Source: Clostridia bacterium (GTDB lineage Bacteria > Bacillota > Clostridia > Oscillospirales > Acutalibacteraceae). From it: a stretch of 52,548 nucleotides of DNA. Within the stretch, counting starts at the first letter, position 1, and each line of letters opens with the position of its first letter. Location: NCBI GenBank assembly GCA_017502085.1, contig JAFVVQ010000005.1, positions 1 to 52,548 on the forward strand, read 5' to 3'. Below, in pieces: positions 1 to 52,548 of this stretch. The notes beneath the pieces are model-generated. The model was not told the origin of the DNA and made no database searches. It saw only the letters and a list, made by a program, of their open reading frames with translations. A program made the translations under genes and the position numbers.

Positions 1-3
1 ATA

Positions 4-32
4 TAGAAATTTTTGGAAACATTTGTTATAAT
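4..32 (+). promoter_or_regulatory. Candidate sigma-A promoter for tig
   Basis: A perfect TATAAT lies at 27-32. Seventeen bases upstream, at 4-9, is a weak -35-like TAGAAA. The promoter sits at the window edge, about 35 bases before the trigger factor start, so upstream elements cannot be judged. Confidence 0.45.
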
Positions 33-66
33 TTAAGGGTTAGAAAGTCAAATGGAGGAATTCAAA

Positions 67-1488
67 ATGAGTTTAGTATCAGCTAACAAAACAGAAACAA
101 ACACTTATGCAGTTGAACTTTCGGTTTCAGCAGAAGATTTCAGAGCTGCTATCCAGCAGGCATATCTTAAGCAGAGAAAGTCAATTGCAATCCCCGGCTT
201 CCGTAAGGGCAAAGCTCCCCTTATGATGATTGAGAAGCTCTACGGTCAGGAAGTTTTCTTTGAAGACGCTCTTGAAATCGTTTTCCCCACAGCAGTTCAG
301 GCTGCATATGACGAAGCAGGCATCAACCCCGTTGATCAGCCCCGCGACGTTGATATCAAAACAATGAGCAAAGAAGAAGGCGTTGTAATCGCTTTCAACG
401 TAACAGTCAAGCCCGAAATCACTCTCAAGGCATATAAGGGTCTCACCGCTGAAAAGGCTGATTCCAAGGTTACCAAGGAAGAAATCGATCACGAAATCGA
501 GCATATGCTTGACAGAGGTTCAAGAATGGTTGATGTTGATGACAGAGCTGCAAAAGACGGTGATATCACAGTTATCGATTTTGAAGGTTTTGTTGACGGC
601 GAAGCATTCGAAGGCGGCAAGGCAGAAAAATACAGCCTTACTCTCGGCTCAGGCTCATTCATTCCCGGCTTTGAAGAGCAGGTTGCAGGTCACAACGTAG
701 GCGAAGAATTTGACGTTAACGTTAAGTTCCCCGAAGAATATGCTCCCGAGCTCGCAGGCAAAGAAGCTGTTTTCAAGATCAAGCTTCATGAAATCAAGGT
801 TAAGGAACTCCCCGAACTTGATGATGAATTCGCAAAGGATATGGGCGAATACGAAACAGTTGATGAACTCAAGAAGGGTGTCGAAGAGGATATCCTCAAG
901 AGAAAGCAGGAGAGCGCTCAGAGAGCATTTGAAGATGCTGTTATCGAAGCTCTTATCGAAAACGTTGAGGGTGAAATCCCCGAATGCATGTATGACAACA
1001 AGGCTCAGGAAAACGTTGATTCCTTTGCTCAGCGCGTAGGTCAGCAGGGCATCGACCTTGACACATATCTTATGTATATGGGTATGGATAAGGCAATGTT
1101 CGAGAGCCAGATGAGAGAGCGTGCAGTCGGCGACGTCAAGGTTGAACTTGCAATCGAAAAGATCGTTGAGCTTGAGGGCATCGAAGCTTCTGAAGAAGCT
1201 ATCGCCGAAGAGTATGAGAAGATGCATGAGATGTATCAGATCGAACTTGAAAAGCTTAAGGAAATCGTTCCCGAAGCAACAGTTGCCGCTGAAATCAAGA
1301 AGCAGGCGGCATTCAAGGTAGTTATCGATTCAGCAAAGGCAAAGAAGCCCGCCGCAAAGAGAACAACCAAGAAGAAGGATGCAGCAGAAGGCGAAGCAGC
1401 TCCCACTGACGAAGCAAAGGAAGAGAAGAAGCCTGCAAAGAAAACAACAAAGAAGGCTGCTCCCAAAAAGGAAGAATCTGCTGAATAA
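67..1488 (+). CDS. tig: Trigger factor, with a long basic C-terminal tail
   Basis: Ribosome-associated chaperone and peptidyl-prolyl isomerase that meets nascent chains at the exit tunnel. The N-terminal domain carries the ribosome-docking signature GFRKGKAP. An FKBP-type domain follows at about residues 155-245 (TVIDFEGFVDGEAFEGG, then GSGSFIPGFEEQV), and then the helical substrate-binding domain. The start is taken at 67: the GGAGG at 54-58 sits 8 bases upstream, whereas the ATG at 52 would overlap that site. This gives 473 residues against roughly 430 in typical members. The excess is a Lys/Ala/Glu/Thr-rich tail from about residue 424. clpP and clpX follow in the same direction, as in many Firmicutes. 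Confidence 0.97.
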   Translation: MSLVSANKTETNTYAVELSVSAEDFRAAIQQAYLKQRKSIAIPGFRKGKAPLMMIEKLYGQEVFFEDALEIVFPTAVQAAYDEAGINPVDQPRDVDIKTMSKEEGVVIAFNVTVKPEITLKAYKGLTAEKADSKVTKEEIDHEIEHMLDRGSRMVDVDDRAAKDGDITVIDFEGFVDGEAFEGGKAEKYSLTLGSGSFIPGFEEQVAGHNVGEEFDVNVKFPEEYAPELAGKEAVFKIKLHEIKVKELPELDDEFAKDMGEYETVDELKKGVEEDILKRKQESAQRAFEDAVIEALIENVEGEIPECMYDNKAQENVDSFAQRVGQQGIDLDTYLMYMGMDKAMFESQMRERAVGDVKVELAIEKIVELEGIEASEEAIAEEYEKMHEMYQIELEKLKEIVPEATVAAEIKKQAAFKVVIDSAKAKKPAAKRTTKKKDAAEGEAAPTDEAKEEKKPAKKTTKKAAPKKEESAE

Positions 1489-1548
1489 TCCGGCAGAAAT
1501 CTTTCAATACTTTAATTAACATTATTTTTACTATAGATTCAGAGAATG

Positions 1549-1567
1549 AACCGGCGTAATGCCGGTT
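1549..1567 (+). terminator. Stem-loop between tig and clpP
   Basis: AACCGGC and GCCGGTT form a 7-bp stem around a 5-base loop, followed by only a short T-rich stretch. It could be a weak terminator or attenuator that sets clpPX expression relative to tig, or an mRNA-processing structure. No strong promoter was recognised between it and clpP. Confidence 0.45.
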
Positions 1568-1606
1568 TATTCCGTATAGTAACTCAAGAAAGGATGGATT
1601 CATTTT

Positions 1607-2188
1607 ATGGCACTTGTTCCCTATGTAGTTGAACAGACAAACCGAGGCGAGCGTTCATACGACATTTTCTCCCGCCTTCTTAATGACAGAATCATCGTTC
1701 TTTCCGATGAGGTCAATGACGCAACTGCAAGCATTGTTATTGCTCAGCTTCTTTATCTCGAAGGTCAGGATGCAGAGAAGGATATCAGCCTTTATATCAA
1801 CAGTCCCGGCGGTTCGGTAACTGCAGGTATGGCTATTTATGACACTATGCAGTATATTAAGTGCGATGTTTCAACAATCTGCATCGGTATGGCTGCATCG
1901 ATGGGTGCATTTCTGCTTTCATCAGGTGCAAAGGGCAAGAGATACGCTCTCCCCAACAGTGAGATTATGATTCATCAGCCTCTGGGTGGAGCAAGAGGTC
2001 AGGCAACTGAGATTCAGATTGCCGCTGAGCATATTCTCAAAACCAGAGAAAAGCTCAATAAAATTCTTGCTGCAAACACAGGTAAATCCGTTGAGGAGAT
2101 TGCAAGAGATACCGAAAGAGACAATTATCTTTCCGCTCAGGAAGCTATGGAATACGGCCTTGTTGATAAGGTTATCGCTCACAGATAA
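1607..2188 (+). CDS. clpP: ATP-dependent Clp protease proteolytic subunit
   Basis: Serine peptidase that forms the barrel-shaped chamber degrading proteins fed in by ClpX or other Clp ATPases in the cytoplasm. The catalytic triad is visible: Ser98 in GMAASMGAF, His123 in [10 protein letters not shown] and Asp172 in TERDNYLS. The length of 193 residues is normal for the family. The start has an AAGAAAGGA site upstream. It lies 118 bases after tig, with a small stem-loop between, and 12 bases before clpX, so clpP and clpX are almost certainly co-transcribed. Confidence 0.98.
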
Positions 2189-2200
2189 GGAGTAAAATTA

Positions 2201-3502
2201 ATGCCCAGAGACGACGATAGAAGAGATAAGTCAGTGGTCGCCTGTTCTTTCTGCCGCAAAACGCAGGATCAGGTTGATAAGCTTATCGCAGGTCCGAATG
2301 TATATATCTGCAACGAGTGTGTCGATTTATGCTGCTCAATTATTGAGTCAGAGCCTTCATCAAATGATTACGGCGATTTTGACGTTGCATCCCTTCCGAA
2401 ACCCCAGGAAATTAAGGCAAAGCTTGATGAATACGTCATCGGACAGGAAAATGCTAAAATTGCGCTCAGCGTTGCAGTTTATAACCACTACAAAAGAATC
2501 GGCAGCAGAGGCATGGGCGAAGTTGAGATTCAGAAGAGCAATATTCTGATGCTCGGTCCCACTGGTGTGGGCAAAACGATGCTTGCCCAGACCCTTGCAA
2601 GGATACTTGACGTACCCTTTGCCATTGCTGATGCAACAACGCTGACCGAAGCGGGTTATGTCGGTGAGGACGTTGAAAATATTCTCCTTCGCCTTATTCA
2701 GGCGGCGGATTTCGATATTGAAAGAGCCGAAAGAGGTATTATCTACGTCGACGAAATCGATAAGATTGCTCGCAAGAGCGAGAATCCTTCAATTACCCGT
2801 GATGTTAGCGGCGAAGGTGTTCAGCAGGCACTTCTCAAGATAATTGAAGGTACTGTTGCCAACGTTCCGCCTCAGGGCGGCAGAAAGCATCCCCAGCAGG
2901 AATTTATTCAGATTGACACCTCAAATATTCTTTTTATCTGCGGCGGTGCATTCGACGGTATTGAAAAAATAATCGAAAAGAGAACGGGCGGATCGACACT
3001 CGGTTTTGAAGCACCTGTCAGGAGCAAATCTGAACTCGCCCAGGAAAATCTTATTGCCAAGACAATCCATCAGGATATTGTCAGGTTTGGCATTATTCCC
3101 GAATTAGTCGGCAGATTGCCTATCATCACAACACTTGAGGAACTTGACAAGGATTCGCTTGTTCAGATTCTCACAACACCCAAAAATGCGATTGTCAAGC
3201 AGTATAAGGAACTCTTTTCTCTTGACGGTGTTGAACTTGATTTTGATGAGGCGGCTCTTATTGCAATCGCGGAGAAAACTCTCGAAAAGAAAACGGGTGC
3301 AAGAGGTCTTCGCTCAATAATCGAAAAGGTGCTTCTTCCCATTATGTATGAAGTGCCATCCGATCCCGCAGTTGAGAAGGTTCTCATAACCGAGGAATGT
3401 GTTGAAAACGGCGCATCTCCGGTTATTGAGAAAAACCCCAATGGCAAAAAAACAAGGCTTAATCCACCTCCGAAGGTGACTAAGCCGGGAACTGCCGTTT
3501 AA
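2201..3502 (+). CDS. clpX: Clp protease ATP-binding subunit ClpX
   Basis: AAA+ unfoldase that recognises substrates, unfolds them and threads them into ClpP. The N-terminal C4 zinc domain has Cys15, Cys18, Cys37 and Cys40. Walker A (GPTGVGKT), the pore loop GYVGEDVE and Walker B ([11 protein letters not shown]) follow in order, and GARGLR marks the sensor-2 region. It has 433 residues, close to the usual 415-430. The gene closes the tig-clpP-clpX cluster and ends just before a strong bidirectional terminator facing the convergent MATE gene. Confidence 0.98.
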
Positions 3503-3513
3503 AAAACAAAATC

Positions 3514-3547
3514 GGAGCTGTCTCATTGAGGCAGCTCCTTATTTTTT
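3514..3547. terminator. Bidirectional terminator between clpX and MATE gene
   Basis: GGAGCTG pairs with CAGCTCC, extended inside by CTC/GAG. On the plus strand the stem is followed by TTATTTTTT. On the minus strand it is followed by an ATTTTGTTTTTT run. It therefore serves both clpX and the convergent MATE gene. Confidence 0.85.
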
Positions 3548-4901
3548 ATCTTGTAACGGTTTTTATCCAGTTATATCTCTGAACTTTTACATATGCCACG
3601 ATGCATTTGAGCACCTGATCGGATTTGAGACAGGCAAAGGTGACCACGACAGGAAATTTGAAAACAAATGCACTCAGGGCGGAAAGCGGGAGAACAATCA
3701 GCCACATGAAAATGAAATCATTTTTGAGAACGAAAGCAGTTTCGCCGCCTCCCGAAACGATTCCGCAGAGAGCGGGAGCCTCATATGACGTACCGATAAT
3801 CGTGACTGCAAGAACCCAGATGAATTGGTTTGTCAGCTTATAGGTTTCGGGTGATGCGTCATAAAAATTGATGATAAGTCCTTTGCACACAAGCAGAATA
3901 ATGCTCGACACAATACCGATTCCGACGAAGATAAGCTGAAGGGCTTTGCTTCTTTTTTTGATCAGATCAAGAGTACCGCCTTCGCCGATGGTTTTTCCGA
4001 TAAGTACGCAGGCAACGTTGCCCGAAGCGTATGTGATGACCGTCGCAATCTGAAAAATCGTTGTAGCAATACTGTTGGCGGCGATGGCGCTTTCAACGAG
4101 TCTGCCGATGATAGCGCCCTGAACGCTCATTGCGATTCCCCAGGAAAGGCTGCTGAGCATAAGCGGGGAGCCTGTTTTGAAGAAATCAACAAACATTTGC
4201 TTTTCGGTTCTGAAAAATTCAGTAAGTCTGAATCTGAGTTTTTTGTCAATTGCAAAAACGTAGAACAGCACAACGACAAGTTCAATTGCCCTTGCGGCAA
4301 GAGTAGCAACCGCCGCACCTCTGACGCCCATTTCAGGGAATCCGAGTTTGCCGTAGATAAGCACGTAATTGAAAAAAATATTGATACCGAAGGATGAAAG
4401 TGAAACGTAAAACCCGATTTTAACAGTTTCAACACTTCGGAGGATAGCGAGTAATACTGTTGTTATGCCATATATTATATATGTATATTTAATAATGTCT
4501 AGATACTCAACCGCCTGAATAACAACCGCATCCTTATCGGTGAAAAGTCGGATTGTCAGTTCGGGTGCAAAAGCGCAGAAAAGGGTTATGGCAAGGGAAA
4601 ATGCAAGGCTGATAAACAGACAGACAGCAGAAATCTTTTTGATTGAGCTTTTATCGTTCTTTCCCCAGTATTGAGAGGCAATAACCGTCATACCGTTGCA
4701 GCAGCCCGTGACAGCCATCATAAGAAAGAACTGTATGTTGTTGCAGATACCTACGCCGCTCAGCGCGGTTTCATTATATGCGCCCATCATAACCGAGTCA
4801 GCAAGATTAACGCCGTAAACAATGAGATTCTGGAAGGCGAGGGTCAAGGTCATAGTGAAAAACGCTTTGTAGAATTCGCCGTCTTTAAATTTTTTTGCCA
4901 T
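3546..4901 (-). CDS. MATE family multidrug/organic cation exporter
   Basis: Integral membrane antiporter of the MATE family, expected to expel drugs or other organic cations using a sodium or proton gradient. The 451-residue protein is strongly hydrophobic with about 12 predicted helices. The two-fold MATE repeat is recognisable: the N-half has PxxxxLAxNLIVYGVNLADSVMMG-like sequence around residues 20-40, and a similar block opens the second half near SSLSWGIAMSVQGAIIG. The gene stands alone with its own promoter and a shared terminator. The substrate cannot be told from sequence. Confidence 0.9.
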   Translation of the reverse strand: MAKKFKDGEFYKAFFTMTLTLAFQNLIVYGVNLADSVMMGAYNETALSGVGICNNIQFFLMMAVTGCCNGMTVIASQYWGKNDKSSIKKISAVCLFISLAFSLAITLFCAFAPELTIRLFTDKDAVVIQAVEYLDIIKYTYIIYGITTVLLAILRSVETVKIGFYVSLSSFGINIFFNYVLIYGKLGFPEMGVRGAAVATLAARAIELVVVLFYVFAIDKKLRFRLTEFFRTEKQMFVDFFKTGSPLMLSSLSWGIAMSVQGAIIGRLVESAIAANSIATTIFQIATVITYASGNVACVLIGKTIGEGGTLDLIKKRSKALQLIFVGIGIVSSIILLVCKGLIINFYDASPETYKLTNQFIWVLAVTIIGTSYEAPALCGIVSGGGETAFVLKNDFIFMWLIVLPLSALSAFVFKFPVVVTFACLKSDQVLKCIVAYVKVQRYNWIKTVTR

Positions 4902-4928
4902 AACATCACCTGAAAAATTAATACTAAA

Positions 4929-4957
4929 AGTATACCACCCGTAACTGATAAAAACAA
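4929..4957 (-). promoter_or_regulatory. Sigma-A promoter for the MATE gene
   Basis: On the minus strand TTGTTT (4952-4957) and TATACT (4929-4934) are separated by exactly 17 bases, about 30 bases upstream of the start codon. Confidence 0.6.
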
Positions 4958-4971
4958 TATCAAAAAAACAA

Positions 4972-5011
4972 AAAACTGTGCAGTTTTTGCGTAAACTTTC
5001 TGCACAGTTTT
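4972..5011 (-). terminator. Terminator of the yfcC-like...trkA-trkH operon
   Basis: A 12-bp perfect stem (AAAACTGTGCAG / CTGCACAGTTTT) with a 16-base loop lies directly after the trkH stop. On the minus strand it runs into a T-rich stretch. Confidence 0.8.
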
Positions 5012-5015
5012 GATT

Positions 5016-6464
5016 TTAATTATATTTTTTCGACCATACGTAGGGGGTGAAAATCATCATCATCGGAATCAACTCAAGTCTGCCTGCAAGCATATCGAAG
5101 GAAAGCACAATTTTACTGAGAATCGAAAAATCGCTGAAGCTTCCTGTCGGACCGACAGCACCGAGGCCGGGGCCGATGTTGCCGATGCAGGCAATAACCG
5201 ACGTGAAGGTTGTTGTGAGGTCTCTGCCGTCGAGGGAAACAATCAAAGAAGAAACGGCAAGAACGATAATGTAAGTTGCAAAGAATACTGAAACGCTTTT
5301 AACGACCGGCTCCCCAACGGTTTGCTTATCAACCTTAACGGTTTCAATGCTTCTGGGATTGATTGCTTTTTTGATATCTCTTATACCGTTTTTAACCAGA
5401 ATAACCAATCGCGAAACCTTGATGCCACCGCCCGTTGAGCCGGCACAAGCACCTATAAACATAAGGAAAACAAGAACAATCTGCGCAATTATCGGCCATT
5501 TGCCGAAATCGGTTGAGGAAAATCCCGTTGTGGTGATAATTGATGAAACCTGGAAGAATGCGTAGCGGAAGGATTCACCGACCGAGTGCTTGCTTGTTGC
5601 AAGCGAAGCAGCAATAATCAGAGTGGCGGCGGCAACGATGCCCAGATACCATCTGACCTCTTCGCTTTTGAATGCCTGCTTGAATCTTCTGATAAGGAAA
5701 AGATAATAGAGGTTGAAGTTAACGCCGAAAAGCAGCATAAAAACCGCGATAACCATTTCGGAATAAAGGCTGTTGTAGCCTTCGATGCTATTGTTGAGTA
5801 TGCCGAAACCGCCCGTACCTGCAGGTGCAAAGGTATTAACGAGGCAGTCAAAAAAGGGCATACCGCCGGCAAGAAGAAGGATAACCTGGATTATGCTCAT
5901 TCCGCAATAAATGCCGTAGAGGATTCTTGCGGATGCACCGAGCTTTGAAACGAGCTTATCCACCGTAGGGCCGGGGACTTCAGCTCTCATTATGTGCATT
6001 GACGAATTTTCTGTTTTCGGCATAATGGCGATAACGAAAACAAGGATACCCATACCGCCTATCCAATGTGTAAAGCTGCGCCAGAAAAGTAGGCTTTTCG
6101 GTATGGCTTCAACGTTTTTCAGAATGGTTGAGCCCGTTGTTGTGAATCCCGAAACCGTTTCGAAAAAGGCGTCAACGTAGCTCGGGATATGTCCGCTGAG
6201 AGTGAAGGGCAATGCGCCGAAAAGGGACATCAGAATCCAGGTGAATGCAACGATAACGTAGCCGTCCTTGGCATAAATGCTTTTATTCTGCGGTTTTTTT
6301 CTTGTTGCTAAAATTCCCGTAACGGCAAGTGCGGCAATAGTAATCGCAAAGGAAGAGAGAACACCGTCACCGTAAATGATTGAAACGATTGCGGGAAGAA
6401 CCAGAAGGATTGCTTCAACAAGAAGGATTCTTCCGATTGAATATGAAATCATTTTGTAATTCAT
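5016..6464 (-). CDS. trkH: Potassium uptake membrane subunit TrkH
   Basis: Pore-forming subunit of the Trk/Ktr potassium uptake system in the cell membrane. The 482 residues hold the four pore-loop repeats of the SKT superfamily, seen as SGFTTTGST, PAGTGGFG, ITTTGFSSTDFG and IGNIGPGLG. The glycines in each are the selectivity filter. It lies 12 bases after trkA, the regulatory subunit that gates it, and is the last gene of a five-gene minus-strand operon. The length suits TrkH rather than the shorter KtrB, but the two families grade into each other. Confidence 0.95.
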   Translation of the reverse strand: MNYKMISYSIGRILLVEAILLVLPAIVSIIYGDGVLSSFAITIAALAVTGILATRKKPQNKSIYAKDGYVIVAFTWILMSLFGALPFTLSGHIPSYVDAFFETVSGFTTTGSTILKNVEAIPKSLLFWRSFTHWIGGMGILVFVIAIMPKTENSSMHIMRAEVPGPTVDKLVSKLGASARILYGIYCGMSIIQVILLLAGGMPFFDCLVNTFAPAGTGGFGILNNSIEGYNSLYSEMVIAVFMLLFGVNFNLYYLFLIRRFKQAFKSEEVRWYLGIVAAATLIIAASLATSKHSVGESFRYAFFQVSSIITTTGFSSTDFGKWPIIAQIVLVFLMFIGACAGSTGGGIKVSRLVILVKNGIRDIKKAINPRSIETVKVDKQTVGEPVVKSVSVFFATYIIVLAVSSLIVSLDGRDLTTTFTSVIACIGNIGPGLGAVGPTGSFSDFSILSKIVLSFDMLAGRLELIPMMMIFTPYVWSKKYN

Positions 6465-6476
6465 TTCGGACCTCCA

Positions 6477-7832
6477 TCACACAAAGATATCGTGAAGGTC
6501 TTCCAGAATGCGGTTAGCCGTAACAACGATAACGCTGTCGCCCGCCATCATAACGTCATTACCGCCGGGGAATATGATTTTGCCGTTTCGCATAATGCAG
6601 GCAATAAGCAGATTGGGGAGAAGATTAAGGTCCTTGAAAGGAATGTCAAGGTAAGCCGCAGCTTCCGGTACGATGAATTCCGCTGCCTCAACCTTGCCGT
6701 TGACGAACTTATGGAGTGTCTGAATCTGTGAATTGTCAACCGAGTTATAAAGCGCTCTGACGTATCGGGTGACAAGATTACCTGCAACAATCTGCGGCGA
6801 CACAATGGTTTCAAGACCGATATCAATGAGAATTGAGTGGGAGTGACGGTTGACTTTGGTGATAACCTTGCTGACCTCTCTTGATTCGGCGTACATTGAG
6901 AGGATAATGTTTTCTTCGTCAATGCCCGTCAGTGCAACGAGGGCATCCTGATTCTCGATGTGTTGTTCATCAAGGATTTCCTGGTCGGTGCCGTCACCGT
7001 GAATAACCGTAACGTCGGGCAGAGAGTCGCTCAGAGAATAGCATTTTGCTTCGTCGTGTTCAATGAGTTTGATGTTTCTGCCGGTGTCTGAAAGCAGTTT
7101 GGCAAGATAATAACCTATTCTGCCACCGCCGATAATCATAACGTTTTTGACTTTATGCTTATAAACTCCGCAGTGATGCATAAATGAAGTCAGTTCGGTT
7201 CGTTTGCCCGTGATGTGAATAATATCATCGCACTTGATAGCGAAATCACCTGAGGGAATGAAAACGTCTTCATCACGCTGGATGGCGCATACGAGCACCT
7301 TTGCTCTTGACACCTTGCGTAAATCCTGAATGAGCATATCGCAAAGGGGATTGTCGGAATGAATGCGGATACTCGCAATTTCAACCTTGCCTCTTGCGAA
7401 TGAGTCCAGATTTGCGGCAGAGGGGAAACGGATGATTCTGGAAATTTCGTTTGCGGTTTCAAACTCGGGATTAACGACCATATTGATTCCGAGCTCATCA
7501 CGCAGAAACTGATTCTGATTTGCGTAGTCGGGGTTGCGCACGCGTGCAATCGTATTCTCCGTACCCATTCGTTTTGCCATAAGGCAGGAGAGAATGTTGA
7601 GCTCATCTGAGGGTGTGGCTGCAATGATAAGCTTTGCTTTTGCTGCGCCTGCTTCCTCAAGGATTTCGCGGCTTGCGCCGTTACCGCAGATACCCATAAC
7701 GTCATAAGCATCGACCGTTGAAACAACGGTTTCGTGCTTTATGTCGATAACCGTAACGTCGTGGCCCTCGGCAACAAGCTGTTTTGTCATTGTTGTACCG
7801 ATTTTGCCCAGACCTACAATAATAATATTCAT
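6477..7832 (-). CDS. trkA: Trk system potassium uptake regulator TrkA
   Basis: Cytoplasmic peripheral subunit that binds nucleotides (NAD(H), ATP/ADP) and controls TrkH. The 451 residues contain two RCK_N/RCK_C pairs. The first Rossmann motif is IIVGLGKIGTTM at the N terminus. The second is MIIGGGRIGYYL near residue 231. Each is followed by an RCK_C domain; the first is around SIRIHSDNPLCDM and the second around AEFIVPEAAAYLDIP. This double architecture is that of TrkA, in contrast to the single-domain KtrA. It is co-transcribed with trkH downstream. Confidence 0.96.
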   Translation of the reverse strand: MNIIIVGLGKIGTTMTKQLVAEGHDVTVIDIKHETVVSTVDAYDVMGICGNGASREILEEAGAAKAKLIIAATPSDELNILSCLMAKRMGTENTIARVRNPDYANQNQFLRDELGINMVVNPEFETANEISRIIRFPSAANLDSFARGKVEIASIRIHSDNPLCDMLIQDLRKVSRAKVLVCAIQRDEDVFIPSGDFAIKCDDIIHITGKRTELTSFMHHCGVYKHKVKNVMIIGGGRIGYYLAKLLSDTGRNIKLIEHDEAKCYSLSDSLPDVTVIHGDGTDQEILDEQHIENQDALVALTGIDEENIILSMYAESREVSKVITKVNRHSHSILIDIGLETIVSPQIVAGNLVTRYVRALYNSVDNSQIQTLHKFVNGKVEAAEFIVPEAAAYLDIPFKDLNLLPNLLIACIMRNGKIIFPGGNDVMMAGDSVIVVTANRILEDLHDIFV

Positions 7833-7856
7833 AAATGATGATACCTTCTTAAAATA

Positions 7857-9218
7857 TTATTTTGATTCCTGAACAGCCTGATTTTTCTTGAATTCTTTTA
7901 CAAGGAAAATAAGGGGAATAACGATGAATACGCCGATTACCGCAGAAGCAAGGAAGATATGCGGTGCAGGAGTGGGAAGAATCTCACCGTAATCGTTGAC
8001 GTATGTTGTTGCCGAATATTTTGTGGAGATTTTTTCTGCAACGCTGGGGCCGATAAGCATAGGCAGAAGAACTGAGAAAATCATTCTGATACCCTGAAGC
8101 TGGCCCGTTTTATCCTCGGGTGTGAAGTCACGCACTGCAGCACCGAGCATAATCATAAGCAGACCGTAGCCGACGATTGTAACAACGGCGGCAAGAAGGA
8201 AGTAGTAAATATTATCGTCCGCAAAGAAAACGAGGATAAGACCGATGAGATAAAGAACAACCGCAGGGAAGAGGTAGGGTGCCTTGCCCTTTCTGTCGCT
8301 CATAACAATCATATAAACAAGAGCAGAAATCATTAATACAACGGTGATAAGAGCCAAAACAATTCTGCCGGGTGTAAGCATTGAGCCGAGGGCTGACATG
8401 TCAAGATGTTTGTCAAGATAAATGAAAATATAGGGGAAGAATACCTGGCTTGAAACCGAGAAAACACCCATACATACGAGTGAGATATAAAGACTCTTGT
8501 TGTTCTTGATAACAGAAGGCTTGAAGCCGTAAACAAGGGTTTCAACAAAACCTGCTGTTGTCTTGACGTTTGTTCTGGATTCCTTTACGGTGAAGATTCC
8601 GATAATACCGCAAACGGTAACAATTGCACCGAGAACAAGGAAATAAAGAGAATATTCTTTCTGACCGACCTCATTATTATTGCCGAAAATTGCACCGAAT
8701 GAACCTGTGACTGCAAGTGTTGCAACAACGGGAATGATTGCGAGAAGGGATTCAATTTTTGATCTGTTTGAGGAAGTGCCGATATCCGTAATCCAAGCGT
8801 TGAAAGCGGCGTCGTTACTCGTTGAACCCATGAATGTCATAAATCCGTCCATAATGATAACGAGAGTAACAGTTACGGAAACTGCGGCACCGACGTCTGT
8901 GCCCATAAGCTTTGCTACGGTTTCGGGATTTATGATTGCAAAAGCAATAACGGTAAGACCCCAGAGAATATAGCCTGCACAGATGAAGATCTTGCGTTTG
9001 TTGATTTTGTCACTCAGACTGCCCATAAAGAGCGTTGTAAGGAAGGCAACGATTGCGCTGACACCAATCATAACGGAGATGTCGTGCATATTGCCGCCGA
9101 CTTTCAGCATATAGAGATTAAAAAAGTTGTTTTCCACCGCCCAGGCAACCTGACCCATAAATCCGAAAAGAATAATGTTCAGAAGAATTGACGGACTGAG
9201 CTTTTTGTTATCTGACAT
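7857..9218 (-). CDS. MFS transporter, sugar-carrier-like
   Basis: Major facilitator protein of 453 residues with about 12 membrane helices. The N terminus (GQVAWAVENNFFNLYML) and the loop GSLSDKINKRKIF resemble the sugar:cation/SLC45-like branch of MFS. The substrate is not identifiable. The start is placed at 9218 because GGAGG lies 9 bases upstream; an in-frame TTG at 9233 would overlap that site. It sits 4 bases after the phosphoesterase gene and 24 bases before trkA, inside one operon. The C-terminal tail is short and charged. Confidence 0.85.
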   Translation of the reverse strand: MSDNKKLSPSILLNIILFGFMGQVAWAVENNFFNLYMLKVGGNMHDISVMIGVSAIVAFLTTLFMGSLSDKINKRKIFICAGYILWGLTVIAFAIINPETVAKLMGTDVGAAVSVTVTLVIIMDGFMTFMGSTSNDAAFNAWITDIGTSSNRSKIESLLAIIPVVATLAVTGSFGAIFGNNNEVGQKEYSLYFLVLGAIVTVCGIIGIFTVKESRTNVKTTAGFVETLVYGFKPSVIKNNKSLYISLVCMGVFSVSSQVFFPYIFIYLDKHLDMSALGSMLTPGRIVLALITVVLMISALVYMIVMSDRKGKAPYLFPAVVLYLIGLILVFFADDNIYYFLLAAVVTIVGYGLLMIMLGAAVRDFTPEDKTGQLQGIRMIFSVLLPMLIGPSVAEKISTKYSATTYVNDYGEILPTPAPHIFLASAVIGVFIVIPLIFLVKEFKKNQAVQESK

Positions 9219-9222
9219 AATA

Positions 9223-10356
9223 TCAACCTCCAAAATTGTTTATAAGATATTTTACCAGTAAAGCGATTGCAGTGACACCTGCGATACCGCCTACCGCATA
9301 ACCGACAATGTGCATAAACAGACTCTGCCTGTCTGTGAAGTTTCTGAGAATCGGTCCGAGACTTTCGCACTTGAGACCGAATTGTTTGAAACGTTTGAGT
9401 TCGTGAGTGAATTTTTCGGGATTTTTCTCGTCGATTGTAACAAGTCTGACACAGCTTCTGCATCCGTCGGTGTATGCTCTGAAGCCTGCTGTCCTGTGCT
9501 GAGCAAGGAAAATACCGTCTGTCCAGCCCGAAAAATCGTTGAGATGGTCGTGACCGAAGAATGCTCCGAGAATACCGCCGACCTTTTTCCAGCTTTCGAA
9601 CTGACCGCTGTTGACGTCGGGGGAGCAGGGCCCTTCTCCGACAACATCCTGAACGCCGTCTTTGCCGACGTACCACGTGTCTTTCTTTGTGTTATAGCCC
9701 CTTACCGCAACGGGAAGCTCCCAGAATTTTGCTTTTCTGAGCAGATTATATTCTTCGGGAACGGGCGTGTGCTGAAAAACGAACGAGGGCATCGGTTTCC
9801 CGCCGTTGAGTTCCTTCAGCTTTTCGCACTCCGATTCGAACCATTTTATCTGATCCTCGTGAACGAAGTCGTAGTGAGAAATCTCTCTGTTTTCGTGACA
9901 GTTGTTTGAGTCGATGAACCACAGACAGAAAACAGGCTTTTCACCGTCGGAAGAATAAATCAGTTCCTTGAAATTTGCGTTGCCTGTAATTTCGGCGGGA
10001 GCATCGTTTCTTGTGAGACAGTTTTCAATTTTTTCGTAGATGGCTACGATTTCATCCTCGTGACCGTGGTCGTGTTCGTGGTTGCCGAGAATGGCGGCAA
10101 CGGGAATGTTGCGCTCGGTTATGGGAGAAACAACCGCACGGAGCATCTCCTCAAACTGTGCAGGATTATCGGCGATACAGTCAGTGTTGCAATTATCACC
10201 GAGAAGAACGCACAAATCGGGTTCATATTCATCGAGAGCCGCAATCATAAGCTTCTTCATATCCCTGAATCGGGGATTCGTTTTGTAATCCGTATGTTCA
10301 TGGATATCACCGAACAGAAGAATTTTGAATTTTCCGTTGTTGAATTTAAGTTTCAT
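9223..10356 (-). CDS. Metallophosphoesterase with C-terminal membrane anchor
   Basis: Calcineurin-like phosphoesterase fold with all metal-binding motifs: LFGDIHEHTD, LLGDNCN, ILGNHEHD, FQHTP and FFGHDHLNDF. It probably cleaves a phosphate ester in the cytoplasm; the substrate is unknown. There is no signal peptide, but the last 25 or so residues form a hydrophobic helix (VGGIAGVTAIALLVKYLI), suggesting a tail-anchored enzyme on the inner face of the membrane. The start at 10356 is chosen because AAGGTG lies at the right distance; a longer reading from TTG 10386 would overlap the upstream gene. It lies in the yfcC-like...trkH operon. Confidence 0.87.
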   Translation of the reverse strand: MKLKFNNGKFKILLFGDIHEHTDYKTNPRFRDMKKLMIAALDEYEPDLCVLLGDNCNTDCIADNPAQFEEMLRAVVSPITERNIPVAAILGNHEHDHGHEDEIVAIYEKIENCLTRNDAPAEITGNANFKELIYSSDGEKPVFCLWFIDSNNCHENREISHYDFVHEDQIKWFESECEKLKELNGGKPMPSFVFQHTPVPEEYNLLRKAKFWELPVAVRGYNTKKDTWYVGKDGVQDVVGEGPCSPDVNSGQFESWKKVGGILGAFFGHDHLNDFSGWTDGIFLAQHRTAGFRAYTDGCRSCVRLVTIDEKNPEKFTHELKRFKQFGLKCESLGPILRNFTDRQSLFMHIVGYAVGGIAGVTAIALLVKYLINNFGG

Positions 10357-10366
10357 ATTGTTCACC

Positions 10367-11824
10367 TTATGAGTAGTTGACAGCAACGGCGATAAGCATA
10401 AGCGCTATTGAAAGAATGCCCTCAAGAGCGAAGAGTTTCCATGAAAACTTAAGCCACTTGCCGTATGAAATGTTTACGAGACCGATTGCGATAATCATAA
10501 TACCGCTTGTGGGGTAAAGCAGATTCGTGAAGCCATCGCTCAGGCAGAATGTGAGAACAACACTCTGGTCTGTTACACCGACCATTTCTGCAAGGGGAAG
10601 GATAATCGGCATAATGAGGAATGCTTTTGCGGTGCTGCTTCCGACAAAGAATTCAAGAAAAACAATGAAAGCGAAAAGCAGCAGTATTGCGGCGTAGGGT
10701 GATACTCCGTTGATAAGATTATATACAAAATTCAGGATTGTGTGGATGATATTTCCTTCATCAAGTATGTAGGTGATGGCGAGGATGATTACGATAATAG
10801 GCACGATGGGCGCAACCGTTTTAATGCCTTCACCGAAAGTTCTGAGAAGCTGTTTGCCTTTAACACCCGATAAGATTCCTGCCAGAACACCTCCGGTAAA
10901 GAAGAGGATACCCATTCCTCCCATTGAAAGAGCACCCGACAAACCGAAAACATAGTCTGCAATGATGCAGAGAATTACGCTGGCAAGACAGATGAGGAAT
11001 GCGAAAGTTGCTTTTCTGACCTTTGCATCATTTAAAATTGCAACGCCGTCGTCAAGACTGTATCTTTCGCGAAGTGCTATATCCGATTCGTAGCAGATTG
11101 ATTTTTTTGGATTTTTTTCAATTCTTTTTGCATAAGCCGTCATAAAACCTGCGAGAACAAGATAAACTGCGATAAAGACTATAATTCTGAAGCCCGTGCC
11201 TGAAAACGGCTCGAGTTCCGCAAGTTTCTGAACCGTAAGAACGTTGAACGGATTGAACGTTGCCGCGGTGTAGCCGAATCCGATTGCAATAAGGCTCATG
11301 CCGAGACCGACGAAGGAGTCCCATCCGAGAGCCAATGAAATGGCAACTGCAATCGGTACCAGTGTGACGGATTCTTCGAGGATACCCGCCGTTGAGCTTA
11401 AAAGCATGCAAGCGAGAATCATAAGGTTTAGCAGAAGATATTTTTTGTTTTTGAACTTCTGCGTTATGGTTACCATTATATATTTCAGAACGTTGCATTT
11501 ATCCAGAATAAGAAACGTTCCGCCGACAAGAGTAATCAGAACGATAATCAGACCGCCCGTGAGAGCCGTTTCCGTTCCGAAAACGAGAATGGGAGCAAGT
11601 ATGATTTTCCATATCGGAAGTTTTTCGTCAATTTCCGTATAAGTGCCGGGGATAATGGCTTCTTTGCCGTCACTGTTGATCATTGTCTGGTATTCACCGG
11701 TAGGCAGAACCTGAGTAAGAATACCTGCAAAAGCCATAACCGCAGCGAGGAGAATACAGATAATTACGATGGTCTTTTTGTCTATTTTCAGACCCGCTTG
11801 CTTGTTTTCTGTGTTTTTCGCCAA
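10367..11824 (-). CDS. YfcC/DcuC-like carrier (C4-dicarboxylate or basic amino-acid type)
   Basis: Membrane carrier of 485 residues with about 12-13 helices, in the YfcC / C4-dicarboxylate anaerobic carrier group of the ion-transporter superfamily. Family marks are the N-terminal ILTQVLPTGEYQ block, the GWDSFVGLGMSLIAIGFG segment with ATFNPFNV, and the late FVGSSTAKAFLIMPI and LYPTSGIMIIAIGL motifs. Relatives move dicarboxylates, amino acids or short peptides, so the substrate is open. It is the first gene of a five-gene operon ending with trkH, with a good promoter at 11849-11877. Confidence 0.85.
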   Translation of the reverse strand: MAKNTENKQAGLKIDKKTIVIICILLAAVMAFAGILTQVLPTGEYQTMINSDGKEAIIPGTYTEIDEKLPIWKIILAPILVFGTETALTGGLIIVLITLVGGTFLILDKCNVLKYIMVTITQKFKNKKYLLLNLMILACMLLSSTAGILEESVTLVPIAVAISLALGWDSFVGLGMSLIAIGFGYTAATFNPFNVLTVQKLAELEPFSGTGFRIIVFIAVYLVLAGFMTAYAKRIEKNPKKSICYESDIALRERYSLDDGVAILNDAKVRKATFAFLICLASVILCIIADYVFGLSGALSMGGMGILFFTGGVLAGILSGVKGKQLLRTFGEGIKTVAPIVPIIVIILAITYILDEGNIIHTILNFVYNLINGVSPYAAILLLFAFIVFLEFFVGSSTAKAFLIMPIILPLAEMVGVTDQSVVLTFCLSDGFTNLLYPTSGIMIIAIGLVNISYGKWLKFSWKLFALEGILSIALMLIAVAVNYS

Positions 11825-11848
11825 TCAAATCATCCTTTCACTGCGGGT

Positions 11849-11877
11849 ATTGTATCATAATTATACTTTTATTTCAA
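11849..11877 (-). promoter_or_regulatory. Sigma-A promoter of the yfcC-like...trkH operon
   Basis: Minus-strand TTGAAA (11872-11877), exactly 17 bases, then TACAAT (11849-11854), 25 bases before the start codon. No other comparable promoter was seen further down the operon. Confidence 0.7.
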
Positions 11878-11907
11878 TAATTTTAAAAATAATTATACAA
11901 ATACAGG

Positions 11908-11936
11908 TTGTATATTACATCTATTTATGTTAAACT
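11908..11936 (+). promoter_or_regulatory. Weak candidate promoter for the lipase-like gene
   Basis: TTGTAT (11908-11913) and TAAACT (11931-11936) with a 17-base spacer, about 40 bases before the chosen start. Matches are only partial. Confidence 0.35.
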
Positions 11937-11975
11937 GATTAAAAAGGCATTCAGCCGTAAAAAGGAATGATTGAT

Positions 11976-13520
11976 TTGAAAAAAATTATTGCAGTTATTG
12001 TCACACTTGCTATGGTTTTTTCTCTCGCCGCGCCTGCCGCATTTGCGGTTGACGGAAAATGTGCCTGCGGAGAAAATCCCATAATTTACGTTGGTCCTCT
12101 CGGCAACTCGGATATTTACGAAAATCCGAATACCGATGAAGAAAGAACACTTTTCAGACCCTCCACGGGCTCGATAATCACACTTGTTCTGAAGCTTCTC
12201 CCTGCACTTCCCGCACTTCTGCTTTTTCAGAATTATGACAGCTTCGGAGATGCACTCATAGATGCCGTTTACGGTGCATTCGGCGCGATGGCTCTCGACG
12301 GCAACGGCGATTCCGCAAAAAACGTTGCGGTCAAACCCGATGATCTTCCTACCGACCCCACTCACGGTAAGGGTTATGACTATTATTTCAGCTATGACTG
12401 GCGTCTTGACCCTATTGAGATTGCGGGTCAGCTTGATGCTTTTGTTAAGCACGTCAAGACTCTTACGGGTCACGATAAGGTCAACTTCCGTGCATCGTCA
12501 ATGGGCGGTGTTGTTACGATGGCTTATTTCCATGAATACGGCTATGCTGACGTTGACGCCTGTATTTTCCAGTGCTGCCCGATTCTCGGCACAGACGTTG
12601 CGGGTGACCTTCTGAGCAGAAAACTTGCTCTTGACTCGAAGGCACTCCTCGACTACGCATCCGACGGTATTCCTCCCTTCGATTTCGGCGGAGCCGCACT
12701 CAACGTTCTTTTCGACGTGCTTTATTACAGCGGTCTTGTTGATGCAGTTTACAGTTTTGCCGGCAAGCTCCTCGACAATCTTCAGGAAAGAGTATTCGAT
12801 GAACTCCTCACTCCCGTTTTCGGTACACTTCTCGGCCTCTGGTCTTTCGTGCCTGATTCGGCATATGAGGAAGCAAAGAAAATTAACCTCGATCCCAAGA
12901 CTCAGGCAGGTCTTATCGCAAAGGCTGATTACTATCACTATGAAGTTCAGTGCAATGCCGAAGAAATCCTCAACGATGCGATGGATAACGGTGTCAGAGT
13001 TATGATTGTTGCGGGTTACGATATTCAGAGAACTCCTCTCGTTGAGAATATGAATAATAACAGCGACGCAACTGTTGATACAAAATACGCATCTGCGGGT
13101 GCAACCGTTGCTCTTCTCGGCGAAACACTCGGCGAAGGCTATCAGCAGAAGAACTGCGATTGCGGTCACAACCACGTTTCACCCGATGGAGTTATCGATG
13201 CATCAACCTGCATTCTTCCCGAACATACCTGGTTCATTAAGGGAATGCTTCATTCCAACTGCCACGACGGTATAATGGAAATGTATAACTGGTTTATGTA
13301 TTCGGGCGAAGACTGTGACGTATGGTCAAATCCCGCGTTTACACAGTTCATTGAGAACGATAAGCCCAACCTCAGAATCAAAGCAATGGGCAACTTTGCA
13401 GAGGGTGCCGAAAAGCCGACCTATGAAGCAGGCAACTCGTTCTACGACAAATATTCAAAATATGCCGCACCTGTTTTCAATGCAATTACAGGAGTGCTTG
13501 ATAAGTTTATGGCGGCATAA
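11976..13520 (+). CDS. Secreted alpha/beta-hydrolase, lipase/esterase-like
   Basis: Exported protein of 514 residues. From the TTG at 11976 it begins MKKIIAVIVTLAMVF and has a signal peptide cleaved near AAFA. The ATG at 11967 is rejected because AAAGGA touches it, while it sits 9 bases before the TTG. The nucleophile elbow reads RASSMGGVV, an A-x-S-x-G version of the lipase motif around residue 176. A likely acid lies in NSDATVDTKYAS, which resembles the DGTVP-SA block of LCAT/PGAP1-type lipases, and a late His is in MLHSNCHDG. Cys pairs (CACG; NCDCGHNH) may form disulfides or bind metal. The substrate is unknown. It is a single gene with its own terminator. Confidence 0.75.
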   Translation: MKKIIAVIVTLAMVFSLAAPAAFAVDGKCACGENPIIYVGPLGNSDIYENPNTDEERTLFRPSTGSIITLVLKLLPALPALLLFQNYDSFGDALIDAVYGAFGAMALDGNGDSAKNVAVKPDDLPTDPTHGKGYDYYFSYDWRLDPIEIAGQLDAFVKHVKTLTGHDKVNFRASSMGGVVTMAYFHEYGYADVDACIFQCCPILGTDVAGDLLSRKLALDSKALLDYASDGIPPFDFGGAALNVLFDVLYYSGLVDAVYSFAGKLLDNLQERVFDELLTPVFGTLLGLWSFVPDSAYEEAKKINLDPKTQAGLIAKADYYHYEVQCNAEEILNDAMDNGVRVMIVAGYDIQRTPLVENMNNNSDATVDTKYASAGATVALLGETLGEGYQQKNCDCGHNHVSPDGVIDASTCILPEHTWFIKGMLHSNCHDGIMEMYNWFMYSGEDCDVWSNPAFTQFIENDKPNLRIKAMGNFAEGAEKPTYEAGNSFYDKYSKYAAPVFNAITGVLDKFMAA

Positions 13521-13544
13521 AAAATAAATAAACGCAAAAAATAA

Positions 13545-13579
13545 TCGGGAGACCTTGACGGGTCTCCCGAAATTTTTTT
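13545..13579 (+). terminator. Terminator of the lipase-like gene
   Basis: A 10-bp stem (TCGGGAGACC / GGTCTCCCGA) with a short loop is followed by AATTTTTTTG. It lies 25 bases after the stop. Confidence 0.88.
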
Positions 13580-13592
13580 GTGCGGTGATATT

Positions 13593-14294
13593 TTGAATAA
13601 ACAGATAAGAGCAGATGCAAAGATTATTCTCAGAAAAAGGAAAAAAAGAATATCTTCGGTTATTTTTTCGCTCCTTGCAACGTTGTGCGGGTATGTGGTT
13701 ATACGTCTTTTTGTTGCAGGCAGACCGTATGCCTTTGCGATCGGATTGATATTCGGTGTTGCTTATATTACAGTCAAAATATGCCTGAACCACCGTCTGC
13801 AGGTACAGATGATTATGCTCACACGGAATACCGACAAACCTGAAATCAGACCGTCGGAGTACGTGCGCAGCATGGTGCTTTCAGCGGCTCTTTTTATTCT
13901 GAAATCATTGGAATTACTTGCTTTTGAGTTTGTACCGACAGTAATTATTCTTCTTTTGTTTGCGGTAATCAATATGAATGCGATAAGCTTGAAATTCTGC
14001 GTTATTGTTCTTTGCGGAGCGGTTTTAACGGCACTTTCGGGAATGATTTTTTATCTTTTTTCTGTGCAGAAATATGCGAAAGCTCCCTTTTATCTTGCGG
14101 CATATCCGCAATTGACCGTTGGAGATTGCATCAGATTCAGCATAAATAATTCCGATAAAAAAGCAGCGGATCTGCTTCGCTTCAAGCTTGGATTCCTTCA
14201 TTGGATTCCGCTTTGCGCCGCAATATTTCCGCTGTTATATTTTGTTCCTTATTATAAACAGAGCTTAACGTGTAAATTTATACGGGAATCTTGA
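13593..14294 (+). CDS. Unknown membrane protein, weakly DUF975-like
   Basis: A 233-residue hydrophobic protein with about five or six membrane helices and a very basic N terminus (KIILRKRKKR). The C-terminal part (LLRFKLGFLHWIPLC, then FVPYYKQSLTCKF) resembles the end of DUF975-type membrane proteins, but the match is weak and no function is claimed. The start at TTG 13593 is preferred over TTG 13578 because GGTGAT lies just upstream. It follows a strong terminator by 13 bases with no clear promoter, and its 3' end overlaps the opposite-strand yhcH-like gene by 17 bases, so expression may be low. Confidence 0.6.
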   Translation: MNKQIRADAKIILRKRKKRISSVIFSLLATLCGYVVIRLFVAGRPYAFAIGLIFGVAYITVKICLNHRLQVQMIMLTRNTDKPEIRPSEYVRSMVLSAALFILKSLELLAFEFVPTVIILLLFAVINMNAISLKFCVIVLCGAVLTALSGMIFYLFSVQKYAKAPFYLAAYPQLTVGDCIRFSINNSDKKAADLLRFKLGFLHWIPLCAAIFPLLYFVPYYKQSLTCKFIRES

Positions 14295-14718
14295 ATACTG
14301 CCTTTTTAATGCTGTTGCTTGTGAGTCTGACGCAAGGCTTGTGAGCATCCTGAGGCGCTAGAAAAACGAAGGTGCCTGCCTCGAGCGCAACGCTTGTGCT
14401 CTCGCAATTCTGTGCAGTGAAAAACTCGATATCGGGCTTGTAGCCGCTTGATTCCATTGCTTCGCTTGTAGGGATTACTTCGATTGTTTCATTGCCCGTG
14501 ATTGCATACTGCACGTCGTGGAAATTTCTGTGTGCTTCGAATTTATCGTTGCCCGCAGGCTCATATTCAGCGATGCTGACCTTAACACCGTTGCCCACGT
14601 CATAGCTTCCGCAGGGGAGTGCGGCAAAATCGTTCTCTTCGATGAATTTAGCCATATCGTCAAAGTGTGAATTGAATGCCGAATAGAGTTTGAGGTTTTC
14701 AATTTTGTCAAATATCAT
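14278..14718 (-). CDS. YhcH/YjgK/YiaL family protein
   Basis: A 146-residue cupin-fold protein of the DUF386 family, whose members sit in sialic acid, gulonate and other sugar-catabolic loci and bind a metal. The conserved centre is visible: FEAHRNFHDVQYAITGNE with three histidine/glutamate candidates, EYEPAGNDKF before it, and FVFLAPQDAHKPC near the end. It is divergent from the GH30 glycosidase gene with facing promoters, which fits a role in handling a sugar released by that enzyme. The exact reaction is not established from sequence. Confidence 0.9.
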   Translation of the reverse strand: MIFDKIENLKLYSAFNSHFDDMAKFIEENDFAALPCGSYDVGNGVKVSIAEYEPAGNDKFEAHRNFHDVQYAITGNETIEVIPTSEAMESSGYKPDIEFFTAQNCESTSVALEAGTFVFLAPQDAHKPCVRLTSNSIKKAVFKIPV

Positions 14719-14743
14719 TGTGCAACCATCCTTTCTTATCTTA

Positions 14744-14771
14744 ATTTTAATCCGTCAGACGAAAAAGTCAA
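14744..14771 (-). promoter_or_regulatory. Sigma-A promoter for the yhcH-like gene
   Basis: Minus-strand TTGACT (14766-14771), 16 bases, then TAAAAT (14744-14749). It lies back to back with the GH30 promoter, 26 bases away. Confidence 0.6.
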
Positions 14772-14797
14772 TGCATATTTTTAATTTAGCTATGTTG

Positions 14798-14826
14798 TTG
14801 ACACAAAAAATAGCTTATGCTAAAAT
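14798..14826 (+). promoter_or_regulatory. Strong sigma-A promoter for the GH30 gene
   Basis: A perfect TTGACA (14798-14803), exactly 17 bases, then TAAAAT (14821-14826). Two related half-sites, TAGCTATG (14787-14794) and TAGCTTATG (14811-14819), flank the -35. The second extends to the inverted repeat TAGC-ttat-GCTA, overlapping the -10, and is a possible operator. Confidence 0.75.
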
Positions 14827-14853
14827 CAAAAAAAGGAAAGGGGAGGTTGTTTT

Positions 14854-16269
14854 TTGATAAAAAAATTAATCTGCATTATTCTTGCTGCGCTGCAGACGTT
14901 GATTTTCAATATGTTTACAAAAAACGAAGACATCCAGACTATTGGTGTGATAGATTTTGAAAGATATCAGACCTTCGAGGGATTCGGCACAAGCTCGTGT
15001 TGGTGGTCGCAGAATATAAGCGATGAGGAAACGGCAAAAGAAATTGCCCGTCTGCTTTATGATGACGAAACGGGTCTCGGACTCGATATATACCGCTATA
15101 ATATAGGAGGCGGCGAGCACGATAATCCCGATTGCCGCATATGGGATACATCCCGACGAACCGAAAGTTTTTACGTTTTCAACGAAGAAACGGGTGTATA
15201 CGAATACGATTTCACAAGAGATGCCAATGCGAGAAGAATGCTTGATTACGCCGTCGAATACGGCGCAAAGGAAGTAATCCTTTTCTGTAACAGTCCGCAT
15301 TTTTCGATGACCCGAAGCGGCCACGCTTCGGGAGGACTCGAAACCAACGTTTCCAATCTCCCGAAAGAAAACTATGCGGCATTTGTCGATTACGTACTGA
15401 CGATTGCGGATTGGTTTGTTTCTCAAGGATATCCCGTCACCGCAATTTCGCCCATTAATGAGCCTCAATGGAGCTGGGGTGGTGAATGGGTCGGTCAGGA
15501 GGGCTGTCACTATACCGCCGATGAAACCGTTGAAGTGCTTGAAATGTTTGCTCTTGAGATGCAGAAAAGGGGATGCGGCTATAAGCTCAGCGGACCCGAA
15601 AGCGGTCAGTTGACCGAGGAATATTTTGACTATATCGATAAGTTTTTTGCAAGTGAAATACTTAATGATTTCTGCGATTCAATCAGTGCTCACAGCTACT
15701 GGATTGATAACAATTGGTGGGCAAAATCCGCTTTTGCCGAGAAAATGGAAAATCAGTATCCCGATAAAAAGTTTGAGATGAGCGAATGGTGCGAGCTCCC
15801 GATGACCCTCGACCCGAATACAATTGAAAGCGGACTCCGTATGGCAAACGTAATTATGCAGGATTTATCCTGGATGAATGCGGTTTCGTGGCAAAGCTGG
15901 ACCGCTGTCAACGGTGACGGAGTGCTTGATATTGTCAACGGTGAACTCGTTGAATACAGCCGCTACTATGCCTATAAGCAATTCTCTGCATTTATAAAAC
16001 CGGGTATGGAAAGAGTGCGTGTCAAAAACAGTGCGGGTGATGGAAGTAAGGTTTCTGCCATTGCTTTTGCTGATAATAATCAGACGGTAATGGTTATCAT
16101 CAATAATGAAGATTTTGACCAGACCGTCGGTTTGTTCGGCAGATACGATTCGATGAAGGTTTACCGCACCGATGCGGATAATAACTGCAATGAGATTTAT
16201 TCAGGTGATAAACTTGAAAAGATTGATATAACATCCAAAAGTATAACAACAGTTGTTTTTGAAAACTAA
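14854..16269 (+). CDS. Glycoside hydrolase family 30, endo-beta-1,6-galactanase-like
   Basis: Exported or membrane-tethered retaining glycosidase of 471 residues. A hydrophobic N-terminal helix (LICIILAALQTLIFNMF) is followed by the GH30 barrel. The opening motif FEGFGTSSCWWSQ is typical of the galactanase-like branch, RYNIGGGE is conserved, acid/base Glu203 is in SPINEPQWSWGG and nucleophile Glu311 is in KFEMSEWCELP. The C-terminal beta domain ends at TSKSITTVVFEN. The TTG start is supported by GGGGAGG 8 bases upstream. It is followed after 12 bases by a Gfo/Idh/MocA oxidoreductase. The substrate (galactan, or another beta-linked glycan) is inferred from subfamily resemblance. Confidence 0.88.
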   Translation: MIKKLICIILAALQTLIFNMFTKNEDIQTIGVIDFERYQTFEGFGTSSCWWSQNISDEETAKEIARLLYDDETGLGLDIYRYNIGGGEHDNPDCRIWDTSRRTESFYVFNEETGVYEYDFTRDANARRMLDYAVEYGAKEVILFCNSPHFSMTRSGHASGGLETNVSNLPKENYAAFVDYVLTIADWFVSQGYPVTAISPINEPQWSWGGEWVGQEGCHYTADETVEVLEMFALEMQKRGCGYKLSGPESGQLTEEYFDYIDKFFASEILNDFCDSISAHSYWIDNNWWAKSAFAEKMENQYPDKKFEMSEWCELPMTLDPNTIESGLRMANVIMQDLSWMNAVSWQSWTAVNGDGVLDIVNGELVEYSRYYAYKQFSAFIKPGMERVRVKNSAGDGSKVSAIAFADNNQTVMVIINNEDFDQTVGLFGRYDSMKVYRTDADNNCNEIYSGDKLEKIDITSKSITTVVFEN

Positions 16270-16281
16270 GGAGGAATAATT

Positions 16282-17346
16282 ATGAAAAAGAAAATCAGAG
16301 TCGGTATTATCGGATGCGGCGGTATTTCGAAAGGATCGCATATGTCTGCATACGAGAAACTCGGCAAGAGAGTTGAAGTTGCAGCTCTTTGCGATATCAT
16401 TCTCGATAGAGCGGAAGAAGCGCGTGATAAGCGTTTTCCTAACGCAGATGTTTATAAAGATTATAAAGACCTTCTCAAGGATGAAAGCATTGATTACGTT
16501 GATATCTGCACCCCCAACTATCTCCATTCCATAATTGCCGTTGATGCACTCAATGCGGGTAAGCACGTGCTTTGCGAAAAGCCTGATGCAGTCAGCGTTG
16601 AGGAAGCAATGAAAATGAAAGCCGCTTCCGAGAAAAACGGTAAGAAGCTTATGGTTATCAGAAACAACAGATTCTACGGCACCTCGGCAGAAGCAAAAAA
16701 AGCAATCGCAAACGGTGATTTCGGTCAGATTTATGCAGGCCGTTGCGGTTGGATAAGACGCAGAGGTATCCCCGGTAAGGGCGGATGGTTTACCACAAAA
16801 GAGCAGTCGGGCGGCGGACCGCTTATCGACCTTGGCGTACATATGATAGACCTTGCAATCTGGCTTATGGGCAACCCCACTCCCGTGAGTGTCAGCGGTA
16901 ACACCTTCTGCAAGTTTGCGGACTGTGAGGTTATGGATTCTCCCGAAGCAAAGTTCGGCGACAAGAATGAAAACGGCACGTTTGACGTTGAAGACCTCGG
17001 AATGGGACTTATCCGTTTCGATAACGGAGCTGTGCTTCAGATTGAATTTTCATGGGCATCAAACATCAAAAAGGAATACCGTTTCGTTGAACTCAGAGGT
17101 GAAAAAGCGGGTCTTTCCTGGGTTGACGGCAAAGCCGAAATTTATTATGAAGAAAACGGCAAACAGATTGACAAGAAGGTCAAGGGAAAGCCCACACCTC
17201 ACGCACATAAAGAAAATATCAGTCATTTCCTTGACGTGCTTGAAGGCGCAGACCCCATCTTTGTTCCTCAGCAGGGCGTTGATATGATAAAGATTCTTTG
17301 TGCTATGTATGAATCCGCAAAGACAGGCAAGGAAGTCAGACTTTAA
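16282..17346 (+). CDS. Gfo/Idh/MocA family oxidoreductase
   Basis: NAD(P)-dependent sugar or sugar-derivative dehydrogenase, 354 residues. The N-terminal Rossmann motif is GIIGCGGISKGSH. The family EKP motif is in HVLCEKPDAVSVEEA, with its Lys expected at the active site. The C-terminal alpha/beta domain has GGPLIDLGVHMIDLAIWL with the usual catalytic His. It is co-transcribed with the GH30 gene 12 bases upstream and so may process the released sugar. The specific substrate is not identifiable. Confidence 0.93.
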   Translation: MKKKIRVGIIGCGGISKGSHMSAYEKLGKRVEVAALCDIILDRAEEARDKRFPNADVYKDYKDLLKDESIDYVDICTPNYLHSIIAVDALNAGKHVLCEKPDAVSVEEAMKMKAASEKNGKKLMVIRNNRFYGTSAEAKKAIANGDFGQIYAGRCGWIRRRGIPGKGGWFTTKEQSGGGPLIDLGVHMIDLAIWLMGNPTPVSVSGNTFCKFADCEVMDSPEAKFGDKNENGTFDVEDLGMGLIRFDNGAVLQIEFSWASNIKKEYRFVELRGEKAGLSWVDGKAEIYYEENGKQIDKKVKGKPTPHAHKENISHFLDVLEGADPIFVPQQGVDMIKILCAMYESAKTGKEVRL

Positions 17347-17361
17347 TTCAGGGTAAAAAAC

Positions 17362-17393
17362 AGGCAGGTAACACACGTTACCTGCCTTATTTC
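17362..17393. terminator. Bidirectional terminator between convergent genes
   Basis: An 11-bp perfect stem (AGGCAGGTAAC / GTTACCTGCCT) with a 4-base loop. The plus strand continues TATTTCTTT, and the minus strand continues into GTTTTTT. It ends the GH30-oxidoreductase unit and the amino-acid ABC operon. Confidence 0.88.
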
Positions 17394-17394
17394 T

Positions 17395-18153
17395 TTATAT
17401 AAGCACTTTTGAAAGGAATTCCTTGAGTCTGGGATTCTTCGGATTTGAGAAGAATTCATCGGGACTGTTTTCTTCCATAATGATTCCTTCATCCATAAAA
17501 ACAACTCTTGAAGCAACTTCCTTTGCGAAGCCCATTTCGTGAGTGACAACTACCATTGTCATACCGCTTTGAGCGAGATTCTTCATAACGTTGAGAACTT
17601 CGCCGACCATTTCGGGGTCGAGAGCGGAGGTGGGTTCGTCGAAAAGCATAACTTCGGGATCCATCGCAAGTGCACGGACAATGGCAACTCTCTGCTTCTG
17701 ACCGCCCGAAAGCTGTGAAGGATAAGCCTTTGCTTTGTCGGAAAGACCGACTGTTTTGAGGAGATCGTATGCTTTTTCTTCGGCATCTTTTTTATTCAGA
17801 TGTCCGAGCTTGGTGGGTGCCAGAGTAATGTTGCTGAGGATGGAATGGTTGTTAAAAAGGTTGAACTGCTGGAAAACCATACCCATTTTTTCGCGGTGCT
17901 TGTTGATGTTTGTCTTTTTGTCAGTAATATCAACGCCGTCAAATTCAATTACACCGCCGGTGGGCTCTTCGAGTCTGTTGAGACAGCGGAGAAAGGTTGA
18001 TTTACCCGAGCCTGAAGGTCCGATAACAACAACAACCTCGCCTTTTCTGATTTCGGTATCGATGCCCTTGAGAACGTCGAGTTTACCGAAGCTTTTTTTC
18101 AAGCCCGTTACCTTGATGATAACGTCATTATCCTTTTTGATATCAGTGGTCAC
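17395..18153 (-). CDS. Polar amino-acid ABC transporter ATP-binding protein (GlnQ/HisP type)
   Basis: ATPase of 252 residues powering amino-acid import. It has Walker [10 protein letters not shown], the Q-loop FQQFNLF, the signature [11 protein letters not shown], Walker [13 protein letters not shown] and the switch His in VVTHEMGFA. The start is set at GTG 18153: AAAGGAGG lies 10 bases upstream, and the resulting N terminus matches the family. Longer readings run antisense-like through the permease 3' end. The gene overlaps the permease stop by 11 bases, implying translational coupling. It is the last gene of the operon binding protein, permease, ATPase. Confidence 0.95.
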
Positions 18154-18880
18154 TGTTGCGAAGCCTCCTTTCGAGGATTTCAACCAACTTCGTGAAGAAG
18201 AGAACGAGAACGAGATAGATGAGAGCAACCGCAATCAGAGGCATAAACGCAGAGTATGTACGGCTTCTGATAAGGTCGCCTGCTTTTGTAAGATCCTGAA
18301 GGGCAACGTAACCCGAAACGGAGGTTTCCTTGAGGAGAACGATGAATTCGTTGGCAAGTGCGGGGAGAACGTTTTTGAGAGCCTGAGGGATAATAATCTG
18401 AGTCATGGTCTGTGTATAACTCAGACCGAGGCTTCTGCCCGCTTCAAACTGACCCTTGTCAATCGACATAATACCCGAACGGACAATTTCAGCAACGTAA
18501 GCACCCGAGTTGATGCCGAATGCAAGCGATGCAACGAGGATTTTGCTGTCAACCGAAACGAGTATTACGTAATAAATGAGCATAAGCTGAACAACAACGG
18601 GCGTACCTCTGATGACCGTCAGATAAATCTTGGCTATCATATTTGCGAATTTGAGGAGATTACGTGCGATAGGGTTACCGATCGTGGAAATATTTGTATC
18701 GTGAGTTGATCTTATGAGAGCGAGAACAACACCGATTACTATGCCGAGAAGCACAGAAAAGAAGGTTACCTGAAGAGTAACCAGAAGACCGTCGACAAGC
18801 CACTTCCATCTGTCGCCGTCGATAAAGTTGAAGACAAAGTCTTCTTTAAAATCGTTGAAAATACTGATTATATTATTCAT
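18143..18880 (-). CDS. Polar amino-acid ABC transporter permease (HisM/GlnP type)
   Basis: Membrane subunit of 245 residues with about five helices. The first is [20 protein letters not shown], typical of the His/Glu/Gln permease family. The EAA loop that docks the ATPase reads [27 protein letters not shown] 18880 is preferred over GTG 18895 because AGGTGA sits upstream of it at a usable distance. It lies between the binding-protein gene, with a stem-loop in the 78-base gap, and the overlapping ATPase gene. A single permease probably works as a homodimer. Confidence 0.94.
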
Positions 18881-18918
18881 TGATAGCAAAATCACCTGCT
18901 GTTTATAAATTTAAATGA

Positions 18919-18937
18919 GGGCAGGGAAAACCTGCCC
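18919..18937 (-). terminator. Intra-operon stem-loop after the binding-protein gene
   Basis: A GC-rich 7-bp stem (GGGCAGG / CCTGCCC) with loop GAAAA lies between the binding protein and permease genes. On the minus strand it is followed only by a weak T-rich stretch. Such structures commonly stabilise or partly terminate the mRNA so that binding protein is made in excess over the membrane subunits. Confidence 0.6.
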
Positions 18938-18958
18938 CCATAAGTGTTTTTGTTATGA

Positions 18959-19807
18959 TTATTTGTTGTTGACCTTAACGAATTCCTTAGCAGGTTCATT
19001 GTCGATAACAACGCAGTCAACCTTGCCGGTGATAAGAGCCTGAACTGCATCAGCACCCTTGCTGTAACGCTCGATTGTTGCGGTGGGTTCGCCTTCTTCG
19101 GGTTCTGCAAGATCCCATGTTGTGTAAAGGTCACCTGTTGTGCCCTGCTGAACGCCTACCTTCCAGAGTGAACCGTCAGCCTTGGGAGCGAAGAGATCAT
19201 CAGCTGATGTGATAGCTGAGCCTTCCTTAACGATAACAACCTGAACGCCTGTAGCATATGACTCCGTGAAGTTGACGGACTGCTTTCTTTCTTCTGTTAC
19301 TGTGAGACCTGCCATGATGAACTGGATTCTGCCTGCCTCAAGAGCGGGGATGAGACCGTCGAATGCCATATCTTCGATAACAAGCTTCTTGCCGAGTTTG
19401 TCAGCGATTGCTGCTGCGATTTCAGCATCGATACCTACGATAGCGTCGCCTTCTTTGAATTCATAGGGAGGGAATTCAGCATTGGTACCCATCTTGATTT
19501 CTTCTTTGCCTTCAACGTTCTGCTGGAAAACAAGATCGTGCTCTGTGCCGAGGATGTATTTATCCTGAATCTTCTTAACGGTGCCGTCATTCTTGAGAGC
19601 GATGAGGGCATTGTTGATATCCGTGAGAAGCTGAGCGTTTTCTTTGCCTACTGCGATTGCGTAATCCTCTGTGATATATTCAGTATCAAGGATTGCAAGT
19701 TTTGCGTCTTTGTTTGTTTCATCCTTTGTGCCGCCGCAAGCTGAGAATGCGGTAACAACAAAAACAAGAGCCATAACGAGAGCAATGAGTTTGATTGTCT
19801 TTTTCAT
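18959..19807 (-). CDS. Amino-acid binding lipoprotein with circularly permuted domain order
   Basis: Solute-binding lipoprotein of the polar amino-acid importer, 282 residues. The signal peptide ends at the lipobox AFSAC with lipidated Cys24. ATG 19807 is chosen because GGAGG lies 9 bases upstream. Residues 103-282 are the usual start and middle of a GlnH-type protein (KMGTNAEFPPYEF, FDGLIPALEAGRI, TVTEERKQSVNFT, VGVQQGTTGDLY, VVIDNEPAKEFV), but the protein stops there. The segment that normally follows (ILDTEYITEDYAIAV, LLTDINNALIALKNDGT, IQDKYI) is found instead at residues 38-85, before the N-terminal module, joined by a short linker at 86-102. All parts are present once and in one frame, so a functional permuted fold is likely. 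It is first in the operon. Confidence 0.9.
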   Translation of the reverse strand: MKKTIKLIALVMALVFVVTAFSACGGTKDETNKDAKLAILDTEYITEDYAIAVGKENAQLLTDINNALIALKNDGTVKKIQDKYILGTEHDLVFQQNVEGKEEIKMGTNAEFPPYEFKEGDAIVGIDAEIAAAIADKLGKKLVIEDMAFDGLIPALEAGRIQFIMAGLTVTEERKQSVNFTESYATGVQVVIVKEGSAITSADDLFAPKADGSLWKVGVQQGTTGDLYTTWDLAEPEEGEPTATIERYSKGADAVQALITGKVDCVVIDNEPAKEFVKVNNK

Positions 19808-19840
19808 TTTGTTGACCTCCATAGTTTTATTGGTGTATTA

Positions 19841-19868
19841 ATTATAACATTAAATTATAAAAAATCAA
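19841..19868 (-). promoter_or_regulatory. Sigma-A promoter of the amino-acid ABC operon
   Basis: Minus-strand TTGATT (19863-19868), 16 bases, then a perfect TATAAT (19841-19846), 33 bases before the start codon. Confidence 0.65.
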
Positions 19869-19903
19869 GACATATATGTATTTTTATAAATTATTCCGAA
19901 TAA

Positions 19904-20800
19904 TTATGCGTTTTCGGTCCCGTTTTTCACTATTTCAACGGCTTTTGTAAAATCTTCCCATAACGGGGCGGTGAAAACCATTTCTTCACCCGTAACGGGA
20001 TGAGTGAGCTTACAGCTTCGGCAATGCAGAAGCTGATGCCCGATTTCCGTCATAAAATCGCCGTACATATCGTCTCCCGCAAGCGGATGACCGATATGAG
20101 CCATATGCACTCTTATCTGATGAGTTCTGCCCGTTTCGAGATTGAGCCGTACGACTGTAGCCGTGTCAAATTCTTCTTCAACGGTCCAGTGCGTAAGCGC
20201 CGATTCGCCTTCAATTTCATATGAGCAGGCACGCAGAGTTTTCATCGGGTCGGGTCTGTAAATCGGCACGTCGATGCTGCCGTTTCCCGAAAGATTGCCT
20301 TTGATGAGCGCACAGTATTCTTTTCTGACGTTGCCCGAAAGCTTGCAGGCGGCAAGTGAATTAAGGGCACACACAACAACACCCGAAGTGCCTTTGTCGA
20401 GTCTGCCGACGGAACGGAAAGAGCTTCGGATCCCTTTTGTATCAAGGTAAGCGGCTACTGCGTTTGCGAGAGTGTCTCCCTGATGATTGTGTGTCGGATG
20501 CATTGCCATAAACGGCGATTTGTTGATGACGAGAATGTCGTCGTCTTCATAAAGTATTTGAAGATCCGCTTTCATCGGCTCGGGAGCGTTGCCGCTGTCG
20601 GGGATAAAAACAGTTACGGTGTCTCCGCGTTTCAGTATGTCCGAGGTGCGGGTTTTTGTTCCGTTGAGTCTGATCCCGTCGGGAGTGAATTTGATGCTTC
20701 TGACAATTCTTGCAGAAAAGCCGCAGAATCCCCGCAAAAATTGACCGACTTTCTGGCCGTCGTACTCCTGCGAAACGATATAACTGATTTCTCTCGGCAT
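19904..20800 (-). CDS. RluA family pseudouridine synthase (RluC/RluD type)
   Basis: Converts specific uridines in 23S rRNA or tRNA to pseudouridine. The 298 residues contain an N-terminal S4-like RNA-binding region (QFLRGFCGFSARIVRSIKF) and the catalytic domain. Its motif VGRLDKGTSGVVV holds the catalytic Asp; further family blocks are ILVINKSPFMAMHPTHNHQ and ETGRTHQIRVHMAHIGHPLAGDD-like sequence. The exact target uridine cannot be told. It is monocistronic, divergent from a lipoprotein gene, with a near-consensus promoter. Confidence 0.95.
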   Translation of the reverse strand: MPREISYIVSQEYDGQKVGQFLRGFCGFSARIVRSIKFTPDGIRLNGTKTRTSDILKRGDTVTVFIPDSGNAPEPMKADLQILYEDDDILVINKSPFMAMHPTHNHQGDTLANAVAAYLDTKGIRSSFRSVGRLDKGTSGVVVCALNSLAACKLSGNVRKEYCALIKGNLSGNGSIDVPIYRPDPMKTLRACSYEIEGESALTHWTVEEEFDTATVVRLNLETGRTHQIRVHMAHIGHPLAGDDMYGDFMTEIGHQLLHCRSCKLTHPVTGEEMVFTAPLWEDFTKAVEIVKNGTENA

Positions 20801-20828
20801 GGCGCACCTCCTTCCCGGATTTCAGTTC

Positions 20829-20857
20829 ATTATATCAAAAATTATTTGCGATGACAA
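20829..20857 (-). promoter_or_regulatory. Sigma-A promoter of the pseudouridine synthase gene
   Basis: Minus-strand TTGTCA (20852-20857), exactly 17 bases, then a perfect TATAAT (20829-20834). Confidence 0.75.
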
Positions 20858-20864
20858 GTGCGGG

Positions 20865-20893
20865 TTGAAATATGCGCAAAACTGTGATATCAT
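20865..20893 (+). promoter_or_regulatory. Sigma-A promoter of the unknown lipoprotein gene
   Basis: TTGAAA (20865-20870), 17 bases, then TATCAT (20888-20893), 24 bases before the start. Its -35 is only 7 bases from that of the divergent promoter. Confidence 0.6.
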
Positions 20894-20917
20894 TAGAAAA
20901 TCAAAGGAGGTCTTTGA

Positions 20918-21871
20918 ATGAAAAAGGTGATTGCCCTGCTTATGTGTGCGGTGTTTTTATGCCTGTGCGCTTGTGAGAATAAAGATAAACCGAAAAACAA
21001 TCCCAACGTGAGCTACGTCAACGTTGATGATTATACAGGTATCCAGAGAGAAACCGTTGCAGATTGGTTTGAAACGAAGCCTGCACCGAGCGAAGGGGAG
21101 ACAAAAGAATCGGGAACAAATGCGATTCAGATCAGCCGCAATGAGCTTCCCGAGGGCTTTCCGAAAATTCCCGAAGGAACGTCGAACGTTTCGATTATCC
21201 GTTATTCTCCCGAGGAATCCGAGCACGGTTACCGCTCCGACTGGATTCGACTCAGATTTTCCGCACCTAAGCACAGTGTAATTCAGTTTTCGCAGGATCT
21301 TGTCAATGCGGGTTATGAAGGCAGTATTCGTTTCATTGAAGACGATTCAGGCAGAACGGAATATTATAACCCGGGCTGGCAGGGATGTTGGCAGAACGGT
21401 AAACACATAATCAGAGTTATGGGTTATGAAAATGAAATTGACGGCAGTTTTGCCATGGTTTTCGATATCGTCAAATGCACTGAGGTTTTCTATCCCGAAC
21501 TTGCACAGTATTTTCCCGTGTTTGAGGGATATTCGCTCATTCCGGGTGAGTATTCCGAGATAACTTCAAACGGAGAAATCGTAAATCATAATTTTGACGG
21601 ACAGTTTCATGAAAAATGGCAGGTGCTTTTTGCTCACGGCAATGCGTTTGCGGGTGTCAGCCACGCACAGTTCGATTCCTACGTCAAACAGCTTGTTAAA
21701 CAAGGTTTCAAAGGTACGGTTGTCAACGGCAGGCTCGATGGATGTTCGGCATATTATTTTGACGGTATCAATACCGAAAAGGGTGTTTATACCTCAATGA
21801 TATATAACGAAAATCTTATGTCTCTCGATATTGTATATACAAATGACGGCACTAATTTCGGCATTCAGTAA
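20918..21871 (+). CDS. Unknown lipoprotein with an apparent internal duplication
   Basis: A 317-residue predicted lipoprotein: signal sequence MKKVIALLMCAVFLCLCAC with the lipid-bearing Cys at the end, then a charged linker to about residue 65. I do not recognise a named family. Two segments of similar pattern follow. One is around SVIQFSQDLVNAGYEGSI leading to FAMVFDIVK; the other is around AQFDSYVKQLVKQGFKG leading to LMSLDIVYT. Each has a helix, a glycine turn, a strand with an aromatic pair, and a closing hydrophobic strand. This suggests two copies of a small alpha/beta domain on the outer cell surface. It is a single gene with its own promoter and terminator. Confidence 0.8.
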   Translation: MKKVIALLMCAVFLCLCACENKDKPKNNPNVSYVNVDDYTGIQRETVADWFETKPAPSEGETKESGTNAIQISRNELPEGFPKIPEGTSNVSIIRYSPEESEHGYRSDWIRLRFSAPKHSVIQFSQDLVNAGYEGSIRFIEDDSGRTEYYNPGWQGCWQNGKHIIRVMGYENEIDGSFAMVFDIVKCTEVFYPELAQYFPVFEGYSLIPGEYSEITSNGEIVNHNFDGQFHEKWQVLFAHGNAFAGVSHAQFDSYVKQLVKQGFKGTVVNGRLDGCSAYYFDGINTEKGVYTSMIYNENLMSLDIVYTNDGTNFGIQ

Positions 21872-21907
21872 ATCGGACCGTCTTGTAAGATAAAACAACA
21901 AACAGAT

Positions 21908-21950
21908 AAGGCTTGCAGAGGAATTCAACCTTTGCAAGCCTTTGTTATTT
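21908..21950. terminator. Bidirectional terminator
   Basis: A 10-bp stem (AAGGCTTGCA / TGCAAGCCTT) with further pairing of AGG/CCT inside, then TTGTTATTTT on the plus strand. It separates the lipoprotein gene from the convergent dehydrogenase gene. Confidence 0.75.
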
Positions 21951-22897
21951 TAGTATACGACATTAATGGGGTTGCCGAGCGAAAATGCTTTCAGATTTTT
22001 CTTGCATATCTCCATCAGACGGAGTCTTGTTTCATATCCTGCCCAGGCAATGTGAGGCGTAATATAGCAGTTTTTCAGCCCGAAAAGGGGATTGTCAGCC
22101 TTTGGTGGTTCATACGATAAAACGTCGAGACCCGCCGCTGAAATTTTACCGTTTATCAGTGCATCTGCAAGGTCGGATTCGTTGACAACCTGACCTCTCG
22201 AGGTGTTGATAAGCATAGCGGATGGCTTCATTTTACTGAGAAAATCCGCATTGACCATACCTTCGGTTTTGTCGGTCAGGGGACAGTGAAGAGAAACAAA
22301 ATCGCTCTTTGCCAGGAGGGTGTCTATGTCAGTGAATTCAACGCCGTCAAACGGTGCGGGATGATTGGTTGTTGCCGTGACTTTCATGCCGAATGCAAGT
22401 GCGATTCTGGCAACCGCTTTGCCGATGCTTCCGAAACCGATTATACCGAGTGTTTTGCCGAAAAGCTCGGTCAGGTGAGTCTTCTGATAGCAGAAATCCT
22501 TGCACGACGCCCATTCGCCGTTGTGAACGGATTCGCTGTGCACCGATACTGCGTTGGTATGCTCAAGAATCAGTGCAAAAGTGAGCTGAGCAACTGCCAT
22601 TGTACTGTATGCGGGGATATTGCACACGGGGATGCCGACTTCCTTGCAGTAATCCCAGTCAACGATGTTGTAACCCGTGCTGAGAAGTCCGATATATTTA
22701 AGATTTTCCAATCCGGAGAGCAGATCTCTGCGCAGAGGAGTTTTGTTAGTGATGATGATATCGCAGCCCTCAACTCTTTCGGCAATCAGCTCTGCGGGAG
22801 TGCGGTCATAGACAGTGTATTCTCCGTATTCTCCGAGCCAGTCCCATGAAAGGTCACCCGGATTTTCGGCATAGCCGTCAAGTATTGTTATTTTCAT
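21950..22897 (-). CDS. D-2-hydroxyacid dehydrogenase (hydroxypyruvate reductase-like)
   Basis: NAD-dependent enzyme of 315 residues that interconverts a 2-keto acid and a D-2-hydroxy acid. The nucleotide-binding motif is LGIIGFGSIGKAVARIA. The catalytic Arg is in NTSRGQVVNESDLADAL, Glu is in AGLDVLSYEPP and His is in NCYITPHIAWAG. The strongest resemblance is to glycerate dehydrogenase/hydroxypyruvate reductase, but substrate specificity is not readable from sequence. GGAGG lies 11 bases before the ATG. It is monocistronic. Confidence 0.92.
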   Translation of the reverse strand: MKITILDGYAENPGDLSWDWLGEYGEYTVYDRTPAELIAERVEGCDIIITNKTPLRRDLLSGLENLKYIGLLSTGYNIVDWDYCKEVGIPVCNIPAYSTMAVAQLTFALILEHTNAVSVHSESVHNGEWASCKDFCYQKTHLTELFGKTLGIIGFGSIGKAVARIALAFGMKVTATTNHPAPFDGVEFTDIDTLLAKSDFVSLHCPLTDKTEGMVNADFLSKMKPSAMLINTSRGQVVNESDLADALINGKISAAGLDVLSYEPPKADNPLFGLKNCYITPHIAWAGYETRLRLMEICKKNLKAFSLGNPINVVY

Positions 22898-22949
22898 AAT
22901 CGTGAATCCTCCGTTGAAAAATAAATTGCAATATATTTCAATTTTTGTG

Positions 22950-22978
22950 TTGACCGAATTATAATTATATTATAAAAT
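22950..22978 (+). promoter_or_regulatory. Sigma-A promoter of the eight-gene operon 23018-30177
   Basis: TTGACC (22950-22955), exactly 17 bases, then TAAAAT (22973-22978), 39 bases before the TTG start. No other convincing promoter was found between the operon's closely packed genes. Confidence 0.7.
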
Positions 22979-23017
22979 ATATTATGAATTAGTGCAAGTG
23001 TGAATTGAGGTGAAAAA

Positions 23018-23782
23018 TTGAATAAAAAGCAGAAACCTCAGAAAACTATGCTTTTGTGCGGATTGGTCCTGATCGGAATAGGTGTTGCTGCCGCTGTTTT
23101 GCTTTATTTATTGCGGTATGAACACCTGTGGCACTGGTATGCGGTTATCAGACAGGAACTTTCCGATCTTGAGAATTATATATCGCATCTTGATGATAAA
23201 TGGTTGTTCGTTATTATTATACTCGGATTGTTTGCTGTCAAAAGTTTTATTCCCATTTATCCGACCCCGACGGTATGTTTTCTGACGGGTGTTATGCTTC
23301 CGATGTACGTTTCTGTGCCCGTCAACGTTTTCGGGTTTGGAATTCTGCTGACGATACGGTATTATGCAGGCAAACGTTTCGGTGCAGGAGGTGCGTGGTG
23401 GTTGCTCAAAAAAAACACCAGACTGCGTAAGCTCATTGAACAGGACGGAAACGGCAATTCTCCGTTGCTGATTATTCTCAGACTTATGCCCGCAATGCCT
23501 GTCAATACGATTTCGGGGATTTACGGCTCACTGAAGTTCGGATACAGACGTTTCCTTTTGCTTTCGTTAATCGGATATATGCCCAAGATAATATCATATA
23601 CGTTTGTCGGCCGCAACGTTTATGACCCGCTTTCGACCGAATTTATTGTGCCGATAATGATTATTGCTTTTGCATCCGGTATATCGCTGGTTTGCGTCAA
23701 CGGAATATGGCGTGCGGTTGAAAAAAGCATACGCAGAGCGAATTTAAAAAATAATAAAAGCTTCATAGAAAGGAAGAATTAA
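23018..23782 (+). CDS. TVP38/TMEM64 (VTT domain) membrane protein
   Basis: Membrane protein of 254 residues with about six hydrophobic segments and the VTT/DedA-superfamily core. Seen are SFIPIYPTPTVCFLTGVMLP, then LLIILRLMPAMPVNTISGIYG with the conserved Arg and Pro, and FLLLSLIGYMPKIISYTFVG. Relatives are lipid scramblases or flippases such as undecaprenyl-phosphate or phosphatidylethanolamine translocases; the lipid here is unknown. The TTG start is supported by GAGGTG 5 bases upstream. It opens an eight-gene operon and is 2 bases from galK. Confidence 0.85.
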   Translation: MNKKQKPQKTMLLCGLVLIGIGVAAAVLLYLLRYEHLWHWYAVIRQELSDLENYISHLDDKWLFVIIILGLFAVKSFIPIYPTPTVCFLTGVMLPMYVSVPVNVFGFGILLTIRYYAGKRFGAGGAWWLLKKNTRLRKLIEQDGNGNSPLLIILRLMPAMPVNTISGIYGSLKFGYRRFLLLSLIGYMPKIISYTFVGRNVYDPLSTEFIVPIMIIAFASGISLVCVNGIWRAVEKSIRRANLKNNKSFIERKN

Positions 23783-23784
23783 AA

Positions 23785-25065
23785 ATGATAAAAACAGCAG
23801 ACCTCAAAACAAAACTCACCACAGCGGAATATGATGAGATTTTTGCAAAAATCTATAAGAAAGAGGATATTTCCTCACAGAAAGAAAGATATATCCGTAT
23901 CGCGGAAAGCTTTGAGCAGCTTTTCGGTTCAGGCAGAGAAGCAGGCGTTTTCAGTGCTCCCGGCAGAACGGAAGTCGGCGGCAACCATACCGACCATAAT
24001 CACGGCAAGGTGCTTGCGGCAAGTGTTAATCTTGATGCTGTGGCTGTTGCGGGCAAGAATGATGAAAATATCGTCAGAGTCAAATCCGAAGGCTATAAGA
24101 TGGACGTTGTTGATCTTGCGGATATGAGCGTTATGCCTGAAGAGAGAGGTAAATCCGCTTCTCTCGTAAGAGGTGTTTGTGCAGGTTTCAGAAACAGAGG
24201 TTATAATATCGGCGGTTTTGATGCTGCAACCGCATCCGACGTTCTTTCGGGTTCGGGACTTTCGTCGTCAGCTGCATTTGAGGTTCTTCTCGGTACTATC
24301 CTCAATAATCTTTATAATGACGGTAAAGTCAGCGCGGTTGAAATTGCTCAGATCGCACAGTTTGCAGAGAACGAATATTTCGGCAAACCCTGCGGACTTA
24401 TGGACCAGATGGCTTGTTCAGTCGGCGGATTCGTTCAGATTGATTTCAAGGATCCTGCGGTTCCGGTTATCAACAAAGTTGATTTTGATTTTGCATCCTG
24501 CAACCATGCTCTCTGCATCGTTGATACGGGCGGAAACCATGCCGACCTGACCGATGAATATGCGGCGGTAAGAGGTGAAATGGAATCCGTTGCCGCTAAG
24601 TTCGGCAAAGCGGTTCTCCGTGACGTTGATATTGCTGAATTTGAAAAGAACATTCCCGTTATCCGTGAATCGGCAGGTGACAGAGCGGTTCTCCGCGCAA
24701 TGCATTTCTTCAACGAAAACAAGAGAGTAGATCTTCAGGCAGCCGCACTCAAAGACGGCGATTTCGAGGCTTTCAAGGCTCTTATTATCGACAGCGGCTA
24801 CTCCTCATATATGTATAACCAGAACGTATACACCTGCAAAGCTCCCTCTGATCAGCCCGTAAGCGTTGCTCTCGCAATATGCAGCGATATCCTTAAGGGC
24901 AAGGGTGCGTGGAGAGTTCACGGCGGCGGCTTCGCAGGTACCATTCAGGCATTCGTTCCCGAGTTTGTGCTTGATGAATTCAAGAGCAGAATCTGCGCTG
25001 CATTCGGTGAGAAATCCTGCTACGTTCTCAATATCCGTCCTGTAGGCGGAATCAAAGTTATCTGA
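23785..25065 (+). CDS. galK: Galactokinase
   Basis: GHMP kinase of 426 residues expected to phosphorylate galactose to galactose-1-phosphate with ATP, the first committed step of the Leloir pathway. The N-terminal signature is APGRTEVGGNHTDHNHG, a clostridial variant of the usual GRVNLIGEHTDYN block. The ATP-binding motif is LSGSGLSSSAAFEV, the catalytic Asp region is CGLMDQMACSVGG, and the C-terminal GHMP motif is VHGGGFAGTIQAF. An N-terminal extension of about 50 residues is also usual in this variant. No galT or galE is in the window. It may serve galactose freed by the GH30 enzyme, which is inference. Confidence 0.9.
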   Translation: MIKTADLKTKLTTAEYDEIFAKIYKKEDISSQKERYIRIAESFEQLFGSGREAGVFSAPGRTEVGGNHTDHNHGKVLAASVNLDAVAVAGKNDENIVRVKSEGYKMDVVDLADMSVMPEERGKSASLVRGVCAGFRNRGYNIGGFDAATASDVLSGSGLSSSAAFEVLLGTILNNLYNDGKVSAVEIAQIAQFAENEYFGKPCGLMDQMACSVGGFVQIDFKDPAVPVINKVDFDFASCNHALCIVDTGGNHADLTDEYAAVRGEMESVAAKFGKAVLRDVDIAEFEKNIPVIRESAGDRAVLRAMHFFNENKRVDLQAAALKDGDFEAFKALIIDSGYSSYMYNQNVYTCKAPSDQPVSVALAICSDILKGKGAWRVHGGGFAGTIQAFVPEFVLDEFKSRICAAFGEKSCYVLNIRPVGGIKVI

Positions 25066-25078
25066 TCGGAGTGATCTT

Positions 25079-26113
25079 ATGAATAACTATGCCGGAATTT
25101 CGGCTATGCTCGAAGCCCTTTGTTCGGCAAAGGGTGTATCGGGTGCGGAAAACACAGCAGCTCAGACCGCATCGGAAATGCTCGGCAGATTTATGACCGT
25201 CGGCACCGATGCTCTCGGAAGCGTAATCGGAAGAAAAGAGGGCAAAGGTCCGCATATTCTTCTCGATGCACATATCGATCAGATAGGACTTGTCGTAACT
25301 GCGATTGACGAAGACGGATTTCTGAAGTTTTCGAAATGCGGCGGTGCAGACAGACGTGTACTCAGCGCCGCAGAGGTTACGGTTCACGGTAAAAAAGATG
25401 TTTTCGGAGTTGTAACGTCAACCCCTCCGCATCTTGCGAAGCCCGAGGATGCTGCGAAGGCTTTGCCTTTTGAAGAGATGGCGATTGATATCGGTCTGCC
25501 TAAAGAGGAAGCGGAGAAAATCGTTTCTCTCGGTGACAGAGTGACCTTCAACGGCAATTATCTTCAGCTTCTCGGCAACAGAATCAGCTCACCCTCCGTC
25601 GATGACAGAGCAGGCATTGTTTCGATTCTCAGATGCCTTGAAATCCTTGAAGAAAAAGAAGTTGACTGTAACCTCACCGTAATGTTTTCCGCCCAGGAAG
25701 AAACAGGCGGAAGCGGAGCACAGGCAGCATCGTTTGCCGCACAGGCTGATGAAGCGATAGCTGTTGACGTCAGCTTTGCATCCGCACCGTCTGTCAGTTC
25801 GGAAAAATATGCCGCTCTGGGTAAGGGAACGATGATAGGCATTGCACCCGCACTCGACTATAAAATCAGCAAAACTCTCGAAGCAATCGCAGAGAGAGAA
25901 AGTATTCCGTATCAGCTTGAGGTTATGGGCGGAAAAACAGGCACAAACTGTGACGAGATTCAGGTTTCGGGCAAGGGTGTCAGGACTGCTCTGCTTTCCG
26001 TACCGCTCCGCAATATGCATACTGCTTGTGAGGTGTGTGATCTTGAGGATATCGAAAACACCGCAAAGCTTATGGCGGAATATATAGCCGAAAGGAGTGC
26101 GGAAAATGCTTGA
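25079..26113 (+). CDS. M42 family metallopeptidase, first of two
   Basis: Di-metal aminopeptidase of the FrvX/CelM/TET group, 344 residues, probably cytoplasmic. It trims peptides and may assemble as a tetrahedral dodecamer. Metal and catalytic residues are visible: His in LDAHIDQIGL, Asp in SVDDRAGIVS, the Glu pair in FSAQEETGGSG, Asp in AIAVDVSF and the last His in MHTACEVCD. It is followed by a second M42 gene that overlaps it by 8 bases; the two may form one mixed complex or have different specificities. Confidence 0.93.
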   Translation: MNNYAGISAMLEALCSAKGVSGAENTAAQTASEMLGRFMTVGTDALGSVIGRKEGKGPHILLDAHIDQIGLVVTAIDEDGFLKFSKCGGADRRVLSAAEVTVHGKKDVFGVVTSTPPHLAKPEDAAKALPFEEMAIDIGLPKEEAEKIVSLGDRVTFNGNYLQLLGNRISSPSVDDRAGIVSILRCLEILEEKEVDCNLTVMFSAQEETGGSGAQAASFAAQADEAIAVDVSFASAPSVSSEKYAALGKGTMIGIAPALDYKISKTLEAIAERESIPYQLEVMGGKTGTNCDEIQVSGKGVRTALLSVPLRNMHTACEVCDLEDIENTAKLMAEYIAERSAENA

Positions 26114-27125
26114 ACTGATCAAAGAACTCAGCACCCTTTCGGGAATCTCGGGCAGAGAGGATGCCGTCAGGGATTATATTATAGATAAAATCGAAGGTTA
26201 TGCCGAATACAGTATCGATGCGCTCGGAAATCTCCTCGTTTTCAAAAAAGGTAAAAAACCCGCAAAAAACAAAGTTATGCTTGACGCTCATATGGATGAG
26301 GTCGGGATGATAATAACTGCCGTAACCTCTGAGGGTTATCTGAAATTTGCCAAAGTCGGCGGAATCAATTCAAAAGTTTTCATCGGCAGAAGCGTAAAGG
26401 TCGGCGAAAATGCAATCAACGGTGTTGTCGGCATAAAGCCCGTTCACCTTGTCGATAAGGATAAAGAGGATGCCATTCCGTCGGCGGATGACCTTTATAT
26501 TGATATCGGAGCCGAAAGCAAAGAGCAGGCGGAGAAATTCGTTTCGCTCGGCGATGCGGTGTATTTTGACAGTGATTTCGTTGAATTCGGTGACGGGTTC
26601 ATCAAGGCAAAGGCTCTTGACGACAGAGTCGGATGTGCAATTCTCATCGAAATGATAAGAAGTGAGCTCGAATACGATGCGTGGTTTTCTTTCAGCGTGC
26701 AAGAGGAAATCGGCACAAGAGGCGCACAGACTGCCGCATTCAACATTGCACCCGACTATGCCGTAGTTGTTGAAACAACAACTGCCGCCGATATTTCGGG
26801 CGTCAGGGATGAGAAAAGGGTCTGCATCTGCGGTAAGGGCGGCACGGTTTCGTTTATGGACAGAAGTACGCTTTATAATAAGGCGCTTTTTGACAGAGCG
26901 TTTGAAATTGCAGATGAAAAAGGCATTCTCTGTCAGCCCAAGACCTATGTTGCGGGCGGTAACGATGCGGGTGCAATCCATAAGAGCAGGGGAGGAGTAA
27001 AGGTGCTGACGGTATCAGTGCCGTGCAGATATCTCCACTCTCCCGTATGTGTTATCAAATACTCAGATGCGGAAGAAAGTCTGAAGCTTATCAAGGCATT
27101 GGCGGAGGAATTCGCAGTATGCTGA
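26106..27125 (+). CDS. M42 family metallopeptidase, second of two
   Basis: Second di-metal aminopeptidase, 339 residues. Ligand motifs are MLDAHMDEVGMI, KALDDRVGCAI, FSVQEEIGTRGAQ, VVVETTTAADISG and PCRYLHSPVCV. It is clearly diverged from its neighbour, for instance in the fourth ligand block (VET versus VDV), so specificity may differ. The start is at ATG 26106, 8 bases after AAAGGAG; it overlaps the stop region of the first M42 gene. It overlaps the GNAT gene by 7 bases, indicating tight translational coupling. Confidence 0.94.
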   Translation: MLELIKELSTLSGISGREDAVRDYIIDKIEGYAEYSIDALGNLLVFKKGKKPAKNKVMLDAHMDEVGMIITAVTSEGYLKFAKVGGINSKVFIGRSVKVGENAINGVVGIKPVHLVDKDKEDAIPSADDLYIDIGAESKEQAEKFVSLGDAVYFDSDFVEFGDGFIKAKALDDRVGCAILIEMIRSELEYDAWFSFSVQEEIGTRGAQTAAFNIAPDYAVVVETTTAADISGVRDEKRVCICGKGGTVSFMDRSTLYNKALFDRAFEIADEKGILCQPKTYVAGGNDAGAIHKSRGGVKVLTVSVPCRYLHSPVCVIKYSDAEESLKLIKALAEEFAVC

Positions 27126-27862
27126 GGCTTTGCGAAAGCTTGACGGAGCTTGGATTTATGTCTGCCGACCCGTATGCGGCAAGGATTTCAGCTCTTGCAA
27201 AAACTTACGGCTTCGGCTATGATTTTGCGCTTTTCTGGGTGCAGTATGACGGCAACGGAAATCCTGTTGCGGCAGTCAGCCGTGTTGACGGTAATATGAA
27301 TATTTATTGCACGGAAAAATCCGTCTATGAGGAGCTTAAGGAGTTTGTTTGTGCGGTGGGATTTTCGGTTATATCCTGTCGGAAAGAAACTGCCGATAAG
27401 CTCGGATTCAATGCATCAAAAACGTCTTATATCGTTAAATACAGTGGAATACCCGCACCCGTGCACGAATGTGTTTTATGGGATTACGATAAAAAATCGG
27501 TTTATCGGCTTTTGCGTGACCGAGGCTTTGAAATGGGAGAGTTCGGTGATTTTCTTGCCGATTTCTGTTCAAAGCTGAATAAAGAAACGGCAAAACTTGC
27601 GGCAATTGCACACGATGAGCTTGATGCCTGTGCAAGTGCACTTTTCGTCGGTGAAAAATCGGTGCTTCTCGGAGCGGTTGCAACAAGAGAAGGCGCTCAG
27701 GGCAACGGATATGCGTCAAGGCTTGTCAAAGCACTTGCCGACAGTTTCGGCGATAAAACCGTTTTTCTTTTCTGCCGTAATGACTCGCTTCTCGCTTTTT
27801 ATGAAAAAATCGGGTTTGAGAATAACGGTGTGTGGGTTGAAATTATAAAGAAGGAGGCATAA
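27119..27862 (+). CDS. GNAT family N-acetyltransferase
   Basis: A 247-residue protein whose C-terminal half is a GNAT fold. The acetyl-CoA pyrophosphate loop reads REGAQGNGYASRLV (Q-x-x-G-x-G/A), and the closing block is LFCRNDSLLAFYEKIGFEN. The N-terminal half (residues 1-120) is a diverged, probably second GNAT-like domain with VAAVSRVDGNMNIY. The acceptor substrate is unknown. ATG 27119 is chosen for GGAGG 10 bases upstream. It overlaps the M42 gene upstream and is 2 bases from the next gene. Confidence 0.85.
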   Translation: MLRLCESLTELGFMSADPYAARISALAKTYGFGYDFALFWVQYDGNGNPVAAVSRVDGNMNIYCTEKSVYEELKEFVCAVGFSVISCRKETADKLGFNASKTSYIVKYSGIPAPVHECVLWDYDKKSVYRLLRDRGFEMGEFGDFLADFCSKLNKETAKLAAIAHDELDACASALFVGEKSVLLGAVATREGAQGNGYASRLVKALADSFGDKTVFLFCRNDSLLAFYEKIGFENNGVWVEIIKKEA

Positions 27863-27864
27863 GT

Positions 27865-28554
27865 ATGTCACCGCTTTGTTATGTTCTTGCAGGTCTGACT
27901 GCAGTTTTTGCAACGTGCTGTATTCTGCTCAGGCGCAAAGGCAAATCTTTTGAAGGAATGCTTTTTAAGTTCCTGGCAAGCTTTGCTTTTGTTTCGGTTG
28001 CGATTGTCGGATACAGTTTTTCACCGAAAGAAACATTTTATTTTTGTCTTGTCAGTTTTGCTCTGATGTTCGGATTTTTTGGTGACGTTCTTCTCGGGAT
28101 CAAAGAAATTGCACCGAAATTCAAGCCGAAGCTGATTGTTCTCGGCTTGATATTCTTTTCTCTCGGTCATATCTGCTGTTTGTGTGCCTTTGTCACTCAG
28201 ATCGGAATTCAGCCGATAACCTTACTTGTCGGTCTCGGCGGTGCGGTTATAGCGTTCATAGCAACAACAGTGCTGAAAATGAAGATTGATTTGAAATTAA
28301 AAATTGTTATGTCCGTTTATTACGGGCTTCTGTTTCTTAAGGTTTCCATGGCAGCGGCAATGATTGTCATCAAGGGTGCGACGCCTGCATATATCGTTGC
28401 TCTCGTTTCGGGCATCTGCTTTGTTATCAGCGATACCTGTCTCGGAATCCTCTATTTTACCGCTGTCAAACGCAAAAATGCTCTTGTAACAGCGGAACTC
28501 TCTACGTATTATCCCGCACAGGTTCTTTTGGCAATTTCGGTTGCTATGATGTAA
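27865..28554 (+). CDS. YhhN family membrane protein (lysoplasmalogenase-like)
   Basis: A 229-residue membrane protein with about eight helices of the YhhN/TMEM86 family. Members in animals hydrolyse lysoplasmalogens, and bacterial ones are thought to act on similar ether lipids, which clostridia possess. The family's acidic motifs are present: FFGDVLLGIKE in helix 3 and FVISDTCLGILYF near the C terminus, with YYPAQVLLAIS closing. Activity on plasmalogens is inferred. It lies mid-operon, 2 bases after the GNAT gene. Confidence 0.82.
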   Translation: MSPLCYVLAGLTAVFATCCILLRRKGKSFEGMLFKFLASFAFVSVAIVGYSFSPKETFYFCLVSFALMFGFFGDVLLGIKEIAPKFKPKLIVLGLIFFSLGHICCLCAFVTQIGIQPITLLVGLGGAVIAFIATTVLKMKIDLKLKIVMSVYYGLLFLKVSMAAAMIVIKGATPAYIVALVSGICFVISDTCLGILYFTAVKRKNALVTAELSTYYPAQVLLAISVAMM

Positions 28555-28570
28555 GAAGGAGAAGTGAAAT

Positions 28571-29941
28571 ATGTTAACAGGTCTTTCGATAAAATTCTTT
28601 TCTTTGCTGATGCCTCTTATTATTGCATTCAACGGCTTATCGTTCAGTCTGCCGTTCATCAGCGATTCAGCGGAAATCACATATGCTTATTCAAATGAAG
28701 AATCGGGTTCAGCCGCAGGAACCGTAACCGTCAATGCAAAATATGACGGCAAATACAAACTTTATTGGGGCATGGATTCGGATTCAAAGCTTTCTGTTGA
28801 TGTCAGCGGATATGAAGTATATTACAGTGAATTTGCAACAGTAAAGGTTGACGACGGCAAGGGCAGTGAGGATATCTACGGATTCACTGCAATTCCCGAC
28901 GGAGCAGAAACAATTCTTGCTTATAAGGGTGGAATTCTTGTCGGCAGTGCCGATATCCCCGAAGAAAAGCAGGCGGACAGAGGTGAACGAGAGTATGCCT
29001 TCGGTGCGCTGAGCGACCTTCATTTCAAGAGATATAACCAGTCTCTTTCGGGCGACGATGCTCTGCTGACATTTCCCAATGCACTCAATTTTCTTGATGC
29101 CTGCGGAGTATCGCTTGTCGGTATGTCGGGCGACCTTTCGAGAGACGGCGAAGAATACGCATTCAAGAATTTCAATCTGATTGCGGCGGAATACGATTTT
29201 CCTGTCTATACCTGCACGGGCAATCACGATGTCAGTGATTATTTTACACTTGTCAACTGGCAGAAATATGTCAATGCGGGCGTTTACGGTGCAGAAAAGG
29301 CTGATGGCGTTGAAAACGTAGCGGATAACGGACTTGATTTCGTATATGCACCCGATGCTGCAAACGGTGACGTTTTTATCTTTCTTTCACAGTATCAGTG
29401 GGATTATAACAGTGATTCAAGCCGAATCCTTAAAGATGAGCAGCTTGATTGGCTCGAAATTCAACTTAAAAAATATAAGGATACAACCGTATATCTTTTC
29501 TTCCATACTTTCCTTAACAACCCCGTCGAGGGTGAGGTTCCGGAGATGGGTGAAGGCAACCTTATCAACAACGCAGGTCACGCTTATGACTTGCCGTTCA
29601 CCGAGGGCTGTCCCGATGAGGTGAGGTTTGAGGACCTTATGGATGAATATGAAAATGTTGTGTTCTTCAACGGTCATTCACATTGGGCATACGATATGCA
29701 GAAGCTGAATCCTCAGCTCAATATCACCGATTATAACGGTGAATTTGCAACTATGGTACATATTTCCAGCGTATCTTCTCCCAGAAGAACAACAGCAAAC
29801 ATTGCTGATACAACCGAACATGCAATGCGCTCATCCGAGGGTATGCTTATCGAGGTTTACGGAGATGAAATTGTTTTCACTGCAATCGACTTCCTCCGCG
29901 GCGAAATGCTTGCATATGCTACCTATACTGCAGAAAAATAA
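28571..29941 (+). CDS. Exported calcineurin-like metallophosphoesterase
   Basis: A 456-residue protein with an N-terminal hydrophobic signal (FSLLMPLIIAFNGLSFSLPF) and a beta-rich N-terminal domain to about residue 140. The metallophosphoesterase domain has complete metal motifs: GALSDLHFKRYN, GMSGDLSRDG, CTGNHDVSDYF, FFHTF and FFNGHSHWAYD. It is expected outside the cell or on its surface, acting on a phosphate or phosphodiester. It is the seventh gene of its operon, followed after 23 bases by a small membrane protein. Confidence 0.87.
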   Translation: MLTGLSIKFFSLLMPLIIAFNGLSFSLPFISDSAEITYAYSNEESGSAAGTVTVNAKYDGKYKLYWGMDSDSKLSVDVSGYEVYYSEFATVKVDDGKGSEDIYGFTAIPDGAETILAYKGGILVGSADIPEEKQADRGEREYAFGALSDLHFKRYNQSLSGDDALLTFPNALNFLDACGVSLVGMSGDLSRDGEEYAFKNFNLIAAEYDFPVYTCTGNHDVSDYFTLVNWQKYVNAGVYGAEKADGVENVADNGLDFVYAPDAANGDVFIFLSQYQWDYNSDSSRILKDEQLDWLEIQLKKYKDTTVYLFFHTFLNNPVEGEVPEMGEGNLINNAGHAYDLPFTEGCPDEVRFEDLMDEYENVVFFNGHSHWAYDMQKLNPQLNITDYNGEFATMVHISSVSSPRRTTANIADTTEHAMRSSEGMLIEVYGDEIVFTAIDFLRGEMLAYATYTAEK

Positions 29942-29964
29942 TCAACCTGAAGGAGGCTTCCCGT

Positions 29965-30177
29965 ATGAAAAAATTTATATTTTATATCGCACTTTTCCTT
30001 GCCGGAACTGTCGGCGTTTTCGGAACTCTTTCGGCTTGCTGCGGAGCATTGCCCGGTGTCAGCAATGCATTGAGTTTGCTTAACACGCCCGAAGAAATTA
30101 TACTTTTTCTCGTTTGCCTTGCGGTGATGATTTTCGGTCTGGCAAAGAGCATTTGTGAAGTCAGAAAAGATAAATAA
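29965..30177 (+). CDS. Small two-helix membrane protein, unknown
   Basis: A 70-residue protein with two predicted membrane helices (FYIALFLAGTVGVFGTL and IILFLVCLAVMIFGLA), a short loop with LLNTPEEI, and a basic C-terminal tail. GGAGG 11 bases upstream supports translation. I recognise no family. It is the last gene of the eight-gene operon, just before the terminator, and next to an exported phosphoesterase with which it might work. Confidence 0.7.
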   Translation: MKKFIFYIALFLAGTVGVFGTLSACCGALPGVSNALSLLNTPEEIILFLVCLAVMIFGLAKSICEVRKDK

Positions 30178-30184
30178 CGTTCAA

Positions 30185-30224
30185 TCGGAGCGTGTCCTGT
30201 CGGGCACACTCCGATTTTTTATGC
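30185..30224 (+). terminator. Terminator of the eight-gene operon
   Basis: ATCGGAG-C-GTG pairs with CAC-A-CTCCGAT around a 10-base loop and runs into TTTTTTAT. It overlaps the 3' end of the convergent sigG gene. Confidence 0.85.
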
Positions 30225-30995
30225 TCTGTTGCTTTCTTTGATTCTCTTGATTGCACCCTTTTCGAGTCTTGAAACCTGAGCCTGAGAAATGCCTATTTCA
30301 CTTGCCACTTCCATCTGTGTTTTACCTGCCATAAACCGAAGCCACAGAATCTTCTTTTCTCTCGGATTCAGTTCGCTGATGGCTTGTCTGAGAAGGATTT
30401 CGTCAAGCCAGCTTTCGTCTGTTTCTGATGATCCGATCTGGTCCATAACGTAAATTGTGTCACCGCCATCGGAGTATACGGGTTCGTTGAGAGAAACGGG
30501 CTCAACGATGGCGTCAAGGGCGATAACGACACTTTCGCGATCAGTGCCGAGTTCTTTTGCTATTTCTTCGGGAGAGGGATCTCTCTCCAGCTTGTTTATC
30601 AGTTTTTCACGCACCTGCATTGCGTGGTATGCGGTATCTCTGACGGAACGGCTGACCCTGACGGGATTGTTGTCTCTCAGATGCCGACGTACTTCTCCGA
30701 TGATCATCGGACAGGCGTACGTGCTGAAGCGCACGTCGAGAGTCAGATCAAAATTATCAATCGCTTTTATAAGACCGATGCATCCCACCTGAAAAAGGTC
30801 GTCGGGATTTTCGCCTCTGTTTGCAAACCGTTGGATAACGCTCAGAACAAGCCGCAGATTTCCCATTATGAGATCCTCACGCGCTTTTTTATCACCTGAA
30901 CGTGCTTTTTTGAGAAGCTCAATTTTTTCGCTTTCTTTGAGCACCTTCAGCTTCGACGTATTGATTCCGCAGATTTCAACCTTGTTGAATTGCAA
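30219..30995 (-). CDS. sigG: Sporulation sigma factor SigG
   Basis: Late forespore sigma factor, 258 residues, directing RNA polymerase to spore-maturation genes. From TTG 30995 (GGGGTGAT just upstream) it reads MQFNKVEICGINTSKL, which aligns with the start of Bacillus SigG. Longer in-frame readings add non-homologous sequence. Region 2 is seen as GNLRLVLSVIQRF, DDLFQVGCIGLIKAIDNFD, FSTYACPMIIGEVRRHLRD; region 3 as RVSRSVRDTAYHA; region 4 as QMEVASEIGISQAQVSRLEK. It is the main evidence that the host sporulates. In many clostridia it lies by spoIIGA-sigE; here it stands alone, divergent from potABCD. Confidence 0.96.
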   Translation of the reverse strand: MQFNKVEICGINTSKLKVLKESEKIELLKKARSGDKKAREDLIMGNLRLVLSVIQRFANRGENPDDLFQVGCIGLIKAIDNFDLTLDVRFSTYACPMIIGEVRRHLRDNNPVRVSRSVRDTAYHAMQVREKLINKLERDPSPEEIAKELGTDRESVVIALDAIVEPVSLNEPVYSDGGDTIYVMDQIGSSETDESWLDEILLRQAISELNPREKKILWLRFMAGKTQMEVASEIGISQAQVSRLEKGAIKRIKESNRA

Positions 30996-31115
30996 ATTAT
31001 CACCCCGTAAAATTTTTCTTGCATATACAGTATTGCCTGAAATCATCGGGGTTATCAGTATCGGATACACATAAATCATCCGAAATACGAAAATTTTTTT
31101 CAAAAATAAAAAAAC

Positions 31116-31165
31116 GAGCAAAACAGAGCAAAAAAGAGCATCCGAGAGAAAAACGGAGCAAAATA
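31116..31165. repeat. Five tandem 10-bp repeats, GAGCAAAA-type
   Basis: Units start at 31116, 31126, 31136, 31146 and 31156: GAGCAAAACA, GAGCAAAAAA, GAGCATCCGA, GAGAAAAACG, GAGCAAAATA. The phase is about one helical turn. A single inverted copy (GTTTTTGCTC, 31231-31240) lies in the spacer of the potA promoter, directly against the -10. This looks like a protein-binding array or a curved-DNA element. Confidence 0.6.
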
Positions 31166-31217
31166 TTTGAAAAATCAAAACCGAAACGGATTTTTCACGG
31201 ATATTATAAAAATATTG

Positions 31218-31246
31218 TTGACATTTGCAAGTTTTTGCTCTATATT
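31218..31246 (+). promoter_or_regulatory. Near-consensus sigma-A promoter of potABCD
   Basis: A perfect TTGACA (31218-31223), exactly 17 bases, then TATATT (31241-31246). The spacer ends with TTTTTGCTC, the reverse complement of the repeat unit at 31116-31165. Confidence 0.85.
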
Positions 31247-31358
31247 TTATTTATGATTTTATACAGCGAGGCAGAATTGACTTTTATCGCACTGTATAAA
31301 AACCATAATCAGCCGTTTTTTTTCGCTTGTTCGGAAAGGGCAGAGAGGGGATGCATAA

Positions 31359-32483
31359 TTGAAAGAAAACGTTATCATCGATCTTAAAAACATTTCCGTT
31401 AAATTCGGAGATAATCAGGTGCTTAAAGACCTTAACCTCTACATCCGTGATAAGGAGTTCATAACGTTTCTCGGTCCTTCGGGATGCGGAAAAACAACGA
31501 CCCTGCGCATCATCGCAGGTTTCATTGAACCCGATTCGGGCGAGGTTATTTTTGAAGGCAAAAAAATCAATGGTGTACCGCCTCACAAGAGACAGGTTAA
31601 CACCATTTTTCAGCGTTATGCTCTTTTTCCGCATCTTAATGTTTATGAGAACGTTGCTTTTGGTCTGCGCATAAAAAAGGTTCCCGAGAAGCAGATCAAA
31701 GAAACCGTTGAAGAAATGCTCGCTCTTGTTAACCTCAAGGGCTTTAATAAGCGTAACATAAATTCACTCTCAGGCGGTCAGCAACAGCGAGTTGCAATCG
31801 CAAGAGCACTTGCGGTCAAGCCCAGAGTCCTTCTGCTTGATGAGCCTCTCGGTGCACTTGATCTCAAACTCCGAAAGGATATGCAGCACGAGCTTAAGAA
31901 CATTCAGCAAAGGCTCGGCATCACCTTTATCTACGTTACTCACGACCAGGAGGAAGCGCTCTCAATGTCGGATACCGTTGTTGTTATGGACAGCGGTGTT
32001 ATCCAGCAGATAGGCACACCTCTTGATATTTATAACGAACCCAAAAACGCTTTTGTTGCCGATTTCATCGGTGAAAGTAATATCCTTGACGGCGTTATGC
32101 TTGATGACTGCCTCGTTGAGTTTTCGGGCGCAAGATTCGAGTGCCTTGATAAGGGCTTTGCGAAGAATGAAGCGATCGACGTCGTTGTCCGCCCCGAGGA
32201 CGTTGACGTTGTCGAGTCCGAAAAGGGTATGCTTAAAGGCGAAGTGACCTCGGTTACTTTCAAGGGCGTTCATTTTGAAATCATTGTTGACATCGGTGGC
32301 TTCAAGTGGATGATTCAGACAACCGACTATCATCCTGTCGGAAGCAAAATCGGTCTTTTCATCGAGCCCGATGCAATCCATATTATGAAAAAATCCGAGT
32401 ATTCGGGTATTTACGGCGACTACAGCTCGTTCAGCGAAGAGTTTGATGAGCTTTCCGATCCCGAGGAGGTGGAGGAAGAATGA
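31359..32483 (+). CDS. potA: Spermidine/putrescine ABC transporter ATP-binding protein
   Basis: ATPase of the polyamine importer, 374 residues. It has Walker [12 protein letters not shown], signature [15 protein letters not shown], Walker [13 protein letters not shown] and the H-switch [11 protein letters not shown]-terminal TOBE domain (about residues 270-355) starts near [15 protein letters not shown]. The TTG start is supported by GAGAGGGG 8 bases upstream. It overlaps potB by the ATGA four-base overlap. The four-gene order A-B-C-D is the standard pot layout. Confidence 0.95.
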
Positions 32484-33304
32484 GCAACCGCTCATCTCTC
32501 GGTGCGAAGCTTATTGCCGCCCCCTATATCGTGTGGTCAGCGCTTTTCATCATTGCACCGTTGATTTTTGTTGTTTATTATTCCTTCACAACCGCTGACG
32601 GCAGCTTCACGTTTGCCAATATGGCAGAACTCGGCAAATATGCCCCTACCTTTTTGCGTTCAATCTGGTTCGGAATCGTCGCAACGCTTATCTGCCTTGT
32701 GATTGCATTCCCTCTTGCATATTTCATTTCGCAGAAAACCGATAAGGTGCAGAGAACCCTTGTTCTTCTGGTTATGCTTCCTATGTGGATGAGCTTTCTT
32801 ATCAGAACTTATTCATGGATGGCTTTGCTTCAGGATACCGGTCTCATCAACGGTTTTCTCTCAAAGTTTGGCATTGATCCCGTTCATATGATAAACACCC
32901 CCGGAGCGGTTATTCTCGGTATGGTTTATAACTTTCTGCCTTATATGATAATGCCGATTTATTCCGTTATGGCAAAGCTTGACTATTCAATGGTCGAGGC
33001 TTGTCAGGATCTCGGCGGCAACAGACTGACGGTTATCAGAAGATGCATTATCCCGATGAGTATGCCGGGTGTTGTTTCGGGCATAACGATGGTATTCGTG
33101 CCTTCCGTAAGTACGTTCTATATCTCTCAGAAACTCGGCGGCGGCTCGTTCGACCTTATCGGTGACGTTATCGAGAGACAGTTTCAGCAGTCGTATAACT
33201 ATAACCTCGGCGCAGCGATTTCGCTCGTTCTGATGGTGCTCATTCTTATCTGTATGGCGGTTATGAACCACTTCACAGAGGACGAGGAGGGCATGATCAT
33301 ATGA
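32480..33304 (+). CDS. potB: Spermidine/putrescine ABC transporter permease PotB
   Basis: Membrane subunit of 274 residues with about six helices. The ABC permease EAA loop is [21 protein letters not shown]. The N-terminal segment [20 protein letters not shown] and the region [16 protein letters not shown] are typical of PotB. It is coupled to potA and to potC by ATGA overlaps on both sides, so the three proteins should be made in matched amounts. Confidence 0.95.
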
Positions 33305-34107
33305 AAATATTCTCAAAGCTCTATACGTTCCTCGTTTTTCTTTTCCTCTATGCGCCCATCATTGTGCTGATTGTTTTTTCTTTCAACTCATCATCAAGCA
33401 CAAGTATGTTCTCGGGCTTTTCACTTCAGTGGTATAAGGCTCTTTTTCAGGATGAGGCAACGCTTACCGCACTGTATAATACGGTTATCCTTGCAGTTGT
33501 ATCGTCTGTCATTGCAACAGTTCTCGGCACAGCGGCGGCAGTCGGTATTGATAAACTGAAAAAAGGACCTTTCCGTGCAGGTGTTATGGCAACGACCAAT
33601 ATCCCGATGATGAATCCCGAAATCGTAACGGGTGTTTCGATGATGCTTCTTTTTGTTTTTGTCGGCAAAATTGTCGGCGACGGTGCGGTGCTCGGCTTCG
33701 GCACTATGCTTATAGCTCACGTTACTTTCAGCTTGCCTTACGTTATTCTGAACGTTTTGCCCAAGCTTCATCAGACCGATAAAAACCTTGCGGAAGCCGC
33801 TCAGGATCTCGGTTGCAAACCCGTTTCAGCATTCTTTAAGGTTGTGTTGCCCTCAATTATGCCCGGTGTTATCACGGGTATGATTATGGCGTTCACTCTT
33901 TCGCTTGATGACTTCATTATCAGCTATTTCACAAGCGGTCCGGGCTTCCAGACTCTGCCGATTGCCATTTTCTCAATGACCAAAAAGCGAGTCAAACCCG
34001 ATATGTATGCTCTTTCGGCACTGATATTTGTGAGCATTCTCGTGCTTCTCATTATCTATAATATCGCACAGCAGAAGAGCGAAGATAAATCAAAGAAAAA
34101 AGGCTGA
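33301..34107 (+). CDS. potC: Spermidine/putrescine ABC transporter permease PotC
   Basis: Second permease, 268 residues, about six helices, pairing with PotB. The N-terminal FLFLYAPIIVLIVFSFNSS and following FSLQWYKALFQDE block are characteristic of PotC. The EAA loop is LAEAAQDLGCKPVSAFFKVVLP, shortly before the conserved FTLSLDDFIISYFTSG. It overlaps potB by four bases. potD follows after 27 bases. Confidence 0.95.
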   Translation: MKIFSKLYTFLVFLFLYAPIIVLIVFSFNSSSSTSMFSGFSLQWYKALFQDEATLTALYNTVILAVVSSVIATVLGTAAAVGIDKLKKGPFRAGVMATTNIPMMNPEIVTGVSMMLLFVFVGKIVGDGAVLGFGTMLIAHVTFSLPYVILNVLPKLHQTDKNLAEAAQDLGCKPVSAFFKVVLPSIMPGVITGMIMAFTLSLDDFIISYFTSGPGFQTLPIAIFSMTKKRVKPDMYALSALIFVSILVLLIIYNIAQQKSEDKSKKKG

Positions 34108-34134
34108 CCCCTTTTATGAAAGGAGTTGCAAAGC

Positions 34135-35397
34135 GTGAAAAAAGTTTTCGCATTGCTTCTTGCATTTGTGGCGGCAACGCTTCCCGTTTTCACGGGATTT
34201 GCTGTTGAAGCCGATGAAATTGAAGCCCTCAGAGGCACAACCCTCTATGTCTATAACTGGGGCGAATATATTTCAGATGGCTCGGACGATTCCCTTGACG
34301 TTATCAGCGAGTTTGAAAACAGATTCGGTATCGATGTCGTTTACGACACCTTTGATAATAACGAAACAATGTATTCCAAGCTTAAAAGCGGCGGCGTTGC
34401 ATATGATATCGTTATTCCCTCGGACTATATGATTGAAAGAATGATAGCCGAGAATATGCTTGAAAAGATAGACTGTTCAAACATTCCCAATTATAAATAC
34501 ATACCCGAAAAATACCGCGGACTCAGTTATGACCCCAAGGACGAATATTCCGTGCCTTATACAGTCGGTATGGTCGGTCTGATTTATAATACTTCAATGG
34601 TCAGCGAAGCACCGACAAGCTGGAAGGCTCTCTGGGATAAGAATTATACGGGCAGTATACTGATGTTCAATAATCCCAGAGATGCGTTTGCAATTGCTCA
34701 GAGTGTTCTCGGTATGGATTATAATATGCAGTCCGAAGCTGCGTGGAAGGTGGCTGCAGAGCTTCTCAAGGAGCAGAAAATTGTATCTCCGACCTACGTC
34801 AGTGACGAGATTTTCAATATGATGGAATCTGGCGAAGCTGCATTCGCTCCCTATTATGCGGGTGACTATCTCTCGATGAAGGATAACAATCCCGACCTTG
34901 CTCTCGTTTATCCCGAAGAGGGAGTCAACTTCTTTGTTGATGCGATGTGCATTCTTAAAGGCACAAAGAATAAACTTGCTGCAGAGCTTTTTATCGACTT
35001 TATGCTTGATCCCGAAATTGCACTTGCGAATGCTGAATATATCTGCTACGCAAGTCCTCATACAGGCGTCTATACCAATCCCGAATACAGTTATTATCAG
35101 GACGAATTTCTTTATCCTGAGGACGGACAGTTCAAAACGCAGAACTTCCTCAACCTCAACCCCAAAACCCTTGCTTTGATGAGTTCTCTCTGGGATGATG
35201 TGAAGAATCATATCCCGAATTCCGATTCAAGCAACTACGATTTCTTCTTCGGTGATGGTGAACTCGGCAATTCAAACGGGACCGTTATGACGCCCGAAGC
35301 CTGGAATTACGTTATCTATATCGGCATCTTCGTTGCCGTCTGTCTAGCATACGTTGTTTTCAGATATGTAAGAAAAAAGTACAGAGAAAAAGTATAA
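34135..35397 (+). CDS. potD: Polyamine-binding protein PotD with C-terminal membrane anchor
   Basis: Extracellular substrate-binding protein of the Pot importer, 420 residues. A signal peptide (KKVFALLLAFVAATLPVF) is followed by the typical opening LYVYNWGEYISDG, FGIDVVYDTFDNNETMYSK and YDIVIPSDYMIERM. Polyamine-pocket aromatics and acids appear in PYYAGDYLSM and FFVDAMCILKG. There is no lipobox Cys. Instead the last 30 residues form a membrane helix (VIYIGIFVAVCLAYVVFRY) with a basic tail. The GTG at 34135 is preferred because AAGGAG is 9 bases upstream; the TTG at 34126 abuts that site. It is the last gene of potABCD. Confidence 0.93.
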   Translation: MKKVFALLLAFVAATLPVFTGFAVEADEIEALRGTTLYVYNWGEYISDGSDDSLDVISEFENRFGIDVVYDTFDNNETMYSKLKSGGVAYDIVIPSDYMIERMIAENMLEKIDCSNIPNYKYIPEKYRGLSYDPKDEYSVPYTVGMVGLIYNTSMVSEAPTSWKALWDKNYTGSILMFNNPRDAFAIAQSVLGMDYNMQSEAAWKVAAELLKEQKIVSPTYVSDEIFNMMESGEAAFAPYYAGDYLSMKDNNPDLALVYPEEGVNFFVDAMCILKGTKNKLAAELFIDFMLDPEIALANAEYICYASPHTGVYTNPEYSYYQDEFLYPEDGQFKTQNFLNLNPKTLALMSSLWDDVKNHIPNSDSSNYDFFFGDGELGNSNGTVMTPEAWNYVIYIGIFVAVCLAYVVFRYVRKKYREKV

Positions 35398-35409
35398 ATG
35401 AAAAATGAA

Positions 35410-35440
35410 AATTCCCGTACCGAGGTACGGGAATTTTTTT
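35410..35440. terminator. Bidirectional terminator between potD and the EEP operon
   Basis: An 11-bp perfect stem (AATTCCCGTAC / GTACGGGAATT) with a 4-base loop, TTTTTTT on the plus strand and ATTTTCATTTTT on the minus strand. Confidence 0.9.
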
Positions 35441-35441
35441 G

Positions 35442-36200
35442 TCAGATAAGTTCAATATCAGCATAAACCGCATGATGGTCGGAGTAGAATTCTCCGTCAA
35501 TCAGCTTGTTGACAACTTTGAAGTTAAGCGGCTTTACGGTTGCTTTGTCGACGAAGACAAAATCAATGACCGAACGAATTTCATCGGGTCTGAAACCGTG
35601 GAAGGTATAGCAGTCATCCGTGTCGGGAGCAAGTGTTCTTGCATCGCCCATATTTGCGCTGATCATTGTGTTGTAGCAATCTGAACCCTGTTCAACGTTG
35701 AAGTCGCCGGTGCATACAACGGGTACACCGCCGAAGGATGCAGCTTTTTCCTGAATCATCTTTGCACCGTTGATCTGAGCAGTTCTGCCCACGTGATCGA
35801 GATGGGTGTTGAAATGGATATATTCCTTACCGCTTTCTTTGTGAGTGAGTTTGACGTACGTTGCGATTCTTGTGCAGGCGGAATCCCATCCTTTTGAGGG
35901 CTTTTCAGGTGTTTCTGAAATCCAGAAATTGCCGTTGTCGCTTGCGGTGAACTCATCTCTGAGATAGAATACTGCGGCAAATTCACCGTCTTCCTTGCCG
36001 TCTTCTCTGCCGACACCGACGAAATCGTATTCGGGAAGATTTTCTCTGAGAGCTGTCATCCATTCGATGTGTGCTTCCTGCACACCAAAGGATGAGGGCT
36101 TGATTTCACGGATAATCTGACATACGAGCGGAATTCTGTGTACGTAGTTTCTGTGCCCTTCTCCCCAACAGAGAAGGTTGAATGACATAATTCTGAACAT
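35442..36200 (-). CDS. EEP-family phosphoesterase, cytosolic copy (1 of 3)
   Basis: Endonuclease/exonuclease/phosphatase superfamily protein of 252 residues without a signal peptide. Catalytic motifs are present: Asn in IMSFNLLCW, Glu in GVQEAHIEW, His in FNTHLDHVG, GDFNVEQGS, and the final Asp-His in YSDHHAVYADI. The family cleaves phosphodiesters in DNA, RNA, inositol phosphates or sphingomyelin; which one is not readable. Its ATG overlaps the stop of copy 2 by one base. It is the last gene of the minus-strand operon. Confidence 0.9.
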   Translation of the reverse strand: MFRIMSFNLLCWGEGHRNYVHRIPLVCQIIREIKPSSFGVQEAHIEWMTALRENLPEYDFVGVGREDGKEDGEFAAVFYLRDEFTASDNGNFWISETPEKPSKGWDSACTRIATYVKLTHKESGKEYIHFNTHLDHVGRTAQINGAKMIQEKAASFGGVPVVCTGDFNVEQGSDCYNTMISANMGDARTLAPDTDDCYTFHGFRPDEIRSVIDFVFVDKATVKPLNFKVVNKLIDGEFYSDHHAVYADIELI

Positions 36201-37129
36201 TATTTGCTTCCTCCGTTAAAAAGTGTCATTTCAACGGTGATTGGGAAATGGTCAGAAGCAAAAATGTGATCGATAAAACCGGAATCAATTTTGCTTGATT
36301 TGACCGATGACACGTAGCCGTTGACAAATACAAAGTCAATGGGCTTTGTTGAGGTCATAATAACGTGATAACCGTGATATGTTGCGTGGTCATCATATTT
36401 CTCTGCAAGATATTTGGTGTCCTTAAGACCGCATTCAAGAAGGTTGTTGTAATTGTCAGAGCCTTCGGGGACGTTGAAGTCACCTGTAAGTACAACGGGG
36501 ATATCCGGAGCAATTTCAGCGATCTTTTTCGAAATGAGTGCAACGGATTCTGCCTGAGCAACGTTTCCTACGTGGTCAAAATGAACGTTGAAATGAGCAT
36601 AAACGAAATCTGTTGTCTTATTTTTGAGAATTGCATAGGTGCAGATTCTGTTGCAGGCGGCATCCCAGCCGAGTGAAGGCTCATCGGGGGTTTCGGAGAG
36701 CCAGAAATGACCTGATTCAACGAGCTCATATTTCTCTTTAAGATAGAAAATTGCGCTTGATTCGCCCTGAGTAACGCCGTCGTCTCTGTATTTCTCGACG
36801 TGTGCATATTCGGAAACAAGGGGAGCGATTCTTTCGACCCAGGCTTTGTCGGCTTCCTGAAGACCGAAGGAGTCAGGAGCCTTTTCTTTGATTGTGTCGG
36901 TAATGTGCTTTACTCTCTTGTCTGGGCTTCTGAGACCGTCGCCGCTGATTTTAACGTTATAGGACATAATTGTAACATCTTGAGTGGAAACTGCTTCGGC
37001 AATCGGATTGGGGTTGACCTTTACAAGAGGACTTGTGGGTTTGGTGCCTTCCGAGGGATTCTGCGGAGCAATCAGGGTGATGATTGCAGTGAAAAATGCA
37101 ATTATTGTTTGCGTAAACTTGAAAAACAT
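36200..37129 (-). CDS. EEP-family phosphoesterase, exported copy (2 of 3)
   Basis: A 309-residue paralogue with an N-terminal export or anchor helix (TQTIIAFFTAIITLIAP) and a short Pro/Thr linker. Catalytic motifs are retained: IMSYNVKISG, GLQEADKAWV, FNVHFDHVGN, TGDFNVPEGSDNY and ASDHFPITVE. It differs from copy 1 in the pocket region YHGYHVIMTSTKPIDFVFV. It is positioned between the two other copies with 14 bases and a one-base overlap, so it is part of the same transcript. Confidence 0.9.
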   Translation of the reverse strand: MFFKFTQTIIAFFTAIITLIAPQNPSEGTKPTSPLVKVNPNPIAEAVSTQDVTIMSYNVKISGDGLRSPDKRVKHITDTIKEKAPDSFGLQEADKAWVERIAPLVSEYAHVEKYRDDGVTQGESSAIFYLKEKYELVESGHFWLSETPDEPSLGWDAACNRICTYAILKNKTTDFVYAHFNVHFDHVGNVAQAESVALISKKIAEIAPDIPVVLTGDFNVPEGSDNYNNLLECGLKDTKYLAEKYDDHATYHGYHVIMTSTKPIDFVFVNGYVSSVKSSKIDSGFIDHIFASDHFPITVEMTLFNGGSK

Positions 37130-37143
37130 TGAGATGTCTCCTT

Positions 37144-38031
37144 TCAGTTAAAAAGAACAAGTGTTGATGCAACAGGGTGATGGTCTGAGGGATAGATGCC
37201 GTTGAGCTTGTTGCGATCAACCGCATAATTGCTGACAGATTTCACATAGCTGTTTGCAAAGATGAAATCAATGGGAAGTTCTTTTGTTGTCAGGTCGGAA
37301 TATCCGTGGAAAGTACCGTCGTTATCTTCGGAACCCGAAAGCACTCTGGCATCCGCAAAGCCGCTTGCAATAACGTTTTTGTACATTTCGCTTTCCATAT
37401 TTTCGTTAAGGTCACCTGTAAAGACGACGGGCATATCGGGAGCAATTTCAGCGATTTTTTTCGTCACAACCGCAACGGATTCCTGCCTTGCAATAACACC
37501 GAGGTGGTCGAAATGGGCGTTGAAATGAGCATATGTGAAGCCTGTTTCCTTGTCTTTAAGAACAGCATAGGTGCAGACTCTGTTGAACATTGCATCCCAA
37601 CCCTTTGAAGGCTTATCAGGAGTTTTTGAGAGCCAGAAGGTGTCACCTTTTACGAGTTCATACTTATCCTTTTTGTAGAAAATGGGACTTGCCTCGCCGC
37701 CAAGGTCTTTTGCTCTGCCGACACCGACGTAACCGTAATCGGGGAAGGTTGTCTTGAGAATTTCATACCATTTCTCCGTAACCTCCTGCATACCGAAGGA
37801 GTCGGGATTGAATTTTTCAACGTTCTGCTTGATGAGAGGTGCTCTGTTTTCGGGAGCCTTTTCACCTGTGCCGCCCATATAGATGTTGTAAGTCATAACT
37901 GTGACGGTCTGTTCAAGCTTTGCGTCGGGGAGAGTTTCGGGGTTGACCGGAGTAACGGGAGTAGGAACGTAGAAAGCCGAGAGAATAAACGTTACGAATG
38001 CGAAAAATGCGGTGATAATTTTGTCAATCAT
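37144..38031 (-). CDS. EEP-family phosphoesterase, exported copy (3 of 3)
   Basis: A 295-residue paralogue closest to copy 2. It has an N-terminal hydrophobic helix (IITAFFAFVTFILSAFYV) and a Pro/Val linker. Motifs are VMTYNIYMGG, GMQEVTEKWYE, FNAHFDHLGV, TGDLNENMES (an Asn-Glu variant of GDFN) and PSDHHPVASTL. The FWLSKTPDKPSKGWDA block is shared almost unchanged by all three copies. It is the first of the three copies, 21 bases after the phosphohexomutase gene. Confidence 0.9.
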   Translation of the reverse strand: MIDKIITAFFAFVTFILSAFYVPTPVTPVNPETLPDAKLEQTVTVMTYNIYMGGTGEKAPENRAPLIKQNVEKFNPDSFGMQEVTEKWYEILKTTFPDYGYVGVGRAKDLGGEASPIFYKKDKYELVKGDTFWLSKTPDKPSKGWDAMFNRVCTYAVLKDKETGFTYAHFNAHFDHLGVIARQESVAVVTKKIAEIAPDMPVVFTGDLNENMESEMYKNVIASGFADARVLSGSEDNDGTFHGYSDLTTKELPIDFIFANSYVKSVSNYAVDRNKLNGIYPSDHHPVASTLVLFN

Positions 38032-38052
38032 TTTTATATTCCTCTTTTCTTT

Positions 38053-39570
38053 TTATTCGCAGAATGCTTCAAGGGTTGAGATATCAAGAATATCAATGTT
38101 TTCAGCGCTTGAAATCACCTTCAGAATATCCTTTGCCATTGTAAGAATGCCACCCGCTTCGTCACTTTCGGAGTTGAGAACGATAATCGGGTCGTGAACG
38201 CTCAGTCGGAGCAAAAACCAACCGTTTCCGCAGGTGCTGTCAGTGTTGATTCGTATGCCCTCATAATTATCTTCAGATGCACGCCAACCGACGTGCTTCT
38301 CAGCTTCTTTTTCAAAAAGTGTGATTATCTTTTCACCTTCCGTACGGAAATCATCGCAGAGAATTCTGAAACGGAGTTCCTTTTCTTCGACAGGCTCACG
38401 AAGGTCGGCGATGAGATCGTCAAGACTCAGTCCTTTTTTAGCAAGAGCCGCCGCTTCGATGATGAGTTTGGTGATCAGATAAGCACCGTCGTCGAGAAAA
38501 TAGTTTTCGGCGAATGCGGCATGACCCGAGGTTTCCATCGCAAGGGGACAGTTGATACCTTTTGCACACAGTTCAAGCTGTTTGTTGATAACGTTTCGGT
38601 AGCCTCTCTTGAAACGCAGATGAACACCGCAGTTTTTCTTGATGAATTCAGCAAGACCGTCGGAGGTTACACTGTCGGTAACGATTGTACCGCCTTTGCA
38701 CGAATCGAGAGCAATCTTTGAGGCAAGGGCAACGAGACGGTTGCGGTTGATTTCAAATCCGCCCTTGCCGACACAGGCTGCCCTGTCAACATCTGTATCG
38801 AATATAACACCGAAATCCGCATCGACTTTTTTGACCGCTTCCGAAATGCACTGCATAGCCTGAGCATTTTCGGGGTTGGGAGCGTGATTCGGGAAATTGC
38901 CGTCAGGATCGAGAAAAATGCTGCCTGAAATATCCGCGCCGAGAGGTCCGAGTACGTCAGTTGCGTAGAATCCGCCAACGCCGTTACCCGCGTCAACAAC
39001 GATTTTCATACCGTTGAGAGGATGCTCACGGTCAGTTTCACTGTTGACTCCGTTAATAATCATTTCACGCAGAATCTCTGCATATTTTTTTATAAAATTG
39101 CAGGGTGTACATTCACCTTCGTGAATGCCGACGGGATTATCTGTTTCTTCCGCCGCCTTGAGAATATCTGCGATATCCGAGCCGTCGAGACCGCCGTCAC
39201 GGGTGAAAAATTTCAGACCGTTTCTGTCTTTCGGATGATGACTTGCGGTTATCTGCACCGCACCGTCGCAGCCCATTTCAACCGTAGTCATAAACATTGC
39301 AGGTGTTGAACAAAGACCGCAATCGGCAACGCTGATACCGTCGGAGCAAAGCGCCTTGATAACTGCATTTTTGATTCTTTCAGCCGAAAGTCTGCTGTCG
39401 TGACCGACGGAGATATAAAGCTTATCCTTGCCCGTTTTTGCCTTAAGCCATTGTGCAAATGCATTTGCACATCGCATAACCATCAGGTCATCCATATAAA
39501 GCGGATTGGTTTCATCACCGAGAGCGTATCCTCTGATGTCACTTCCGCTTTTGAAACCGGAGTAATTCAT
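38053..39570 (-). CDS. Phosphoglucomutase/phosphomannomutase family protein
   Basis: Alpha-D-phosphohexomutase of 505 residues that moves phosphate between C6 and C1 of a hexose. The phosphoserine loop is VQITASHHPKDRNGL. The metal-binding loop is VIFDTDVDRAACVG (D-x-D-x-D type) and the sugar-specificity loop is PLAMETSGHAAF. The C-terminal phosphate-binding region lies around SVHDPIIVLNSE. The GEMSGH-type loop reads METSGH, as in many clostridial members. Together with malQ in the same operon it suggests glucan or glycogen turnover. Glucose versus mannose preference is not certain. Confidence 0.92.
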   Translation of the reverse strand: MNYSGFKSGSDIRGYALGDETNPLYMDDLMVMRCANAFAQWLKAKTGKDKLYISVGHDSRLSAERIKNAVIKALCSDGISVADCGLCSTPAMFMTTVEMGCDGAVQITASHHPKDRNGLKFFTRDGGLDGSDIADILKAAEETDNPVGIHEGECTPCNFIKKYAEILREMIINGVNSETDREHPLNGMKIVVDAGNGVGGFYATDVLGPLGADISGSIFLDPDGNFPNHAPNPENAQAMQCISEAVKKVDADFGVIFDTDVDRAACVGKGGFEINRNRLVALASKIALDSCKGGTIVTDSVTSDGLAEFIKKNCGVHLRFKRGYRNVINKQLELCAKGINCPLAMETSGHAAFAENYFLDDGAYLITKLIIEAAALAKKGLSLDDLIADLREPVEEKELRFRILCDDFRTEGEKIITLFEKEAEKHVGWRASEDNYEGIRINTDSTCGNGWFLLRLSVHDPIIVLNSESDEAGGILTMAKDILKVISSAENIDILDISTLEAFCE

Positions 39571-39572
39571 AA

Positions 39573-40256
39573 TCAGTCCTCCTTTGAATAATAGCTGTCC
39601 GAAACCTTGAGAAGAAAGCGGTACATAGGCGCATATGCCTGATATGCTTTGCGGAGGATATCGATTATTCTGCCGCTTTCAAGGTCACTCATATTGCCTG
39701 AAAAGTTTATGAAATAAAAATCCTTGCAGTTATAGTATTCCTCAAGACCCGTCGGGCAGCCAGGCTGAAGTCTTTTATAATGTCTTGCACTGAGTTGTGC
39801 GCCTGAATTTTCACAGCTTATTGCAGCCTGAATGAAATCCTCGCTGTCCTCGCGAAGAAATTTTCTGAATTCCGCCATAAGACCCGGTTCGTCGCCGAAG
39901 AATCCCACGCCATAGGAGTACGATGCGGGAGTCACCTCAAACCACATACAGGGGTAACCTCTCCATTGGTGTTTATCACGCATAAACATTATCCACATAT
40001 TCTCTCTGTAGAGGCTTTTGTCTTTTGTGTATCTCGTATCCCTGCGGATTCGGGACACCATTTTTGTGGGAATTGTATTCATCATCGGGTCAACCGAAAG
40101 AAGCTCTTCTCCGAGAATGCCTGCAATCTGACGCATCGGAACGGTCATTTTTGCTTTCAGCTCATCCTTATGCTCGTCATAATATGCTTTCGAATTGCGG
40201 AATCTGTTATCCGCCATCATAAACAGTGCTTCCTGTGTTATTCCGTTAAAATCCAT
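39573..40256 (-). CDS. DUF2461 family protein
   Basis: A 227-residue protein of the DUF2461 (TIGR02453) family, whose biochemical role is not established. Family marks are FRNSKAYYDEHKDEL near the N terminus, RRDTRYTKDKSLYRENMW with the invariant R/K-rich motif, WFEVTPASYSYGVGFF, and LQPGCPTGLEEYYNCKDFY. It is soluble and probably cytoplasmic. It abuts the PLP-lyase gene with no gap and is 2 bases from the phosphohexomutase gene. Confidence 0.88.
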   Translation of the reverse strand: MDFNGITQEALFMMADNRFRNSKAYYDEHKDELKAKMTVPMRQIAGILGEELLSVDPMMNTIPTKMVSRIRRDTRYTKDKSLYRENMWIMFMRDKHQWRGYPCMWFEVTPASYSYGVGFFGDEPGLMAEFRKFLREDSEDFIQAAISCENSGAQLSARHYKRLQPGCPTGLEEYYNCKDFYFINFSGNMSDLESGRIIDILRKAYQAYAPMYRFLLKVSDSYYSKED

Positions 40257-41519
40257 TTATATCAGACCTTCCTTATGAAGCTTCTGTGCAGCAAGCATAA
40301 TAGCCGTTTTTGCACTGCTGAAGTTGATGCCTCCCTGAAGCCATACCGCATAGGGCTCACGCAGAGGAGCGTCAGCCGAAAGCTCGATTGACGAGCCCAT
40401 AATGAATGCACCCGCCGCCATAATGACCTTGCTGTCATAACCGGGCATATCCCAGGGCTCGGGCACAACGTAAGCATCAACGGGAGCACCTGACTGGATG
40501 CCCTGGCAGAAGGCAACAAGTCTTTCGGGATTTTCAAGGCAGAGAGCCTGAATAATATCGTGGCGGCTTTCGTCACTTGCGGGTGTAACACCGAAACCGA
40601 AATCCTCAAACATTGCCGCGGCAAAAACAGCCGCCTTGAGTGCACTTCCAACAACGTTTGGCGCATTGAAAACACCCATGAACATATTTCTGTTTTCATC
40701 GAGGGAACATCCGACCTCTTTGCCGAGACCGGGGGTTGTTGCTCTGTAAGCGCAAAGTTCAACAAGCTCCTTTTTGCCTGCGATATATCCTCCTGTTCTT
40801 GCGAGAGCACCGCCTGCATTCTTTATCAGTGAACCGGCAATGATATCTGCGCCGACTTCTGTAGGCTCACGCATTTCAACGAACTCACCGTAGCAGTTAT
40901 CGACCATAACAACAGCTTCGGAATTCGCCTTGACAACCTGAACAATTTCGCCGATTTCGTCAACCGACAGACTCGGACGCAGACTGTAACCCCTTGAGCG
41001 CTGAATATAAACCATTTTCGGATTGCTTCTGACTGCTTCTGCGATTGCGTCAAGATCCGGTCTGCCGTCGGGTTTGAGGTCAACCTGAGCGTAACTTACA
41101 CCGAATTCCTTGAGAGAGCCCATACCTTCGCCGCTCAGACCGATTACACTGTGAATCGTATCGTAGGGAGTACCTGTAACACAAAGCATTGTGTCGCCGG
41201 GACGAAGTATTCCGAAAAGAGCAACCGCAAGCGTATGTGTTCCACAGGTGAAACTGTGACGGACTATTGCATCTTCCGCACCAAAAGCATCAGCATAGAT
41301 TCTGTCGAGTTTTTCTCTGCCTCGGTCGCCGTAGCCGTAACCCGTTGTGCCCGAAAAATCCGCTTCACAGACGTTGTTGTTGATAAATGCTGAAAGTACT
41401 TTCTGTTGATTGTATTCGGTAATTTCTTCTATTTCGTCAAACATTTTTCTTGCTTTTGCAAGTGCTTTTTCTGATGCTTTTTTTATTCTGTCATCAAATA
41501 TAAAAAATTCTTTTTTCAT
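40257..41519 (-). CDS. Methionine gamma-lyase-like PLP enzyme (aluminium resistance family)
   Basis: PLP-dependent fold-type I enzyme of 420 residues belonging to PF06838, often annotated as aluminium resistance protein or methionine gamma-lyase family. The PLP lysine is in IAGSLIKNAGGALARTGGYIAG-type sequence, preceded by VVMVDNCYGEFVEMREP with the pyridine-binding Asp. The cofactor phosphate region is HSFTCGTHTLAVALFG. Its real reaction on a sulfur amino acid is unproven. It sits second in the operon, 9 bases after malQ. Confidence 0.88.
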   Translation of the reverse strand: MKKEFFIFDDRIKKASEKALAKARKMFDEIEEITEYNQQKVLSAFINNNVCEADFSGTTGYGYGDRGREKLDRIYADAFGAEDAIVRHSFTCGTHTLAVALFGILRPGDTMLCVTGTPYDTIHSVIGLSGEGMGSLKEFGVSYAQVDLKPDGRPDLDAIAEAVRSNPKMVYIQRSRGYSLRPSLSVDEIGEIVQVVKANSEAVVMVDNCYGEFVEMREPTEVGADIIAGSLIKNAGGALARTGGYIAGKKELVELCAYRATTPGLGKEVGCSLDENRNMFMGVFNAPNVVGSALKAAVFAAAMFEDFGFGVTPASDESRHDIIQALCLENPERLVAFCQGIQSGAPVDAYVVPEPWDMPGYDSKVIMAAGAFIMGSSIELSADAPLREPYAVWLQGGINFSSAKTAIMLAAQKLHKEGLI

Positions 41520-41528
41520 TTCAAAACC

Positions 41529-42962
41529 TTATCTCTTATAAATTCTGTTTAATTTTTTGAAAAACTCCTTGTCGGCGTTCATAAGCTGATCTTTTGTGAC
41601 ACGGTAACTCCAGTTACCGTCAGCAACACCCGGAGTGTTGATTCGTGTATCAGAGCCGTACATCAGAAAATCCTGAACGGGTATTATTGCAAGGTCACTG
41701 ACACAGGCGAAAACCTGACGGAGAAGCAAAGGAGTAGCTCCGCCCCAGTCACCGTCACCGAATCCGCAGTAATCAAGCGTTCTTCTTCTGACGTCATCAG
41801 GGCTTTCCCAGAGATAGCCGAAAAGGGTATTATTGTCGTGAGTGCCTGAGTATGCAACGGAATTCTTTATGTAATTGTGGGGAGTGTGCAGACTGTCGCC
41901 GTCGTCAAGAAAACCGAATTGTAATATTCTCATTCCGGGGAAGCCGCTGTCCTCAACGAGCTGACGCACCTCGTCGGTGATATCGCCCAGATCCTCGGCT
42001 ATGATCAGTTTATCTTCATTACCTTTCTTGATGGCATTGATGAAGTCAATGCCGGGGCCCTTGATCCATATGCCGTTTCTGGCGGTTGTTTCGGAGGAAT
42101 CAACCGACCAATAAGCCTCAATCGCTCTGAAATGGTCAATTCTGACTCCGTCAAACATTGTGAGAGCGTGACTGATGCGTTCTCTCCACCAACCGTAGTT
42201 GTCTTTCTTCAACTCGTCCCAATCATAGAGGGGATTTCCCCAGAGCTGACCGTCCACGGCAAAATAATCGGGCGGAACACCCGCAACTCTGGTCGGGTAG
42301 CCCGTTTCATCAATCTGGAAGATACTTCTGTTTTCCCAGACGTCGCAGCTGTCATCAGAAACATAGATCGGAATATCACCGATTATACTCACACCTTTGG
42401 AATTCGCATAATCCTTGACCTTTGCCCACTGAGTGAAGAATTCATACTGGATGAATTTCCACATACCAAGTGTTTCGGTATCAGTTATTTCGTCGGATTT
42501 CCAGTCCTGCCACGGAGCATTGTTATTCTGCTCACGAAGAGTCATAAATCTGCAGAAGGCATCAAGTCTCGGGTTTTCGGCAATAAAATTTTCTGTTTCG
42601 GATTTTTTGTTGCAATTTTTATATGCTTTTCTCAGCAGAGCCATTCTTTCGGATGCAAGACGCTTATATTCCGCTTTATAGGGAGTGGTCTGTATACAGC
42701 CGTCAAGATCGGCTTTTGAAATATAGCCTTTTTCAAAAAGAATTTCGGGGTCTATAAAATAAGGATTGCCTCCGAATGCCGAGAAGGATTTGTAGGGGGA
42801 ATTGTATTCGTCGGTTACGGTGAAGGGCAGTACCTGCCACACGGAAAAACCGCAGTCAACGAGAAAATCAATGAATTCGAATGCGTTTTTACCGAAAGTG
42901 CCGATGGAATAATCGCCGTAGAGGGAAGAAATATGCATCAGCATTCCGCTTTGTCTTTTCAT
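41529..42962 (-). CDS. malQ: 4-alpha-glucanotransferase (amylomaltase, GH77)
   Basis: Transfers alpha-1,4-glucan segments between maltodextrins in the cytoplasm, 477 residues. GH77 catalytic residues are visible: nucleophile Asp in FDGVRIDHFRAIEAYW, acid/base Glu in LIIAEDLGDIT and the stabilising Asp in AYSGTHDNNTLFGYL. Other conserved blocks are SIIGDIPIYVSDDSCDVW and VAGVPPDYFAVDGQLWGNPLYDW-type sequence. It is first in a seven-gene operon that also carries a phosphohexomutase. Confidence 0.96.
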   Translation of the reverse strand: MKRQSGMLMHISSLYGDYSIGTFGKNAFEFIDFLVDCGFSVWQVLPFTVTDEYNSPYKSFSAFGGNPYFIDPEILFEKGYISKADLDGCIQTTPYKAEYKRLASERMALLRKAYKNCNKKSETENFIAENPRLDAFCRFMTLREQNNNAPWQDWKSDEITDTETLGMWKFIQYEFFTQWAKVKDYANSKGVSIIGDIPIYVSDDSCDVWENRSIFQIDETGYPTRVAGVPPDYFAVDGQLWGNPLYDWDELKKDNYGWWRERISHALTMFDGVRIDHFRAIEAYWSVDSSETTARNGIWIKGPGIDFINAIKKGNEDKLIIAEDLGDITDEVRQLVEDSGFPGMRILQFGFLDDGDSLHTPHNYIKNSVAYSGTHDNNTLFGYLWESPDDVRRRTLDYCGFGDGDWGGATPLLLRQVFACVSDLAIIPVQDFLMYGSDTRINTPGVADGNWSYRVTKDQLMNADKEFFKKLNRIYKR

Positions 42963-43016
42963 AATGGGGAGCTCCTCTGACTGTTTTGATGATTATATTT
43001 TAAACAAGTATACCAT

Positions 43017-43046
43017 AATATATGGTGAAAATAAAGTTATTTTCAA
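43017..43046 (-). promoter_or_regulatory. Candidate sigma-A promoter of the malQ operon
   Basis: Minus-strand TTGAAA (43041-43046), 18 bases, then TATATT (43017-43022), about 55 bases before the malQ start. Confidence 0.5.
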
Positions 43047-43176
43047 GAAAATCTTGATATTTTTGCCGATTAATATTAGAATAGATATACGGTTTTGTAA
43101 ATGCAGGGAATCTCCCTGTTTTCGGCTCTGGAAACGGTAATATATCGCCTTGAATGACAAACAAAAACAAGAAAAA

Positions 43177-43200
43177 TCTGTAAAGTGATATCACTTTACA
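43177..43200. promoter_or_regulatory. Perfect 24-bp palindrome, candidate operator
   Basis: CTGTAAAGTGAT followed by its exact reverse complement ATCACTTTACAG with no spacer. It shares the TGTAAAGT half-site with the inverted repeat at 43309-43328 and lies between divergent genes, as operators do. The cognate regulator is unknown. Confidence 0.6.
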
Positions 43201-43308
43201 GATGCATAATTAACCGTCAAAAATGCATCGGTATGTGTGTCTTCAATGGTGGGGATGAATCAGAGCTGACGAAAGAAAAAATTGCTTCAAACCGTAAAAA
43301 AATCAGCA

Positions 43309-43328
43309 ATGTAAAGTTTAGTTTACAT
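43309..43328. promoter_or_regulatory. Inverted repeat ATGTAAA-N6-TTTACAT, candidate operator
   Basis: Seven-base arms with a 6-base spacer, 52 bases before the cysteine-cluster gene. The half-site TGTAAAG is the same as in the 24-bp palindrome 108 bases upstream, suggesting two sites for one dimeric regulator. Confidence 0.5.
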
Positions 43329-43379
43329 AACCTTAAAACCGTTGATATATAAAGAGTTCTGAAAGGAAATAATGAAAAA

Positions 43380-43907
43380 ATGATGAAACCGAGCAACCCT
43401 GAATTAAGAGAAGCATATGAGAGATTATATCACGAAACACCTCTTGGATTCTATAACTGCGGCAGACTTTGTGACGGTCTTTGCTGCAGGGGAGACTGTA
43501 AAGGTATGTGGCTTTACCCTTACGAAGAAGAACTTTTTGCCGATAAGGAAGGCTTCGAGGTTTGTGAAACCGAAGGAAACTACGGTTATCCGATGGTAAT
43601 CTGCTCGGGAGAGTGCGACAGAGCAGAAAGACCGCTTGCCTGCAGAATTTTTCCTCTTTTTCCGCTTGTTACAGAAGAAAACGGAAAAATAAATATAAAA
43701 GTGATTCGTGATCCGAGAGCGACAATGTGTCCTATTGTGCGATCATCGAAGAAGATCGCCCCGTCGTTTGTCCGTCAGGTCAGAATGGCGGCACGTTATC
43801 TTGTCAGAGACGAAAAAATTCTTGATTATATGAAAAACGTCAGCCTTGAATTGCTTGAAATCATCGAACTTCAGGCAAGGCTTGAGGAAGGGGATGTATC
43901 TTTTTGA
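43380..43907 (+). CDS. YkgJ-like cysteine-cluster protein
   Basis: A 175-residue protein with a cysteine cluster that probably binds zinc or an iron-sulfur centre. The N-terminal block is YNCGRLCDGLCCRGDCKGMW, then VICSGECDRAERPLACRIFP, and a last Cys in RATMCPIV, giving about ten Cys. The C-terminal 50 residues are helical and charged. The specific role is unknown. The start has AAAGGA about 12 bases upstream. A tiny ATG-AAA-AAA-TGA frame at 43372-43383 overlaps the start. The next gene overlaps its stop by four bases (TTGA), indicating coupling to the CapA-type lipoprotein. Confidence 0.82.
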   Translation: MMKPSNPELREAYERLYHETPLGFYNCGRLCDGLCCRGDCKGMWLYPYEEELFADKEGFEVCETEGNYGYPMVICSGECDRAERPLACRIFPLFPLVTEENGKINIKVIRDPRATMCPIVRSSKKIAPSFVRQVRMAARYLVRDEKILDYMKNVSLELLEIIELQARLEEGDVSF

Positions 43908-45205
43908 GAAGAAAAACGGCAGTTTTGTTGATAATTGTAATGTTGGCGACCCTTCTGAGCGGTTGCAGAGTTGAGGGTATGGGTACTCTTGCTGTCAATA
44001 TGCCCGTCGAAGAGATTTTTGACTTTGATCTTGCTGCGCAGAAGATTTCTGCGGCTTACGGCAAGCCTGTAACGGCTCAGATGCTTGAAAACATCGGCAA
44101 AGAGAAGGTGACAACGCTTCTTTCCGATGCGGAATACGGCATTTTCAACGATAAAAGCTGGCTTCACGCAACGGGTTATTCTTATTATGCCAATCTCGAT
44201 ATGGTCAACGGTGTTATTGATGCCGAAAATGTTGCCGATTTCGGGTATAACGGTAAGGATACGTTTGATATTTCATTTGTAGGTGACGTTTTGTATGATA
44301 CTGATTTTTCTCCGATGATGCATGCGGAGAATGTGGGCGGTGTCGTTAACTGCATTGATTCCGAAGTTGTCGATTACCTTCGCAATAGCGATATTCTGTT
44401 GATAAATAACGAGTTTTCGGTCGGAACAAGAGGCACCCCTCTTTCGGGCAAGACGTGGACTTTTCAGGCTCATCCCGATACACTTGATATTCACAAGGAT
44501 TTGGGAGCGGACATAGTTTCACTTGCCAATAATCACGTATATGACTACGGTGAAATCGGTTTTACCGATACGCTTGATCACCTTGATGCGGCAGGAATTC
44601 CGTACGTTGGTGCGGGCAGAAACCTTGATGAAGCGAGACAGGCTCGTTATTTCATTGTTAACGGCATCAAAGTTGGTATAATTGCTGCAAGCCGAGCAGA
44701 AAAAGTCTATTTTACGCCTGTTGCAACAGAGGATTCCGCAGGTATTATGGGCACGTATGAAAGCGCAGACTTCCTTGATGCGATTGCGGAAGCCGACGCT
44801 GAATGTGATATTCTTGTTGCCTATGTGCATTGGGGAACTGAAAACTCTGTGAAGCTGGAGTCTGCACAGAAGAGGATGGCGAAAGAATATATCGATGCAG
44901 GTGCCGATGCGGTTATCGGCGGTCACACTCATTGTGTTCAGGGACTTGATTTTTATAATGACAAGCCGATTGCGTACAGTGTCGGTAACTTCTGGTTCAG
45001 CAGCTATACGTTGGATTCCTGTGTTGTTACGCTCAGGGTTGATAAAAATATGAACGTTGAAACCGTTTTTGTCCCGCTGATTCAGGAGGGTTGTGAAACA
45101 CGTCTTCTCAAAGGGGAGGAACGCCGCGAATACCTTGATAAGATAGAATCCTTTGAGCCGCAGGCGGTTAAAATATCGGATGACGGAATTGTCACTCCTG
45201 CTTAA
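43904..45205 (+). CDS. CapA family (PGA_cap) lipoprotein
   Basis: A 433-residue predicted lipoprotein (signal VLLIIVMLATLLSGC) with a metallophosphoesterase-related PGA_cap domain, as in CapA of poly-gamma-glutamate synthesis. Metal motifs are SFVGDVLYDTDF, LLINNEFSVGTRG, SLANNHVYDYGEIG and VIGGHTHCVQGLDFY, then AYSVGNFWFSS. About 95 residues precede the domain. No capB or capC is nearby, so a role in capsule is not shown; many such proteins act on other cell-surface polymers. The start is TTG 43904, overlapping the stop of the cysteine-cluster gene. Confidence 0.88.
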   Translation: MRRKTAVLLIIVMLATLLSGCRVEGMGTLAVNMPVEEIFDFDLAAQKISAAYGKPVTAQMLENIGKEKVTTLLSDAEYGIFNDKSWLHATGYSYYANLDMVNGVIDAENVADFGYNGKDTFDISFVGDVLYDTDFSPMMHAENVGGVVNCIDSEVVDYLRNSDILLINNEFSVGTRGTPLSGKTWTFQAHPDTLDIHKDLGADIVSLANNHVYDYGEIGFTDTLDHLDAAGIPYVGAGRNLDEARQARYFIVNGIKVGIIAASRAEKVYFTPVATEDSAGIMGTYESADFLDAIAEADAECDILVAYVHWGTENSVKLESAQKRMAKEYIDAGADAVIGGHTHCVQGLDFYNDKPIAYSVGNFWFSSYTLDSCVVTLRVDKNMNVETVFVPLIQEGCETRLLKGEERREYLDKIESFEPQAVKISDDGIVTPA

Positions 45206-45222
45206 TATTTTTTATAGAAACA

Positions 45223-45543
45223 TTATATATATGTGTCTTCGCTGTTCCAAAGGCAGAGCTTCAGATTGACTCTGCCGTCGGTGAGAAATTCAACGCCTTC
45301 TTCCTCGAGGAGGAGGCGCTGCATATTTTCGCCGCCGAAAGCGAATGCTTTGGCCAGTTCTCCGTTGCGCGTAACAACCCTGTGGCAGGGGATTGCACCG
45401 GGCTGAGGATTGACGTGAAGAGCATACCCCACAACGCGTGACCATCTGGGGTTACCGGCGAGGGCGGCAACCTGTCCGTAGGTGGCAACTTTGCCTTTCG
45501 GGATGGATTTAACAACGGTGTAAATTCTTTCAAAAGTATTCAT
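45223..45543 (-). CDS. Small MGMT-type DNA-alkyl protein (PCHR active site)
   Basis: A 106-residue protein equal to the DNA-binding domain of O6-alkylguanine-DNA alkyltransferase. It has KGKVATYGQVAALAGNPR with the helix-turn-helix region, the arginine-finger area WSRVVGYALH, and the active site GAIPCHRVV with the alkyl-accepting Cys kept. Short alkyltransferase-like proteins usually have Trp at that place, so this one may still take up the alkyl group. A C-terminal stretch of about 20 residues ends in SEDTYI. It is monocistronic with its own promoter. Confidence 0.9.
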   Translation of the reverse strand: MNTFERIYTVVKSIPKGKVATYGQVAALAGNPRWSRVVGYALHVNPQPGAIPCHRVVTRNGELAKAFAFGGENMQRLLLEEEGVEFLTDGRVNLKLCLWNSEDTYI

Positions 45544-45555
45544 ATTATCGCATCC

Positions 45556-45583
45556 TTGTATTACTTTAGAGTATTTATAACAT
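45556..45583 (+). promoter_or_regulatory. Weak candidate promoter for the HAD gene
   Basis: TTGTAT (45556-45561), 16 bases, then TAACAT (45578-45583), 50 bases before the start. Confidence 0.3.
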
Positions 45584-45587
45584 TAAT

Positions 45588-45616
45588 AATATACCACTTT
45601 TTTGCCAAAAACTCAA
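45588..45616 (-). promoter_or_regulatory. Sigma-A promoter of the MGMT-type gene
   Basis: Minus-strand TTGAGT (45611-45616), exactly 17 bases, then TATATT (45588-45593), about 45 bases before the start. Confidence 0.65.
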
Positions 45617-45632
45617 CAGAAAGGAGCATCTG

Positions 45633-46268
45633 ATGAAATATACGCACATCATCTGGGACTGGAACGGAACGTTGCTTGATGATATCGGAGCATCCCTTGC
45701 GAGTGTCAACGATATGCTCGCGAGAAGGGGAGAAGAGCCGATGGATATAACCCGATATAAGGAGTGTATCGGCACGCCGATAATCAGATTTTATGAGCAG
45801 GTTTTTGATTTGGAAAAGGAGGATTATCCCTCGATTCTTGCCGAATACAACGCAGGATATATGCATCATCTAGGTGTATGCGGCTTGACCGAAGGCGCAG
45901 TTGAAGCGATAGAAATTTTTGCGGCTGCGGGAATACATCAGGCGATAGTCTCATCGTCAAACAATGCTCAGCTTTGCGAAAATGCGAAGAAATACGGTGT
46001 CTATGACCGCTTTGAAGCGGTGCTCGGAGCGGCGGATTTCAAGGCTGATTCGAAGATAGAAAGGGCACGTGCATACCTTGAAAGCAGCGGTGAAAACTGC
46101 AGTGTGCTGGTTGTCGGGGACCTCGAACACGATGCCGAAATGGCGGCGGAAATCGGTGCAGACTGTGTGCTTTTAACGAGCGGGCACGAGCATCCCGAAA
46201 GACTCCGACGGTCAGGTGCAGTTGTTCTGGACAAAATCAGTGAGCTGATTTTCTTTGTTCAAAACTGA
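45633..46268 (+). CDS. HAD hydrolase, phosphoglycolate phosphatase-like
   Basis: A 211-residue haloacid-dehalogenase phosphatase, subfamily I. Motif I is IWDWNGTLLDD; the nucleophile Asp is present, but the usual second Asp is Asn, a variation seen in this branch. Motif II Ser is in AIVSSSNNAQL, motif III Lys in AADFKADSK, and motif IV in VLVVGDLEHDAEMA. The alpha-helical cap lies between motifs I and II. The substrate is unknown. GAAAGGAG 7 bases upstream supports the start. It is monocistronic. Confidence 0.9.
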   Translation: MKYTHIIWDWNGTLLDDIGASLASVNDMLARRGEEPMDITRYKECIGTPIIRFYEQVFDLEKEDYPSILAEYNAGYMHHLGVCGLTEGAVEAIEIFAAAGIHQAIVSSSNNAQLCENAKKYGVYDRFEAVLGAADFKADSKIERARAYLESSGENCSVLVVGDLEHDAEMAAEIGADCVLLTSGHEHPERLRRSGAVVLDKISELIFFVQN

Positions 46269-46407
46269 CAAATGCAGAGAATTTTGTTTGTAAAATATAA
46301 ACAAAAAAACGTCTCGTTCATAATTTGTTCATAAAATATTTACTAAATGTTAAAAAAGTTGTAGAGCATTCGCAAAGTCTTCTTTATAAAGTAATAACGT
46401 AAAATAT

Positions 46408-46459
46408 GGCATTTTTATAAATGCCTTCCCTTAAATGGGACTTACAGCGGTCTGACCGC
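46408..46459 (+). promoter_or_regulatory. Three-hairpin leader before the dockerin gene
   Basis: Consecutive small stem-loops: GGCATTT-ttat-AAATGCC (46408-46425), TCCC-ttaaat-GGGA (46427-46440) and GCGGT-ctg-ACCGC (46447-46459). They end 11 bases before the ribosome binding site of the long dockerin gene. They may stabilise the mRNA or regulate translation. No known riboswitch class was recognised. Confidence 0.45.
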
Positions 46460-46481
46460 AATCACTATGGAGGTGCAAACT

Positions 46482-49400
46482 ATGACAAAAGCAAAAAGAC
46501 TCCTTGCAATCTTCATGGCAGCTCTTATGATCGTGTCGGCAGCTTTCCTGCCCGCGTATGCTAAGATGTTGCCCGGTAATGCTTATACCGTTCCCAAGGT
46601 TGCAACAAACCAGAAGTTCTACTTCACAGCTGACCAGGGCGCAGGTTGGGCTCTCGACGCAATCGACGAGCTGCTTGCCGAAGAGAACATAACCCTCGAC
46701 CTTCTTGATCTGACAGGTCTTGGTGAAGGTCTTTTCAAGTTCGCAGGCGTTAACCTTGAAGCTATCGACTGGACAATCAACCTCACATCAATCGACAATC
46801 TCATCTACTCCCTCGACGTTGCTCTCGAAGAGCTTGACGGCGCATGGCTCGGCTCTCTTGCATCAGGTCTCGGTCTTCTCGGTGACCTTCTCAAGGACAA
46901 GGGCCTCAACGGTGCTTATAAGACTCTCGACTCAACTATGAAGAGAGGTAACAGAGCGGATAACTATTCCGGCGGTACCAACGACCTTGATATTTTCATC
47001 ATGCTTGTCAAGTGGCTTGAAGCTGAACTTAAAGATGCCGCAGTTAACATCGTTGCCGGTACTTTCGATTTCGGTCTTCTTGAATCAGCTCTTCCCGAAC
47101 TTATTCTCGACCTTCCCGGCTTCCTCAAGCTCACTCTCTATCAGCTGCTTGTTGACGAGAACGCAACAGCAGTTCCCACAAATTCCGCAACACCCATCGA
47201 CGATGCAGTTCAGCAGCTTATTGACTGGGCTCTCATCACAGGCACAAACTCCGAAGTCGGCGGTATGAACTCACTGCTCGGCCCCGACGCTGAACCCCTT
47301 ATGCCTGCTCTTGCAGACCTTAAGGACCAGGGTGGCGCTAACATTAAGGGCGTTGCTATCAAGGTTGACAGAAACAAAGACGGCGTTCTTGAAGATAGGA
47401 CAATGAGCTTCTATCAGCTCGTTAACAACGTTCTCACTGCTCTTCTTGACGGTATGCTCGCTCCCATGCTCGGCGATCTCATCATCGACCTTGTAGGTGT
47501 TGAAGTTAACGATCAGTTCCCCATGGGTGACCCCGCAATCTTCGAAGACATGATGTTCAACACCATCCTCGGTGCGGTTGAATCACTCGCAGTGCAGAAC
47601 GGTGCTCCCCAGCCCAACTACACCGAAGAAGATAACGCAACTCCCGTCGGTAAGATCAATGCCCTTATGGATTGGTTCTTCACAGGCGGCGGTATGGATA
47701 CTTTCATCAAGATTGACTTCTACGGTATCGCTCTCACAGATAACTTCATGTCTCTTCTCGGTGACCTTGCCCGTCTTGCAATCAACCTTCTTCCCGGCCT
47801 TGTCGGCGGCGACATCTTTGAAGGCGCTGAAGCTCTTGCTTACACAGCAGACGAGCTCAACATGGTCCGTTACTACAAAGAGAACTCATCAGGCTACTAT
47901 GTAACCTGCGATGAACTCGAAGAAGGCGCAATCGACCAGACTTACAAGACATACGAAGCAGGCGAAATCCTCTACGCAACTGACTGGGATGAAAAGACAG
48001 GTGCTCCCACTGCTTATAACTACATCACAAACAGCAAGCCTGTAAATACTTCAAACCCCGACGCTTCAGACTACAGAAACATCTCCCTTATCAGACCTAA
48101 CTACGTCATCACAACTGACATGGTTTATGCATGCCTTATCAAGATGCTCCTTAACGGACTTATTGACGGTTGCTACTGGCCTGAATGGACAACAGATATT
48201 CCCTCAGTTCTTGCTTACGCAATGGCAGCTCTTGCAGCTCCCGCAGTTCCCGAAGGTAACTACTTCGCAAGACTTGACGCTTATCATTACACAGGCGGCA
48301 TTGCTCCCGTAGCAGACGCTAACAACGAAATAGTTGAGCCTATTCCTTACTACACAGTTAAGAACGGCATCGAAGTTCCCACCGCAGCTCTTACAATCGG
48401 TGGTTCCGTTGCTGCTTACTACCTTAATGCAGTCTTCACCTTCGAAGATTCCGAAAGACTTATGGAAGACGGCACAACCTTCGAAAGATTCGTTGCTGAG
48501 TTCCTTATCTGGGCTGCTGACGAATATCTTCCCATGCTTATCGGTGAATATGACCTTGCTGCTAAAAAGTTTGTCGGTGACGAATATTATACACCCATCT
48601 GGGCAGACATAATGAATAACCTCATCGGCGCTATCTACAGCGACTACGCAACAAGAACTCTTAAGGAAACCCCCAACTGGGATGCTATCTACACATTCAT
48701 TGATAACACCCTTCTCAAGCTTATCCCCACAAGCTGGCTTCCCGGCATCAACTCATCATTTGAACTCTTCAACGGTTGGCTTCTGAATAACCTTCTGAAC
48801 TTCGACCTCCAGGGTATCCTTTCACTCTTATCAACAAACCCCGATGAGAACGGTGAACTTCATCAGCCCGTTCTTACAGTTCTTCTCAGAGTTGTTGACC
48901 GTGTTCTCGGTCTTGTATTCAACGGCACACCTCTTCTTCTTCCCGTCACTGCAGAACGTACCGGCGCAAATGCAAACGGTGTTGCCAACGTATTCATTAA
49001 CAACACAAGCATCACTTCACTTGACGCTCTTCTCGGCGGCAAGGGTGATACAAACGGTTCTCTTCCCACTCTCGTTTCTCAGCTTCTGACAGGTCTTGCA
49101 AAGCTTGTCAAACCCCTTGCTCTCATGATTCTTCCCCTCGTAATGGGCGGTGCTTATAATAAGCCCTACGACAAGGAATTCTCAGCAGACGGTCAGGGTA
49201 TGGTTGATAACAACTGGCTCGGCACCGATATGACTGCATTTAAGGTTGAACATCTTGAACTCTATCTCAGCTGGTTCCAGGATGACGTGAATGCAGTTAA
49301 GGGTAGCGTTGTTTACACAACTTATGAAGACGCTGAAGCTGCTATCACAAACGAATCAATGCAGTATATCAAGGAAGTTTCCAGAGATCCCAAGGAGTAT

Positions 49401-51629
49401 GATGCAGAGAACAACGAACTCTTCAACTACATCATCTACACCAAGAACGATTTCTATATCAGTGCTGACGAAGCTGCTGATCAGGACATTGTTGAAGGCC
49501 AGCCTGACGGTTCCAACAGCTACAGCAGCTTCACAAACTTCAGATTCTCAAAACTTACTAACAGAAGAACTGACAGACCTTACGTTGTATATGAAGATAA
49601 CAACGAGTATCTTGATCTTTACAGATTCTATGCTGTTGAAGACTGGAAGACAACTCCCTATGCATACCACAATATGAAGCAGGCAATGAAGAAGGCCGGC
49701 ACCTATGCTGATGAATACCATTCATTTGCAAACAATTCTCTCGGCGATGCTTATAACGAGTGGCAGAGATATTTCATCCAGACAAGACTCTACTCAGATG
49801 ACCTTCTTGATACCAACGGCGACGGCAGATGCGTAATCAGCACTACCGATACCGATTACGTTGCAGCAACAGATAACGATCCCGGCTTCCCCGTTGACGA
49901 TATGCCCGAACCTCCCACAGTAATGCTTCCCTATTACACAACAGACGCAACTACCTATCATTCATACAAATATCTTGACCAGACAATCGATAACTATGCT
50001 TACCTCTATCCCGTTGATTATCACAGAGGTCAGTTTGAACAGCTCGATATGGCTCTCAAGCTTGGTGAAGACGTAACAAAGAATATCGTTCTCGATGATC
50101 ATCAGGCAGAAGAAGTTGTAAGACTTGCTATCGGCAACAGATCCTTCGATATCACGATGGATGGTAACGGTCACTACGAAGAAGGTTCAATCCAGTGGGC
50201 AGGCCTCTCATCAACTCAGCTTCAGAGCATCACATCAATCTGCTCAGGTATGAAATATGTATTCACATATGACCTTGAAGCAGGTACCTACGAAATCTCA
50301 AGACCCGTATTCAGAGTAATCGACGGTTCCTACACAGTAGGTTGCGGTGTTGACTCCAATCCTCCCATGGCTCTCTCCATGAAGAAAAAAGATGAAAAGT
50401 CATTCGGTGAAGTTGTTGACGACCAGATGTATAAGTCATATGTTGAATACATGCAGACCATGTATCACAACAGAAAGACTCTTTACAACCACATCGATTA
50501 CATTTCTGACTGCGCTGAAAAACTCGCTGAACTCAGAACAAACAACAGAATCGATACAACAATACTTAAGTGGGCTCTCTCACACGCTGAAATCAAGGAA
50601 GCTTATAAGAACTCAGACTCCAAGATTCGTAACTATAAGGTTACCGGTATCAAGGATGACGGCACATACTACTACACAAAGGTTTATACTCAGAGCTCAT
50701 ATGACGAATTCCGCAAGGCTTATGACTATGCTTACAGCCTTAACGAAGCATCAGTCAGCACCACGGCTTCAGCCGGTCTCACTCAGTCAATGGTTACACT
50801 TGCATTCCATAGACTCCTTGAAACCTTTGGAAAGCTTATTGATTACACAGGTGATGCAGACTGGACACAGCTTCTGATGAACCTTGAAATTGCTGAAACA
50901 ATCCTTAATGATCCCAACAGAAACGATTCAGTTCTCGGATATTCATCCGATTCACTTGCAAATCTTAATAATGTTTATGAAGAAGTTTATCCCGTTTCAC
51001 AGGATAACACAATCGACTGCGAAAGACAGCAGGAAGTTGACGCTGCAAACGGTAAGATCCTCGCAGCTATCAACGCACTTGTCTACCTGTCAAATCCCAT
51101 GGTTATTCCTTCAGCAGACGGTGTTAAGAGCGAAATCATCACTGAAATCGGTGAAGGCAGCAACAGAACAATCGGTCATATCTTCGGTCTGAAGGAAGGC
51201 GAGGGTATCACAATTGATCTTGTTGATGTTATCGGTCTCAGAGTCGACGTATCAGTCGGTAATAATATAACTGTTGAAGACTCCGGTAAGGGCAATGGTA
51301 CAGGTGCTTTCTATAAGGGTACAATCGGTAACCTTGAAAAGTTCCGTTTCTATGCTGTACTTTACGGTGATATTAACGGCGATACTCGTATCGACGGTAC
51401 TGACAGAACTGCTATTGACCTCTATGTTATCCAGGGCACAAACAATAGTGCAGACCCCTCAGCTGGTGGTATGGGTGAAATCAAGTTCGAAGCAGCTGAT
51501 ATTAACCACGATGGTAAAGTCGATGATATCGACAGTGGTCTTATCGAGCTTCACTATAACTACCAGGATGCTGAAGGAAATAATTATCAGATTCCTCAGG
51601 ATGAACACAGTGTGGTTCTTGCAGCGTAA
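46482..51629 (+). CDS. Giant secreted dockerin protein, 1715 residues
   Basis: Very large exported protein of unknown function. ATG 46482 is chosen because GGAGG is 9 bases upstream; the ATG at 46467 overlaps it. A signal peptide (LLAIFMAALMIVSAAFLPAYA) is followed by a long, Leu/Asp-rich, mainly helical region to about residue 800. A mixed Tyr-rich region comes next. Around residues 1423-1540 is a FIVAR-like helical bundle (DWTQLLMNLEIAETIL, then QQEVDAANGKILAAINALV). A type I dockerin at about 1625-1700 has two calcium loops, DINGDTRIDGTD and DINHDGKVDDID. No catalytic motif was recognised. No cohesin or scaffoldin is in the window. The gene is monocistronic, with a structured leader and a strong terminator. 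Confidence 0.88.
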   Translation: MTKAKRLLAIFMAALMIVSAAFLPAYAKMLPGNAYTVPKVATNQKFYFTADQGAGWALDAIDELLAEENITLDLLDLTGLGEGLFKFAGVNLEAIDWTINLTSIDNLIYSLDVALEELDGAWLGSLASGLGLLGDLLKDKGLNGAYKTLDSTMKRGNRADNYSGGTNDLDIFIMLVKWLEAELKDAAVNIVAGTFDFGLLESALPELILDLPGFLKLTLYQLLVDENATAVPTNSATPIDDAVQQLIDWALITGTNSEVGGMNSLLGPDAEPLMPALADLKDQGGANIKGVAIKVDRNKDGVLEDRTMSFYQLVNNVLTALLDGMLAPMLGDLIIDLVGVEVNDQFPMGDPAIFEDMMFNTILGAVESLAVQNGAPQPNYTEEDNATPVGKINALMDWFFTGGGMDTFIKIDFYGIALTDNFMSLLGDLARLAINLLPGLVGGDIFEGAEALAYTADELNMVRYYKENSSGYYVTCDELEEGAIDQTYKTYEAGEILYATDWDEKTGAPTAYNYITNSKPVNTSNPDASDYRNISLIRPNYVITTDMVYACLIKMLLNGLIDGCYWPEWTTDIPSVLAYAMAALAAPAVPEGNYFARLDAYHYTGGIAPVADANNEIVEPIPYYTVKNGIEVPTAALTIGGSVAAYYLNAVFTFEDSERLMEDGTTFERFVAEFLIWAADEYLPMLIGEYDLAAKKFVGDEYYTPIWADIMNNLIGAIYSDYATRTLKETPNWDAIYTFIDNTLLKLIPTSWLPGINSSFELFNGWLLNNLLNFDLQGILSLLSTNPDENGELHQPVLTVLLRVVDRVLGLVFNGTPLLLPVTAERTGANANGVANVFINNTSITSLDALLGGKGDTNGSLPTLVSQLLTGLAKLVKPLALMILPLVMGGAYNKPYDKEFSADGQGMVDNNWLGTDMTAFKVEHLELYLSWFQDDVNAVKGSVVYTTYEDAEAAITNESMQYIKEVSRDPKEYDAENNELFNYIIYTKNDFYISADEAADQDIVEGQPDGSNSYSSFTNFRFSKLTNRRTDRPYVVYEDNNEYLDLYRFYAVEDWKTTPYAYHNMKQAMKKAGTYADEYHSFANNSLGDAYNEWQRYFIQTRLYSDDLLDTNGDGRCVISTTDTDYVAATDNDPGFPVDDMPEPPTVMLPYYTTDATTYHSYKYLDQTIDNYAYLYPVDYHRGQFEQLDMALKLGEDVTKNIVLDDHQAEEVVRLAIGNRSFDITMDGNGHYEEGSIQWAGLSSTQLQSITSICSGMKYVFTYDLEAGTYEISRPVFRVIDGSYTVGCGVDSNPPMALSMKKKDEKSFGEVVDDQMYKSYVEYMQTMYHNRKTLYNHIDYISDCAEKLAELRTNNRIDTTILKWALSHAEIKEAYKNSDSKIRNYKVTGIKDDGTYYYTKVYTQSSYDEFRKAYDYAYSLNEASVSTTASAGLTQSMVTLAFHRLLETFGKLIDYTGDADWTQLLMNLEIAETILNDPNRNDSVLGYSSDSLANLNNVYEEVYPVSQDNTIDCERQQEVDAANGKILAAINALVYLSNPMVIPSADGVKSEIITEIGEGSNRTIGHIFGLKEGEGITIDLVDVIGLRVDVSVGNNITVEDSGKGNGTGAFYKGTIGNLEKFRFYAVLYGDINGDTRIDGTDRTAIDLYVIQGTNNSADPSAGGMGEIKFEAADINHDGKVDDIDSGLIELHYNYQDAEGNNYQIPQDEHSVVLAA

Positions 51630-51667
51630 TCTAAAATTAACAAAGCAATTCTGATTTATTAAATCTG

Positions 51668-51699
51668 ACCCCCGTTGCAGAAATGCAACGGGGGTTTTT
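51668..51699 (+). terminator. Strong terminator of the dockerin gene
   Basis: A 12-bp perfect stem (ACCCCCGTTGCA / TGCAACGGGGGT) with a GAAA loop followed by TTTTTC, 39 bases after the stop. Confidence 0.92.
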
Positions 51700-51711
51700 C
51701 TTGTATTTGAA

Positions 51712-51734
51712 AACCCCTGGCTGTGCCAGGGGTT
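51712..51734. repeat. IS200-type left-end hairpin
   Basis: AACCCCTGGC-tgt-GCCAGGGGTT, a 10-bp perfect stem with a 3-base loop. IS200/IS605 TnpA proteins recognise such subterminal hairpins as single strands. It lies 12 bases after the dockerin terminator. Confidence 0.75.
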
Positions 51735-51769
51735 CCGAAAAAGCTTTAGCGATGCGTATACAAGAAAAA

Positions 51770-51825
51770 CTCCTTTTGATAAAATAAAGGTGCGGCTACC
51801 AACTGCACCAAGAAATCAAAAGGAG
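51770..51825 (+). promoter_or_regulatory. Ribosome-site-sequestering leader of tnpA
   Basis: CTCCTTTTGA (51770-51779) is exactly complementary to TCAAAAGGAG (51816-51825), which contains the tnpA ribosome binding site. Inside is a second stem, GGTGC (51789-51793) with GCACC (51805-51809). Translation of tnpA in IS200 elements is known to be held down by such a leader structure. Confidence 0.75.
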
Positions 51826-51834
51826 GACATTCAA

Positions 51835-51909
51835 ATGAATGACAACAGTAGTTTAGCACATACCAAATGGAATTGCAAATATCATATCGTGTTCTCTACA
51901 CTGTTCTGA
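51835..51909 (+). pseudogene. tnpA: Truncated IS200-type transposase tnpA
   Basis: The ATG at 51835, 9 bases after AGGAGG, opens a frame reading SLAHTKWNCKYHIVF, the near-invariant N terminus of IS200 TnpA (HUH/Y1 transposase). After about 22 codons homology ends and a stop comes at 51907-51909. The HUH motif and catalytic Tyr are absent, so no active enzyme can be made from this copy. Confidence 0.85.
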
Positions 51910-52548
51910 ATCACACATATTAAAAATTAAAGGATTATTGTTATCCGTTATGTAATCGGCTGCGCCGAAGAGGTCTGTATAGTCCTCGGTTGTGCAGCCT
52001 TTCACAAAGATATGACAAACTCTCTTGTCATTCTCTGTGGTAATAAAAATTTTCTCAACAACGGTTGAGATTAAATTAACAAGTTCTTCCGGCTGTGCAT
52101 CTTTTGCATATTCTGCAAAGGATAACAGCTTTTTTCTTACCTCATTAAACTCGTGAAGCATCAAGGCACTGTCTGCCTTGCTTTCCTGAATACGGGAAAG
52201 GTCTTTTTCGAGCTTTTCAAGGTCTTTATTCATTTCTGCAATATCAGCTTCAATAAATTTGCGAAGATATTCATCTGCTTCTCGCATATTTCGAACCTGT
52301 GCCGCTATTGCTGTTTTGGTTTTCTCAATAGCTTTCGTAGTCTCACGGTATTCCGTTTCGGTTTCATCGTTAGCAATGAGATTTTGCAGTTTTTCATTGA
52401 AAATAGTGTTGTAATATACTGCACTTTCATCACTGAGATTTGATAACTGTGCAACTACAAATTCATCAAGCAGTACTCCGTCAACGGCTTTAAAGGTGCA
52501 TTCCTTTTTACGTACACCGGGACAAGTATATTTGAAGCGGGGCTTACC
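51853..52548 (-). CDS. Large serine recombinase, C-terminal part (runs off the window)
   Basis: An open frame from the right edge to a stop at 51853, 231 residues visible. It begins in the recombinase zinc-ribbon region (PRFKYTCPGVRKKECTF), followed by a long coiled coil (FIEADIAEMNKDLEKLEKDL) and the end block LVNLISTVVEKIFITTENDKR, typical of large serine recombinases of clostridial conjugative or mobilisable elements. The N-terminal catalytic serine domain lies outside the window. The last 15 or so residues are read antisense through the IS200 tnpA remnant, so the natural C terminus has been replaced or is supplied by the insertion site. Confidence 0.82.
   Translation of the reverse strand, partial: GKPRFKYTCPGVRKKECTFKAVDGVLLDEFVVAQLSNLSDESAVYYNTIFNEKLQNLIANDETETEYRETTKAIEKTKTAIAAQVRNMREADEYLRKFIEADIAEMNKDLEKLEKDLSRIQESKADSALMLHEFNEVRKKLLSFAEYAKDAQPEELVNLISTVVEKIFITTENDKRVCHIFVKGCTTEDYTDLFGAADYITDNNNPLIFNMCDSEQCREHDMIFAIPFGMC

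Follow-up and report, generated by a model that had tools for sequence, protein, structure and literature searches.

Amino-acid binding proteins of canonical cluster F (Type II), such as GlnH, ArtJ, T. maritima ArgBP and AncQR (PDB 4zv1), have a chain that runs in the order lobe 1a–lobe 2–lobe 1b. In the tandem SBD1–SBD2 domains of GlnPQ (PDB 6h30), the C-terminal segment of one domain leads into lobe 1 of the next, and this junction is the one needed for permutation by duplication; in our profile searches of the PDB (the best 60 of 188 and the best 60 of 427), 6h30 alone had its best stretch crossing it. One article (PMC4990184) describes TpMglB-2 as a permuted Type I glucose-binding lipoprotein, proposes the name ‘Type Ic’ and suggests a link to tethering. 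The titles and abstract openings of open-licence PMC articles yielded no description of natural permutation in Type II (cluster F) proteins. An earlier reading of the DNA analysed here, made from the sequence only, had known of no description of such an arrangement; among those open-licence articles this stands for Type II, and TpMglB-2 is a Type I precedent.

Here we analyse a stretch of 52,548 nucleotides (the window) from the Clostridia bacterium assembly GCA_017502085.1 (contig JAFVVQ010000005.1), in which a binding-protein gene encodes a rotated chain.

Gene and operon

The gene lies on the minus strand; the plus-strand frame over 18959–19807 is interrupted by stops. The limits proposed in the sequence-only reading are supported, with GGAGGT at 19820–19815 ahead of the ATG at 19807. 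Residue numbers used here start at an upstream ATG (19822) and are five higher than in that reading. The features are as follows.

18959..19807, minus: permuted amino-acid binding lipoprotein gene, 282 amino acids plus stop; PF00497, 119 bits against a cut-off of 26.4
19822, minus: upstream in-frame ATG of the same gene, a start that is probably unused
19815..19820, minus: Shine–Dalgarno-like GGAGGT ahead of ATG 19807, from sequence reading
19841..19868, minus: promoter-like site, TTGATT-16-TATAAT with TG extension, a consensus match only
19736..19807, minus: signal peptide up to the predicted lipidated Cys29 (FSAC motif)
19709..19735, minus: short free linker from Cys29 to the moved segment, residues 30–38; dN/dS 0.65–1.18, pLDDT 68 (block 31–40)
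19547..19708, minus: moved segment, equivalent to the canonical C-terminal module, residues 39–92; from the canonical-only C profile, pLDDT and dN/dS
19508..19546, minus: junction linker, residues 93–105, FQQN-type in the A group; from profile and dN/dS
18962..19507, minus: canonical N module, residues 106–287, chain end ...VNNK; from profiles, phmmer and VIA-align
18915..18941, minus: stable hairpin in the gap from the binding-protein gene to that of the permease; stem of 11 pairs, −19.6 kcal/mol, z −4.4
18143..18895, minus: ABC permease (PF00528)
17395..18234, minus: ABC ATPase open reading frame (ORF) (PF00005); the true start is probably further inside
19904..20800, minus: pseudouridine synthase (PF00849), the upstream neighbour that marks the locus across the genus

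The binding-protein gene is the first of a binding protein–permease–ATPase operon, as expected of an ABC importer, and permease and binding protein are separate ORFs rather than a GlnPQ-type fusion. We take the synthase at 20800–19904 to be RluD-type and the FSAC motif at Cys29 to be a lipobox; the C29 column is invariant across 10 aligned permuted proteins. The intergenic hairpin (18941–18915, minus) is GC-rich; hairpins also occur in the loci L005, L006, L007 and L026 (z −2.45 to −4.62), and a weak one in L051 (z −1.18). PMC9045158 deals with internal terminators and the stoichiometry of ABC transporters in Clostridia.

A rotated chain order

The C-terminal segment of the family, about 50 residues, sits directly behind the lipobox, and the chain stops where canonical proteins go on, as had been proposed. 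In phmmer searches of the PDB, query residues 108–285 pair with residues 11–178 of the 4zv1 chain (i-E 3.7e-31) and query residues 37–89 with residues 178–230 (i-E 3.3e-4), which places the moved segment on the canonical C-terminal part. The same swapped order was obtained with 4ymx and 5tuj, for which the short pieces alone are non-significant (i-E 2.7 and 0.33). Module profiles based on 15 canonical congeneric proteins, with the window protein excluded, recovered both parts in a six-frame search of the window: the moved segment scored 59.2 bits (i-E 1e-18), and the score of the N module was 221.7 bits (i-E 2.5e-68). Across the six frames of the window, the canonical-only profile found no second C module (next best match, 2.7 bits; 3.6 bits with a profile that includes the window’s own segment). 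The stop of the binding protein is about 63 bases from the permease ORF, with the hairpin inside, a gap too short for a lost downstream C segment. The first 159 loci contain 1,667 ORFs of at least 100 amino acids; a C-module match at E 1e-3 was present in 162 of them, and all 162 also had an N-module match at E 1 (profile including the window’s segment).

The C module thus precedes the N module, in place of the canonical order, and PF00497 matches the protein in two stretches. The linker that had been placed at 86–102 in the earlier numbering is present, with revised limits: residues 93–105 by profile, or about 91–107 by eye, in the numbering used here. The swapped phmmer matches and the canonical-only profiles confirm that the product of 18959–19807 is a genuine circular permutation, as first read from the sequence.

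Conservation of the arrangement

The rotated arrangement is kept in three congeners with 82–86% identity (L005, L006 and L007). Nei–Gojobori dN/dS ratios between the window and these orthologues are rough, because a number of synonymous distances approach saturation and the linker is only 13 codons long. They are 0.03 and 0.05 for the moved segment (against L005 and L007; synonymous sites are saturated for L006), 0.04–0.21 for the junction linker, 0.05–0.09 for the N module and 0.65–1.18 for the stretch behind the lipobox. The three close orthologues therefore hold the rotated order under purifying selection.

An assembly error or local rearrangement in a single genome bin might be suspected, given that the window’s genome is in 66 contigs and 84.5% complete. 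The same order nevertheless occurs in the three congeners and in one further congener split by contig ends, in the named records L050–L053 and in a one-contig genome, and dN/dS is low on either side of the junction; we give this explanation practically no credence. Almost as improbable is a decaying protein, truncated by loss of the C terminus and preceded by a random or relic stretch. The C terminus is indeed missing, but the reading frame is uninterrupted, there is constraint on the moved segment and the linker, and the one further PF00497 protein identified in the window’s genome, L001, is a different, canonical paralogue. Both artefact and pseudogene were rejected on the independent genomes and the open, constrained frame.

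Predicted fold and lipid anchor

AlphaFold2 produced a confident model of the permuted protein (pLDDT 91), with values of 95–98 in the moved segment and 88–90 in blocks 91–110, linker included; of the 83 rows of its alignment, 5 were permuted and the remainder were canonical modules entered as separate rows. VIA-align places window residues 108–287 on GlnBP (1wdn) residues 4–171, and the VIA/Foldseek structural match spans about residues 104–287. A Type II two-lobe fold is thus predicted, from the model and this match over about 104–287 and from sequence for the rest; the placement of the moved segment within it is predicted from AlphaFold2 confidence together with sequence homology. PMC7400645 gives the small domain of GlnBP as residues 90–180 and the second hinge crossing as 181–185. 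With these limits, the alignment indicates a cut within the small lobe, whose last strand is the anchored one. By alignment, the moved segment comprises the last lobe-2 strand, the hinge crossing, a lobe-1 strand and two helices, and the N module comprises the first part of lobe 1, the hinge and most of lobe 2.

The sequence-only reading had held that the permutation changes which lobe carries the anchor, and the alignment to Escherichia coli GlnBP agrees, putting the new termini in the small lobe. Relocation of the lipid anchor from lobe 1 to lobe 2 is therefore supported at the level of sequence: with both new termini in lobe 2, the lipid tether would hold that lobe. Re-anchoring may in turn affect docking on the permease.

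The moved segment might instead be exchanged between two chains in a domain-swapped dimer. The linker is short, and closure within or between chains fits the data alike; the confident prediction as a single chain, including the linker (blocks 91–110), favours closure within one chain, and we regard the swapped dimer as unlikely.

One locus, three architectures

A search of the genus covered 45 genomes, the window’s included. At the RluD-type locus, in the 35 genomes for which the region was fetched, the binding-protein gene is canonical in 19, of the window’s type (A) in 5 and of a second permuted type (B) in 11; contig ends break one A genome (G030) and one B genome (G023). Type B shares 36–38% identity with type A and has an equivalent end point, with an unlike linker (YFGDGTPTAVKSAALDPSKDQ against YILGTEHDLVFQQNVEGKEE in type A). 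In the gene neighbourhoods compared, stand-alone permuted genes of types A and B have a same-strand permease directly downstream in all but three cases, which fall at contig ends. Separately, a permuted gene (L213, 1633–758, minus) and a canonical gene (L210, 748–1587, plus) of two congeners have a near-identical signal peptide and lipobox linker but unlike mature parts, a pattern that an exchange of leaders might leave.

Distribution

The sequence-only reading had suggested a genome search, and the order of the window protein (C module, lobe 1a, lobe 2; C-N1-L2) recurs in many relatives. It is not a singleton: it is present in at least about 25 of the 245 genomes sampled in the bacterial order. 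At least 23 of these, from 10 families, have a full-length match (11 were fetched, 5 had been read earlier and 7 were counted by match coverage alone); inspection of L191 and L190 added G377 (a split match) and G396 (weaker, with another linker). Of the 14 order-sample regions fetched, 13 are C-N1-L2 and one, L192, is a canonical tandem. Within the family, at least 26 of 150 sampled genomes have a full-length A/B-type match, and all 26 fetched loci (L130–L155) read C–N by module scan. The one-contig genome that carries this order (G418, locus L180) has 2,185,546 bases; artefact and decay are very unlikely in view of this genome and the constrained orthologues. The independent genomes likewise contradict an assembly rearrangement, which had been named beforehand as a refuting observation.

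Among the best 80 of 516 relatives in named genomes, at least 4 are of C-N1-L2 type by module scan (L050–L053), in records labelled Clostridia bacterium (goat rectum), Oscillospiraceae, Ruminococcaceae and Clostridiales. In a phylum-wide sample of 199 genomes, a full-length match was found only in the window’s own genome among the matches listed. One C-N1-L2 chain, L181 262–1836 (plus), has 524 amino acids and runs into an apparent permease, with lobe 2 leading into the membrane part.

Origins of the permutation

Lineages D (L198, L199, L201 and L215–L219) and E (L200, L205 and L212) also show this rotation, within a different subfamily that has a WNGM/WNGF/WSGMT/WAGMT-like signature, and lineage E grouped (100/100) with seven canonical proteins of the window’s genus. 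In a 41-row tree, which is unrooted and has long branches for L190, L213 and L186b, forcing all 22 permuted rows into one group lowers the log-likelihood by 334.6 units (AU p 1.5e-5); a single clade of C-N1-L2 permutants is rejected by the data. One gain followed by reversals is formally possible, although a return to canonical order seems implausible. Among related bacteria, rotations of this kind seem to have arisen repeatedly.

Lineages A and B stand apart in the best trees, and a clade uniting them was not rejected (AU p 0.274 with 59 rows, 0.209 with 67 rows); at AU p 0.21–0.27, we neither adopted nor dropped a single origin of the two. Group A with L052 formed no clade in the first trees (AU p 0.257), formed one (97/93) after more sampling and in the 41-row tree again lacked resolution beside two canonical rows. 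In a permease tree, whose outgroup L001 lay too far away (branch 10), the four A permeases were not united and fell without resolution among the canonical permeases, and B formed a clade on a very long branch (3.1).

A second rotation and a likely route

At least 18 of the 150 family-sample genomes have a best match that runs from the C module into lobe 1a only; these and two others were fetched on this basis. In the module scan, all 18 (L160–L177) have the order lobe 2–C–lobe 1a. Fourteen are complete stand-alone proteins, with the permutation cut at the first hinge crossing (L160, L161, L163–L168 and L172–L177; alignment A3), L169–L171 run on into a permease by eye, and L162 is incomplete; the two additional loci were a canonical, fused protein (L179) and a case with the pattern in part (L178). 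Outside the order there are weaker cases (L194, L195 and L197) and an ambiguous one (L196). Placing the second kind in one clade gave AU p 0.0266, or 0.17 without L160/L161; the main set plus L160/L161 gave p 0.0438, for a group chosen after seeing the tree. Polyphyly is thus moderately supported, and the second rotation possibly had more than one origin, judging from these sequences.

Three arrays (L073, L084 and L119) begin in lobe 2 and run straight into an ABC permease. By eye, L041 13896–12358 (minus, 512 amino acids) is a single lobe-2-first unit fused to a permease, with a lobe-2 part too divergent for the profile. Canonical tandems also occur: L076 3881–6757 (plus, 958 amino acids) has three canonical domains and a permease, and L192 1642–3933 (plus) has two canonical binding domains in one chain. 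Tandem arrays hold both rotated orders internally, so loss of the outer parts would give either. Tandem duplication followed by such loss is the likely route to permutation, given the canonical tandem arrays in relatives.

Function and implications

We conclude with high confidence that the gene encodes a functional lipid-anchored binding protein of a polar amino-acid ABC importer, with a circularly permuted chain. The order lobe 1a–lobe 2–lobe 1b would have become (last lobe-2 strand plus lobe 1b)–linker–lobe 1a–rest of lobe 2, in which the linker, by alignment, bridges the old termini in lobe 1 and the new termini and lipid tether would lie in lobe 2. The permuted chain most likely adopts the ordinary two-lobe Type II fold. 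Residues of the amino-acid binding motif are conserved; the protein would close on an α-amino acid and, as the operon suggests, deliver it to the adjacent permease. Conversion to a sensor or scavenger that has ceased to supply the permease seems to us very unlikely: docking could change through permutation, and TpMglB-2 is discussed as a chemoreceptor in PMC4990184, but permease and ATPase accompany the gene in the A and B lineages, and in L181 and L041 permuted units continue, by eye, into a permease in one chain.

Canonical and permuted forms occupy one locus within a genus and separate lineages share the same rotation, which provides natural matched pairs for relating the position of tether and termini to closure and permease docking. 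As a tentative generalization, to which we give somewhat less than even chances, chain order in cluster F may be free in this clostridial order, with permutation recurring at two preferred breakpoints, probably via tandem copies, and moving the anchor to lobe 2 each time; recurrence at unrelated origins would then reflect selection on the choice of tethered lobe with respect to the permease.

There is also a warning for annotation. The protein belongs to PF00497 by the curated cut-off, and Pfam scores it as an ordinary family 3 binding protein, merely in two stretches; none of the NCBIfam models (GlnH, ArtI/J, HisJ and others) scored above its cut-off (best, TIGR01096, 134.1 bits against 256.35), as was also true of a canonical control fragment, L054, with TIGR01096 (132.4 bits). 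Neither Pfam nor NCBIfam therefore flags the rotation.

Comparison with known systems

With canonical cluster F (Type II) proteins, the window protein shares sequence family, binding-site motifs, operon partners and, over about residues 104–287, the fold; it differs in its rotation, in having its termini and anchor, by alignment, in lobe 2, and in its extra linker. The domains of GlnPQ in 6h30 are complete, canonical and in tandem, and are not permuted, unlike the window protein. TpMglB-2 (Tp0684) of Treponema pallidum (‘Type Ic / Cluster Bc’) is likewise a natural permutation of a tethered binding protein, and with its predicted lipidation the window protein shares this feature. TpMglB-2, however, has a Type I (cluster B) sugar-binding fold with another cut site and another moved part, whereas the matches of the window protein are to Type II amino-acid binding proteins; the two permutations are unrelated events.
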